DNA from: Scedosporium boydii
Lineage: Eukaryota > Ascomycota > Sordariomycetes > Microascales > Microascaceae
Assembly (NCBI GenBank): GCA_002221725.1
Contig: NJFT01000040.1
Span: 168,566-232,565, forward strand
Length of the DNA: 64,000 bases
Direction: 5' to 3'
This document shows, piece after piece, positions 1 through 64,000 of this stretch. Under the pieces are notes generated by a model. It was not told where the DNA came from, ran no database searches, and was given only the letters and a program-made list of their open reading frames with translations. How positions within the stretch are numbered: the stretch's first letter is position 1; the number at the start of each line of letters is the position of its first letter. The position numbers and the translations under genes are program-made.

Positions 1-432
1 GGATAGCCCCGTGAACCCGGATACGATCCCGCTGGCAAAGCTTGGGGGACCACCCAGTCTCCCTAAAGGGATTAGCGTTGTGCCATGCATCGCATACGCT
101 ATATTGGCGTGATTCTATCCATGCCATTGGCCCGCGGAAGACGCAATGCAGCCGGTGAACCCCCACGAACAATGCCTCTCAGCTCAGAACTGACATGCCT
201 TCAATGCGGCTGCTACCTCGTAAGTACGAAGGACGTATCCATGCTTGATGAGGTTGAATCCCCGCAGTGCTTGTTCCCACTCCGAATGTCTGAAATGACC
301 TGTTGCGGTTTGTTCCACAACATCTTTATCTCGAGTCCCGACAGATTGGATCTGCTTTCTTGGGAACCTCTGCGATAGGCTCTGAGTGTCCTTGTTAATA
401 TTCCTTTTATTTCTCTGCGCTTATCATTCGTC
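1..432. other. Upstream flank of the first methyltransferase gene
   Basis: No convincing gene is seen. Short open frames on both strands here have no recognisable domain and lack a supporting start context. The last 100 bases are probably the 5' leader of the downstream gene (T-rich, followed by a good start context at 433). Confidence 0.4.
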
Positions 433-1978
433 ATGGCTTCAACCGCTGAAGCAGCTGGTGCCGCCGCAACAAGCCCATCTCCTCGATCTCCCACAAAGTC
501 ACCTTCAAAATCTCCCCCGCTGAATCCGGCCGCATCCCCAGACATCGAGGTGGTAAGATCGACTTTTTCACACTCGTCGGCGTTTCTTTCAGCATAATGT
601 AGTTATTTACTTTTAACGCAGGATCCTGGCCATGAGGACGCCGACAATGACGACGATTCCCTACTTGGAGGAAGCGTGTAGGAGAGCCACAAAGCCAAAA
701 GCCCAGTCGATATCGCAATGCTACAATGAACTCTAACGGCGCGATGACGAGCAGTGCTAGTTCCACCACCTCACTCTCCGCAAGTATTTTGGAATTCCGC
801 AAGATCCATGGCCGGACGTTCCACAACTTCAACACCGACACCGAATACTGGTTCGTCTCGTTTTCGTTCATTCCCTCGCTAGTTTGTGGATTCCTCCCCG
901 AGCTCTTTGCTGATTAAATTCATTCCAATTTAGGGGCCCAAACGACGAGAGGCAAAACGAGCATCTCGATATAAAGTATTAGGACCTCTTCGACACGATT
1001 GGTACGGTTCAGAGACGACTTTGCGCTAATGGATAATTGCTTTTTCCTCAGCCACCAGATGCTCCTCGTTGCGATGGATAACAAGCTCTACCACGCTCCG
1101 ATCGGCGACAACCCACAGAGAGTGATTGATATCGGTACTGGAACGGGTATCTGGGCAATGTGAGGCACCCACTTTTCGTTCTTTCCGGATCACAAGCAGA
1201 GATAATAATAACATCCACTCCTTTGCCCCGTCGCAGAGATTTTGCCGATCAGTTCCCATCCGCCGAAGTAACCGGCACCGACATCTCCCCCACCCAGCCC
1301 CTCTGGGTCCCTCCCAACTGCAAATTCGAACTCGACGATGCCCAGCTCACCTGGACATACCCCGACAACTACTTCGACTACATCCACATGCGCCTCATGA
1401 TGGGCTCCATCAAAGACTGGCCCGCTCTCTACAAAGAAGTCTACCGCTGCCTCAAACCGGGTGGTTGGTTCGAGCACCAAGATTACGACCCGCGCGTCGT
1501 GTCGGACGATGGGACTGTCGGGCCCGACTCGCCGTGGAATCAATGGGGAAAGATTTTCATCGAGGCCGGCGAGAAGCTGGGTCGCACGTTTTCCGTCATC
1601 ATCGACCGAAATAACTACGGCTGGATGAAAGACGTGGGATTCGAGAATGTCCAGGAAAAGAGGATCAAGTTGCCGCTGGGCTCGTGGCCGGCGGATCCCA
1701 AGTGGAAGACGATTGGGCAGTATAATCTGATCGCTACGGAGCAGGGGCTCGAGGGGTTTGCTCTTTACGTACTCACCAATGTGCACGGCTGGGGCTTGGA
1801 GGAGACACAAGTGTATCTGGCGTCGGTGCGTAAGGAGTTGCACGACCGGAAGAACCACGCATACTATGAGACGTAAGTGTCTTGCAGGGCTGCTCAATGC
1901 CTCCAGATTTAGGAGATTACTGACTCGAGAATTAGGGCTTCCGTCTTTGGTCAAAAGCCAACGGAAACCGGGGAATAG
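433..1978 (+). CDS. LaeA-like SAM-dependent methyltransferase (TAM domain), 7 exons
   Basis: Class I methyltransferase of the large fungal LaeA-like/TAM family; such proteins use S-adenosylmethionine, and their substrates are mostly unknown. I read exons 433-552, 622-677, 755-850, 934-975, 1052-1159, 1237-1872 and 1936-1978, giving 366 aa. The N-terminus is Ser/Pro/Ala-rich and acidic. Next come the family signature HGRTFHNF..EYWGPND and motif I VIDIGTGTGIWAI, split by the fifth intron. The post-motif VTGTDISPTQP, YRCLKPGGWFEHQD and the C-terminal tail VFGQKP follow. Introns are 62-83 nt with branch-like CTAAC, CTAAT or CTGAC. The second intron (678-754) removes an apparent in-frame stop, and the last intron removes the stop that unspliced reading would give at 1874. 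It is a paralogue of the genes at 4845-6481 and 34882-36660. Related fungal genes range from global regulators of secondary metabolism to orphan enzymes, and this sequence does not say which this is. Confidence 0.88.
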
Positions 1979-2556
1979 TAGGAGATTACTATCAAGCGGC
2001 ATGAGAAGGGAATCCAGATGCAGACGTGTGTGGTGGGGGGGCATGCTTCACGTATCGAATGGTCCTAGCCCTTGGAAAGGCTGATGAGATATGCAAAATC
2101 AATTTCTATTTATGCTTTGAGGGGACTTCATAGATCCCTGTATGAAACTTGCCCAACCATCTTTATGATCAACTCCTCTTCCTGGCGTTTATGGCGACTC
2201 TTGGCGAATGTGACATGTGAAACGTAGACTTCGTCATTATCCTCACAGAGAGGGCCCACTCGAAGTTGCCCTCTCGAGTATAACTTCGGAATACGGACCT
2301 GTAGTATCCCGATCAAGACTGAAAGAGGAACCCCCTTTAAATACTAAGAGCTACGGCGCTAGTATGGCGTTTGCCGTCGTTGGATGAGTCAATAATATGT
2401 TCCTGGGCGCGCTTTCGAATCCTTCTTCGATTGAGACGATGATTCCGATTAACAAAACCTAGGATCCGTTTTCGAAGTATTTGTCCGTTTCTCTTTCCAT
2501 TAACCACTGCTGTACACCAAAGAAGCCGTTCCGTCTAATGCGCTCTTGGAGCAAAC
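1979..2556. other. Intergenic, convergent 3' flanks
   Basis: This is the space between the 3' ends of the methyltransferase (+) and the MARVEL gene (-). I see no gene, RNA or repeat in it. Confidence 0.4.
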
Positions 2557-3422
2557 CTATGGCTTCTTTTCCAGGGCTGCGGGGATAGTGGCTGGTTGTA
2601 GAACTTCTATTTGGTCTTGATATTGACTAGAAGATGCCTGGTGGTGTGCCGGAGGACTGTAAGCGGGCGGGGCCTGGTCTGACCAAGGCGCCGTCTGTGT
2701 TTGCTGGTTGACAGGGCCATTGGGATCGACCGGAACGTAGATGATACGTGGCGTGGAAGAAGGTCGACCTTTGAGCTCGGAAATGGCCATGATGAGTATT
2801 ACCAAATGCACGACTCTATAGAAAGGTATTAGTTCCGATGGAAGCCAATGTTGCCCCTAGTCACGTCTTGTGCTCTGTAGGCCACGTACGCATTCACGAA
2901 GCCAAAGCCGGCCGCAATTTGAAGGTATTCCTTGCCCTGCTCATCCTTGAAGAGTGCGAAATACCACCCAGAGTCGCTGAACTTCGAGACGGTATGGGCG
3001 ATCACGCTGGACATGATAGCTAGGCCAAGAAACAAGAGAGTGTCGACGATGAGACAAGCAGCAGGATGCACGCCATACTGGCCACGGCGCACACAAAGGC
3101 AGATGGCATCGACCCAATCCCATAGAAAAGAAGCAGCGGCCTATAAGAATACACAAAAAAGGAGTTTAGTGGGGCAAACGGCCAAAGACACTCCTCGAGA
3201 GGGTGAGCTTACCGGAGGACCTAGCATGAGAAGCGCCCCAACTGTCCATTTGGTGTAGTAGTACGCAGAGAATCCGATGATGGCAACGTTGAAGATGATG
3301 GACAAGGAACGCAGACTCATTTTCGACCACCATCTGCCAGATGAAAAGGCGTGGGTGGCCATGGGCGCCACTTGTCCACCATGGATAGAGTAATGGTACT
3401 GCGACTGCGACTGCTGTTCCAT
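2557..3422 (-). CDS. MARVEL-domain-like integral membrane protein
   Basis: Exons on the minus strand are 3213-3422, 2890-3140 and 2557-2815, giving 239 aa. The order is a polar N-terminus, then four hydrophobic stretches typical of the fungal MARVEL family. They are about residues 40-60 (SIIFNVAIIGFSAYYYTKW), the FLWDWVDAICLCV region, the long CLIVDTLLFLGLAIMSSVIA helix region and VVHLVILIMAI near the C-terminus. A Pro/Gln/Ser-rich cytosolic tail follows (PPAYSPPAHHQASSSQ). MARVEL proteins act in membrane apposition, eisosomes or trafficking; the exact role here is unknown. The second intron uses a perfect GTACGT donor at 2889 and a CTAAT branch. Reading through it would end the protein early at 2829. 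Family assignment rests on topology, so confidence is moderate. Confidence 0.72.
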
Positions 3423-3523
3423 TTTCGAGCTGGAATTGCGGCGAGCGTAACAATTTCACCGTTACACACAATTACCCAGGAACGTTGCAGACGTGATGGA
3501 AATAATTAACTTTCGACATTCAT

Positions 3524-3530
3524 ATATATC
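3524..3530 (-). promoter_or_regulatory. TATA-like box of the MARVEL gene
   Basis: A TATATAT stretch lies about 100 bp upstream of the start codon at 3422 on the minus strand. It is a positional match only. Confidence 0.35.
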
Positions 3531-4844
3531 CAGCAAGTTCAGCTGAGGGAGGCTGAGCTTCCCAGACCCATGCATTGCCAAGAGTCGAAGTCGAGCCTAT
3601 TGAAAGCTTCGAGCTGGCCCACGTGCGAGACAACATCCAACGCTGTCCAATCAAGCATCCTGAATCTCTGGCGCAGACCCTGGTCGCCAAGCAGTGGACT
3701 GACCTCTTCGGGTGGGAAGACTTTCGGAGTTTTTCTTGGATCCGAAGGAAGAAGCAATGAGTTGAAGGGGTGTTGTCGGCCGAGATGTCGGTGCCGAGGG
3801 CAAAGCTTCAGAGACATATTATAATTCCGAATCGGGAAGTGTGTCGAGTTTGTGAACCTCTTCTTTGACGTCCCCGTGCTTCTGTGAACCCAAAAGGGAA
3901 TTCAAAGCTAGCTCCTTAGCGAGCTGCCATCACCTTCATTAGAGTTAAATGTTGACAACCCCGGAATGCGAGTTATCTCTGGCCAACTAAACGAGGTAAT
4001 CGGGGTCATCGGTGGCATCTTTTTCAAAGCGACGAGGTTTCACCGCGAATAATCAATCCCACCTCTAGTACCTCTTTACCAAGTCTGCCTCTCACGCGAA
4101 ACTCTCAGCCATGGCACAGAGCAAGATAAGCGCGTTGCATCTGTTGTACGAGAACGTCACTCTGGGGAGCTTTGCGCTGGAAAGGTATTATCAATATGGG
4201 AAAACACCGACAGGCTCAAACCTTGGCAATATACACATAGACAACGAACCACTTTCTGGAACAGCTGTCGCAGGATGGGCTTGACGCATTTGCTAAATAG
4301 GGGACTCTGTGTCAGAAAGTACAGCAAATCTGCCATCATTCAAGCATTACATATCGGTCCCAACCGCTAGAGATGGCCGCTTGAAAGTCCATTCACTCCC
4401 ACTCCCACTACCGTCCTCTCTTCGTCTTCTCATCGAGCCTGTTTTTCCGTTCTCCCCCTCATTTCCCCTCCCTCCTCAGCTGTCGAACACTTCAATCCTT
4501 TTCCGCAAGGGGTTCGAAGTCTCTCTTTCTCCCGCTCACTCCACGGTAGCTCTTTGTGACAGCTGAGAATTTGTCCTTTCGGATAATCTGTGAGGTCGCA
4601 GATACATGTAGGATTGCGTGCGTGTCGAGGTTGCATTCCACAAACGATCCAATCAGCCCGTTGGCTGTCAGCCACCAACAGGACCAACGGCATATTGATC
4701 CGTCTATATCATACGAGTGAACGTTGCCAAGGACGTCCGTGGTGTTAGATCTGTATATTAAAATAGAAGCTCCACTCTTCGCTTTTTCATTTGAGGTTGA
4801 GCATTTCCCCTCTTGTCTTCGCTATCGAGATCCGAACAATCAAG
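3531..4844. other. Intergenic region of about 1.3 kb, with a 57-codon open frame at 4111
   Basis: No firm gene is seen. An open frame starting at 4111 (MAQSKISALHLLYENVTLGSF...) has a reasonable start context but runs only 57 codons. It could be a gene fragment or noise. The stretch at 4380-4560 is strongly C/T-rich on the + strand, like a fungal promoter. The last 100 bp look like a normal 5' leader for the gene at 4845. Confidence 0.3.
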
Positions 4845-6481
4845 ATGGTCGAGCCGGAGCAACCCCAGGGCCGTATCGTGTGTCTTTACCAAATTAGCCG
4901 CTTCTGACATCACCGGCAGCTAACCAATCTCGATAGGCAGCCGACGAAGATGTCAATTCGGCGATTGATATGGTAAGATGTCCTCTAGCACCACTCAGCT
5001 GATCGAGGCTAATAATCTAACCTTTCCGCCCAACAGCCGATCGAGTCAACGGCATCGTTGCGGTCCAGTATTTTGAAATACCATGAAGAGAATGGCCGAA
5101 CATACCATGCCCTGAGCTCGGGACGTAGGTCGAAATCGTGGATAGACTGCTCTGGTGAATTAAGTGCTTTGCAACTGACCAATTCTGAAAGAATATATCC
5201 TGCCAAACGATGAGGTATGTACGAAATCACATTGGGGCGAAGTTCACGCATTCGTATTGTTTTAGGGACTGACATCTTGAAGGGCGAACAAGAGCGGCTT
5301 GGTATGTGAAGGGGCTGCCCCCCCCCCCCCCTTCTTTTTCTTTCTTTAACTGGGAATTATTATGGCTCATTTTTGCGGAGATATTGTGCATCACATCCTC
5401 CTCCTCACCTTCGACGGGAAGCTCTGCCTCAGCCCTAAGAACGAGAACGCGAAAAGTGTCCTGGATATGGGTACAGGAACTGGGGCCTGGGCCATAGATT
5501 TTGGTGTGTTCATACCCTAAGACGTTTATTTTGTCCGGTACAGTATCTTACAATATTTCTCTCACCTATAGCCGATGCGCATCCAGAGGCTCGGGTCGTT
5601 GGAGTCGACCTAAGTCCAATCCAGCCAACATTGTACGCGGCAGTATCTTTCCCACCTAATCCACCAACATCACGCAACCGACTAATAAAATCTCGCATAT
5701 CACAGCATCCCGCCGAACTGCGCGTTCGAGGTCGACGATCTGGAAAAGGAGTGGACCTGGGGCCCTGGGCGGTTCGACTTGATCTTTTGCCGTAGCTTGG
5801 CTGGATCGTTTGCCAGCTGGCCGAAGATCATGCAGAAAGCGTTCAAGTATGATATCGCACCATTATAGCCATGATGTTATTTTTTTCGTGTTCCCTTACC
5901 CTCCTCCTTTGTTGGACTCGTTACTAACTGTTAAATTTTTTCTTGGTTCTCCTTCATTGTAGCCATCTTGAACCAGGAGGCTATTTCGAGATTCACGACA
6001 ATCTCTTCCCCGTCCTATGCGACGACGGCACCCTTCCTGTGGACTCCGCGCTTGTCAGATGGTGCAACCTTATGGTCGAAGGAGCCGCGAAACTAGGCCG
6101 AAGTCTTAACGAGGCTCCCAAGTACGCCGGCTGGCTTTCCGAAGCAGGTTTCGAAAACGTCACGACAAAGCTCTACAAGTGGCCCATCAACCGCTGGCCC
6201 AAAGATCCGAAATTCAAGGAGCTCGGTGCTTGGACGTTGACGGCCATGGACGGAGGGCTGGAAGGCCTTTGCTTGGCTGTCTTTACCCGGGCCTTGGGAT
6301 GGACGCAGGATGAGACCTTGGCGTTCTGCTCGGCGGTACGTCATGACCTGCGGAATCCGAAGTACCATGGTTATTGGCAAATGTAAGTCAAATCATGGAT
6401 ACAACGACTTGAGTGTTAAATACTAACGATGAACATAGTTACGTGACATATGGAAAAAAGCCCGAGACCGAGGCCAGTTAA
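4845..6481 (+). CDS. LaeA-like SAM-dependent methyltransferase, 10 exons
   Basis: Second LaeA-like methyltransferase, about 335 aa. I read ten exons; the first is 4845-4877 and the last two are 5963-6382 and 6439-6481. Spliced in order they give a short N-terminus, then NGRTYHALSSG, YILPNDEGEQERL, motif I SVLDMGTGTGAWAIDF, the acidic-loop motif VVGVDLSPIQPT, IPPNCAFEVDDLEKEWTW, NHLEPGGYFEIHD and a C-terminal YVTYGKKP. Motif order and several intron positions match the gene at 34882-36660 more closely than the one at 433. One intron (after 5315) contains a C11 run. One acceptor (ttgcggag, near 5371) is weak, so that boundary is the least certain. Substrate is unknown. Confidence 0.85.
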
Positions 6482-6721
6482 AGAGGACATAGTAGCCTAG
6501 AGGTGTACCAGCTATCATAAATGGGATTCCAATGAATAGAACGATGCTGATTCTACTTGGAGTATTAATTAACCTGCAACGATGAATGAGTTCTCAAATA
6601 TGGCTATCCATTTCTACCTCTAGACACACGCAAACCGGTACGTCCCACTTTCCGCACCCACCGCCCAAGGCAGAATTGGGGAACGCCAAAATATACCTCA
6701 CCAAGGGTCCTGGATTCCTAA

Positions 6722-6817
6722 GGTCGGTTAGCTCAGTTGGTTAGAGCGTGGTACTAATAAGCTATCCGGTTTATCAAGTAAATGCCAAGGTCATGAGTTC
6801 GACCCTCATACTGACCA
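6722..6817 (+). tRNA. tRNA-Ile (anticodon AAU) with a 22-nt intron
   Basis: The cloverleaf can be drawn by hand. The acceptor stem is GGTCGGT with ACTGACC and discriminator A at 6817. The D arm is GCTC...GAGC, and the anticodon stem TGGTA pairs with TGCCA. The anticodon loop reads CTAATA/A, and the T arm is the TCATGAGTTCGACCCTCATA region, with a 5-bp stem around TTCGACC. The loop is interrupted after position 37 by about 22 extra bases, the standard place for a nuclear tRNA intron. Anticodon A34-A35-T36 reads Ile codons AUU and AUC after A-to-I editing. Confidence 0.92.
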
Positions 6818-8570
6818 TTATCAACTATCTTTTTGCCTTTTTCTTTTCCCGATTTTCCCCCCCTCTCCTTGTGTTTCTTCTATTAGGAGACGGTGACACT
6901 CGACCATCTTTCCCTGCACCCACCGTACTTCCAGGTTCTAGTGTATCCAACTCGGCCCCTTCGTCTATTCGTGGCCTCCGGAAGGGGGCCGGGCAACTCC
7001 TCTACGCCTCGCCCGGCGTTGGGAACACATCTACCACTGCCACCTCAGCCCTCCTATAGCCCTCCGCGACTTGTTCTTCTTCTCCCCGGCGGACGCAAAG
7101 GGTAGCGCGACCTCCACCAGGCTTTCTCTAGCTAGGACACGTTTTCCTCATTGACCTAGCCACGCTATGTAGCCAAAGTGATGCCGCTAAGAGAGTCGCC
7201 TATGATCCTATTAAAAAGTGGCGTAACCGGCTAGGTTGTGGAAAGTAAGTATTAGCGGTCACCGCTCTTTTCACCTTCAGCCCTCCGCGTGCGTCTCATA
7301 CGCACTATTAAATCACCGAAGCTAATATCTTGATCCATTTATGCGTAAACGTAACGTTCCCCCGCGCCCAGGCTCCCAAGTGGATGGCCTGCGTCCCGAG
7401 TGCCCTCGGTCGGCGCCTCGCCGGGTTGGTTACGTGGTGCCCACCCTTGCTTTTTCAGCGCAGGTCCCAGCCACATGCGCCATACACACACAGAAAAGCC
7501 GATGGCAACAATGCAAGCAAGAATGATGGTGATGATAAACATTATAAATGACGATGGGGGGCAACGTTCCGATCGTTCAAATGCTCGCAAGTACTGCGGG
7601 TTGCGCATGTTATCTATTCAGTTTGGGGGGCAGGGCAGACGAGGTATCGAGGAAGAAGATGTCAGACCATGGGAGCAGAAAAACCTCGATATCTAGCCGT
7701 GTAAGATCAAGATCAACAAAACAGTAAGACGCGAGTCGAAGTGAGGCAGGACTGCCATTTAATACCCGACAGAACCGTTGGTTGTGACTAAGTCTAATTC
7801 TATGTAAATGTGGCACAGCGAAATTTAGGCTGTTCGCCTATCCACCAGCTCTCTCTGTCTCCCACTTATTCGTGTCATTTGATCTCACCGTTGCCTAATT
7901 ATATCCGTTTTAGTCGTATTGACGTCGTACAGACACGGGGGGAGATTGCGCCCTCATATTACACTTAGGCTACCCTGTGCCGTGACCTGACATCAAGAGT
8001 TTATCCGCGGGTATGAGGCAGAGGCACAGTGAGGTTCATTGCGGCGCCGGGTCGCCTGGTGGCACTTCCGCTCGCATATCCCTCTACGGAAGAGGCACGC
8101 TTTGCCATGTTTCTGCGAGCCCTGATCGAAGAATGCTAAAGGATGTCGAGAGGCTCACCGGGTACGGTCTCATCTTCTCTTAGTTGTCAGACCGCCGTCG
8201 GAGGAACGAGTCCCGGTTATTATGACGGGATGAGTGCAAACGGAAACGTGCCCGCCGATGCCTGAACTGTCAAATTCTGGGAGCATTCACGATGTCTCGA
8301 AGAAGCCAAGCATAAAAACCAATATATGTATAAATTGTCTATCAAATCAATCACATATCCAGGTCCGATGCTTTGCCAGCCCCCATGCTCTACCGGTTCT
8401 ATGTATTCCCAATCCTATGCTCGATCAAACGCCAAATGATGCAACCTCCCATCCCCCCTTCTCTGGTTATACGCCATCTTGTGAAGTACAACAAACTCTA
8501 TGGTGCAGTATCCCTCCCTATAGAAACAAAATGAAATTGAATGAATTGATAGTTGGCTCGCGGCCCTTGT
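6818..8570. other. Intergenic region, possibly old degenerate repeat DNA
   Basis: No convincing gene is seen in this 1.75 kb. An 89-codon minus frame at 7339-7608 encodes one hydrophobic stretch (FIITIILACIVAIGFSVCVW) but has no other support. The 7090-7260 stretch has the look of a decayed coding element, but I could not assign it. The last part probably holds the 3' UTR of the gene ending at 8571. Confidence 0.3.
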
Positions 8571-9209
8571 TTAAGCGGAGCTCACTTCAATAGCAAGACC
8601 ACTTCCACGGGCCTTGTTCCAGCCAATGTTGACACCAGGGCGGGCAACAATCTCGAAGCTATACTCTCCCTGCGCACAAGGGAAAGTGGGAGCCGAACCC
8701 ATCTCGGGAAGCGTGGTGTCTCCGCTCATGTCGACGCTCTGCCAGGCGGCCTCTCGTCCCTTGGCGGGGGTAAGGATACCGATCTGAGCGGTGCGGGGAA
8801 TCCTGCCGTTCCAGGTGTACTTCTCGTTGAGGCAAGACTGAAGGCGGTAGACATCGAAGATGGCGGGCTGGCCCTGGGGGCCGACGATCCAATCGTCTTG
8901 AGAGAGGCGGAATGTCAATCGGCAAGTCTTGCCATCAGCCTCGGCCTGGGTAAAGGCGAAGTAGACGGAAGTGACGACTTGCTCGGTGGGGCTGTTGAGG
9001 ATGTGTCCGACCTGGGTGTTGCTGCCGAAGGTGTTGGGCTCCTTGGACTTCCAGCGGACCTGGAGGGAGGGGTAGACGGTCTTGGGAGGTGCGTTGGGTG
9101 CCGATGAATTAGTGACCTGTCGTGCTCCGATGATGCTAGCAGGGGGGGCGGGAGCGGCGGCGACGGCGGCGACGAAAGAGAGGATGGTGGAGAAAAGTTG
9201 GAACTTCAT
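8571..9209 (-). CDS. Secreted protein resembling the But2 C-terminal domain family
   Basis: Single-exon gene, 212 aa. A classic signal peptide (MKFQLFSTILSFVAAVAAA) is followed by a short spacer. A beta-rich domain follows, with features I associate with the fungal 'ubiquitin 3 binding protein But2 C-terminal' family: YPSLQVRW, a KTCRLTFRLSQ strand, a SC pair region and a C-terminal GEYSFEIVARPGVNIGW. Despite the family name, such proteins are usually secreted and of unknown function in moulds. The start is supported by a CA-rich leader ending in acattcacaATG. No GPI-like tail is seen. The family call is tentative; secretion is well supported. Confidence 0.75.
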   Translation of the reverse strand: MKFQLFSTILSFVAAVAAAPAPPASIIGARQVTNSSAPNAPPKTVYPSLQVRWKSKEPNTFGSNTQVGHILNSPTEQVVTSVYFAFTQAEADGKTCRLTFRLSQDDWIVGPQGQPAIFDVYRLQSCLNEKYTWNGRIPRTAQIGILTPAKGREAAWQSVDMSGDTTLPEMGSAPTFPCAQGEYSFEIVARPGVNIGWNKARGSGLAIEVSSA

Positions 9210-10885
9210 TGTGAATGTAGGTTTGATCGTTTGACTTGAAGGTAATTTGAATTGTAGTTTGATTGAATCAGATGAGATGTTGTAGCTGTTGTAGTTGATG
9301 AAGAATGAGATGAGATGCTGCTGTTGATGTGAATGATGATGGATCGAATTTTGGAATCCAAGGGGGCATCTCGGGCGATCTTTGTACTTGGTTCCATCGC
9401 ATACATCGATGGGGAGCTCTCGCTGTGAAACGAAGCGATATCATTCACCGCGGGCTCAGCATGGGCGCAGCAGAGAGCTTTCGAACGGGCGGCGGCAGGA
9501 CAACCAGCCCTACGAGCTTTCTGCTGGGTCCATGTCTCAAGAGGGTTTAGGGTTGAAGGTCCTGGCGACATCGATCCCAACCACGATTGGGCTCATCGCT
9601 CTGCCGTGGCGGTGGCGCGGAGATAGTTTAAATTCTGCAGCTCGATGAAGCTAGCCCCAAGATCGGCTTCTGCTTGCAAGGGAGAGGGCAGGGCGACTGT
9701 GGCGCGAAGAGTTCGAGAATTGTGTACCAAGATGGACTAGTTTCACTTTATTTTTGGAAAAAGGTTTGGTCATTGGCGATCTTTGGTCCTTGTTGATCGA
9801 AAGAAAATGCCAAATCCAGCCGTTACCAGAGACATGTGGCTGCTGCTAAGACAGAGGCGAAGCGATGTCCGGACGAGGCGCAAACAGTCTGGGGAGCCAA
9901 CATCGCGTCAACATCGCTGCTGCTTAAGCCTTATCATTGAATTCGAGGTCCCCGGCCTTCCTGAATTGGTTCGCAATACGGTGAAGCCAACCTGCGGGGC
10001 CAATCGGCTGATGCAAAACAAGAGGGCACCTAACTGTCGGCGCGGAAAGTAAGCAACGGCCGTCTTCTTCACACATGACCTAAGGTGGTGACAGTGACCG
10101 GTAGACCAGAAACTCGTTATCGTCATGTTGGCGACGTATTACCTGAGGCGCGCTACCATTCATCAGGAGAGAAGATGCGATGGCCGTGGATTGGTAAAGA
10201 TATTACTCCTTACCAGGTTCAATAGAGTGGGTGGTGACGCTGCATCCGAATTCAGCTCACGGATCTTGGAGAGACGATCGCCACGGTAGCGGAGAAGCTA
10301 GACTTCTTTGATCATCGGTTACCATTTCTCATAAAAGCATAAATTTAGATCCAGCCCAAGCAGCCAAGCTTTTGGAAATCCAAGTCCAACTTCCGACCTA
10401 CTCTAGCATGGGAGCGTAATGTTCAGCTTTAAGCCACCAAGGCGGGGAAACGTCGACCATCTTCTGATGCCTTTTGCGGCTGATCATGCAGATGTCAGAA
10501 AAGTGGCACTCTTGAAGTCATAACACAAACTAGCCCGGTTCTAAATAGAGGCACCCAGTAAAGGCACGGCATCCCAGCGCTTCAGGTCTAGCTTGATGCT
10601 GTCTCTTTCAAAGAAATGGGTGGTGCTTGATAAGAGAATAATATTGACATTGCCTTGGTATAATATGCTGATAGAGGGAAACGGCATCTTATTTGTAGAT
10701 GATGACGCTGGGCCTCGTCGCTGGGGGGCAGGGTTCTCAACCGCATCGATGGAAGTCTTCCATCTGAATATCGGCACATTCTAGACTCAGGGACAATGGA
10801 AAAACAAATGTGCAATCATCCTCCCTCTTGATTTCGAAGGATATGTAACGAGACGCCGCTAATATGCGAGAACTAAGAACTTCGC
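9210..10885. other. Intergenic region, 1.7 kb
   Basis: The first 150 bases hold the 5' leader of the minus-strand gene ending at 8571 (repeated TCA/ACA trinucleotides on that strand). I see no supported gene in the rest. Open frames of 70-120 codons on both strands lack domains and start context. Confidence 0.35.
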
Positions 10886-11878
10886 TCAAAGTTTACTAAC
10901 CCAAGAAGGCGACCGCTTGCCCAAAAACGCAGCAATTCCCTCCTTGGAATCCTCGCTCTTTGCGTGAAGTGCCATTACTCGTCCTGCCCAAGCGGCCGCC
11001 TCCTCATAGCCATCGCCCTCAGCCGAGCCAAGCGTCTCATACGCGTCGTCGAGGGGACCCCGGATGCTCAGCTGCGTCCAGTACGCCCACTTTCCAGCCG
11101 CCTGCTGCTGCGGCGACATTTGGGCTAATCTCTCGATTATGGACTTGACGCGAACTTCAAAAGCTACCGAGGCGGCCTCTGGTGACGGGTCAGACTCCGG
11201 GACTTGGACGATATCCACGGCTCCTCCGATACTGGAAGCTTTTACCGGCTCTGTGGTTGCTAGGAGGCGGTAGGCCTGGCCGGGTGGCAAGCGGCGGGAC
11301 ACGGCCGCCGATGGGCTTGTGCATGGCAAGCCGATCTTGGCCCCTGGGAGAGAGAACTCGGTCGTCGCCAGGGCGATGGGGAAGTCAGTCGTCATCGCGA
11401 GCTGGAATCCTGCAGCAGTGGCGAGGGCATGGATCGGGCACACAACGAGGGCGGGACTCCTCCGAATCATCGACATGACCTCTGCGCAGAGTTGAAAGAG
11501 GCGCTTGACGTCTTCGTGGCTTAGTTGAGCCATCTCCTTCAGGTCGTGGCCCGACGAGAAGACGGGGCCTTCGCTGCGCAGCACCAGCACATCTGGGAGA
11601 CCGGCACGCTCCTTACGCCATTCTGCGGCATCGACGAGCCAGCCATACTTGGTCCAGTGCTCGCTCGACGACTTTAGTTTCGCAGCAGATTCCAACTCCT
11701 TGAGAATGGCGGGCTTAAAAGGGGGTAGAAGACGGAGTTGACCGGAGGAAGTCGACGTTAGTGCTTTGGTGAGCTGGTCCTTCAGGTCTTGTAACACGGC
11801 GAGGCTCAGGGCATTGCGCTTCTTGGGGTTGGAGAGGCGGATGTAGGCGACGTTTGGAGGGAGGTTGGGGAGTCTCAT
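10886..11878 (-). CDS. Enoyl-CoA hydratase/isomerase family protein, ECHDC3-like
   Basis: Single exon, 330 aa, crotonase fold. The N-terminal VAYIRLSNPKKRNALSL gives the first core strand. SEGPVFSSGHDLKEM is the usual first oxyanion-hole region, and ICPIHALATAAGF-like VVCPIHALATAAGFQLAMTTD is the second, where classical hydratases carry a catalytic Glu-rich segment. The sequence fits the ECHDC3 subgroup better than mitochondrial beta-oxidation hydratases. An insertion of about 60 residues (LLPPFKPAILKELESAAKL...EHWTKYGW) sits between the first strand and the SSGHDLKE motif. Enzyme activity is uncertain because residues corresponding to the classical glutamate pair are not obvious. No close relationship is seen with the hydratase at 32931-33770. 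Confidence 0.85.
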   Translation of the reverse strand: MRLPNLPPNVAYIRLSNPKKRNALSLAVLQDLKDQLTKALTSTSSGQLRLLPPFKPAILKELESAAKLKSSSEHWTKYGWLVDAAEWRKERAGLPDVLVLRSEGPVFSSGHDLKEMAQLSHEDVKRLFQLCAEVMSMIRRSPALVVCPIHALATAAGFQLAMTTDFPIALATTEFSLPGAKIGLPCTSPSAAVSRRLPPGQAYRLLATTEPVKASSIGGAVDIVQVPESDPSPEAASVAFEVRVKSIIERLAQMSPQQQAAGKWAYWTQLSIRGPLDDAYETLGSAEGDGYEEAAAWAGRVMALHAKSEDSKEGIAAFLGKRSPSWVSKL

Positions 11879-12289
11879 GGTGGGTTGGTGATGGCGGGCG
11901 GGCGGGCTTATCAGTGATGATGAAGGATAGCTACTTGGTGTCTCCGAAGACAGATATACCTATGAACAACCAAACAGGCAGTGTAGAAACAATGAATCAA
12001 TGTACTTCTCACTCGGCTGAACCAAAGAGCTCTACAAGTCATATCGTATAGACCTCGGTAATTGATTTAAAGTTTAATAAGGGGAGGAGACCCTGGGTTT
12101 ACCGAGGTATTTAAGAACTATCCGATATCTGGATATCCGAGTCTTCACATTACGGCATATGCAGTTATGCAACGTCCCCGTTGCAGAGGTAAAAAAGACA
12201 TTGAGGGGGGGTCAATCCCTTGAAAACTGTGGGTACATATGAAGGTCTAATCCCTTTGTCTTGAAAATGGGCGGATCTTCTCATTGCTG

Positions 12290-12475
12290 TCGTCACTTCC
12301 CACTTGTAATCGCCAACTCTGTTCAAAAGGAACAGCAAATCTAAATGGCGATTTCTATATTGAAGTATTTTGTCAAATAGGAGTGGCGCTTTAAAGATGT
12401 ACAGATTGTGCAATCGCTTGTGCAATCGCTCAAGAGAGGAAAGCGTTGGTGGGTCAGACAAATATCCAACCTGGG
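12290..12475 (+). repeat. Diverged direct repeat, copy A
   Basis: Copy A aligns with 12640-12800. The best-matched part includes CTATATTGAAGTATTT in both copies, flanked by similar GTAATC...CC and AAAGGAACA segments and by AGAGAG...GTTRGTGGG further on. Identity is partial, and many differences look like transitions. No coding potential is visible. A perfect 12-bp tandem repeat (TGTGCAATCGCT twice, 12407-12430) sits inside this copy. Confidence 0.5.
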
Positions 12476-12639
12476 CTGGGCTCATAATCGCACGATCAAG
12501 TTCCTGCTTTGGTTAGAGTCGAGCCCAGGACGGGACTGCCATCGGCTGAAATGGCGGGAACATGCACTTGTTATTCAATCTGTCGAGGCGAATCTGCTAC
12601 TGATACCTCAGTACTCGGCTACCTCTTGTAAAAATGCAC

Positions 12640-12800
12640 ATAGTCACTCGACATAGTAATCTCCGACCCCGTTTGAAAGGAACATCCATCTGAATATGTC
12701 TATTCCTATATTGAAGTATTTGGGCAAATATAAGTAGAACATTATGAAGATTGCCTGGGATCTCCCAAAGAGAGCCAAATGTTAGTGGGGCGGATACCTG
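12640..12800 (+). repeat. Diverged direct repeat, copy B
   Basis: Second copy of the repeat at 12290-12475, same orientation, about 350 bp downstream. It shares the CTATATTGAAGTATTT core and flanking segments in the same order. Confidence 0.5.
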
Positions 12801-14055
12801 GCCAGCATGCCCAAAGGTCCGGCATGGCCTCTGCCTGGAGTGCGAGACTTGAAGCCCGTGAAGCCCATAAGGAAAATGACTATTTGTATCAAAAGCCAAG
12901 AGAAGTCCCGACCAACTCGTCCTTAAGGCAAAACTGGTGCTTGAACAGCGGAACTTGGGAGTTGAAACTGTACTTGAGGAAACTAGGACAACTCAGATAC
13001 GGATGCAACATTCTCTCGCACCTCATATTCCTTGCATTCCTTGCATTGGGGAAAATAAAACCTAAGGCGAAAGTACTAAATTTCCTTGCTTTGGGATATC
13101 TAGTCCGTGTTGTCTGAGTCGGATGTAGGTTTGGGGGGCGGCTTCTGTTCCAATACGTTCAAGCAAAGACATCCATAGACAGTGACTTCTTCCCACGCTG
13201 AAGCAATGGGCGCCAGTTGGGGATAATGACTCTTCTTTAATATAAATATTTCTCATGGCAGCGCGGAATGTCCATGAAATGAATCGTAGAAAATGGGGTG
13301 AATACTGGGCAAGGCAGGCTGCGAGTTCTAGAAGGTAATACCTGATAATAAGACACCACTTACTTCACCACTTGAGGGCCATGGATTTCACTTCCCCGTC
13401 ACATCTCCAGCGGTTTCGGGTCGCTAGCGATGCGGCCTGCTGCGGATAACCGTCTTGTAAATTAGCACGCCTTTGTCGAGCCAAAAATTTGATCCACTCT
13501 ATTATATTGAACAGAGAGGCCATTAGAATCTGGCCGGCACAAGATCCCCGCCGCGGGTGACCAGTATGCCTAGCCTCGATCGTGGGGCGGTGTTTTTTTT
13601 TATTTAATTATTTTTTTTTAAATAAAAATAAAAAGACCTGGGTTGTATTCCCTGGGTCTCACCCGTACAAGTTACTGCCTGGGGTTACGGAGGACTACCA
13701 AATTGGACTGGTCCGGACTCTGGAGCGGGATGGAACGTTGACGTATTGTATTTAGGCTAAGAGCCTAGGCCCTCCTGTATGCTACCGTTGGGCTGTGCGA
13801 ACCCATTCCTAAGATCGTGAGTCACTTGCCGGGCTTGCGCGTTTGTTGCAAAACCTATAAGAAAGAACCCCGCGACATCCCAGGCCGCAACCCGGTCATC
13901 TTATCTCGAGCCGTTCAACCTGCCTCCTCGCACCTAGGGATTCCAGACGCAACCCCGCAGCCATGGCGCACAATTCCAATCGGCTGCCATGGTATGCCAT
14001 CGCGCAGAACCTTCAATGAGCGCCTGCGACGGCGTGCCATTACGGAGCCACAAAC

Positions 14056-14340
14056 CTGCACACTCGCTTCCGGCCAGAGCACCTGAACGACTTTGATCAT
14101 TTCGCAGAGTCGTTCGTGAAGCTGCTTGAGGAAAAGGCTGCCGAGGAACGCAGAAAGTATCCCGACATCTATGATCCACCGAAGGAAGATGACCTGGTTC
14201 TCGACGATCGTGTGATACAAAAGATTAATCCCCTGATTCAGAAATACGATGTCGGTGAATTCATTTGGAGGGAGGAAAATTCGAGGGACCTGGACGACTC
14301 GGAAGCCGGAGACCAAAGTCCGGACCCGCCTTCCCCGTTG
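14056..14340 (+). pseudogene. Upstream coding-looking segment in a different frame
   Basis: The segment encodes a charged alpha-helical sequence (HLNDFDHFAESFVKLLEEKAAEERRKYPDIYDPP...) that continues past the ATG at 14265 in a frame shifted against the downstream open frame. No good GT-AG intron joins them. I read this as the 5' part of the same gene, separated by a frameshift near 14335, or as a sequencing error in a C run. Confidence 0.45.
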
Positions 14341-15341
14341 CTGAAGACTGGGACGCTCTCTGCGAACGCCTCGATCGCGAGGAAGCGGCGAGACGAGGGA
14401 GACCCATTTCGGATGAGAATCGATTCATGAAGGCATTTCTAAGAGAAGAGAAAAGGTACGGGTGCTGGGACTTTTTCGATAAAAACGGCAAGCTGTACTA
14501 CATGATCGAGATCGTCCAAACCCTCCTCGTCATGGGCGAGATTGGCACGCTGCTGCGCATTGCTGCTCATCCAGACGTAAATTGGGGTCGCTGGTGGTCG
14601 TTTACCAAATGCGACTGCGGTGCCGACAACACTAACATCGGATGGATTCGAGTTTTCCAGGCTGCCCTGCACGCATATATTTGTCTTAATGTCATTTACC
14701 ACCTTCGGGATAATTTTGGAGCGAGCGAGGACTACCGCGATGCGAAGTGCTACCAGGAGATGCTCAGGACTTGCGCAACGGGCGCCGGAGCCGACAACAC
14801 GGCGATAATAGAGCCTCATCGGCGGTTCTTCGGTCTCAAGCATGACCATTTTACGTATGAAGGTGCCGGAAAGCTAATGCGCGGTGAGCGGTGGAAGTGG
14901 CTTGCAGACAAGAGACCGTACGACCTCGATCTCTATCCGCATGGGTTCATGCCGATCAAGGAGTTCCTTGGCTGCGAAGCCGATGAAGAGGTCGACCTTG
15001 GATACTACCGACCGACGGCGGCCGATGTCTCCGCTGTACAAAGCCTCCTTATCAACAAAGGACTACCCGTAGAGATTGTATTAGAGATTTTGAACTTTGC
15101 CCGATACGAGGACCTGGGTGGGATGAGAATCGCCCATGATCCACTCGACCCGAGGAACAGCGCCGTGCTTCTCCAGTATCTCGACCACTGCTGGCGGATC
15201 CTCGTTCACTGCTACATCCTGAAAGAGCGCGTGGAAATATGGCACCCTTGGGAGGACGGTTGGGCAGGCATCCTGCGGGAACGTCTCTTCACGATGTGGG
15301 GTGGAGGCTGCGAGGAAATTTGCAAGCCAGCAACATCTTGA
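14265..15341 (+). CDS. Protein of unknown function; probably 3' part of a longer, frame-interrupted gene
   Basis: The open frame encodes 358 aa with no domain I recognise. From about 14330 onward it reads like genuine protein: charged N-terminal part, EDWDALCERLDREEA, KRYGCWDFFDKNGKLYYMIEIVQTLL, Cys-rich FTKCDCGADNTNIGW, LPVEIVLEILNFARYEDLGG (an F-box-like or 'LPxEIxxxIL' helix) and a C-terminal HCWRILVHCYILKERVEIWHPWEDGW. This last part looks like the C-terminal segment of fungal F-box/LPXEI proteins. Upstream (about 14056-14335) the sequence is also protein-like but in another frame, ending in an Asp/Ser/Pro segment near the run CCTTCCCC. A one-base change there would join the two parts. 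The ATG at 14265 is therefore doubtful. The true gene may begin near 13963, where a further stop follows 18 codons. Confidence 0.6.
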   Translation: MEGGKFEGPGRLGSRRPKSGPAFPVAEDWDALCERLDREEAARRGRPISDENRFMKAFLREEKRYGCWDFFDKNGKLYYMIEIVQTLLVMGEIGTLLRIAAHPDVNWGRWWSFTKCDCGADNTNIGWIRVFQAALHAYICLNVIYHLRDNFGASEDYRDAKCYQEMLRTCATGAGADNTAIIEPHRRFFGLKHDHFTYEGAGKLMRGERWKWLADKRPYDLDLYPHGFMPIKEFLGCEADEEVDLGYYRPTAADVSAVQSLLINKGLPVEIVLEILNFARYEDLGGMRIAHDPLDPRNSAVLLQYLDHCWRILVHCYILKERVEIWHPWEDGWAGILRERLFTMWGGGCEEICKPATS

Positions 15342-15491
15342 AGGGAGATAGGCAGCGGCACGTTTAGACTGAGTTGAGAGCTGGGATGGGAGGGTGAGTG
15401 TTGGAGTTTGTATGCTAATACCCTACTACTGGCTGATGTTGATTCCTTAAGAAATAATGTGTAAATTTAATCTATTGTTCATATCATCATA

Positions 15492-16964
15492 TCATTCTTC
15501 TTGTTCTCTACGCTGCGGCCGCAGCTCCTCTTCATCAGCACGGCTCTGCGAACGATCGACCTCTTGATCAATAGTCTCATGAGCGTGCAATCTCATGTTC
15601 ACAAACATGGCCCAGAGCCCCAAATCGTATATGATGCGCAACGCACCGCCAACGACGAACGCAATCCAAAACCTTTGGTGTCCCGCCAGCGCTCCAGTAA
15701 AGGACGGCCCTACCGTCATCGACAGCGTTCGGAGAGTGCTCGTGATCCCCATGACCGCCGTGCGTTCTTCGGGCTTCACGATGGCGGCGATGAAGGCCGC
15801 TCTCGGCGCCTGGTCCATGTTATTCAGGCCCATGCGGACGTAGAGGAGTATAATGGTGAGCACGAGTCCGTGAGGTGCGGGAAAGAAAAGAACGGCAGCC
15901 GAGGACGGCAGGTGCGTAAAGACCATGGTGTTTAGGAGACCTAGGTAGTTGCAGAGGGGTCCGGCAAATACCGTTGATACGGTTCCGAGGATGAGCGCCG
16001 TCGACATGATGTCTCCGAGAGCCGCCTTGGACAGGTGAAATTTTTGATCGAGGAAATATGTCGTTAGAGTTTGGGAAACCATGCCGTCCGCCAGGGAGTC
16101 TACGGCAAGGAGGAACCACAGCTTGTACATGGTGGAACGCGTGGACGAAGAGATTTGGGAGAAGCGACCCTTGGGCTTTGGCTCGTTCGTTTCGACAAAG
16201 TCCTCGTCATCGGTTTCTTCGTTCTCGTTAAGTAGGCCTTGGGCTAATTCGTCCGAGGTTTCCTCTTTTGATACCGTCTTTTGGATTTCGCATTTGTCGC
16301 TCAAGAAGAAGGCGAAGATCATGTTCAACAGGCCCGTGATGATATAAATTAAAAACGTCGCGTGATAGGTACGCACAAGGGACCACCCTTCGCGAGCCTT
16401 GAGTGCCTCGACGAATCTTCCCGCAAGCTCCGTGCCCGCAGCGGACCCGAGACTCGAGCTCGTCACGTACCACGACAAAACGTGAGCCCTCGTCTTGGAC
16501 GTCGTGAGATGGGACAGCATCGACTCTTCAATTGCGCGAAATGGACCAAAATCGCCACCGCTAGCACTCACAACCCCGACGACAGCAGCGACGAGGAGGA
16601 TCCAGAAATTTTCGAACACGTAGAACACGGCGCCCGAGAGAGCCATGAGCAAACCACCGGCGAAAATGACACGACGACGCCCGAGGCCGTCGGCCATCAG
16701 AGTAATCAAGAGACCGAGTACGACATCGCCGAGGAGGGTCAAACTCATGAACAGACCGATGCGGAAATCGGAAAATCCGAGCTCGGAGAAGAACAGGGCT
16801 ATCGTGAGGGACACGGCGCCGAAAGCGAACATGCGGGTCGTCCGCGAAAGAATGACGAGGAGCGCATCGAGGCCGGTGAGGTAGACGGAGGCGATGCCCG
16901 ATTCTTTGTACAGCCAGACGGCGGACTTGCTGAGGGAGGGTGAGCGTGCCCGTTGGTTAGCCAT
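15492..16964 (-). CDS. Major facilitator superfamily transporter
   Basis: Single exon, 490 aa. Twelve hydrophobic segments can be placed in two halves, split by an acidic cytosolic loop (LLNENEETDDEDFVETNEPKPKGR). The loop-2/3 signature appears as LMADGLGRRRVIFAGG (compare GxLaDrxGrRxxl). The second half has a matching CNYLGLLNTMVF. The C-terminus is charged (RSQSRADEEELRPQRREQEE). It is unrelated to the sugar-porter family member at 18267-20243: it lacks PESPR and PETKG motifs. Substrate cannot be read from the sequence. The start is the first in-frame Met, shortly before the first helix. Confidence 0.88.
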   Translation of the reverse strand: MANQRARSPSLSKSAVWLYKESGIASVYLTGLDALLVILSRTTRMFAFGAVSLTIALFFSELGFSDFRIGLFMSLTLLGDVVLGLLITLMADGLGRRRVIFAGGLLMALSGAVFYVFENFWILLVAAVVGVVSASGGDFGPFRAIEESMLSHLTTSKTRAHVLSWYVTSSSLGSAAGTELAGRFVEALKAREGWSLVRTYHATFLIYIITGLLNMIFAFFLSDKCEIQKTVSKEETSDELAQGLLNENEETDDEDFVETNEPKPKGRFSQISSSTRSTMYKLWFLLAVDSLADGMVSQTLTTYFLDQKFHLSKAALGDIMSTALILGTVSTVFAGPLCNYLGLLNTMVFTHLPSSAAVLFFPAPHGLVLTIILLYVRMGLNNMDQAPRAAFIAAIVKPEERTAVMGITSTLRTLSMTVGPSFTGALAGHQRFWIAFVVGGALRIIYDLGLWAMFVNMRLHAHETIDQEVDRSQSRADEEELRPQRREQEE

Positions 16965-18266
16965 TGCGGGAGGGTTACGGGGGCGATGGACGGGATGGAC
17001 GGGACATTTGGGTTCTTTGCGCGAATGAGCGGAGAAGCATTTGAAAGAAGAACGGTAAGAGTTTTTCTAGGCAAGTCTTTTTTTATCGCTTTTTTCTGGT
17101 TCGTTGGTTTCCTCGTGCATTGCTCCGCTCCGAAATGCGGAGATGGCGCGAGCGGTGTGGCTGGATCGGATCTCTCGGCATCAACGTCGGCTTTTAGACC
17201 GAGCGCCCGCCGTAGCAATCCTGAAAAGGTCCCAACTCTAGCATTTGCTGGGTTTTACTTGCTCCACTTTAAACATTGGGGTATTTGATTTGCAGAGGTC
17301 TCCGGGTGAGGTTCCATCGCATAGACCTTCTGCTGGTTGAGCGGGTCTGGAAGGAAGAAATGACCCAAATTTGGCCATGATGACACCTTCTAGACAGGCA
17401 ATAACGCACAGAATGTGAAAATCCAACTAGTTTAGGAAGTTCTCATGGTTATGTTTAAGAAACACTCTAGATTAGGGTGAGTTACTCGCTGGTATCTTGG
17501 ATAAAGCCGAAGCCTTCCTTTGTCTCGGTGATAAGCTTTAGTTTACAGCTAAAAGTCCAAGACTGCTATTGCAATTCTCTTCTTCTTGGATTGACATGCT
17601 GACCAAGATTATTTACTTGTTAAAATAGTAACAATAGATCATTTCAATACATCATCAGTTGATGTGATATACAACCCGAGATTAATGAACCGTAGGCAGT
17701 ATAACTCTCCCAATAGCGTCCAGTTCACAGCCTGCTATCTTTCCGCCGCGGCTTCCTCTTCTCGACAAAACTCGCAAATCCAAATGTTTACAGAAAACTT
17801 CGATTACAGCGCCCCGCATCCCTTTGTCAGTCTCTTGGGTTGACTTGTATATTTCCCGAGCCGCCTCAAGGAAATAATCTGTTGACTAGTGCTTCTTAGC
17901 TGCCATCCGAGAGGACGGAGACGTATAGGCTGTAATGCTCGACAAGTTTTCTGATCTGCTTCTGTTTTCGTAAAGAGGAATAGTCATTCTGGCAGAATAT
18001 GTGTCTACAGGCATAAGAGACACACTCTCCCACAGACCGAGAGTATGCCTTTAGCAAGAAGGGGAGTGTAGATGATGGAGATGTAGAACGATGATCAATC
18101 TTGATAAATAAAAGTCTCCCTGGCAACCTAGTGGCTAAATATCATTGAATCTGGGAACACAGAACCAGGGATGTTCCTGCAACGTCCTGGAGTTGACTAG
18201 AGTTGGCCTTATTTTCTTGTCGTTCCCAGGCGGATTGAAGTAGAATTATTGACCCTGATAGACTCT
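16965..18266. other. Intergenic region holding a hydratase gene relic
   Basis: No intact gene is seen. The stretch contains the relic at 17671-17778 described separately. The rest includes the promoter of the MFS gene at its left end and the 3' UTR of the sugar transporter at its right end. Confidence 0.4.
17671..17778 (-). pseudogene. Relic of the 3' end of an enoyl-CoA hydratase gene
   Basis: This stretch aligns with 32871-32983, which covers the last codons, stop and 3' flank of the intact hydratase gene at 32931-33770. On the minus strand it still encodes a FVEKR.PR.KDS.L tail and stop (stop at 17725-17727). In the 54 coding-side bases I compared there are seven differences and all are transitions. 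That is consistent with an old duplicate altered by C-to-T mutation (RIP-like) or with ordinary decay. Upstream of the tail the frame is interrupted, so no functional protein is expected. Confidence 0.78.
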
Positions 18267-20243
18267 CTAAACTTCCTCAACAAGTTCTGCTGTCTTCTTT
18301 TCAGATTCCATGTATGAGGACTTTTGCTTCAATTCATCTTGGTAGAGAGCCTGGGCGCTCTTGGTCTCAACGGAACCGAACTTGCGCAGAGGGGCGCCGC
18401 TGGCGAAGAGCTGGTCGACCTCCTCGAGAGTACGACCCTTGAGCTCGGGGATGAAGAAGAAAGTCAGGACGACCATGATGACATTGATGGCACCATAGAT
18501 GAATCCGACCTTGGCGCCGAGGTTCGCGTATTGCTCGTTGATAAGATACGGGATCGTGAAAGACGTGACGAAGGTGGTTAGAACTGAGATAACACTCGCT
18601 AGGAGGTTGGTTTTCTCCTTTAGGCGTGAAGCGGCAGCTTCGGACACGACGACGTAGGATCTGGAATGAAAGATTTTGTCAGAAAAGGGTCAACCGATAG
18701 GTTAAATCGCAGTAACCGGATAAAATTCCACGTACGCAGGCGCCCAAGATAAGTTAAAGAAAAACTGGAACAGCATCACAGAAGCAACCACCAGCCCTTT
18801 TTCCGCCGAGTTGAGGTTGCTGGAAGAACCCATTCCGCCGAGGACGAAAAGCCAAAGGGCCATGAGTGCGCCTCCGACCATCAGAATGGGCCTTCGGCCG
18901 ATCCCATCGATAAAGGACCACGTAAAGAAAATGGCTACCAGGGAGAGAATATTTTGGATGATGTTGAACAAGAAAGACTTGTCGCCGAATCCTTGAGATT
19001 GATAAAAGACCACGCCGTACTGCGAGGGGAAAGCCTGGCCAGTGATTTGCTGACCGAACATTGCGAGCACTGCGACGGCAGTTCGAGCCTGTAGAATGTT
19101 TGTGTGAGCGAAGCAAGTGAAAGAGGGAAGCTTAACGTGGGTGTTATCGGGGAGCGCGGCGGCTATATTTGACGCGCAAACAGCAACTAACTCTGTTCGT
19201 CCGATTAAACACTTCGGACCATGTGCCTTTCTCCTCGTTATCGTTTATATGTATCAGGGCCTCGATCTCCAGCTGGATTTCGTCATCGCTGTCTCCGGGC
19301 CTCAGCTTCCGCAAGTTCTTTGTGGCTTCCTCTCGCCTGCCGCGCCTTAACAGCCAGCGGGGTGACTCAGGGACAAGAGGCAGCAGGACTAAGATGATCG
19401 CGGGGATTAAAAGCTGCAGACCAGTAGGAATGCGCCATCCCGGGTCGCTATCAATGTTCTTCGTGCCGTAGGTAACGCAGGTGGCAACGACTTGCCCGAG
19501 GATGATCATGAGCTGGATTGTCGAGGCGAAAGTGCCGCGGAGCATCTCTGGAGCCGTCTCAGCTTGGTAGATGGGTACGACAACGATGGCCATTCCCGTC
19601 ATCCCGAAAGTGATGATGCGGCCGACGGTGAACATGGCTCTATCGACTGCGGCGACCTGCAGGGTAACACCACTGTTGCGACACGAGTCAGTGTGGATGC
19701 TCTCGAAAATTTGGCGAGGTGGGAATGGGGGAGAGAATGGAAGAGGGAAGAAGATGACGCCACGTACACGAAGGACACAATGCAGAGGCCCAAGATAGCA
19801 GCGCGGCGGCCCCATCTCTCAGCGATCCAGCCGCACGATATGCAGCCCTTGACGTTATTAGTTTCCACCAAGAATTCCAGTATTATGTATTGGGGGCTTG
19901 CTGCGTACCAGAGCTTTACCGATGAACGGTGTAGCTGTCATTACTGACGACAGCCATCCCGGAAGTTGCCATCTGCCTTTCGCCTCATTGTACTCGCCGA
20001 ATTTGCGACCGAAACTGTTCATAGCTTGCACCCCGGAGAAGATACCGACGTCGTAACCGAAATTGAAGGCACACATTGCCATGTAGCTAGAGCAATTTTG
20101 GTCAGCACGTCCACATCCCACAGACAGGCCATAAAGGGAGGGGTGATGACATACAACATAAGGAAGCCGAGCATCCCATTCAGGTGTCTCAAGCGCTGAA
20201 TGAGAGACATGTCGCTTGGTGTCTGGGACGCTGTGGCAGCCAT
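18267..20243 (-). CDS. Sugar porter (MFS, hexose transporter type), 6 exons
   Basis: Exons on the minus strand are 20155-20243, 19909-20086, 19768-19847, 19192-19672, 18736-19088 and 18267-18660; the product is 524 aa. The sugar-porter motifs appear in order: FNFGYDVGIFSGV in helix 1, ERWGRRAAILG in loop 2-3, YQAETAPEMLRG, PESPRWLLRRGR, GQQITGQAF in helix 7, DGIGRRPILMVGG, and ELKGRTLEEVDQLF as a variant of PETKGRTLEE at the C-terminus. It is a plasma-membrane proton-sugar symporter by family. It is divergent from the zinc-cluster regulator at 21001, with 757 bp between start codons and a repeated CGGTGCGAG element. It is part of a block with a sulfatase and a GH79 enzyme, so an (oligo)uronate or related sugar is a plausible substrate (inference). 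An upstream Met at 20291 would add 16 residues. Confidence 0.92.
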
Positions 20244-20405
20244 CTTGCCGATGATTGCAGACGCGTTTCGTCTCGAGATGACAGGGCGCACGGGGTCTTA
20301 GGAAGTATAGAGTAAGCGAGTCGGAGCGAAACGGTATTTCATCCAAGCTAGGACCAGATATACCACGGAATGTCTCCAGGCTGCCGAACACCACGTCCAC
20401 GAGGA

Positions 20406-20413
20406 TATTTATA
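20406..20413 (-). promoter_or_regulatory. TATA-like box of the sugar transporter
   Basis: TATAAATA on the minus strand, about 165 bp upstream of the start codon at 20243. It is a positional match. Confidence 0.4.
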
Positions 20414-20681
20414 TCTAAACTCCAAAAGGAGTTTGGTAGTCGAGGTTATTCGCTGTTCCACCACACGGCAACCTAGAAAGTTGATGGTGGCCCCACTCCC
20501 CCATCTCCCCATTTCCAGATGTCCTCAATTCCCCAGGCTTTTGCGACTTTACATGGGCCTATTGAGGAATAGAGCTCCAAAGTAAAGCCGGGGTGTGACT
20601 AGCGTGTATTCCACAGTCTTGCCACAGTGATGTCTTGTGTAGTGGAGGCTCTGCCTCAAGGCGGGGGAGCAGGGCGAGATC

Positions 20682-20717
20682 CGGTGCGAGTTGCGGTGCG
20701 AACTGCGATGCGATGCC
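20682..20717 (+). promoter_or_regulatory. Tandem 12-bp repeats with CGGTGCGAG core in the transporter/regulator promoter
   Basis: Three head-to-tail 12-mers: CGGTGCGAGTTG, CGGTGCGAACTG and the weaker CGATGCGATGCC. The element lies 284 bp before the regulator start (21001) and 439 bp before the transporter start (20243). The CGG triplets recur every 12 bp, the kind of spacing zinc-cluster proteins can bind. The same core in the same period occurs at 26674-26728 in the other divergent promoter of the block. Confidence 0.6.
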
Positions 20718-21000
20718 CGCCGATGTCCTTCTGGTGAGGCAACGCTTAACTTAAACTGGTAAGTGGAGGCGTTCCATGTTTTCACGGCACTTGGGATCAA
20801 ATCATACTCACGTGATCGTGATGCCTACGCACCTCTCCCGGTTTCTCTTTGGGGTTCAGCATCCATCTAAAGATTTGGAGCTTGCCATTTGATGTTTCAT
20901 CCCCGGATTGCGACACTAACGGGTCTCCTGCAGAGTAAGACCCACGGCCGGCCTGGCAGCGTTCTCCTGGGTCCATCACCTCGGGCTATGGGTCACGAGC

Positions 21001-24000
21001 ATGGAGCTGTCATCGGAGTCTCCCGCGGATGGCCGGAAGGCCCAAAGAGGTACGTTTGCGATGTGTGTCTCGTCCCCGAGATATCGCTGACGTGGATAAC
21101 ATGGACCCCCTATTGACATACCGTTATCCATAGCATGTATCGTGTGTCGGTCCAGGAAGGTACGTGGTCCATCTCCCCGGCCTTCCCTGCTAAATGTCAG
21201 TCGACATGCACCCTGTTCTCACAATATCTTGGCTATGTAGGTCCGATGTGACAGGGCGCTTCCCGCCTGCCGTAACTGTAGCCGTCTCGGTGTTTCGTGT
21301 CCAGGCTACGACAGTGACCATGAAAGTCTCTCCAGGAGTCAGATGCTCAAGTCGACGGAGGAGATTTTCAGGGCCGCTGGGAAGGAGAAACGCCGGATAG
21401 GTTCCTGTGAGCCGTGCCGGCAGTTAAAGCATCATTGCACTAGGACGAGGCCTTCTTGCAAGAGATGCATATTAAGGGGTCTGGATTGTGTATATGCTAC
21501 CAAATATGATAGGGACAGCTGTAGTAGCAACCTGTCCGTTGCTGCTGATCCATCATCTGATAGCTCACCGGGGCGGAATATTCACCCCCGGTGCCTCGAA
21601 GTTCGTGGCCTGAAGATTGACCTCGAGCAGTGAGTCTTATTCTTCTTGAAACTCGATAGTTCTCCTTTCCCTCTGGACCTGCCTCTCCCTATCACCTTTC
21701 AACCTACCCTTTGCACGTGTCCTACCTGACACCACTCATCGATGCTGTATGTTTCCGCGGTTGCTGGAACTTCTAACTGTTCGATACTTCTGCTGATGTC
21801 TTGTTGATTAAAGGCGATGTTCAGATACGCTACCTGAAGACCCTGTGTTGAGATCTCACCTTATCGCTGCGTACTTTGAGCGAGTCCATCCTCTACGTTG
21901 CCTGTCTTTCATTCATAAGCCCTATTTTATGCATGCCCTGGCTCGCGACAGTATTGTTCAAGACTACAGTGAGCCTCTGTTATACGTTATATGTGCCATC
22001 GGTATAAGGTCGAATCGTTCCCCTTGCTCGCCTGAATATGCAGGAACTTTCCCTTGGCGATCTGAGTTGACATCTGCTGTAGTGTTCTCCTTTCCGATGC
22101 GATTCGATCCCGAACTCTGGAACAACCAGCAGGGGTCCCGATGCCAGGTGAGGCGTGGGCCGAATATGCCCGCAAGAAAGTGCTCTTGGAGGCTCATGTC
22201 CCGACAGTCCAGCATGTCATGGTGAGTCTCCTTTGCGCTCGCTCGCTCGTATCACCTGCAGATCGCCGTATTAACCGTCCTGTCGTAGACAATGGTGCTT
22301 CTTTGCGAGTACAGTATCAAAGCGGACCAACATGCGCTAGCCTTTACACTCTCGGGCTCATTATTTCGATCTCTTCGTCTTCTTGGGTTTGACACCCCAT
22401 CGCGATTTCCAGTAGTCTCGGACACGCCGAGTGAGCGCCTAACCCAAGAGACGGAAAACAGGCTCGCCTGGGCTTGCTTCCATCTCGACCTTTTACTTTC
22501 CTCCGGGGTGGATAAACACTCTTTGTGGCGCGATGACTTCCCCCGAATCCCTCTCCCCTGCTCTAACCAAGACTTTCTCTCCCTTTGCCATTCCACTTCA
22601 TATTTTCTTTCCGACTTCGAAGGTCCTGATACGCTACTTATAATAAGCCAATTAGACCTGCCCGCTCTTTCAACCATTTTGATTCGATTGCGATCCATGG
22701 TCCTCAGGTATTTTTTTTCCCTGTTTCCATTTCGTTGAATGCGTCGGATATTCGGAAAAAAAAAAAAAAAATAAAAAAAAAATAAAGTTGGCTCACGGCG
22801 TAATAGACTGATCCGCACTACACCATCCGCCGATTCTCGTATATGGGAGCCGTCTTCTCCCTTCAGGACAGCATTACAGCAGCTGGAATTGTTCTATATG
22901 CACCTCCCCACCAGATTTCAGCTAACAGACCTCAATATGTACATGCACGACGATCAGCATGTAATTGGGGCAGTCGTCTTTTTGCATCTGATATATCACG
23001 GTGCCATAGTTGACCTCACCAGGATAGCCTTGGCCGGTTTCAACTTTCCACTCGCCGAGGCGTTCTCCAACGCTCCCATCGAGTTTCAATCGGACTTGCA
23101 GAGGCGCTGCCGCCTCCACGCAAACGAAGTCTCCAGTATCATTGAAAAGGGCTTACTTCACGGCAAGGCTGCTTTTGATGAGCCCTTTTGCGCTAGTGTT
23201 GCCATGGAATCAGCCAAGATCCAAATCATCTACTCTGCGACGGCGGAAAACTGCTCCCAGTCGATAGAGACTACCAGACATAACCTGAAGACGAACTTAC
23301 GGCTATTGGAGTTATTACATGCTGGAAAAGAAGGTCAGAGTCCATATGTGAGTAACTCGCGTGCTATCATGGCTTCATGATTGTCCCATTGGGCCTGCTT
23401 TACCTCTAACAATGGGTAGATTCGGACCCTGCTACCCCTCTGCACGGTATTCGGCTTCCAGGACGTAGCGGAAGAATGGGGAGGACTTACACCGTATGGA
23501 CTTTTAGATTTTCTTTCGCCACCTTACCCCTGCCTTTGAGTGGCCGCATTCTTCATGAACAAGGACTGACTAACTCACTCGCCTTAACAGTTCTCCCACC
23601 CACTCTGCAGAAGTTACCGGCGACGCTGCGATAAATCACTTGTCAAGCATCGCTCCGTTCCGTCAGGCTCAGTCTGAGGTGAAGGCCAAGAGGCAGGGTA
23701 TTGCGACTAATAGTGCTGCCTCATCGTCACCGGACCCCACTGGGAATACTGGCATAATACCAGGTCAACCGCAACAGCCCGTGCCGACTCATACCCCCCG
23801 CGCGAACTTAGCCATGCCTGCGATGGATCAGTGGATGAATGCCAACGTGCCTAGAGATCAGGGAATATCCCCACATTCCCAGAGCCCAATAGCTACACAG
23901 CATCCGACCGGCAGTGGCAATGGCGCCGAAGGCTTGAGCATGGGAGAAGCCCCAGCATCCCTGCAAAGTGCTTCTTTTCAAGGAGTACAACCATCGATGG

Positions 24001-24116
24001 AAGATTATATCAGGACGGCAAATAGCATGTATGATTATCTGACTTGGGATGTGTCTGAAATGTCCGAACTACCGCCGTTTGTTACATTTAATCTCCCGTG
24101 CCATCCGGACGGGTAA
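21001..24116 (+). CDS. Zn2Cys6 transcription factor with two zinc clusters and a fungal_trans-like middle domain
   Basis: Nine exons (21001-21049, 21134-21159, 21241-21629, 21814-22008, 22083-22221, 22289-22707, 22867-23347, 23420-23493, 23591-24116) give 765 aa. Two complete CX2CX6CX6CX2CX6C clusters are present. Cluster 1 has Cys 18, 21, 28, 35, 38 and 45; cluster 2 has Cys 81, 84, 91, 98, 101 and 108. Both have basic residues between Cys 2 and Cys 3. The middle region fits the fungal transcription factor regulatory domain: AAYFERVHPLRCLSFIHKPYF, then CEYSIKADQHALAFTLSGSLFRSLRLLGFDTPS and NRLAWACFHLDLLLSSG. The C-terminal 170 residues are Ser/Pro/Gln-rich, as in an activation region. The start at 21001 is the frame that reaches cluster 1; an ATG 14 bp upstream is out of frame. 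The regulator sits inside the sulfatase/GH79/transporter block and is probably its pathway-specific regulator (inference). Confidence 0.92.
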
Positions 24117-24157
24117 GCTAGACTAAAGCACTGGCACCGATATATCTATCTATGTCG

Positions 24158-26200
<2,043 letters not shown>

Positions 26201-26673
26201 TCAGAGTTCAAGTTGCCGACCAAGGTGCACAGCTGTGTAGTTTTATGGCGGAACAACTGGACCCTAAGCAACGTAAAAGTGCGCAACAGTGCTGCCGTTC
26301 TCACCTTAATTGATATTGGCCGGCCATCGGGGCCTCCTCTCTCAGCGGTCAATGGAACCCCTCAAAGCTATTTGATTCTTCTTAACTGGGTCCTGTGGGA
26401 CCTTGTGGGGTGCGGTCTTGGATCTCGGCCCTCGCGTCGAGGACCAAGGCGGTATCATGTAAGTCATACTATGTACTACACCGGAAGAAAGGGACGGAAT
26501 TTTCTGAGGCCTGGAGGACTTCGTAGTTTAGATGGAGTAGACCGGCCGCGTCGCCTACTTCAGTACCCTGGCCCATAATTCATAGTCCAGGAAGCCCTGC
26601 CAATGCCAGCATTGGAGATCAAATCTTGAGCTACCGATCTGTTTAGTGGTGTGCAAATCAAGCTATCTCTGGT

Positions 26674-26728
26674 TGGTGCGAGTTGCGACCCATCATGCGA
26701 AGTCCGGTGCGAGCTCCGGTGCGAGCTC
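26674..26728 (+). promoter_or_regulatory. CGGTGCGAG tandem repeats in the sulfatase/GH79 promoter
   Basis: A perfect head-to-tail pair of CGGTGCGAGCTC (26705-26716 and 26717-26728) is preceded at 26674 by TGGTGCGAGTTG. The core and the 12-bp period match the element at 20682-20717. The pair lies 649 bp from the sulfatase start (26056) and 518 bp from the GH79 start (27246). Confidence 0.6.
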
Positions 26729-27145
26729 CTCTCAAAAGATCACCGGACTCGATAGTGACACCAAGGTGTGCTAGTCGCCTAATTTCCCATGGGGATATTT
26801 GGAGGCCCCATGGAGTAATGATGTAATTAAAATGCGGGGAAGTTTGGGGCAATGGTAGGCTACGGCGAGGGCTGGTTTCTGGTACTGCCTTGATGAATAG
26901 CAGCTTTTCTGTCTCTTGGCTGCCACTGCCGAGTCCATGTCACCCACACTCGACGAAGTGCATGCCCGCAAACGAGAAGGATTCATGTTACTATTCAATT
27001 GCACGCGACGTGTTAGTGCTGGCGACTAGTGTAAATAGGATGTAGACCAAGGCGGCATAGACCTCAGCGCTGGGAGGCCAGGTTATGTTGTGCTTTTCGA
27101 GTTAGGATGTAGAGAGACCGCTAGTACTCTCCAAATTCTGCTCTG

Positions 27146-27153
27146 TATATAAG
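27146..27153 (+). promoter_or_regulatory. TATA-like box of the GH79 gene
   Basis: TATATAAG lies about 95 bp upstream of the GH79 start codon at 27246, a usual distance in filamentous fungi. Confidence 0.5.
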
Positions 27154-27245
27154 GAAGATGATTTCCCTTCTTTTCGCACTCATGAGGAAGTATTAATCGA
27201 GAACCACAGACCCTTCCAGTAGTTCTGCCCTTGTCACGACGGATC

Positions 27246-29108
27246 ATGGTGTTCTCATCTTCCCTTTTCGCGGCTGCTTTGATTGCCCTGGCTGGCATTG
27301 CCTCGGCCGAAGGGCACAAGGTCAATGTCAATAGGCTCCTCGCCGTGTCATCACCTGAAACTGTGCCTGTTGGAGCTTCACAGGTCGTGCCGCATGACTT
27401 CGCATCTTTCTCGTTCCCAGCTCACTGGTTCGCGGACTTCTGTGGTGAGGCCTCAACCTCACATTTTGATAATGGAAGAGGGAAAAAGAGCTAACATTGC
27501 CAAGGCAACTCGACGCACCCCAATCTGTTCTCTCGAGACATATTTGATCTCCTCTATTCCAAGACCGGCGCCCACCCGTTCATCCGCGTTGGCGGTACCT
27601 CGACGTGAGTCTAGGCGTGACCTCCTTTCCCATACTTCTCGCCCAATTATAAGCACTGCCTCAAACTTGCAGGCGCTGATATTGCTCTACGTAACACCCA
27701 GCGACCGTGTGTGGTACAATGCATCCCAAGAAATAGCACTCTACAACTGGTGGGACCCTGCAGGAAGTTCTACTACCGAGTATGGCATCCCTGACAAGGT
27801 TTTTATCGGACCCGCCTTTTTCGGCGGCTTCCTCAATTTCCCCGGCTCCCGCTGGTCCTGGCAAGTCAATTTCGGTAACACCTACGGCGTTGAAGGCGGC
27901 CTGGATAACGCAATCAAAGTGGCTGGGCTAGTTGTCGAGCACGTCAAAGACTTCCTAGAGAGCTTTGAGCTTGGGAACGAACCGAACTTGATGCCTTGGT
28001 TCAATCATAGGCATGAGAACTACACTATGGCCGAGTACGTTCGCGAGTGGAATGAATACGCAGATGCCGTCTCGGAGCTGGTTTTGAAAGGAAATCCATA
28101 CGGCCTCGAAGAGACACGTTTCTTCCAAGCTCTTACCACTGCTGGGGCCAGCCATGAAGAATGGAGTGTGTGAGTGGAAATGCGCCATTTCTTTGATCAA
28201 CAGAGACGGGCAACACCATACTAACAACCGTCCCACTTCCCCATAGTCAAAATGCATTCAAGCACGATATTGACTCCAAGGGTCACGTCAAGTCTGTTTC
28301 CTACCACCAGTACGCAGCCGGTAATCAGCCGTGGGTACGCCTCCAGAACTCGTACATGAACCACACAGCAAACGCGGGTAACGTAACCCAATACTCAGAG
28401 GCCGTCGAGTTCTGCCGCTCCAACGATCCGCCCTTGCCTTTTGTTCTTGGCGAGACAAATAGCAATTCGTACAACCTTAATATGGGCCACATTGAGGGAG
28501 TCTTTGGCTCTGCCTTGTGGCTCATAGACCATCTTCTCATGGGCATGGCCGCGAACATTACCCGCTATAACCTCATCCAAGGGACCACGTTCGGATATAC
28601 TGGCTGGGTCCCTATCCCTCGTGACCGCCGCGATCCCTATGTGCGCGCCCCCCTCTACGGCCAGATATTCGCTGCCGACGTCGTGGGTCATCATCCCGAG
28701 GTCCAAGTCTATCCCATCGAGGGGCTCCCGTGGAACATGTCCGCCTACGGTATTTACGAGGCTGGAGAGCTCGCGCGCTACGTTATTATCAATTACGACG
28801 AGTGGAACTCGACCACGCCGTATACGAGGCCCTCACAAAGCATCAACCTCGAGGTGCCGTCTTGGGTTAATCATGTCGAGATCAGACGCCTGACTGCGGA
28901 TGGAGCCAGCGCTGACGAGGGGATCCAGTGGGCCGGGCAAAGCTGGAATTATACGGATGGAAGGCTCGTAAAGAACGGAAGGGAGAAGTTTGAAGTCGCC
29001 GGCGCTGGTAACGGAAGAGCGAAGCTAGCCGTCGAAAGTACCGAAGCGGTGATAGTTTCCTTGGTTAAAAGTCCCGCCTGTAGGCCCCACAGACCCCGGA
29101 ACTATTAA
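27246..29108 (+). CDS. Secreted GH79 glycoside hydrolase (beta-glucuronidase/heparanase family)
   Basis: Exons 27246-27444, 27505-27604, 27702-28169 and 28247-29108 give 542 aa. Signal peptide MVFSSSLFAAALIALAGIASA. The catalytic (beta/alpha)8 domain shows FIRVGGTSTDRVWYN, VFIGPAFFGGFLNFPG, ELGNEPN with the acid/base Glu and FVLGETNS with the nucleophile Glu. A beta-sandwich GH79 C-terminal domain follows (ARYVIINYDEWNST... to AKLAVESTEAVIVSLVKS). Family members remove glucuronic or 4-O-methyl-glucuronic acid from arabinogalactan proteins, flavonoid glucuronides or glycosaminoglycans. Several N-glycosylation sequons are present (NST, NYT, NHT, NIT, NMS). It is divergent from the sulfatase gene and shares its promoter repeats. 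The acceptor at 27701 is chosen because it restores the conserved GGTSTDR motif. Confidence 0.93.
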
Positions 29109-29280
29109 CGAGAGAGGCTAAGACCTAAACAAGGAACGGAGAGGGTATAGCGGGCATTCTCAAAAAACGGAAGAGGGAAATTCGGAGGGATGCGGAGGGC
29201 ACTAGTTTTAATTTCTTCATGTCTCTATCAATCTCGCTTCGCTCTTCTTCCATCACACGACGTAGTAAGTACATTAGATA

Positions 29281-31795
29281 TTATAAGCCCGACGGCCTCG
29301 ATTCATGTGAGCCTGTGGTGTCTGACTCTGAACCGCTACTTGTAGTGCCTGTGATTGTCGGCGCTGAACGGCTATTAGTACTGTCCGTCACTACAATATC
29401 CTCCATGAAGCGTGGAATCCCGCATGTCAATAAAATCCTGAGGCCCCACAGCCATCTCCCAATCGCGCTTTGTGGCACGTTTATACGATTTACGTTGGTT
29501 TGCGATTCCTCGTCCATCGAATAGTCGTCTGTCCATTCCTCTCCGAAACAGATGCAACAAGTCAGCAAGGAGAAAAGGAGATATAACCACCTGGAGACAA
29601 GGGAGTCCTCATCCCGCCACAGGCCGTAAGTGTGCCTCCACCACGCCCGAAGTCCGTAGCCGATGCCCGAGGCCACTTCCAGCACGCTGCTAGGTAGCAT
29701 TGACTTAAAGATTGCTCTGGTAGGGATGGGACTTCCAGACTGTAATCCTTGCCTTTCTCGAACCTTTTCTGCGTATTTGTGCACAATTTTGGCCGTTGTT
29801 TGGCTGCGGATAATTAAGCGGCAAGCGTAAACCACAGCCATTGTCACTACGGCGGCGATGACGAAGGTGGACAGTGGCACGTTGTTGCTCAGTTCGTTGA
29901 TCTGCATGCTGAAGAGAGCGGCCACACAAGAAACGGGGATAAATACGAAGGCAACCTCGGTGAGGATCCCGACGCTCTCTGCCTGCGAAATGCCGCGCTT
30001 GCTATCAATAATACCAACATCTCCGCGCAATGCCGCGTACGCGGTCTTGTGCTGCTCGATTGTAGCTGCAATGAGCGAGCGCGTTTCTGCAAGGAACCAG
30101 GCGTCCTCCTCGATGGCCGGGTAGAATTCTTTGACGTAGGTGACAAATCCCTCCACTGATGTTCGTAGGCCCGGCAGTTCGAATTCCAGTCGGCTCAGCA
30201 CAGTTCTCCAGTGAGACAACCATTTCCGTAACATGGCGTCATCGGTAGACCGCCGGCTGATCTCTTCAAGAAGGTTGCTCACGAGGCCGAGGAACCCTTT
30301 GGTGTCCTGATGGATGATCCAGATCAGACTCAGCAAAATCGAACGTTCGGGAGGGATAACCGGTGCTCCCTTGTCATTTGCAACAACCCAGTTCATCAGA
30401 TCCTGCAGGTCTTCTTTGGTGGATCGCGTGGTACGTAGAGACCGAGTGTAATGGGCAATTCTTTCTTGAGACCAGGGAGTTCCGTCAAATATTGAAGACA
30501 GCCCTTGATTCGGACCGAACGAAGCCCGAGTAAAGGCATGCTCCAAGACGCTCACCTTCTTTTCTCCACCGTCGATCGTCACCTTGACCCAGGGAAGTGG
30601 ATCCAAAAGTAGCACGACTGTAGCTGATATTAGCGTTTAGACGAGGGGGTAAGTCGACTCATAGGTTAGACAACGTACGGTCAGAATACCCGTTGCATCG
30701 CGTCCTGTGCAATGTTACAGTCTCTTCCCAGGCCCCGCCAGTAGTTGCCAGTTCAAGCTCGACTGGTTCCGAATCCCATATCTCCAATGCCTGGCGGAAG
30801 ATATTGGTTCCTAACCTGACAAGGTATGGACTTTCGTTCATGTCGCGGCGGGGTTGCCGGATAACATATTCGCCTGCAACTAAAGTGTCGTATTCTTCTC
30901 GTGAGAACCGCAGGGCGCGGTACTGGTTAATCGGCCGAAACCACCGTAATGAGACAAAATCTTGAGGGACGGTGTTCGTAGCCCAGGTTTTAGGAGGCGG
31001 TAGTCCGTTTGAAACGGGAGCACAACCCCCGCGGTTAATATGGGCCGCAAAGAACTCAGGACTCATCCAAAATGCAGAACCCAGAGCCTCGATGAGAGGT
31101 GGCGAGAGGTCCTCAACGAGTACGAATCGAGCTCCGACTTGAGCGCGAAGAGGCGTGAGGGCTTTGATAGCTTTCTCGCGGAAGTCGGCCGCATCCGGCG
31201 TCAACAGAGGTCTTGGGATAAGTCGCGGGTTGCCGTCCTTCTGCGCATCAAGCACTAATATACTTCCGCCATAGCGCTCCCGACAGCCCATGAACTCTCC
31301 AAAGAGGCGCAAGTGTGTCATAGTATAGCTAGCCAACTGGAACAGGACAGGGTAGTAGCGCCAATTGTTCATCGGGTATGGCCGTCCAGGATGTGCTATG
31401 GAGACAAACTTTCCAGTCGCTTCTCCAGGTATCTCTAACTCAGAGTGGACAGCTCGTCGTGTAGAGAATGGCTGTTGAAACTGTTGGGCAGATGTAGCAA
31501 CGGCCTTTGCTGAAGAAGCTATGCTACCACCCTCAGGTTCGCGGTTACATAGCGGTTGCCCATGATTCTCACGATCAGTCCTTGCAACAGTAGGAGAATC
31601 TCCTTCCTGGGGGTGAAGGACTGTTTCTGGTGTGCTAGTCTGGCTTTGCACCTCGCCCGATCCATCAACTATGGGGCTTGAGATAATCGGTGCGCTCTCT
31701 TGTCTGGCACGAGCGGTTGGCGTCTTCTCAGGTCTTTGCGGCTGCTCTCGGTTAGGATGCCACTCCGTCGTATGAATGCCAGGCAGGGCCGGCAA
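29281..31795 (-). CDS. CorA-like Mg2+ transporter-type protein of unknown substrate
   Basis: Exons 30679-31795 and 29281-30617 give 817 aa. The N-terminal 120 residues are polar and Ser/Pro/Glu-rich. A long cytosolic domain follows, then a helical stalk (LRKWLSHWRTVLSRLEFEL... to AETRSLIAATIEQHKTAYAALR). Next comes a pair of hydrophobic segments, GILTEVAFVFIPVSCVAALFSM and LSTFVIAAVVTMAVVYACRL, in the position of the two CorA helices. The classical GMN loop is replaced: the inter-helix segment reads MQINELSNNVPLS. Such proteins are numerous in moulds and transport is often unproven. Two more hydrophobic stretches follow near the C-terminus. The stop lies only 170 bp from the GH79 stop, so the two genes are convergent. 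An upstream exon before 31795 cannot be excluded. Confidence 0.78.
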
Positions 31796-32930
31796 ATATC
31801 TCTTGCTGCTTTGGCATCAGAAAAAAAAGCTTACCTTCTCTTTTGCTCCGCCAGCGACGCTTTCTCCAGCAATCACAGCCATTTGATTCTGTACCTTGAC
31901 TGGCTCGTCACTGTCGTCAGGTCCCAGCGTCGCTTTAACAACCAGTTTCAGTGTATGTCTTTACCCCAATAAAAAAAAAATTGATTAATAGAGGCGTCCT
32001 GCTTAGAGAAATATGAAGTTATATTGCTTAAGAACGCGTGTGTAGACACTCCAATCCGTGCTTCGAGACTACGTTGATGGGCTCCGGCTAGGTGCGAACT
32101 TTCCTTAGGTCGCAGGTTGGGCACCAAGCCGTTCAAGTAGCCAAAATGTGTTCATGCCCTTCACTGCTTATGTGCAAACCCCTCTTCTTGTGCACCCAAT
32201 CAAATTCACATATATAATAGGAGACGCAAACCTGGTTGAGATTTTCAATGTCTTTAGTCAAATACCTGAAATTTGGTCTGGTTGGTATCAACGGACGCCT
32301 TACGTACTGGAAATTGGAGACTACAGGATCTAATAGAGGCTAGTAGGTTCTAAGTAGACTGGAAGGACTGGAATACTAGAAAAACTAGAATATGGGAATA
32401 CTAGGAAAGAGCCAAGCTTAGTAGAGCTGCGAGGGGAGTTTCTGCAATTCCCCCGCTGCAGCCGACTAATCCCCAACTCGGGCGACGCCTGGCAGGGCTG
32501 TGCGCCAGCAGCAGCCATCGAGAGGCTAGTTGGATTAGAGGACAAATTCGCGCCACTCTGCAGTGCATGATTATGAAGCTGACTATGAGGCTGTTGAAAC
32601 GCATGTGGCATAGTCATCGAACTAGAGAACGGCGACCCATATAGCTTGTACGAGCAACCGTTACAGTATTCGAAGACGAACAGTGCACGAGATTTTGGCT
32701 GGGGGAAGTGGCTGCTTTCTAGGTCCTTGTTGCTAGAACAGGCCCTTGCAAAAAGGTCAATGTGATATTAAGGCACAAAATGATCATTGATGTCCGGGGC
32801 TAAAACTGGGCCAAATGTAGCTAAATCGTCAGATAACCTCTTTTAGTACTATAAAAGAGGTCCTTTCCGACACACAACCCGACATTAATGACCCGTAATA
32901 GGTCGTACGACTCTCCTCATAACATCCAGT
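31796..32930. other. Intergenic region, 1.1 kb
   Basis: No supported gene. A 95-codon minus frame (32330-32617) is rich in Gln, His and Ser but has no domain. A short degenerate AT repeat (ACTAGAA/GGAATACTAG) occurs at 32350-32410. The end (from about 32871) is the hydratase 3' flank that is duplicated at 17671. Confidence 0.35.
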
Positions 32931-33770
32931 TCACAGCTTGCTATCCTTCCACCGCGGTTCCCTCTTCTCGACAAAACTCGCGAGGCCCTCCCTCATATTC
33001 TCCGCCCCGTCGATCCGCCCATACAATCCCTTGCCAAGCAGCTCAGTGCTCGTCGCCGGGCCCATGGCCTCCCAACCCAACGTCAAGCCCTCGCGGCTCG
33101 TAATCACCGAATCGGGACTATTCGCGGCAATCTCCTGCGCCAACCGCAGTGCCTCCGCTACTACGGCGCCCCCATCTTTCGCTTCATCAGTACTAACGAC
33201 AAAGTTGACAAGACCCCACTCCTTCATCTCATGAGGCCCGTACATCCGACCTAAGAGCGCCATCTCCGAAGCCCTTTGCTTGCCGACCGTGCGGATCAAT
33301 CGCGGAAGGGCGCCAGCAAGAGCCACAACACCACGTTTCACCTCCGGTGTGCCGAATTTCACCCCCCGCGTCCCTGCGACGACCATGTCGCAGTTGATGA
33401 CCATCTCCATGCCGCCTCCGAGACAGAGCCCGTTCACGGCCGCGATGACGGGCTTTTTTCCCTTGCGATTCGACAAACCGCCGAATCCGGCCGTCGTGAA
33501 GATCTGGCTACTATCTTTCTTCCCGTCTTTGCTGTTGTTGTTCCATTCCGTGAGGTCGGCACCGGCGCAAAAGGCCCGGCCCGAGCCTGTGATGACGGCG
33601 CATCGGAGGGAGGGCTCGGCGTCGAACCATTCGAAGAGGTGGGTGAGTTCTTTGTGTTGTTGGACGTGGATGGCGTTGAGCTGCTTTGGGCGGTTGAGGG
33701 TGACGAGGAGGACGTGGGGGCCGGGGATGGAGGTGATGGTGTCGACGACTGGCGGCGGTGTAGGAGTCAT
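32931..33770 (-). CDS. Enoyl-CoA hydratase/isomerase
   Basis: Single exon, 279 aa, crotonase superfamily. VLLVTLNRPKQLNAIH is the first core strand. GSGRAFCAGADLTEW is the first oxyanion-hole segment, and VNGLCLGGGMEMVINCDMVVA the second, with the glycine-rich turn and a Glu. TPEVKRGVVALAGALPRLIRTVG follows, and the C-terminal helix ends in VEKREPRW. This is close to typical peroxisomal or mitochondrial hydratases used in fatty-acid or side-chain degradation. The C-terminus KDSKL is a near-match to the peroxisomal tripeptide SKL and in fact ends in SKL, so import into peroxisomes is likely. A partial copy of its 3' end lies at 17671-17778. It has no introns. Confidence 0.92.
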   Translation of the reverse strand: MTPTPPPVVDTITSIPGPHVLLVTLNRPKQLNAIHVQQHKELTHLFEWFDAEPSLRCAVITGSGRAFCAGADLTEWNNNSKDGKKDSSQIFTTAGFGGLSNRKGKKPVIAAVNGLCLGGGMEMVINCDMVVAGTRGVKFGTPEVKRGVVALAGALPRLIRTVGKQRASEMALLGRMYGPHEMKEWGLVNFVVSTDEAKDGGAVVAEALRLAQEIAANSPDSVITSREGLTLGWEAMGPATSTELLGKGLYGRIDGAENMREGLASFVEKREPRWKDSKL

Positions 33771-34881
33771 TGCGACGCTGTCAACTCAGGAGGTTAGGAG
33801 CGAACGGTGAGGTGTGCTTCTTCTCGGACCTGTTTTGCGACCCGAGCCGATTTGGCTGGCATATAATACGCGAGAGATAATATTTGAGATGTCCCCGGAT
33901 TTTTGCTCTTATATGATCTCCAGTATCCACCGCAACAGTTCCCTGGGAATGGAGAGATATACTAGAGATTCTCCAGTTTTATCTCCCCTAGATGCGGAGG
34001 TGATGCGGGGGATCTGCAGCTAAAGAAACCCCAGAGTCTCGGTTCTCCGTCCTGCCTCGGCAACACGTAATGTGAACTCCGGCATAAGTGATCCGGTTTG
34101 TGGCTAACGGTTTCACGCTTATGTATTCACTTTTCTGTCGTTTATTTATTGTCTTATTTTTTTCCCCCCTAAATTATTATTATTTCAAAGCCCGAGAAAC
34201 AATCAGTGGGTGGATGCAAGAGGTGATTACTTCCGACCGGAGCCCCTTTCCAAATCCAATTGATCTTCCGGTGGAGCTTTAAGTCCATGGTGGAACTCTG
34301 GAGCTTCCGAGTTGCCGGCCAGAGGCCAATCCAACTTCTAAAACAAGGGCTGGGCCAGCTGCTGCACAGGAACCCGGGAAGATGTATGATGTATGATGGC
34401 ACGACCCGAACAAGGTAGCCGAGCGAGCTAAGTTCTAAACGCAGCTAAAATTGAAGCTAGATCTCGCCCGGCCTAGTTCAACGCGTGCCTGTTTTCATGG
34501 AATACACGACACGGCTCTACGAAGTATTTGCGAGAGATATTGGCTCCGAGCTTCATATTGGTGATTCAAAGACTGCTAAATCTCCATTACTAACTCAGTT
34601 CTAGGCTTGCAAGATTGAAATGGATAACTTGATTCATCATGGCGTTAAATGTGCTATCTGAAATGATCAGATGACCGAGGCCTGGTTGCCAGTCCTCTCG
34701 ATAATTTCCCCCCTTCTCCGAAGAAGACTAATACTAGGAGATAAATGCTGTCGGGATGTTGGATGCTGCTTATACGGTGGGAGACAGGAGAGGGGATGGC
34801 GGAGAGAAGGCGGGAAATAAATGATGGAAATAGAGAGCGCGTGCACTCAATCGACAAGGACAGATGCTTCTGTCCTCAGCA
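33771..34881. other. Intergenic region, 1.1 kb
   Basis: Left part is the promoter of the hydratase gene (minus strand). Right part is the 3' side of the methyltransferase ending at 34882. No gene or clear repeat is seen. Confidence 0.35.
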
Positions 34882-36660
34882 TCAATTCTCTGACTTCTGG
34901 CCGTACACAACAAGCCTAGAAAGATAATGATAAATACGTGAAGGGAATCACAAAATAACCGGATGGGGTTGAAACTTACACAGGTAGATACGCATGCACT
35001 CGTCGATCCCGCAGCTGCTTTCTCACCTCAGCACAATACGTCAAAGTCTCCTCCCTCGACCATCCCAAAGCTCTCGTGAAGAGCCCCAAAGTCAAACCCT
35101 CGAGACCGAGGTCGTAGTTTTGGAAAGTCCAGGCGCCAATCTCCTTGTAGCGCTTGTCCTTGGGCCACGTGTTGAGCGGCCACTTGAATTCCCGCTGGAC
35201 GAGCTTCTGGAAACCCGCCTTTTCCATCATCTCCTTGTACTTGGTCGCCACGTCCATGGGGCGGTTGAGGGCGGCGCTGGCGTCGCGGAAGAGACCTCCG
35301 AGACGGCCGAGGGCGGAGTCGGGGTCGAGGGTGCCGTCGTCGCTGCGGTAGGGAATTACGATTTCTTGCATTTCGAACCAACCACCGGGTTCAAGGGCAC
35401 TTTTCACATTTAGTAATCACCGTTAGTAGGAGAAGCCTACGGAGATTTTTGGAGTTTGAAGAGTGTAAGTGCGTACTTGTATGCCTTGTCGATGTACGAT
35501 TGATAATCCGAGAAGCAGGCCGCCATCACTCGGCTGAAGAGGTAATCGAACTGTTTGGGCCAGGTCCATTCTTTTTCGAGATCGTCGACTTCAAAGGAGC
35601 AGTTCGGCGGAATACTGCAGTTTTACGGTTTTAGCGTCTCGTTCCCCCCATCGAGATGAAAAAGAAAAAAAAAAAAAAAGAAAAAAAAAAAAAAAAAAAT
35701 TTGAAAGCCAAGATGGGACTTACAGTGAAGGCTGGATTGGGCTCAAGTCCACGCCGGTAATCTCAGCCTCGGGATGGGCATCCGCTGCGCGCAAAAGTTG
35801 AGTCAACATTGTCTGCTCTGTAATCTATAGACAGACGAAGAAGCGGTGGGAAAATATGAGCATCGAGTCGCTTATAGCTTACCATATTCGATAGCCCAGC
35901 AGCCCGTTCCCGTTCCGAGATCCAGGACACGCTTTGCTCCCTTCTCGGCATACGGGCATAACGTCAGGGAACCTTCAAGGGTCAACAGCCACATGTAATG
36001 TTGGCCCTCTACAGATTTAACCGTCAGCAAAGGAACCAGAGATCGTAAGGGGTGAGAGTCATTCTTACCAAGACGTTCGGATTCGCTGTCATCGTTGGGA
36101 AAGGCATACTCTAGAAGTATTCGTTAGATTGGCGACGTTTACAGTGTAGGCACAGTCCCAGGCCGACATAAGACAACGTACTTCCAGAGCTCAACGAGTG
36201 GTAAGTACGGCCATTCTCGAATTGATATTGTAGTATACTCGACCTGAGTGATGTGAGTCCGTCTGACACTGGCTGCGTTGTGGCCAAGTTAGCTCATCTG
36301 CGACGGTCCAAGCGGTGGTGAAACAAGAGACGGAAGGAGAAGAGCTTCAATATCAAGAGAAATAATAACGTGAAATTAAACAGATAGGAAACAGATAGAA
36401 AAAAAAATCATACATAAAATGAAAAGGAAAAGTTGTACAGCATAAATACAAGAGGGAGGTAACAGAATAAACCTATGAAATCAATTTCGTTGCGAGAAAA
36501 AAAAAATAGATTAAAGAAGGATAATTAACAACTTACCACGGACACGGCGGAATCACTGTCGAAGGTATCGACAGCCTATTGCGCTGAGTTAGTTTTTGGT
36601 TCAACAACGTGGGGCGGATCAACGCACAATCTCGGGGCCCTGATCTGGATTATCCGCCAT
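34882..36660 (-). CDS. LaeA-like SAM-dependent methyltransferase, 9 exons
   Basis: Third LaeA-like methyltransferase of the window, about 330 aa. Exon 1 is 36628-36660, exon 2 36537-36575 and exon 3 ends at 36272 on its 5' side. The main 3' exon covers up to 35407, and the last exon encodes LVVYGQKSEN with the stop at 34882. Motifs are NGRTYHSLSSG, YAFPNDDSESERL, motif I RVLDLGTGTGCWAIEY, ITGVDLSPIQPSL, IPPNCSFEVDDLEKEWTWP, EPGGWFEMQE and the C-terminal VVYGQK. The intron order mirrors that of the gene at 4845-6481, so the two are probably direct paralogues. Two introns are odd: the one at 36273-36536 is about 260 nt, and another carries a T-rich tract (35655-35700, A-rich on the + strand). 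Substrate is unknown. Confidence 0.87.
35655..35700 (+). repeat. Poly(A) tract inside a methyltransferase intron
   Basis: Two long A runs separated by a few G (poly-T on the coding strand) lie within an intron of the minus-strand methyltransferase. Runs of this length are prone to slippage. Confidence 0.6.
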
Positions 36661-39600
36661 TGCTGCAGTCCAAATGTCGCTGGAGGATCGAATTTGACGC
36701 GATCAACCTTGGCAGATGCGATGTGACGAAGGATCTGCGAGACACGATACGCGACGTCAGATCCAAAAAAGATGAGATGTGAGATTGGGGGATGTGTGGC
36801 GGGATTTAAGCTTTTCGCTTGGGTTCTCCTGCGGGAAATCGAGCACGTAATGAGTGGAGAGCAGGGAGAAGTTTAACGGTCGTGAGATGTACGTGGCAGG
36901 GTCCCCAAGATGAAGAAGATCAGCGATCGAGCGTGCGACGTTTTTGTGTCCTCTTTTTTCTGTCGCTTCGGGTACGTCCGCCTTTCCCCGCACTTGCATT
37001 TGTGCTTTTTGCCCAGTTGTATTTTGATGGAGTCCTTCCTGTCTCAGGATAGTGGCTTTGCTGGCGAGAGGAGCGGGACACCCGGAGGTAAGATCGACTT
37101 TCCCCGGTGGAATAAAGCTTCATTTGGGTCTTTTACATAATGTCATTCCACGATTGCGATTGGGAGAGACGTAAACTAGACACGAATGAGGGATAGATGA
37201 TGCGGCTTTTGCAAGGCGATTGGTGGCAGGGTCGCATACGGAAGCAGCCCGTCGAACCAGGAGCGGAAAGGTCCCTAATCAAGGTTGTCCTCGCCAAGAA
37301 AACAGTCACACTGAACGCGGATTAGTTTACAATCTCTGGAAAGTATAAGTACTTTATCTTCAAAGCCATTTTAACCAGTGAACTCTGTACTTCGTACGAG
37401 GTGTCAAAGCCAAGGCGTCCCGGTCCCTGGTCCCCTTGAGCGAGATGAGCAGGCGTGGGTAAATTTCTCCAACGACGGCACAGATGCTCACGCCACAGAG
37501 TGAAATATTGGCTCCATCCAGGAATCCCGCGTGTGCCAAGCTCTAAAATGCGCCCCCAAACCGACGGAGGGAACACTTGGAAATGGAACCAATCCCTGCT
37601 GTAAATTGCCCCTGCTTTCTTGCTGTCTTGGGGATTGCATTCCGCGGAGCGACGTGTCTGGAGGCAAGATCGAACCAGTGAGATTGAGGGTGAGTGAAGG
37701 GAACAACTTGTCCAAGGAGGAGTCGTGTGTTGAGACACCTGTTACGAACGGGAGGGGACGACAGACATATTAAACGCCCTCTCCCCTTGATGGTTCACTG
37801 GCGTACAAGTTAAATCCTCACAAGCACATCTGCTCCACAGTTACCAAGTTGGCTTGGCATCCCGTCCCATCCGAATTAGGTTGGACATGTAACCACACCT
37901 GCTCAACAAATGGGTGCGTCTCGCTCCAACTCCCAATTCTTCATTCACCTAATAACTATATTTTCTTTTCGAGCATGAGCTGGAGCTTAGGAGAGGATTT
38001 CTGTTTGAGGGATAACAGCTCTACCCCCGAACAATGCGCTTTTCGTCCCCTCCAAACTCCCACCACGGGGGTCAAACTATTGACGCTAGCTTGATTGGTC
38101 TCACTTGCACTTGTTCTTTGAAGTAGGCACAATGCGTGCGAACTCTGATTCCTGGTTCCACAGATGGATTCCCACAACAGAGGCGCTTTGGAAGGTCAAG
38201 GTTTCGGATACGAGCACGCAGTGTCATCATATCATGGGAGTGAGCGGTAAATCCCGATATAACGGAACACAGGGATGCAGCTCACCAGAGGAGCAGCTAG
38301 TGGCAGCTTGGTGCCCTCTGAGACTACGCCCCAAAGCTTCCGGTACTGCGGCTACTCGAAATTGCGACATGGGTTGAAGGGTGTGTTAGCTATTGGGACT
38401 GTGATGTGTTCAGTCCGACAACGTAAAATCAGTTCGCCTCTGAGCAACATTGAGGGGGAGTTGTTTATTTCGCCTTCTTACTGCTAGAAGATGGCATTTA
38501 TTACTCTGCACCAACCCGGTAGAAAGAATCATCGAGAAGCTACACGACGCCCGTCTGCCTGCCTTCGAGCGCGAGCGGTGTCCATGGTTGGCGTTCAGAA
38601 CTGACCTCGTCTAGTCTCGTTAGCTTGCAGTGTATTAATGATATTTATGATAAGCTCTCTCACTAGTTGCGTCGACCACCAAGGACCAAGTGGAGCCTGG
38701 AACAATAGTGTTTTTAATATGCCTAACTCAAAGACGATGAGAGATCTCAGGTTGAATAATGGGCTTGAGAATGCGGAGCTTTTGTGGATATGGTGCGTAT
38801 ACGAAGTATAGATTGGTCTTGTCAAGGGATGGAAGCAGGCCCGGATTTCAGAGAGAATCTGGAGAGCGAGTATGGGAGAGGGGGCGCTACATATCTCTTT
38901 CTCAAGTCCGATGAAGATGTAAGCGGTCGATCAGGCAGATGGATAATAACAATCGAGAAAGACCGCCTCCACGGCGTCGGGAATTCTCATGGTCAACTAC
39001 TCCTGACCCGCGCCAAGACATACCCGAATGATCGACATGGCTTGTTGGAAGGAGTCTTAGTATCTAAACTTCTTACCTACATCCTCTACCATCTCACCAT
39101 ACGCCCGGCGGTCCTCCAGCGATAGTTGTTAGCTGAGATGGTCAATACATATGATGCATTGTATCACAATAGCAACAGCTCCTTGCTTTGCATGCAAGTT
39201 GCCCTCTTCCAATTTCCCTTTCCTTTCCTTAGACATGGGCCACTCCCACTTCGTCCATGCTCAGTGGTGAGCGAAATGAGAAAGGAGGCCCTATTTTAGG
39301 CCATCACGGTGATAGTTACCTTGTCTGCGAAGTGTAAGAAGATATGTGCCGGCAGAGACTAGCGGCAGGTTCCCCCTCGGCCACGCTTCGTCAGTTTTTG
39401 TCGTTGACAGTAATGCATATTGGCCACCTTGGTATCAAGGCAATGTGGTCCGGGAGCGTGCGAATTTCGATTTTTCGGTCTAGTCACTCTAGTCAGGAAA
39501 AAATGATTGACACCACCTACGACAGTGAGTTAGAGTATTCTTTCAAGATGAAATTAGCTATTAAATATTACTCTCGCAGTATTCTCGTTCCTCTATCTGT
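36661..39600. other. Intergenic region of 2.9 kb without a recognised gene
   Basis: Several frames of 70-140 codons exist (for example 37322-37738 minus and 38784-39125 plus), but none shows a domain, intron logic or good start context. The first 150 bases include the methyltransferase promoter. Confidence 0.35.
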
Positions 39601-41824
39601 TCAATCTTGGTCTTTATCCTGGCCGTCGTCAAGTGAGAATGGGTAAATAAGCCGTCGTACATACGGGTCCTTCGGGATTCTCTCAGGATACGAATGTGGC
39701 CAGGATTTCAAGATTCGGTTGAGAAGAGCTGAAACGCCTCCAGCCGTGGGCCACCGTCGGTTCCACTCGTATACGCCCAGCCCTAGTGCATACACCATTG
39801 GGAAGGGCAACCTCTTGCCTCGAATGATAGGTCGCGCGTGCGAGACCTCGTCCTCGATAGTACCCTCCTCGCCCCGGAGGCAGATTCCCATACCACCGTA
39901 GCCACTGGGAAGCTCTTCCTCCAGAGGCAGCGCTTCTATGCCATCTCTAATGCTCTCTTTCAAGCTTTCCTTCAACTTCGAGGTCAGCTTGTCATCTTGG
40001 CGGTTTTCACCTGGACCAAGATGGCGTCAATTCCGTTGCGGGTCTTAAAGGGGATCAGAGCATCAGCTCCCTTGTAAAATACGGGTAAATATATGGCTGC
40101 ACCGCGACGGTACGACTCCTCGATGACTGCTTGCGAAGGAGGCGCCGATACCAAAATAAAATGGTTGAAGAAGACCGAAGAATCTGTCAATGGGTTATCG
40201 TTATTATCCGGCAATATCCGATCAGCACCGAATAGTGCAGTCCAGAATGCTAGGAATGAGATCGGGCCAGGGAGTTCGTTAAGGGGTTGGCAGGCATCAT
40301 CAAGGGCGAAGAGCAGGACCAGAATGGCAATCTGTTCTCCGACATCTCCCGGGTTGACTGAACCGGACGCGAGGCACGACTCCCAGCTTCGGAGGGCATC
40401 CAATTGGGCACTTGGGTCTGATAAAAGACGCGAGGACACATACGCAAGCAGCGGCTCTCTGGGCTGGACACTCATGAGTGTGTTTCGTTCTTCTATTACC
40501 GAGACGGTAAAACGGAGGTAGTTCGAGACTAAGTCTTCAGCTAAGGAGTATTGCCCGACGTAGTAATTGACGCGCATGCAGAGCAGGGCCGAGTCTCATG
40601 TCCTCTTCGACGTTGATTCGTATTCACTGAGAATCTTCTCGGCGAGTCTCACCAGTTCCATGACTGGGAGCCCTGATTCGAGGTAAGCCCCCCAGGGGTG
40701 AAGGTGCTAATTCTGGAAGTGGTGTCGAGGAGAATAAGGAAGAACTTTTCTTGTTTATGGATCGAGTTTTTAATTACTCTTTCCGCTGCCGACCGCAGCG
40801 ACTTGAAAACGATGCTGCCGCTATCTGTCAGGAGCTCCCTCGCTTCATCGAGGCATATCAAGGCTGGGATCATGGATGTCTGTGGCCTGTGAGGAGACGG
40901 CTGGGAGCGTGTTGTCGTCATTGGTAAGATCCTTCTGGTACTTCTCAATGACTCTGTTCAAAGCCTTACTTGGATCGCTGGCTAGATTGCGTATCTCTCT
41001 AAGTTCACGACTAAAACCGGAATGAGAGTTAAGTGTCAATAGACTGAACAGACCGCTAGGGAAGATCCTATGCTCCTCGCTGGCTTCTAGAATTTCCATG
41101 CAGAAGAGGAGGAATTGCTCCCACTTGTCCTGCAAAGTGCGTTCATCTTGGCTGGCACTTGGCAAAGTGAGAGTGGATCTTCGGGGGAGCCCGCCACTGC
41201 CAGATCGGAGGTTTAAGTACATGACCGGGATTCCATGCCTCACCGGCAGCTGCTTAATCGCGAAGAATTTCCCAATGCCCGAGGGCCCAACAAGTGACGT
41301 ATACGGAACCAGGTACGCCTCTTGGTTGCCCAAGTACTCGAGGTACCGTCTTCGGATCTCGCTCAAAAGGACCGCACTCGGATACTCGGATACTCGGCGT
41401 CTTGCGGCTTGCGCTCCGGGAGCCCAAACGCGTTCTGGGCAAGTGTCGCATCGATCGGGGTAGGAAGGCGAGGGCTGAGGAGTTCCAAGACAATCGGAGA
41501 GAGCCTTTTCCTCCTTTGGTCAGGGGTAAAGCTTGACATAAGTTCCTCGAGTCTCGTTATTTCTAACCGAGCATGAATCACCTCATCGGCACTCCTTTGA
41601 TGGAGGAGTTGAGCGTCGAGGGATAGTTCGAGAATGATCTTCCGGAAAAAAATCTGGCCGACTTCAGCAAGATCACTGGCACGGCGAGTAGGAATTAGGT
41701 TGTCTTTGATGAATGACATTGTGGCCTCTGGGAGCCGAGCTCGTCCGACGAACCCTTGAACAGCAAGTCCAGGCCACCAGCATTTATCGTTTGCGAACGA
41801 TGTAAAGGTGAGATCGACATCCAT
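39601..41824 (-). pseudogene. Broken P-loop ATPase/nuclease protein resembling Crinkler-RHS-type (CR) effectors
   Basis: The minus strand carries, in order, an N-terminal unknown region, a degenerate P-loop (GPSGIGKF, with Phe where Ser/Thr is expected), a Walker-B-like ALICLDEAREL, a helical region and a segment with GADALIPF...VQVK like the Asp...(Q/E)xK core of restriction-endonuclease folds. This order fits the CR effectors described in fungi and oomycetes (header, P-loop NTPase, REase-fold nuclease). The reading frame is broken several times. One break coincides with a tandem 8-bp duplication at 41376-41391. Others are near 40870-40930 (possibly an intron instead), near a G6 run at about 40690, at a stop near 40600 and at about 39985. 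It is unlikely to make a full protein. Family call is by motif order only. Confidence 0.62.
41376..41391 (+). repeat. 8-bp tandem duplication causing a frame change
   Basis: ACTCGGAT occurs twice in a row (41376-41383 and 41384-41391) and is followed by a near copy. The frame of the broken CR-like gene changes exactly here; eight is not a multiple of three. Confidence 0.8.
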
Positions 41825-44800
41825 GGCCACGACGGAATCTGAGACAGTACTCGAATTTGCGACGTTAGCGGGCCGGGCTCCTAAGGAAAAGGTGCTGGAA
41901 CCTTTTGCATACCTGGCTCAATTGTAAGGAGTTATGTTGAAGACCGAGATCAGAGTCTCTGTTTGAACTTCAACTTAGGACGACTAGGACGGAGAAGGGT
42001 CGGCAATTGGTTTGAATCTCCCAATGTAGGACTGCAGTAACGTTGTTTGGCCGGTGAAGCTGTGAAGCTTGTGAGAGATGTGAAGAAGATTGGTGAGGTA
42101 GTCGGAGAGACATTTGATGTGACAGAAAACTGTGAAATAGCATTCGGCTGGTGGATTTGCTTGTGACGCAAGTCTTGATGCCATTGGAAGCAGGTGCGCG
42201 TCCTTGGTGTTTGCGAGTTGGCTTCATCTTAGGCAAGTGCAACTCCAGTGGAACCTAAAATATCTGACAGGAACTCGGTAAATCATCGGTAACGAGAAAC
42301 CGAGCAAATGGTTCCTTCGTCATGGCGAGGAAGGAGCAAGGAGACAATGGACGTTGGGAAATCTAGAGTGCTTAGAAATCATCTCATTGTGCGTCTATAA
42401 ATCTATAATATGTTCTGACTCACTGTCACGATGCCTAAAACTTACTATTATTACTGAAAGTCCGAAAGCATCTGGGGCACGTCGATGTCTGATGCTGAAG
42501 TAAAATAAATTTTGTGCTCAGTCAAGTAATAACTAATAACATTGAAGTCCTAAGAACTAGCTTCCTCAGGGGTTTCAGTCATTCGATGACCTGCCCTATT
42601 GTGAGCCGACCTTGTTAAAAAGGCTAACATCGAAAGCTGGATACTTCGCCCGGAGTATGGAGATAGTGTAAATCGCAACTCTTGTTACCTATCCTATCCA
42701 TCATAGTGGTGTCTGCATGCCCTATTATAAGACCTAGAATCTCGTGAGATATAAACTATTCCAGATTGTCTTGCTGAAAGGTCTATGATGATGAATCCTG
42801 CCTTGAGTTTTAGTACATTGTCCTCAGGCTCGAGGCCTCGAATCCATACGGGGATGTTCGCCACATGGACACTAATATTCCATCGAACTTGAAAGATGCC
42901 GCCTTTGAAAAAGGAAACGTTAGATGGCATGATCCATGAGTCCATGACGGCCCTTTGAATTGTTTCGATAAATTTCAAGAAATACTGGCCAGTATATTCT
43001 AGAAGTATTTAGAGCGCTCTGGCGTCCGTAGACCTATAATATGATCCTGAACTACGAGCCGATCTTTCGCGTTTTGAGGCCTGTCAGCGTGTTTCTTCAT
43101 ATCACACAGGAAACCCGACTTTATCAAGCCTCCACTTACAACGAGAAGCTGTTCTGACATGCGAGGTGGTTCAAGCCTTTTTGGGTATTACAAACTCACC
43201 CTGGCGAAGGCTGAAGTACTCTAAGCGTCTAAGAGTGTATCTGTCGTCGTCAATTGAGAAACGGTTCTGGGCGGAAGATGTTAGATGGATTACCCTTGAC
43301 CTCACCACCAGAGTAGAGTATGCTGCGAGACGAGATGAGGCTTCGGGTTTAGACAGTTGTACTTGCTTTAATATTAACGGCTTGGCCGACTTAGCGGGTG
43401 ATACGGGAAGACTGAAACGATGCGGTTGCCCGCACCTATCGTCCCGAATGGTCTATGTATCTAGATCCCTTGGTGTCTACCAAGCATTCTCTTGAAACGG
43501 ATAATCGACAAATAGACTCCAAAAGCCCGCGACGAGGAAATATAAAGTGAACCTCTCGTGCGCCACCATCGTTATCAGTCACTACCAGCAGCCACCCGGA
43601 GTGGACGTTGTTCCACTTGCAGCTATCTAGGGATCCCGACTGACAAAACTGGGCAGATTTCAGGCCCCGAAGACAACCAGCCAAGAAGGCATGTCGAACT
43701 TGCTACTCCTACAACTTGTGTGATCGCAATCTGCTGGACTCGGACTCTTTCGACTGTGGCCACGTAAATCATGTTAAAATAGCGCTAGCACCTTCACTCC
43801 CAGCATCATAATCTCGCAAGGCTAAGTAGGGACACGCAGCTTAACGACACGCGTGCTCTCGCGTCAACAGCCCTTGCGTGGCGGTTTGTCTAGAGTACAT
43901 GTCTCAAGATACGATAGGGTTTAGATTTCGTAACTTCAAACTCACCCAAGAGCAAAGATTCCTAACTAACTTTCGTTCTTAACCCCCAGCTGTCGTTAGC
44001 TCCACTAGCAATTCGGTCAGGTTTAATCTTCTGCATTCTATCCAGCCTCTTGCGACAAATACTTTCTTTACGATGTTGGCATCCTGTCAGTCTTGGCGAA
44101 GAGTGTGTGGATATTCCCCCACATAGGGCCCGAAGTACGCGAGGAGCGGTTCTGGCAAAGGATTGAGGTCACATTAAACCTTCTTATCAGATACGCCTTG
44201 CAAACGTGAATTATGAGAAGCGCTGGCTTCATACTTCGAATTCAAAGACAGATCCGCCACGTGGGTTCTCGTTTTAAGATTGAATTGCTCGACAAGGCTT
44301 ATCTTTATCACACATCCTGCGTTTCAAATGGTGTCAGTGCAGATACCCGCAGGCGTCAAAGACCCCGACGACAGCTTCGGATAGTTTGGAGGGTCGGCAA
44401 AGGGTAACTGCCGCCAGCTTCTCCACCCCAAGTGCAACATCCGAGCCGCAATCGAAGATGCCGTGAAAGAATGCCGTTATCTTGCATAGGTTCTAGACGT
44501 TCCCGATAGTGTGCAAATCAAGGCAGGAACACCTGATATCTGAGAGGGTAGGGCGTGGAACCTTTCGATGTGGCGGTAGAGTTTGTTCCACGATTCTCGT
44601 GTGTCGTTTAAGATACTCGATTAGGTTCTTTTTCTAATATCTGCCGGAGTTACTATTTGCATCAGGAGCCACGTTTTTATTCGGTTCGGCGCGACAGAAA
44701 GAGCTAATTACAATCACCAGCTAAAACGCGGTGAGCGGTCTGAGCGATCAGAGATCATCTTGATGATCAAGGGCATACAAAGTATACGCCCGCCCGGCTA

Positions 44801-47800
44801 AGGTCGGCCAATCGAGGCTTCAATTACGCACTAGCCTGAATCGGACCAGGCACGGGCGTGCTTGAGGCCTGTGGTCTGTCGTGGCAGGGTTCAAAGCGGT
44901 CGATCAATACAAATCTTAAAAAAAACCAGGTTTTCGTGAAGACGCAGGGGTTCTCGAAGAAGCTGAGCCCTAACTCGTAGTGCCAACGTTATATCTTGCT
45001 CCTCCCAGGCTGTCCAAGCATCGCGACACGTGGAGATCGCGAACCTCCGTTAAATCATGTCACTGCATATTACTCTCAATGTGTGATCCCTACCTAGATT
45101 GTTGGGGATCTAAATTTCTCCCCTTAACGTCGAAAACTACGAAGTACCTAAGTCGGGCTGACCTTGAGAATTCCGTCGAAACTCGAGCAATTAGTGATTA
45201 CGGCTAGAAGGGGGGCAGGTCGTTACTGGTACACCTCAAGAGCATGGCGGTGTAAGATTTTTATATTTGTAAATAGCAGGGGGTTGGTCCACGAATCCAT
45301 GACCTCGGGCGACGGATATGCTCTTTCAAGTCTCCGCGGGCGGTCGATTGCCTCAGCTTCGAACAGGTCTGAATCTCGGATCGAGTTGGCTATTCGAAAC
45401 TGTTGCAAATGTTAGTGAATACAGCCCTAAGGAGAAGAATTCAAAGCAGGAACACTACTACTTCGTCCAGGAGAACTCGGCTCAACGGTCTCGTCTTGGC
45501 CCGCCTCTGTGACCAAGACCGCAAGGACCTTCCCGCTTTCCCCAGAACTGGTAAGATTGACAAAACCTTCATGCACCTGGTCGGAGTTAGCTCAGGTGAA
45601 TCAGATGTCAGTGCCCAGAGCTAGAGCCAACCTCGGCCCTTGTGAAAGTTTCCGAATCCGGCCCGCCAAGCCAGCCACAATGCCAGGAAGGCAGATTAAA
45701 CTGAGCAGGACAGACAGGTAAATTTGACAAATTTCTTTTTGCAATGTGAAGGTTATCAGGGAAGTGAAGAGATGAGGTTGTTGCGATGCAAACAGATGGG
45801 AATTGATTGTTCGTGATCTAGTAAAGTTTAAAAAGGGCAAGTGTAACAATCTAATATGATAAGGAGGAGTTACTTCCTAGGATACTCCTGCGAATTCCTG
45901 ACACCAGGAGAGACATCGTCGGCAATTGACTTTCAAGGAAAGCGCACGACCTCTCACCATGCGTCTGAGGTGACAGACTAATTAACCTCCAAGTCGCCGT
46001 TTGACAAATGCCACGCGACCGGCTTATGACCTTGGCTTCGGACTAGTGTGATCGAGGCCAGTCCAGTTTCAACTCACTGGCTTCGTTCAATTCGTAAATC
46101 TTTATGGAAACCGCTCAACGGCGCTGCAAAGAGCACGGTAGCGCCACTCTCGCACTTGCAGATTCATGGCATGGACGGCAGTACATACTTGTGCCTGACT
46201 CCATGTCTCACCTCCCTCAGGTACTAGTGTAGTCTAGATCCTCGCTCGGACGTGTCGGATGAGGCCACCGGAGCGTGGTTCTCCTCCCTCTCTCAGAAGA
46301 ATTTGTCAAGCGCAGCATTTCACTGTCGTGGTTGGTAAGAACTCGTTGCGAATTACTCAGAGACTACGGCCGCAACCCGAGCCTGCCACCAACTACACTA
46401 AATTCGCCGACCTGAAAGAAAGACCGGATTGCCACGGGCCGACGTACATCACTTCCTTCTTTTGAATTACGAGCTGCAGATTTGCAATATCCGGCAAGAA
46501 GGAGTGTGCAAAGTACCCGTCTTAGCCTTATCTGAACTTGCTTTCGTGCCTCTCCAGGTGGAGTCTGGGGTTTGATGCACGCACGGGGCTTAAATCCTCG
46601 AAGCCATTCCCACATCTGGGGTCATCATCACTCCCTCGTCGGTAATGATCCGCCAGGATGCTCCATGATCAAGCACACCTGGAGAGCACAATGCGGGGTA
46701 CCGTACGACAAAGAGTCAACTTTGACGACGAGTTGTGGCTGGAGAGATGCAGGGCCATCCACCCTACCCACCCTACCATGCCCAATTTGTATATCAGACC
46801 GATAAGTGGATACAGATGTCGACGGGGTTGGAAGCCTTTTTTTGACTAGGGTCTGTCGAAGGCTGAAGTGACGCCTCCACACTAGTTAACGCATTCTTCG
46901 TAAATACCAGGGGCAGATACCTTTGTGGTAGACTCCGAGTGGACACTACGGAGTAGATTGGTGCGGGTGAGCTGATCTCAGGATTAGACTTAGCACACAC
47001 TTCTTAGGGTGAACTTTCGGTGTTATCTCTCCCAGCCCTCCCGTAAGTTCAGGTGTCAAACAAGCTAGTTCGGGTACCTTTTAGAGCGTCATCTTGATTG
47101 TCGATCACCGGTAGTTTTCTCGCCTGCCCTGAGTGCGAACAGACAGACGGATACGACTTCGCACGTTCGCACCTCGCGCTTGAAGTCTCAAAATGCACAT
47201 GCCACATGCTAAAAACCGTTGCATTGCCAAGTTGACAGGGTCAGGGTCATCACAAGCCGAGGATGAAACGCTATGCAGACTGTGCACACATCGGGCTGCG
47301 ACGACAACACCAACGGGGAGGCACACTTCTCGATTGGGATACTGATTGATAGGATTTGCGGGGTTGACATGGGTGTTGCTTGCCGTTATGGAGGGCCTGC
47401 CTGCCTGGCAGACCTTTTTTCTTTTTCTCTTTCCTTTCTAATCTACTAGTACGCCGGTCTCGCGTGGCGTTTCTTGGTGACATTTGGAGCGGAGCAGCAC
47501 GCACAGTTCTCCGGATTCCCGAAGAACCTACGAAAGCTGGTGGCGGCAAGTTATTTCTTTCAATGCCTTGCGCTAGAATTGCTCGCCCCTACCCACCATC
47601 ACCTCCGTACAAGTAGCGTCCACATCCTTCTCTCGTCAGATGCCCTCCCTGCATTCCATGTCAATGTGATCATCAAGTGCGACCTCCATCAAGTCACGAT
47701 CTTAGTCTGTCTGTCATCATGCTCACCGACGGCCCTAGCCTCGGCTGAACTATATTAAGACGATCAAGATCCCCTCCACTTGGTCTGTCTCTTGGATGGA

Positions 47801-48075
47801 GACCTACGGGGAGCATATCTAGTGCAGGCACTCTATATTCTTGGCGGCCCGGGGCGCAGGAACCGACAACCTCGCGAGCCAATTTCCCATCACCCCACAT
47901 CCCGCCTTCTAGTAAAGTCCCGGTCCGGGGTCCCTATCTAGTCTTCCCACTTTCCACACGTTTCATACTTCAAGCCCCTTCCTCCCACTCGCCAGTCTCG
48001 TAGGGCCTCGAAGTCTTGGCCTTGATCCTTGTGTCCACTCTTACTTGACGAACCACATGGTCCTGCTCAAGCGCA
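41825..48075. other. 6.2 kb of degenerate, gene-poor DNA
   Basis: No intact gene, RNA or repeat array could be supported. Some fragments look like decayed coding sequence: minus-strand 42694-42978 (MPSNVSFFKGGIFQVRW...) and 45222-45850 (with LSLICLPGIVAGLAGRI, a helix-like stretch, and further in-phase pieces separated by stops). The open frames are short and stops are dense in all frames. The right end (from about 47,900) is the promoter of the rhodopsin-like gene. Confidence 0.45.
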
Positions 48076-49466
48076 ATGGATCTCTCAAACATACCTATTC
48101 ATGGCAAACTTGACCGAAGCCATGAGTTGTACATCGTCCAGATAATCTTCCTCTCCGTAGCGGCGATCTGCGTCCTCATCCGAGGATACATCAAATGCAT
48201 CGTCATCAGGGTCAACTTGCTGGATGACTACCTCATATATGGTGCTATGGTCCGTGCTCCCTTATCCCGGCTCCCGCTCACTAGGCGACGCAGAGGGTTC
48301 GCTGACATCTTCTCAGATCGCGTATGCAGTTTACGCCGCCATCATCATCGACGGTTCCTACAACGGCGCGACAGGAAAACACCCGAGCCTCGGCGTCAAA
48401 CCTGAACAAGCCGCGCGATCCCTCCGAGCCTGGTATCTCTGCATGGTGCTCTATCCATGGATCACCCTCACCATTCGCGCATCCGTCTGCGTCCTCCTCT
48501 TCCGTCTCACCCCGAAGAGGTGGCACCGCCTAGTTATCTGGATCAATCTCGCGTCATCGGCCTTGTTCTCGACCGGCTTCTTTTTCATCCTCGTCTTCCA
48601 GTGCAGCCCCCCGCGCTACTTCTGGAGGCAAGTCTATGGCGAGAACGGATACTGCCACAACAAGTTGATCGTTACCTACGGGACGACGGTGTACAGTGTT
48701 CTTTCGGCTTTGTCGGATTGGTGCTTGGGTCTTTTGCCTATTGCGATCCTCTGGTCGGTCCAGATCAACCGCCGGACGAAGGCGGCTATTGCGGGTCTTC
48801 TGGGTCTTGGTATGATGTAAGTATATCGACGACTCTTTCATCCCTGGGATTACCTTGGGTCTGACCGATGTGTGTTTCTGCAGCGCTGGTGTCGTCCTCA
48901 TCGTGCGCACGAAATACGTCACACGCCTAGAACCCGGCATCCTCTTCCTTTACGAGTCAGTGTAAGTGAATCAAGCACCCTCTATTCTTGGGATCACTGC
49001 TAATTATCCGTCTTACAGAGATGTCGGGATTTGGTCGCTGATGGAACCTTCGCTCGGTATCACCGCTGCCTGCGTTGCCACCTTCCGACCGCTTTTCAAG
49101 GGCTGCGGATTCGGCTGGAGCACGCGGAGAAGAGGTCTCTCTACTCCTTACCAGGTCCCCAGACCACGGGATACTTTTGGCCCTATCAGTCCCCGGGCAG
49201 CAGGTTTCGGCTCTACCTTTGGAGCCATCACTGAGAAGACTGATCACGACGGCGGATCGGAGAGGGAACTTACTATTCTGAAGACGGTGCAGATAGAGGT
49301 CACGTCTACGAGTGACGGACCTCACAAGTCGGTATCACTGAGCCCAAGCCAAAGTACGTTTGGGAGGGATTCAAATGACTTGCCCGGGAGGGCTCTATCT
49401 TATGATGGAACGTATCAAATGGAACAGAAGGATATGAATGCGTATAATAATAGGACAACAGTTTAG
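48076..49466 (+). CDS. Rhodopsin-like (PTH11-related/SAT4-type) fungal membrane protein
   Basis: Exons 48076-48249, 48317-48816, 48884-48961 and 49019-49466 give 399 aa. Seven hydrophobic segments lie in the first 290 residues; LLDDYLIYGAM after helix 2 is typical of this fungal family (the 'DDxxxxxA' stretch). A Cys pair in the extracellular loops (FQCSPPRYFW and GYCHNK) and TYGTTVYSVLSALSDWCLGLLPIAILW follow. EPSLGITAACVATFRPLF is the usual last helix ending. The tail is Ser/Thr-rich and cytosolic. Related proteins include the appressorial receptor PTH11, but most members are of unknown function, and this one lacks a CFEM domain. The first intron has a GTCCGT donor and CTGAC branch. Confidence 0.9.
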
Positions 49467-49556
49467 TATGAAATTACGAATTCATGAACACACTCAGTGG
49501 ATGAAGTGAATCACAGAGCCGTATAGCCAGGCACCAGCCAACGGTATCCCGCCCTT

Positions 49557-50234
49557 TTACTTTCTTTCCTTTCCTGTGATTTTCGCGTCTTCCGGCCACG
49601 GCATTACCGTTAACGCCGGCCACACCGTCAACCACCTTGATACCTTCTTCTCGTATGCCTGTCGCGAAGCCAAAACCGGAACAGGCCTGACAATCATATT
49701 AAACACATCCGATAGACCCATCGGCGCATAGATCTTCCACGAACCGTCATCCATCAATCGAACCCCGTGCTGCGCTGAACCAGTGACCCACGTATCGATC
49801 GCCGCCTCCGTCGACGTGAACGGCTGCGGACCCTTGACGCCAAACAGCTTCTCGTACCACAGGTGCACACGCGCCTGGTTGCGGATCTGTACTTCGACGC
49901 CTAGATCGGCGAAGAGCTCCGCGCCGGCTCGGATCACGACATCCTCAGCCTCCCATGAAAGGTCGGACGTGTCGCAGTAGATGAGGTCGTAGTCGGCGAT
50001 GTCCGATGCCGGTGGCTTGCCTGTCAGGACGTTCCAGATCGTCTGGGAGATGCAGCCCGCCGCGAGATACCAGCCCGGGAGGTTAAGAGTGGCGGCGCGT
50101 TTGAGAACTTCGATGAGCGTGGTGTTGTGCTCAAGCATCTCCCTGAAATAAGCTATTTGCTCGTCGAGAGGAAGCTGGCCTGGGCTCATCTTGCTTATGC
50201 CGGGCATACCCGGGAGACTGGAGCGTTGCGACAA
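49557..50234 (-). CDS. Nucleotidyltransferase-like protein (PF06042-type)
   Basis: Single exon, 225 aa. WYLAAGCISQTIWNVLTGKP followed by DIADYDLIYCDTSDLSWEAED matches the family of small predicted nucleotidyltransferases once called DUF925, which has the pattern GGCxRxxxWxxLxGxxxxDxDxxYxD. The usual second Gly of GGC is Ala here and the metal-site DxD appears as DIADYDLIY. LWYEKLFG and the C-terminal segments also fit. Bacterial and fungal relatives are uncharacterised; a nucleotidyl transfer reaction is only a prediction. The gene is divergent from the HET gene at 50489, with about 250 bp between starts. Confidence 0.85.
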   Translation of the reverse strand: MSQRSSLPGMPGISKMSPGQLPLDEQIAYFREMLEHNTTLIEVLKRAATLNLPGWYLAAGCISQTIWNVLTGKPPASDIADYDLIYCDTSDLSWEAEDVVIRAGAELFADLGVEVQIRNQARVHLWYEKLFGVKGPQPFTSTEAAIDTWVTGSAQHGVRLMDDGSWKIYAPMGLSDVFNMIVRPVPVLASRQAYEKKVSRWLTVWPALTVMPWPEDAKITGKERK

Positions 50235-50488
50235 CGATTCGATGGGGTCCGAATGCGAAAATATTTTAATGATTTAGTTGACCCGATTGAGCTGCGAGTA
50301 TTATGAGTTTCTCGGGGCCATTCGTTATGTGATGACCCGATCGAAAAGGATTTAAGTTGACCTCTGCTGCCTGCTTATTGCCGTCTTGTCACATCACGCC
50401 GGATTTTCTCGGGTGCGGGGTTATCGGAACGTTCATCTTCATCTCACCTCTTAATCCATCGCTCACTCTAGTTTCTTGCCGTGTCAAG

Positions 50489-52255
50489 ATGAGTGCAGCG
50501 CAAGGTTCCGAACAGCTTCTATTGCACCAAGAGCTTTACCAGAGTCTTAAACCCAACCAGACACGAGTTCTAAGGATCCATCCGTCGACCGACGCCGAGT
50601 CTCAGATAGAATGCGACCTTGTCATTGTGACTCTCGCGCAGAAGATGGGCGCCACTTCTGCGGACGGCACGGCCATCATCCCTTATGAGACCCTCTCCTA
50701 CACTTGGGGCGGGCCAGGAGCACCGAAATCCATAACGCTCAATTCCATGTCGTACCCCGTGTCAAGGAATCTTCACGACGCGCTGCGGCACATCCGACAG
50801 CCCAACAGGGAGAGATATCTATGGGCCGACGCGTGTTGCATCAACCAGGAAGATACCAAAGAAAAAGAAATTCAAGTCGCCATGATGTTTAACATCTATC
50901 TAAAGGCCTCCCAAACGGTCATTTGGTTCGGAATGCCTACACCGGAAGATACGAAAGTCTTCGAACTGATCGGGTCCATCAACTCGATGTCTGCATATGA
51001 GCGCAGTGAAGCCTGTCAAGACCGCGAGACACGCGCCGCTGCGAGAAACTTTATCGAGACGAAGCCGTGGTTTCAGCGGACATGGGTTCGCCAGGAAGCG
51101 CACGCCTCGCGCAAAATTGTGCTCATGTGCGGGCCGCATTCGTGCAGCTACAAAGCCTTTGAACGGACCATGGACGAGCTGATGCCGGACATGGCAGACC
51201 CTCTGAACAGCTTCGACCCCCATCGCGATCCGTCTGAACCGGTCCATAAAGCCAAGATGATTTACGCCCTGTTCAAGAGGGATTGTGACACGTATCATTT
51301 CCCCGAGAAGCAAATGGAGGACATGTGGTTTCACCTGATCATGAGAAGCACGCTTTACGACTCGACTCTTCCTCACGATAAAGTGTACGCCGTGCTGGGC
51401 ATCGTCGCGAAAATGACCAAGCGCGGAGGACAAAAGTGGCACGTCGACGTCTTGGACTCGACCGAGGCTTTTCCGGGAATCGACTACTCCAAGTCCGTCT
51501 CAATTGTGTATCAAGACTTCACCAAACACGCCATCAACACTAGCGGCCATCTCGGTTGTCTCTCGATTTTCCAGGACCGCGAAAAGGCCATGGGTTGCGA
51601 CGACAACCTGCCGTCCTGGGCCATTGATCTCCGACGTAATGCTCCCCGATTCAAAGTCCCGCTCGAGATGTACAGCCTTAGCCGCTCGTTAAAAACCAGT
51701 CTCATTGACCAGAACTACGACGACCACGGACGCCTCCGTTTGCGGGGCCGACGCATGGGCGCCGTTTCCTCCGTCGACTCTCCGTGGAAAGATGGCCTGC
51801 AGCGCGAAGTGTCGTGGCGGTTTCGCAGCGGAGGTCTGGAGAGCTGCTTCTCCACAAACGACCGATGGTTCCCCAAAGAGGGCAACAAGGGTATGGAAGA
51901 GACTTTCAAGATCCTGGAGAAGCTCTGCTCTTACGTTTGGGTCGAGGTGGCACCGACTCCTAGAAGGTTGTACGCAGAGCTATCTCGCGACGGCTTCGAG
52001 GAGTTTTCTGAAGAGAGGCACCGGTGTTTTGCTTTCGCATCGCATCAGGTGTGGGAAGGCGATTTGATTGTTCATTTATTCGGGGCTGATGTGCCGTTCC
52101 TCCTTCGTTACGTTCAAGGCAACGAATACATGTTTCTGGGACCAGTCGTACTGCTTCTCGGGCGCATCAAGAAGTTGAAGGACAGTGACATGTTCCGTTA
52201 CTCCATGGCGGACCACGACCCACGAGGAAGCTCTGAATTTTATGTGCTTGTTTAG
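50489..52255 (+). CDS. Heterokaryon incompatibility (HET) domain protein
   Basis: Single exon, 588 aa from the Met at 50489. An in-frame Met at 50357 would add 44 residues, but 50489 has the better context (gtcaagATGag). The HET domain occupies about residues 65-215 with its three blocks: YETLSYTWGG, RYLWADACCINQED and the segment from IQVAMMFNIYLKASQTVIWFG to FQRTWVRQEAH. The C-terminal half has the usual region of the fungal HET-6-like group (LRLRGRRMGAVSSVDS..., ending in RRYAELSRDGFEEFSEERHRCFAF-like sequence). HET proteins trigger cell death or vegetative incompatibility in some fungi, but most paralogues are untested. No partner NLR or NACHT gene is seen nearby. Confidence 0.9.
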   Translation: MSAAQGSEQLLLHQELYQSLKPNQTRVLRIHPSTDAESQIECDLVIVTLAQKMGATSADGTAIIPYETLSYTWGGPGAPKSITLNSMSYPVSRNLHDALRHIRQPNRERYLWADACCINQEDTKEKEIQVAMMFNIYLKASQTVIWFGMPTPEDTKVFELIGSINSMSAYERSEACQDRETRAAARNFIETKPWFQRTWVRQEAHASRKIVLMCGPHSCSYKAFERTMDELMPDMADPLNSFDPHRDPSEPVHKAKMIYALFKRDCDTYHFPEKQMEDMWFHLIMRSTLYDSTLPHDKVYAVLGIVAKMTKRGGQKWHVDVLDSTEAFPGIDYSKSVSIVYQDFTKHAINTSGHLGCLSIFQDREKAMGCDDNLPSWAIDLRRNAPRFKVPLEMYSLSRSLKTSLIDQNYDDHGRLRLRGRRMGAVSSVDSPWKDGLQREVSWRFRSGGLESCFSTNDRWFPKEGNKGMEETFKILEKLCSYVWVEVAPTPRRLYAELSRDGFEEFSEERHRCFAFASHQVWEGDLIVHLFGADVPFLLRYVQGNEYMFLGPVVLLLGRIKKLKDSDMFRYSMADHDPRGSSEFYVLV

Positions 52256-52691
52256 TACTTTCTTGCATTGGCAGATACTTAGCACTAGAGCTAACTAGAG
52301 GTGGCATGGATGAATGCGTGGAATAATGAATGATTATCGAGAGTGGGCTCGTCCTCGACTTCGTAAGTCTAAGTGAATTTGACGCTATAACCACCGCTGG
52401 AAACCATGCTAGTCAAACGACACCTCTTTTGGGTGCGGGCGTTGGCGTTGAGGGTCCTGCAGTCCCTCCAAGTTGAGTTCTGAGAATATTCCTCCGCGCA
52501 ACTCCGCCGTGACGACCCTTACTCGATGCGGAATACCGCCAACAAGAACAGCGGTCTACCGCCGGGACGCGTGTGTTAACTTCATTCGATTAACGGCCCC
52601 GGTATTTGTGTTTCATTAATACACTAAATCGTCGTATTTTTCGTTAGCCTTGCTTTCTCTCAAGACTCTCCAATATTTTGACCAGTTCGCC

Positions 52692-53615
52692 ATGGCTAAT
52701 GCCGTCTTCGTCTGCGGCGCCACCGGAACCCAAGGGGGAGCAGTGACCCGGCACCTCCGACAGGCCGGGATCCCCGTTCACGCCCTTGTGAGAGATCTCA
52801 GCAAAGCCGGCCAGCTCAGAGATATTGGCGTAACCGTCTTTCAAGGTTCATACGATGACGACAAAGCCTTACGAGATGCCATCAAAGGTTGCAAGTCGGC
52901 GTTCCTCAACTTCGCTCCCTCTTTTACTGATCTCGCCGAGGAGCTGCGTCACGCCAAGGCGGTCCTCGCCGCTTCTAGGGATGCCGGGGTCCAGCACATC
53001 GTCTATTCGAGTTCATTCGGACTAGACGAGGAGAAAGATACACGCCCGGGACTGAACCCGGACGGGATTGTAGCCAAGGTCTACAAAATCAAGAAAGATA
53101 TCATTCGCGAAGTTGCCGGTTTCGACTCGTACACTATTTTACGGCCTGCCAAATTTATGACCGATCTGATCGGCCCTCGAGCGGCGTGGTTCGGAGATCT
53201 CCGTAGGACAGGGATTTTCGAAACGGCTCTGCGTCGAGGAGAAGCCAGCCCGTACGTTGACCCCGACGATATCGGTGCCTTTGCATCCGCGGCTTTGCTA
53301 GACCCGAAGAAGTTTGCGGGGCATCGGGTCGATGTATTTACCGCCATGTTGACACCCGAAGAGCTCGTCTCTATGTTGGCTAAGACTATAGAGAAGAAGA
53401 TGAGTGTTCGCTATTTGTCTGACGAGGAGTTGGAAGAGAGGAAGAAGACCAATTTGTTCCTCGGGGCCCAGATCACGATGAGGGATACGAGTGCGATGGC
53501 CGATATGGACCTTGTGAGATCTTGGGGGGTTCCGTTAGGGTCGTTCCAGGCGTTTTTGGAGAGAGAGAGGAGAGATCTGAATGAGACCTATGCCCAACTT
53601 ACTCCCGGGCATTAG
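52692..53615 (+). CDS. NmrA-like NAD(P)-binding protein
   Basis: Single exon, 307 aa from the Met at 52692 (cgccATGgc). The N-terminal VFVCGATGTQGGAVTRHL is a dinucleotide-binding GxxGxxG motif of the atypical SDR/NmrA type. ALVRDLSKAGQL and GCKSAFLNFAPSF follow. A Ser-rich VYSSSFGLDEE strand lies at the position of the SDR active site, but the YxxxK pair is not obvious, as in NmrA itself. YTILRPAKFMTDL is characteristic of this family. Members sense the NAD(P) redox state or act as small reductases. The upstream in-frame Met at 52650 would lengthen it by 14 residues. Confidence 0.9.
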   Translation: MANAVFVCGATGTQGGAVTRHLRQAGIPVHALVRDLSKAGQLRDIGVTVFQGSYDDDKALRDAIKGCKSAFLNFAPSFTDLAEELRHAKAVLAASRDAGVQHIVYSSSFGLDEEKDTRPGLNPDGIVAKVYKIKKDIIREVAGFDSYTILRPAKFMTDLIGPRAAWFGDLRRTGIFETALRRGEASPYVDPDDIGAFASAALLDPKKFAGHRVDVFTAMLTPEELVSMLAKTIEKKMSVRYLSDEELEERKKTNLFLGAQITMRDTSAMADMDLVRSWGVPLGSFQAFLERERRDLNETYAQLTPGH

Positions 53616-53846
53616 CCTCGGATGGCGGCCGTGCTTGGCTGTGATACTACATGTTACGTGGATACGGAGGAAGCATTTATAAAATAAGAAATGAATAATT
53701 ATCTGAAGGTAGAGAAACGGCCTACGCTCTCTACAATGTCCTTGTTGCTGATACCCCTTGATAGACTCAACCCTTAACATGCTAGCGAGCTCCTTCCGAA
53801 GTTCCCGGTGCGGCAAGCCGATCATGACTTTTGACTTTCAAAGCTC

Positions 53847-54806
53847 TCATGCGCGTAGGTCGTCGAGCTTCGCTAACTCACCCTCTGAGGCACCAAGGTG
53901 GTGAACAATGACTTCGGCCTCCTGCGGGGATGCGAGACTTCCCATGCAATCGGGCTTCCTCGCAAGGGCGTACAAAGCCACAAGAGCCGAGTTAGGCTTC
54001 CACATGCCGTTATCTAGGGAATTAATAAGCGCCTCGGGGCTAAGGAGTACGAAACCTCCCACGTCTCTGTTGTTGGACTGGATGGGGATAAAATCGGGAC
54101 CCAAATCGACGGAATAGGAGGCTTTGACTCCAGGTTCGATCTGCCCAACAAACTTCCCAGACGCCCGGTCCCTGATGTTTGTGTAAGACACGAACCCGTC
54201 TAGCTTAGCTCCGTCCCTCACAAGTCCCATCACGGTCGGGTTTACCTCCTCCGCCGTCTCGCGGAGAAGAGTCTGCAAAAATGTCTCACCCCACTGGACG
54301 CCTCCGGCGGCAATCTGGTCATACTTGCCTGGGTAGACAGAGGCCTCTGAAGAGCGGACTTGGACCCACATGCTGGCCCCGGAAAAGATGGTCAGGTGTG
54401 CGCCGGCCTGGGAAATCCCGATGTGAGCCCCGAGATAGTCGGGGATGCGGACACTAGGATGGGCGCCAATAACGTTGGCATACTCTTTATTTGTCCCTTT
54501 CACCCATCTCTGGATGTCCGGGAAGTTCTTCAACGTTATTTCGTCGTATGTGAGGCCACGTAATCGATCGTTGATCGGACGTGGATCCATATCCTGAGGT
54601 AGAACCGCATCATTCGCGACAGAAAAGCCGTAACTCTCCCAAGGGAGTCCTAGAGCAACCTCTTCGAGGATGAGGCCGCACGGCTGCAATACCCCGTCCC
54701 TGTCTGGAAGGCAGAGTCGACGAACGCTACTACTCTGGATACTGCCCGCGTAGCGGTTGCAGTTGGCAAAACATTGTTGAGCAATTGAGAGAATGGAGTC
54801 GGACAT
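53847..54806 (-). CDS. Nudix hydrolase with DUF4743 N-terminal domain
   Basis: Single exon, 319 aa. The N-terminal part (CNRYAGSIQSSSVRRLCL... PWESYGFSVAND) fits DUF4743, found next to Nudix domains in fungal proteins annotated as thiamine pyrophosphokinase-related. The Nudix box reads GGVQWGETFLQTLLRETAEEV (about residues 167-187). It agrees with Gx5Ex7REUxEExGU except that the last Gly is Asn. It probably hydrolyses a nucleoside-diphosphate-like substrate; a relation to thiamine diphosphate damage products is known for relatives (Tnr3-type). No introns. Confidence 0.9.
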   Translation of the reverse strand: MSDSILSIAQQCFANCNRYAGSIQSSSVRRLCLPDRDGVLQPCGLILEEVALGLPWESYGFSVANDAVLPQDMDPRPINDRLRGLTYDEITLKNFPDIQRWVKGTNKEYANVIGAHPSVRIPDYLGAHIGISQAGAHLTIFSGASMWVQVRSSEASVYPGKYDQIAAGGVQWGETFLQTLLRETAEEVNPTVMGLVRDGAKLDGFVSYTNIRDRASGKFVGQIEPGVKASYSVDLGPDFIPIQSNNRDVGGFVLLSPEALINSLDNGMWKPNSALVALYALARKPDCMGSLASPQEAEVIVHHLGASEGELAKLDDLRA

Positions 54807-55786
54807 TGCACCGTGTGTAATGTTATCCTGTCAGGGTAATGTGGATGTCGGTGTCCTAGGATTTGGGAGAGTTCGGTTTGCATCAGACCTGGGATGGTAG
54901 AGATGAACTCGGAGTAGTGTACCGTTGGGAATGTTCTGGTTAGGTGACTTGGAGGTTGTTCTCATTGCGTTGTAAGGAGGGCGAGGTGTAGGAGGAGCCC
55001 TTGTTTTTTAATATGTTGTTGTCAGTATTCAGGAAGTTCGCGATAATTGATACTCATAAGAACTGATACAATAGTACCCACGGGAACATTATCCATTCAT
55101 GAGTCTTTGGCAACGCGAATGGGAGATGGAACAAGGGCTTTCATCGAATTAGGATAACCGGCTGGAGCCATTGTTCTTCCTTTCCGCATTGCCCTGCATT
55201 CCCCTGTCGAATCCTTTGTTAGACTTGATTCTTCCTGAATCACCAACCCTCAAGGACAATAACGTCCTGTCCTGTGGTATGATATACATTATCGGACGTT
55301 TCATTGTCTCACACCTACGTTCCCCACGGCAAACATGAATCTCTAGACAGTCAGGGAAGAAGGTTCTCAGCGAGACCAAGAACCTGCCAGCGGAGGCGAC
55401 GGAGGCAGGGAGTGCGTAGTCGGCGGGTGCTCAGTGTCGTAATAAGTCCTATAAAACTGCGGCTTTGATCGTTGCCATCATACCTGGTCCGTCCTTGACG
55501 GCAGTGGCGCAACCAACCCCAGTTCTGCTCTGTCTGGTCACCTTAGACCATTCCTCAGGTTGCAGCGCTCGGGTTGCCATTATTCATGGATTCACTACCT
55601 GTACGGACGAAGATTCACTGGCTCCGAAATTACTATCTATAGGGTATGCAGGCTAGGAATGTCAATACTAACGTGAATCGTAATATCTTTCGATGGAATA
55701 TATATATGAAACAGTTCTAATGAGGCCAGCATGAAGTAACCAAAGGCACTCTATAAAGACAATCCACAACATTGGACAAACGAGTT
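54807..55786. other. Intergenic region, 1 kb
   Basis: Left part is the promoter of the Nudix gene. The 76-codon minus frame at 55149-55379 has no domain. No gene is supported. Confidence 0.35.
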
Positions 55787-56841
55787 CTAGAAGTTGTTCC
55801 GAATTCCGGGCCAAATCCCTTCCAGCTTCCTCTCTAGCTCCGCCCAGACCCGTCCCTGGACAAGCATGCCTTGTTCGGTGAGAAGAAAAGAAGACGGATC
55901 CTTCACCTTGCATTCGCTGAGATATTTCCCGTGAGATTCGGCCCCCTGGGCACCGGCGTGGACGAGTGCTCTGCTTCCCTCTTCCGTGGACCTGGCAAGA
56001 ATGGCCATCATCATTCGCATGCCTCGCGAGTCCAAGCTATCAGTCATATCACTATTTCCGTCAGAACCTTGCCATAATTAGTCGGGGATAATTCAAACTT
56101 GATCGAAGCTTACGAGTGACACAATCCCGGATTCACTGTACTAAGTGTCACGGGGAACATCGATGCGGGATACTTTTCCGCCAGCTGTCGCACGCACATG
56201 ATTTGCATGAGCTTCGAGATGCCGTACTGGTCCTGTCCATCCTTGTCTACTCTTTCCTTGTTGTTCAAGGCCGAGAAGATCTTGCCTTCTGGCACCGATG
56301 TTAGATCGAATTTGACTGTACGGTGAGCCTCGGACGAAACGATCGTGAACGTCGGTCGCGTCCCAGTTTTGGCTGCGGTTGCCTTAAGCTTAGGAAGGAG
56401 AAGTCCCATCAAAAGGAAAGTTGAAACGAGGTTGACCGTGATAGCCGAGTCATCCTCTTCGACCAAGACGTATTTGGTAGGATTGAGGCCGGCGTTGGCG
56501 ATGACGATATCAAGGTGATCTAGTTCGTCATTTACCTTGTTCGCGAAGTTTTTGACACTTTCGTAGCTCGCCATGTCGAGCTTCCACACCTCGATGACGC
56601 CCTTGGCGCACTGAGTTGTGGCCTCGATGTCTTCCTTGACCGCGGCACCTTTTTCGAGGTTCCGGACTGCGAGGACAAGCTTACCAACGCCGAGACGGGC
56701 ATAGTGGCGGGAGGCTTCCTTGCCTAGACCCGAGCTGCTGCCCGTTACGATGACCGTCTTGCCGGAGTATGATTCGGTGGGCGACGGGAGTTTCACGAAC
56801 AGCTGGCTGTGGAGGAAGCGGCCGAAGTCGGAGGCAGACAT
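55787..56841 (-). CDS. Short-chain dehydrogenase/reductase
   Basis: Exons 56114-56841 and 55787-56051 give 330 aa. GKTVIVTGSSSGLGKEASRHYARLG is the cofactor motif TGxxxGxG. IVIANAGLNP is the NAG motif. FTIVSSEAHRT supplies the Ser, and DQYGISKLMQIMCVRQLA the YxxxK pair. This fits the retinol-dehydrogenase-like/daunorubicin C-13 reductase group common in fungi. The start at 56841 (cacccaccATGtc) is favoured over the in-frame Met at 56874. The intron at 56052-56113 has a GTAAGC donor, a CTGAC branch and a TAG acceptor, and joining keeps the frame. Substrate is unknown. Confidence 0.92.
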
Positions 56842-57786
56842 GGTGGGTTTTTGGTCGAGAGATGGATTGAACAATAGACAAAGGAGGACATAATTGGAAC
56901 AACTAACAGAAAAGAAAAAAACTAACTACTGAGTTTGAACTGAGAGAGGTAGCCTCATTTATGCAAGCGATGATGGGCGGAGTTCCGACTTGTGATCCCG
57001 CCATAAAATTGCACTATGATGGCAATTATAACCAGCCTGAGTATCACAGTAGTACACAATGACTCCCTATCCCTAGATGTACTTACGGCGTGACCGGTTT
57101 GAAAATACGAGCTTGCGACTTCTTGTAAAATAGGGGTATTGGGCCGAGTCCGATTCCCCGGCGATGTGGTCGACCCATCCCCGAAAGAGCCCGGACGTTT
57201 TGCGACGTCCTCTCGGCCGATTCGGAGCGAGATGAGGAGTGCCCGATTCCGAGACTTGCTACTGGCTATTTGCTTCCGAGACTTCGATTACTTCGTTCAT
57301 AATTGCATCGCGGATGAGGCTGTATAATTTTATCAAAGCCATCCCTTCAATATTGTCTGCGCACTCAGTAGAGGATGAGATAAAATAGTAATTTGTACTA
57401 TGGTAGACGAAGGGAAGGATGGACAGGCGGACAAACTTTGCAAGACTGTTGTCCCCAATGAACTGAAATTGAAATGAAACTCGCATAGAATGCAGTAACG
57501 AGAGTTGGTGGATCCTAAATCCGCGGAAACCACTGACGCGGGCATTGTGCATTGTTGAAGCTATATACAGGAAAAAACCAAGAATAGAAGCCCCAGTTGA
57601 ACGATCTGGTTATCGCCAACTTCAGTCTGCGGAGATAGGAGCGTTAGCGTCAAACTCTGTCAAATTCGGCGCGTTGGGAGGTTCTTCGAAGTCGTAGGGC
57701 TGATCAACATACCCGGTGGATAAGTAATATTGGCACGACTGGAACAAAGACGTTCAACGCTCGGGCTTAGGGCTGGGGAGATGCCA
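56842..57786. other. Intergenic region, 0.9 kb
   Basis: SDR promoter at left and 3' flank of the acidic protein at right. The 57259-57552 minus open frame has no supporting feature. Confidence 0.35.
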
Positions 57787-58242
57787 TTAGGCTTCCCATC
57801 GACGCTCAACCACGGCGGGAGCTTCCTCACCATCGTGCTGCTCCTCCTCCCCCTCTTCCTCCTGGCCCTCCTCGAAGTCTGGGTCCTCCTCCACTTGGAC
57901 CTGTCCCTCTCCCTCCTGCTCCTCCTCGCCGTCCTGGTCTTGCTCTAGCTCACCCTCGTGGTCATGATGCTCCTCCTCTTCAACAGCACGCATAGTAAGG
58001 AACTTGACGTCGATAGCGGATTCGTCGTCATCCTCGGCAGCGACGTCGGCGAGATCGCTGGGGACATCACCCAGGTCGAGGTCCTCCGTGTCAAAGTCGT
58101 CGAAGTTGACGTTCTCAATGTCGACGTGGTCAATGTTAAGAGCGTCAACGTCTGTGAGGGCGGCGTCATCGCGGGGGATGGACATGGCCGAAACCGCAGA
58201 GGCGGTGAAGAGGAGGCCGACGGAAATGAGGGTGAGCTGCAT
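57787..58242 (-). CDS. Small secreted protein with Asp-rich and Glu-rich tails
   Basis: Single exon, 151 aa. MQLTLISVGLLFTASAVSA is a signal peptide. Residues about 25-75 are Asp-rich with a loose repeat (VDALNIDHVDIENVNFDDFDTEDLDLGD). The last 70 residues are mainly Glu, Gly and Gln (EEEEHHDHEGELEQDQDGEEEQEGEG...), then a short basic end ERRWEA. No cysteines are seen and no domain is recognised. The start at 58242 fits the hydrophobic signal; the longer upstream open frame would bury it. Roles such as metal or calcium binding are only possible. Confidence 0.7.
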   Translation of the reverse strand: MQLTLISVGLLFTASAVSAMSIPRDDAALTDVDALNIDHVDIENVNFDDFDTEDLDLGDVPSDLADVAAEDDDESAIDVKFLTMRAVEEEEHHDHEGELEQDQDGEEEQEGEGQVQVEEDPDFEEGQEEEGEEEQHDGEEAPAVVERRWEA

Positions 58243-58381
58243 TTTCGAGAGAGCGCGTGTAGTTTTTGAGGATGCAGAATGTATGTAGGGACGAGGCTGA
58301 AGTGATGGTGATTTTGTTTGGATGTTATTCTCTTGATTGACTTCTTGATTTGGAATCCTAATAGCTGGAAGACGGTCACGG

Positions 58382-58389
58382 TTTATATA
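58382..58389 (-). promoter_or_regulatory. TATA-like box of the acidic secreted protein
   Basis: TATATAAA on the minus strand, about 140 bp upstream of the start at 58242. Confidence 0.45.
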
Positions 58390-59688
58390 CACGATTCCAT
58401 CCTCAACCGAAAGCCTTTCATCATTAACTTTACATCCATGAAGCATCGAATGCCGAGGATCTCTTTCTCCATCGTGGAAACAAACCGTAAGCATCGGTCG
58501 CTGAATCGTTTCGGGAGAGCCGATTTACGTCGTAGCCCTAATCTCTAAGACTGAGAGGCAGGCACAAAGATAGACCCGGGGTTGACATTGGTAGTGGGTC
58601 GGCCTGCCCCTCGCAGAGACGAAACCCCCATCTTACTATCGTCTGATCTCATTCCCGAGTGCATCGACCTCCAAGATCTAAAGATGAATTGCTCCGGGGC
58701 TGGATTGCTGACAATTTATTTTACATGTATCCGCGGCGTGGGGACGAATTCAACGGCTCGTGCTGAAAAGATCGCAGAAACGTGGCGCAGTCTCCCGGCG
58801 TGCAGGCAGCGCAATAGGAGCTTCGATTCTGGACGCGGGGTGGGAAGATGGGCTCTCATAGGTCATGACGCCGAAGCGAGCGTGGCTGTGGGTGAGAGGA
58901 TCAATGCGTCTGTTTTCTAATTCTGGATATCAGTGGATATTTTCAGGGTGACATTGGTGAGCAACCATCAGCCAAATCAGGGGATCGACAGACGCGATTG
59001 TTTCTATTCTAAGCGCTCGAAAGATTAGTCTGAAAAGGGTAACTGGCCAAATCGGTTCTAACTTAATCCTAGATTCGTCAGAGATCAAGTGTCATGACCT
59101 AGGTCAAGGAATAGAACATCTTTGGGAATTGGGACAACGGTCAAAGTAGCAGTCAAGACTCTTGTCCATGTCGGGACTCCAGACTAGGATAGCGGACCTG
59201 ACCTGGCCAGACGTCACAGATGTAGGAACATGGAAACACATGGGGACACGTTAAAAATTTGTGGAAGCAGATCATCATCAAGCTTGCGCTTCACATTCAT
59301 CCGCGCTTATCCTTTCCCTGCCTGGCGTGGTGTGGTCATCCCAAGAGCTGCTGCACACAGCCACCCCGAGCCTACCGAACCCCAAATTTGGAAAACCCGC
59401 CCAACATGGGGTCCTGGAGTGAAGTCCCCATGCAAGTTGTTCTTCTTCATACATTTTCTATTATTATGAAATTTGGTAGTATGAAAAACGTGTTATTTCC
59501 CTGTCCACCGACCCGTCCTATATCAAGCTTCTCGGTCCCACCCCGACCCCTGGCTCGACAGGGAGTAAGAACAGAGACGGGTCATCATTCTTCGACCGTC
59601 CATCGTTCAACGTCGTCTCGAGATCTGTTTTCAGTTTAGCACCTTCCAATTTTAGGCCTCAACAACTTCCCCGACTGTCAGCAAAAAA
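58390..59688. other. Intergenic region, 1.3 kb
   Basis: No supported gene. An open frame at 58582-58920 (112 codons) lacks domain and context. The last 60 bases look like the leader of the gene at 59689. Confidence 0.3.
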
Positions 59689-60177
59689 ATGGCGAGCCAA
59701 GCAACAAACACTCTTGCGACAGGATTTCACGAGCTCGAGGCCTATCGATATCCCGGCTCTTGGAACCATCAGCACGGTGAATTGACGCCAAGAGCGTTCA
59801 ATCTCGTCATCGAGGTGGACATGCCAGCGACGGCGGCCCCTGCGTATCCAGGGCAGGGCAGTAATACTATCGTCATCGCTACGACGGTGGAATACGTCAA
59901 ACGCCCATCAACCAGGAAAGAGAAACGTGTTCACTTCGCTCCTCTAATCCAGTGCGATGATTCGAGCGTCGGGTTGTTAAGAGATGAGCTTGGTTCGGTG
60001 GATGAAATGGGCGCGACGAGGTGGCATTTTCCGAACCGGGCGTCTCGGCATTGGCGACACGCAGGGAATATGCAACATCTCTTTGCAAAAAGGTTGTTCG
60101 CTTCGATCGCTCATAAAAGGGAGTCGAGGAGACTATTCCTAGCATCGCAAATCCATTGCGAAGACTGCTCTGGGTGA
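59689..60177 (+). CDS. Small hypothetical protein
   Basis: Single exon of 162 aa with a good start context (gcaaaaaaATGgcg). No domain or signal peptide is recognised. It has a neutral Ala/Thr-rich N-terminal third, a central stretch of beta-like character (TIVIATTVEYVKRPSTRKEKRVHFAP) and a basic C-terminus (KRLFASIAHKRESRRLFLASQ). The KEKRVHFAP segment resembles basic plus 'VxF' short docking motifs (RVxF is a protein phosphatase 1 binding motif), but this is only a pattern match. A real gene is plausible but not proven. Confidence 0.5.
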   Translation: MASQATNTLATGFHELEAYRYPGSWNHQHGELTPRAFNLVIEVDMPATAAPAYPGQGSNTIVIATTVEYVKRPSTRKEKRVHFAPLIQCDDSSVGLLRDELGSVDEMGATRWHFPNRASRHWRHAGNMQHLFAKRLFASIAHKRESRRLFLASQIHCEDCSG

Positions 60178-63100
60178 ATCTGGAAATTTTGGACCGGCCA
60201 ACAAACAGCCTTGGGGCCCCGACGATCGAAAATTGCGCCGTCTGATACAGGGTTTCTAAACCTGGAAACCCAAAATACCCGCCCAAACACGACGCCGCAT
60301 GGACACCAGATCCGCTTCGGAGCCTACCCCAGAACGGCCTCTCCTGTGCGACGAAAACACTCACCCGCAGACCATCCGTGGTCGCCTTGGCAGTCTCTGA
60401 GAGACAGAAGCTGCATTGGTCATGGGATATGTCCCTCTTCATCCTGGTTCGAACCACGAAAATTCATCCGTGGTGGGGTACTACTTCTATGCATTAACTC
60501 TTGGCCACTCCCACTCCACATTCCACCTGCGTTGGAATGCGGACGGCAGGGTTGTCGGCGTTAAGATTTGACAATTCTTAAATCTTTCGGATGATGGCTT
60601 TCTCATTTCGTTCGGGATCCTCAAACTGGCGGGGGCATTGGCTTGGTGCTGGTACGCTTGTGTTTATGAGGATGAATATTTGTGAGGAATATGTTAGCAC
60701 ATCCGTCCCGCCTACTCCAAATTCTCTCGCCAAGGAGCAGATGGTTGTAAGAATTATCCCGTCATCTTCATGTCAGTAATGGTTCACGTCTTTCTTCATC
60801 GTCGATGTATATATCATCGAGATAGTCAGGGCAAATAGATCTCGAGAACAGAATTAGAATTCTTATATTTCGTGCGGTAGCAAAGATAGTTAAAGAAGCA
60901 AGCACTTTTAATGTAAGGGTCTGTAAGGGTCACTTCCCAATACCGGATACCCTTCACCACCTCCACTACTACCTAGCAGAAGTCTATAAGTCTATACACC
61001 GGCCGGCAGACCTACAACTTGGTGAGTACGGGCACCAGAATATCTAGCCGAGGGTGGTAATAGCCGAGGTGTGGCTCTTGGAGTCGTTTGCAGGCGTGGA
61101 TCAGGAATCGTGCTGTGAATCCTGTTATTCTCAAGCTCTTCAAAACCGGATTAACGGATTAAACGACACTCCCCGCATCAACCACCAGCTGTGAGAGGAC
61201 TGGCTAATAAAAGGATGCATGATCTGGACTGCTCTGAAGTTTAGAGTTTCCTAGCGCATGCGCATGACGAAATCCCGATACCCCGAAGGCATGGTTGACC
61301 TGAAAAAAACAGACAAATTCTGGATTAGAACATCCCAATCTCGTCAATGAGCGGCCCGGTCCTTTTCCCCGACACGTTCCTCTCCCACAGTCCTGTCCGA
61401 GGTCGAAGGTAGATCGTGAGAAGTGAGAGCACGCTATACTTTTCACGCCCTTGCAAATAAGGCGTGAGTTTTTGAAGTTGGGAAGGCTTACGCCCGGAAC
61501 ATTTCACCCTGTCCTCTTAGACCTCATGTCTCAGCCATGACTTAGGGCCCTGTGGGTATACGTCATATCCGGTCGAGCTCTGTTTATTGTTAGCAGATCT
61601 CGGTCTATCCTTCATCCAGAGCGGAATGATGCAATTTGGTGCGACTGAGGGCAAGGCCACTTAATCTGATACGTGCACTAGTTAACTGAGGACAATTATC
61701 ATCCCAATACAGGTATACTGACCAGCAGCTATGGAAGGATGAGATTCTAGAGCGGAAATATTGCCTTTTACACAACAGGAACCAGGTGCTTGAACCTGAA
61801 TAAAATCTCCGCGTGTCGGTTCTAACTTCGACCCTTCGAGTGTCAGAAGCTCACCAGGTCCGCCAATGTTAATCTCGCCAACATCACCATTTCGTCATGA
61901 ATCTTGGGGCGGTGCAAGGGCTTCGTGCTTTGGATCGGCTATGCTCCCCTTTCCGCCAACTCCTACCTGATATGGAAATCGCTCCGATGATCCAAAAAAA
62001 TATATCTCCAGTTGAGAGGGAGAACGTATCGCTTCAAAAGAGAGCTTATCAGCAATATGTGGTCAACTAGCACTTGCAACCAATCCTGACTCCCAGACAA
62101 GGCGTAATCAAACACCTCGGCACCGAGACTGGACTGGTTCTTCCGAGCAAAGCAGCAAGGGAAGAAGTAATCTACTGATCTTCAACGGGTAGAACGGAAA
62201 TTAACTTTCCAATTCTTTTCCCATTCCTCATGTATACTAGAGATGCCTGTTTGAGCATACATAGACCAGTTGGTATCATCCAATTGGCAACGTGCTCATT
62301 ATGTCTCACACATAGGGCGTAGGATAGATTTCCAAGAGATCCTAGTGCGGGTACCTGGCGTGGAAACCATCCGAGAGTCTGAGGCTGCGAAATAGAGACA
62401 CGAAGAAAGTTGGCTAAAGTTTGGCCTAAGGTCCGCCGGCCCGCTGCTCACCATTGCAATCCCCGAATTCGCTGAGACTACGCCAAACATAGCCATCGTG
62501 CTTAACCGCAGTAGCCAGATTCGGATTGACTAGAATCCCAAGTAAACTTTATTTCCAACGCAACGCTTTTGGCGTCTACGTCATGGCTGAGACACATTGC
62601 GGACAAAGGGGTGACACTGATACCTCCTTACTATTCGCTTGGCGAGCCTTTGGCAGGCGAGTGACTCCTGCCATGGCTCTCCTCCCCTTGAGGCAACATG
62701 TTAAAACGGATCAAGCAGGAAGATGTCAAATTCAGGAATCCGACTTTTCGCAGAGATTCGGCAATATTTTCCGAGACTGTCCTGATACTGATGCCTGATA
62801 CCTGATACCTTTTGTTCCTCATTCGTTTTCGTCCAAAGACTGGAGCTCTAAGATATGTGGAGATCGGGACGGTGGTCGGGGTGGATAGAGGGAAATAGAA
62901 GGAAAGTTTAATCCACAGAGATCGGACGAGAGAATCGCGGGTCCAAATATGGAGCTTCAATTGACTTTAGAGGAACGCGATTGGGACACAATCTGCAAGC
63001 ATATCCACTCCACACCAGGCCCATAGCTTTTAAACCACTTAGTTGGTGCTTTAAAGAGAACTTATTTGCGAATGTGGCTGGTCGATACGACTTGGAACGT

Positions 63101-63204
63101 TGAAGCCTAGGAAAATTCATGATGATAGCTGATGAGCGCCGGATCAGGCTCTGATGCGCTTTCTACGTGTCGAACAAAGTCCCAATAGAATGAACTTGAC
63201 TCTC
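60178..63204. other. Intergenic region of 3 kb
   Basis: No gene, tRNA or repeat array can be supported. Short repeats only: GTAAGGGTCT/GTAAGGGTCA near 60915-60932 and CCTGATA units near 62782-62811. Open frames are short on both strands. Confidence 0.35.
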
Positions 63205-63212
63205 TATAAAAG
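63205..63212 (+). promoter_or_regulatory. TATA-like box of the Pro/Thr-rich protein
   Basis: TATAAAAG lies about 125 bp upstream of the start codon at 63336. Confidence 0.5.
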
Positions 63213-63335
63213 GACGCCCCCCTCGGAGTTGTCAACCTTCTTCCCATTTATTTATCCAGAACATTCATTGCCACTCATAGAATATAACTTCATACCCTCT
63301 TTTACCTATAAACTTAATTACGCTCGCTCTGGAAG

Positions 63336-64000
63336 ATGCAGCCCAAGGCTCTTCTTGCCGTCCTGGCCACCGCCTCGCTTTCGATGGCAGCGGTATTTCC
63401 CCGCGAAGGGAATGGTAACATTGCCGCCCGCGAGGGTTTTGCCAAAAAGCCAGCTCGGCATCAATATTGGCGCAGGCAAGGCGACGAAACCTCTCCTACG
63501 AACACCACTCCAGATGAAAGTACTCCTAACGAGACTACGCCTGTCGATGAGGCCCCTCCCGTCGAGACTACTCCCGGAGAAGCTCCTCCCGTCGAGACTA
63601 CTCCCGGAGAAGCTCCTCCCGCCGAGACTACTCCAGGAGAGGCCCCTGCCGTTGAGACCACTCCTGAAGAGGCCCCTCCTGTTGAGACTACTCCCGGAGA
63701 AGCTCCTCCTGTTGAGACTACTCCTGATGCGAAAACACCCGACGGAACTCCTGGCGAAACCACTCCGGCCGTTCCCGATGAGACTACGCCTGGTGAGACT
63801 ACCCCCGGTGACACAACTCCCGGTGGTGGTGTGACCACCACCGAGGAGGATACTACCACCAAGCCTCCTACTCCCAAGGAGCCGACGACGAGCGAAGAAC
63901 CCACCACGAGCGAGAAGTCAGCTACTAGTGAGGAGACCGCTCCCACCACACCTACGAACGGACCTTCATCTACCCCGGCAAGCACAAGCACTCCCCCTCC
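63336..64000 (+). CDS. Secreted Pro/Thr/Glu-rich repeat protein (3' end outside the window)
   Basis: Open to the window end with no stop, 221 codons visible. MQPKALLAVLATASLSMAA is a signal peptide, followed by a short pro-like part with a dibasic site (HQYWRRQG). Then comes a region of 10-residue repeats (consensus APPVETTPGE) and a long Thr/Pro/Ser/Glu-rich stalk (KPPTPKEPTTSEEPTTSEK...). This looks like a cell-surface mucin-like or wall protein, heavily O-glycosylated by prediction. A GPI signal or adhesin domain could lie beyond the window. A minus-strand frame (63461-63991) is the mirror image of the repeat and is not a gene. Confidence 0.82.
   Translation, partial: MQPKALLAVLATASLSMAAVFPREGNGNIAAREGFAKKPARHQYWRRQGDETSPTNTTPDESTPNETTPVDEAPPVETTPGEAPPVETTPGEAPPAETTPGEAPAVETTPEEAPPVETTPGEAPPVETTPDAKTPDGTPGETTPAVPDETTPGETTPGDTTPGGGVTTTEEDTTTKPPTPKEPTTSEEPTTSEKSATSEETAPTTPTNGPSSTPASTSTPP
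63552..63731 (+). repeat. 30-bp coding minisatellite, about six units
   Basis: About six units of 30 bp, each encoding a version of APPVETTPGE, differ by a few bases. Two of the first units are nearly identical; later ones carry E for G or A for V. This length can expand or shrink without breaking the frame. Confidence 0.85.

What the first reader, a model, noticed from the sequence alone, without database searches (positions are those of the whole stretch)
18267..29108. Self-contained sulfatase/glucuronidase block: transporter, dual-zinc regulator, sulfatase, GH79
Four neighbouring genes are arranged as <sugar transporter | regulator> <sulfatase | GH79>. The parts fit a catabolic pathway: secreted GH79 removing (4-O-methyl-)glucuronic acid, an importer, a sulfatase without secretion signal, and a regulator. 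The sulfatase lacking a signal peptide suggests desulfation after uptake, so the imported compound may be a small sulfated (glucuronide-type) sugar. I know of no described cluster of this make-up in fungi. Substrate and pathway are inference.
Basis: partly seen in the sequence, partly recalled or inferred. Interest (0 to 1): 0.85.

Follow-up and report, generated by a model that had tools for sequence, protein, structure and literature searches.

The report
Fungal sulfatase-glucuronidase locus with shared promoter repeats
A fungus carries a compact four-gene set (importer, regulator, sulfate-removing enzyme, glucuronic-acid-removing enzyme) whose two shared promoters carry the same rare DNA repeat, and related sulfatase-importer pairs recur across its genome, which points to a little-studied way for fungi to take up and use sulfated compounds.

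Summary
Three results go beyond the finding. (1) Both divergent promoters carry a 12-bp-period direct repeat; CGGTGCGA-N4-CGGTGCGA occurs exactly twice in the 42.9-Mb genome, once in each promoter. (2) Homologs of sulfatase, GH79 and regulator share contigs in other ascomycetes: 22 contigs hold at least two, 4 all three. (3) In this genome 12 of 21 sulfatase places (window included) lie within 5 kb of a homolog of the transporter; three further loci have a dual-zinc regulator, and one of these carries GH51 instead of GH79. The locus is thus one of a recurrent sulfatase-transporter-regulator module with an exchangeable glycosidase. Best reading: GH79 trims outside, the porter imports, the sulfatase desulfates inside, under one private regulator. 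The substrate is open; the sulfatase type favours an aryl sulfate at least as much as a sulfated sugar. No experiment supports this yet.

The parts
18267..20243 (-). MFS sugar-porter-family transporter, 524 aa, 6 exons
   Evidence: Spliced model; Pfam PF00083 over the cut-off on 3 of 4 pieces; PDB matches to STP10, GlcP, XylE-type porters
20671..20716 (+). Promoter repeat array 1 between transporter and regulator: four units at 12-bp spacing (GGCGA at 20673, TGCGA at 20685, 20697, 20709), including CGGTGCGA-N4-CGGTGCGA at 20682-20701
21001..24116 (+). Regulator, 766 aa, 9 exons, two Zn2Cys6 clusters plus fungal transcription factor domain
   Evidence: Model; Pfam; homologs
21136..21300 (+). 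First Zn2Cys6 cluster of the regulator, interrupted by intron 21160-21240
   Evidence: in the C232 and C158 paralogs the frame opens at the same point inside the cluster
21406..21489 (+). Second Zn2Cys6 cluster, 63 residues after the first
   Evidence: spacing in homologs
24158..26056 (-). S1-type sulfatase, 605 aa, 2 exons, CSPTRS active site, no signal peptide
26675..26727 (+). Promoter repeat array 2 between sulfatase and GH79: TGCGA at 26684, 26696, 26708, 26720 (12-bp spacing) plus GGTGCGAG at 26675; CGGTGCGA-N4-CGGTGCGA at 26705-26724
27246..29108 (+). GH79 glycoside hydrolase, 542 aa, 4 exons, signal-peptide-like N-terminus, catalytic Glu in GNEPN and GETNS
   Evidence: only PF16862 match in the genome

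Best explanation
This is a catabolic locus for a compound carrying both a sulfate ester and a glucuronic acid residue. GH79 is secreted and removes glucuronic acid, or a capped glucuronic acid, outside the cell. The MFS porter imports the sulfated remainder or the sulfated sugar. The cytosolic AtsA-type sulfatase then removes sulfate. The dual-Zn2Cys6 protein senses the compound or a product and activates all four genes by binding 12-bp-spaced CGGTGCGA direct repeats in both divergent promoters, including its own. Shown here: gene content, sulfatase without leader, shared and nearly genome-unique repeat, conserved clustering of three of the four families, recurrence of the sulfatase-transporter-regulator module. 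Inferred: that this regulator binds this repeat, the cellular location of the enzymes, the order of steps, the substrate.
For: Repeat CGGTGCGA-N4-CGGTGCGA: 2 exact hits in 42.9 Mb, one per promoter. The looser two-unit pattern: 3 exact hits, 3 of 3 in these promoters; 8 hits at up to 1 mismatch against 2 for the reversed control, 4 here and 4 elsewhere inside open frames of 114-729 aa. Shuffles: both promoters with their best period at the same lag and score at least 14, 0 of 1000; an 8-mer twice in both, 2 of 1000. Clustering elsewhere: 22 shared contigs, 4 with all three families, with consecutive locus tags in Coleophoma, Fusarium decemcellulare and Didymosphaeria and a gap of one in Exophiala sideris. 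Own genome, window's locus included: 12 of 21 sulfatase places within 5 kb of a transporter homolog and 8 of 21 within 5 kb of a regulator homolog. The five closest transporter paralogs by summed bits are all sulfatase-linked. The sulfatase's top five PDB rows are aryl sulfatases at 671-677 bits, among them 1HDH, P. aeruginosa AtsA. GH79 catalytic Glu invariant in 18 of 18 aligned rows.
Against: A 12-mer shared by two promoters of this size is not rare by itself (91 of 1000 shuffles); the case rests on the periodic array. The pattern was chosen after seeing the sites, and at up to 2 mismatches it has 30 genome hits against 38 for its reversed control. 14 of 1225 real 1-kb pairs from the window also share an 8-mer twice, 8 of these 14 in simple sequence. 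Ten of the 22 shared contigs show sulfatase and regulator without a listed GH79. The five sister sulfatase-transporter promoters read lack the repeat. The transporter was not tested across species. No expression data.
Confidence: 0.6

Rival explanations
1. Sulfur scavenging: the unit exists to free sulfate as a sulfur source from soil sulfate esters, and GH79 only exposes the ester. Control would be by sulfur starvation.
For: The closest solved relative is AtsA, and bacterial aryl sulfatases serve sulfur scavenging from soil phenolics (PMC5066984, passages). Sulfatase-transporter pairs recur on 10 contigs of this genome, the window's included.
Against: No Cys3/MetR site ATGRYRYCAT (motif recalled) in either promoter; one palindromic near-site with 1 mismatch in the sulfatase-GH79 promoter. 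A dedicated regulator and a private repeat suggest substrate induction.
Confidence: 0.2
2. Conjugate scavenging: the locus handles aryl sulfates and aryl glucuronides (plant flavonoid conjugates or animal phase-II conjugates), with GH79 and sulfatase acting in parallel on different conjugates rather than in sequence on one molecule.
For: The sulfatase goes with S1_4 aryl sulfatases by best match. A glucuronidase plus a sulfatase is the classic deconjugation pair (recalled).
Against: The GH79's best solved match acts on gum arabic side chains (7DFQ; PMC8377490 passages; that 7DFQ is the enzyme FoBGlcA is recalled), and a sister locus carries a GH51 arabinofuranosidase, which points to glycans.
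Confidence: 0.2
3. GH79 is an accessory or recent joiner; the functional unit is only sulfatase, transporter and regulator.
For: Ten of 22 shared contigs show sulfatase and regulator without a listed GH79; only one PF16862 match in this genome against many sulfatase-transporter loci.
Against: GH79 shares a contig with sulfatase or regulator on 12 of the 22 contigs, from several ascomycete classes (classes recalled), and its promoter carries the same array.
Confidence: 0.15
4. Chance neighbourhood of four unrelated genes.
For: Fungal genomes are gene-dense and three of these families are large.
Against: all speak against it.
Confidence: 0.03

Closest known systems
Pseudomonas aeruginosa AtsA (S1_4 aryl sulfatase, PDB 1HDH)
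   Same: Match over nearly the full length, 676.7 bits for 1HDH and 677 for 4CXS; ADDLG, TRS, KWHLGL and MSDNGAEG stretches shared in the printed alignment to 4CXS, where the catalytic Cys position reads Ser in that chain; no leader in the fungal protein
   Different: Eukaryotic gene with an intron, next to GH79 and an MFS porter. The review PMC5857272 (passages) says fungal sulfatases appear to lack the formylglycine modification.
[quoted passage not shown] enzyme FoBGlcA by recall)
   Same: Best solved match; GNEPN and GETNS motifs shared
   Different: Only 71.7 bits. The window GH79 sits in a separate ascomycete group (48-68% identical to 14 of 17 aligned homologs; the other three, two of them Aspergillus beta-glucuronidases, 29-34%)
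Fungal L-fucose regulon of FUR1 in Trichoderma reesei
   Same: Zn2Cys6 activator, clustered fucosidase and permease genes in some species, regulation of a beta-glucuronidase gene (PMC12370193, passages)
   Different: FUR1 has one Zn2Cys6 domain; words beginning with 'sulfat' do not occur in the text
Bacterial polysaccharide utilisation loci with sulfatases
   Same: Co-localised hydrolase, sulfatase, transporter and regulator (recalled)
   Different: Here MFS uptake, Zn2Cys6 control, leaderless sulfatase, eukaryote; no SusCD pair

Membership tests
GH79 | GH79 C-terminal domain PF16862 over cut-off | tested here: met
   84.7 bits against cut-off 27
GH79 | Two catalytic glutamates | tested here: met
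   E193 (GNE) and E325 (GETN) invariant in 18 of 18 aligned rows; among all 62 listed homologs, some partial, GNE is in 58 and GETN in 55
GH79 | Beta-glucuronidase activity | not testable with these tools
   No assay; substrate not predictable from a 71.7-bit match
S1 sulfatase, S1_4 type | PF00884 and C-x-P-S/T-R catalytic motif | tested here: met
   185.2 bits; CSPTRS
S1 sulfatase, S1_4 type | Groups with AtsA rather than other subfamilies | tested here: inconclusive
   Top five PDB rows are 536-residue aryl sulfatases at 671-677 bits including 1HDH, next row 205 bits; AtsA listed as S1_4 in PMC5066984 (passages); no tree with SulfAtlas references
S1 sulfatase, S1_4 type | Activity on sulfate esters | not testable with these tools
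   No assay
Fungal Zn2Cys6 regulators | Zn_clus and Fungal_trans domains | tested here: met
   57.9 bits in two stretches, 44.8 bits
Fungal Zn2Cys6 regulators | Single zinc cluster with a following coiled-coil dimer part (usual form, recalled) | tested here: not met
   Two clusters at near-fixed spacing; in the model of homolog P0185 a 14-residue helix joins them and residues 120-151 after the second are of low confidence
MFS sugar porters | PF00083 | tested here: met
   3 of 4 transporter pieces over the cut-off; 26 of 47 PDB rows are sugar porters, among them the best 20
Fungal catabolic gene cluster | Conserved clustering across species | tested here: met
   22 contigs with at least two of three families, 4 with all three; transporter not testable
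Fungal catabolic gene cluster | Co-expression under an inducer | not testable with these tools
   No expression data

The most novel reading that the evidence does not exclude
Ascomycetes carry a whole family of sulfate-ester utilisation loci: a divergent cytosolic sulfatase and MFS porter under a regulator with two rigidly spaced Zn2Cys6 clusters, and an exchangeable secreted glycosidase (GH79 here, GH51 at a sister locus). The dual-cluster protein reads direct CGG repeats 12 bp apart within one chain, so that one polypeptide does what other zinc-cluster regulators do as dimers. Each locus has its own private repeat.
Probability: 0.35. Interest if true: 0.85.

Novelty: new variant of a known kind. 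Interest (0 to 1): 0.7.

Why it matters
How fungi handle organic sulfate esters, a large part of soil sulfur (recalled), is little explored: the review PMC5857272 (passages) names the role of dedicated transporters as an open priority. This locus gives candidate transporters paired with sulfatases, a candidate regulator with a predicted binding site, and an extracellular enzyme that narrows the substrate. The repeat is rare enough that binding and induction can be tested directly. If the dual-cluster regulator binds a direct repeat as one chain, that would add a binding mode to a very large fungal regulator class.

Tried and rejected
Signal peptide on the sulfatase: the in-frame hydrophobic stretch at 26057-26200 was considered and set aside because it has no Met, follows a stop, and (read by eye) has no AG acceptor between that stop and the hydrophobic part; no such leader was seen in the 92 of 120 homologs with the start motif.

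Wider regulon: the four 1-mismatch motif hits elsewhere (L012, L013, L015, L016) lie inside stop-to-stop open frames of 114, 159, 729 and 210 aa and suggest no further target. Five sister sulfatase-transporter promoters lack the repeat.

Three TGCGA units at 12 bp: 10 exact genome hits, 3 in these promoters; the other 7 are on C7, C12, C50, C284 and C339 and look like simple repeats by eye. At up to 1 mismatch there are 32 hits against 7 for the reversed control.

Larger cluster: of ten neighbouring ORFs scanned, five have a Pfam match (But2, two enoyl-CoA hydratases, MFS_1, NmrA); nothing ties them to the four genes.

PF00083 as an exact denominator: only 9 of 300 candidates were scored, so chance was computed with 60 loci and with 300 as a rough upper density. 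NCBIfam matched seven sulfatases, all below its cut-offs.

Not done: cross-species reading of the promoters and of the transporter, since no fungal genomes are held; no negative-control list for the contig-sharing count; no phylogeny of transporters or regulators; the structure model (1 of 2 jobs) was not compared with the PDB; the whole regulon of the sister regulators.
Full report
OBSERVATION. The window lies in contig C40 of an unnamed 42.9-Mb genome of 442 contigs. The four genes are intact and the spliced models read through without stops. Pfam gives Sugar_tr (3 of 4 pieces over the cut-off), Zn_clus twice with Fungal_trans, Sulfatase and Glyco_hydro_79C. Arrangement: transporter (-) and regulator (+) diverge from 20244-21000; sulfatase (-) and GH79 (+) diverge from 26057-27245.

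PROTEINS. The sulfatase's top five PDB rows are 536-residue aryl sulfatases at 671-677 bits, among them 1HDH; the next row has 205 bits. 1HDH is P. aeruginosa AtsA, listed as S1_4 aryl sulfatase (PMC5066984, passages). The fungal protein has no leader, nor do the listed homologs that keep the start motif (92 of 120; 28 lack it). GH79 keeps both catalytic glutamates (18 of 18 aligned rows), has a signal-like start, and is the only PF16862 match in the genome. A crude hydrophobicity test flagged 41 of 59 GH79 homologs that start with Met, but the sulfatase start also scores 1.77 on it, so it does not discriminate. The regulator has two zinc clusters 63 residues apart. Of 54 listed homologs 29 show both by pattern (63 apart in 22, 62 in 2, 67 in 2, 68 in 2, 57 in 1), 17 show one and 8 none; in the alignment of 26, several of the one-cluster rows are cut or altered at the N-terminus. 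A model of homolog P0185 shows two pairs of short helices at the clusters joined by a 14-residue helix, mean pLDDT per ten residues 69-87 there; mean of the whole 76.2, pTM 0.69.

PROMOTER REPEAT. The two divergent promoters share an array with a 12-bp period in the same orientation: TGCGA at 20685, 20697, 20709 (GGCGA at 20673) and at 26684, 26696, 26708, 26720. CGGTGCGA-N4-CGGTGCGA has two exact hits in the genome, one in each promoter; at 1 mismatch there are two more, one a further unit here and one on C44; at up to 2 mismatches 30 hits in all against 38 for the reversed control, so only the near-exact matches carry weight. The looser pattern gave 8 hits at up to 1 mismatch against 2 for its reversed control. 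Shuffles: same best lag with score at least 14 in both, 0 of 1000; an 8-mer twice in both, 2 of 1000; a shared 12-mer, 91 of 1000, so the 12-mer alone is not significant. Among 1225 pairs of real 1-kb pieces of the window, 14 share an 8-mer twice, 8 of them in simple sequence. The pattern was chosen after seeing the sites. A fairer statement, read from the list: a two-unit consensus drawn from the first promoter alone finds, at up to 1 mismatch, only the second promoter elsewhere in the genome.

CLUSTERING IN OTHER FUNGI. Equal contig lengths in the three printed homolog lists (120 sulfatases of 7867 hits, 62 GH79, 54 regulators) give 22 shared contigs: 4 with all three, 10 sulfatase plus regulator, 5 sulfatase plus GH79, 3 GH79 plus regulator. 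In the 21 that bear names the organism agrees; one is unnamed. Contigs of 9.6, 17.7, 22.6 and 31.6 kb show proximity directly. Consecutive locus tags do so for Coleophoma (GH79/regulator), F. decemcellulare (GH79/regulator, the 9.6-kb contig) and Didymosphaeria (sulfatase/regulator), with a gap of one for Exophiala sideris (sulfatase/GH79). On long contigs without tags only the shared contig is shown. No control lists were run. Most rows of the lists (101 of 120 sulfatases, 50 of 62 GH79, 37 of 54 regulators) share no contig length; only the best 120 sulfatases were printed and each row stands for a cluster with one longest contig, so this count is a lower bound.

SISTER LOCI IN THE SAME GENOME. 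Merging matches gives 21 sulfatase, 60 transporter and 34 regulator places. 12 of 21 sulfatase places, the window's included, lie within 5 kb of a transporter homolog (1.8% expected each; 8.7% if 300 candidates are taken as the density) and 8 of 21 within 5 kb of a regulator homolog. The 12 are not independent: they fall on 10 contigs. 9 of these 10 pairs are divergent; the window's own locus is the exception, and at C158 a glycosidase gene lies between. Nine of 21 sulfatase places have no transporter within 5 kb; some of these are weak matches (C13, C22, C233) that may be other phosphatase-like proteins, two lie on C232 beside nearer sulfatases. By summed bits the five closest paralogs of the window transporter (C255, C36, C86, C232, C207) are all sulfatase-linked. 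Not every nearby regulator homolog is shown to be dual-zinc. Both clusters are seen in the C36 regulator (66 apart); C232 and C158 keep the second cluster and the latter part of the first, their frame opening where the window's intron lies. At C158 a GH51 gene (PF06964, 88.9 bits) diverges from the sulfatase.

MECHANISM. A leaderless sulfatase beside a porter implies import of the sulfate ester. GH79, the only one that looks secreted, acts outside. The private repeat in both promoters, including the regulator's own, implies common, autoregulated control. A direct repeat of CGG-containing units 12 bp apart fits a protein with two zinc clusters in one chain; this is a proposal. There is no Cys3/MetR site in either promoter (one palindromic near-site with 1 mismatch), and CreA-type SYGGRG sites number 8 and 5 (motifs recalled), which leans towards carbon rather than sulfur control, weakly.

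LITERATURE. Ten searches of an open-access library were made; titles and abstract starts of the listed rows were seen (lists capped). None of these rows describes a fungal sulfatase-GH79 cluster or a fungal sulfatase-transporter module. Six papers were read in passages only (PMC5857272, PMC8351168, PMC5148876, PMC12370193, PMC8377490, PMC5066984), and the passages describe none. PMC8351168 (passages) gives six sulfatase genes for a marine Emericellopsis and 11 and 22 for terrestrial species, so many sulfatases in land fungi are known. PMC12370193 (passages) shows a single-cluster regulator controlling a Trichoderma beta-glucuronidase. on dual zinc clusters listed 20 of 28 papers; none was opened, so no claim is made that dual-cluster regulators are undescribed. 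Most subscription journals were not searched.

VERDICT. A real locus with strong signs of co-regulation and conserved clustering; a new variant of a known kind (fungal catabolic cluster). Its main interest lies in the recurrent sulfatase-transporter-dual-zinc module and the testable private repeat. The substrate remains open.

Noticed in passing
window 26057-26200 (-): A 48-codon open stretch in frame with the sulfatase ATG reads like a signal peptide but has no Met and follows a stop; a chance pyrimidine-rich 5' UTR or a lost leader.
   Followed up: partly
G000:C158:50977-61402 (L042, L006, L043): Sister locus: Sugar_tr transporter, GH51 arabinofuranosidase diverging from a sulfatase, and a dual-zinc-type regulator; parallel to the window with a different glycosidase.
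   Followed up: partly
G000:C232:47509-62702 (L044, L022, L029): Four sulfatase places, a Sugar_tr transporter and a dual-zinc-type regulator within about 15 kb.
   Followed up: partly
P0134, P0129, P0160: Three GH79 homologs are named 'GTP-binding protein gtr2'; P0134 is 904 aa with PF04670, probably a gene model fused to a neighbour whose name then spread.
   Followed up: no
window 15495-17066 (-), 10889-11959 (-), 32934-33785 (-), 52620-53612 (+): Flanking genes: MFS_1 transporter, two enoyl-CoA hydratase-type proteins, NmrA-like protein; no sign that they belong to the cluster.
   Followed up: partly
G000:C87:6067-8061 (L023, L025): A further regulator paralog with an intact second zinc cluster and no sulfatase match on its contig.
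   Followed up: no
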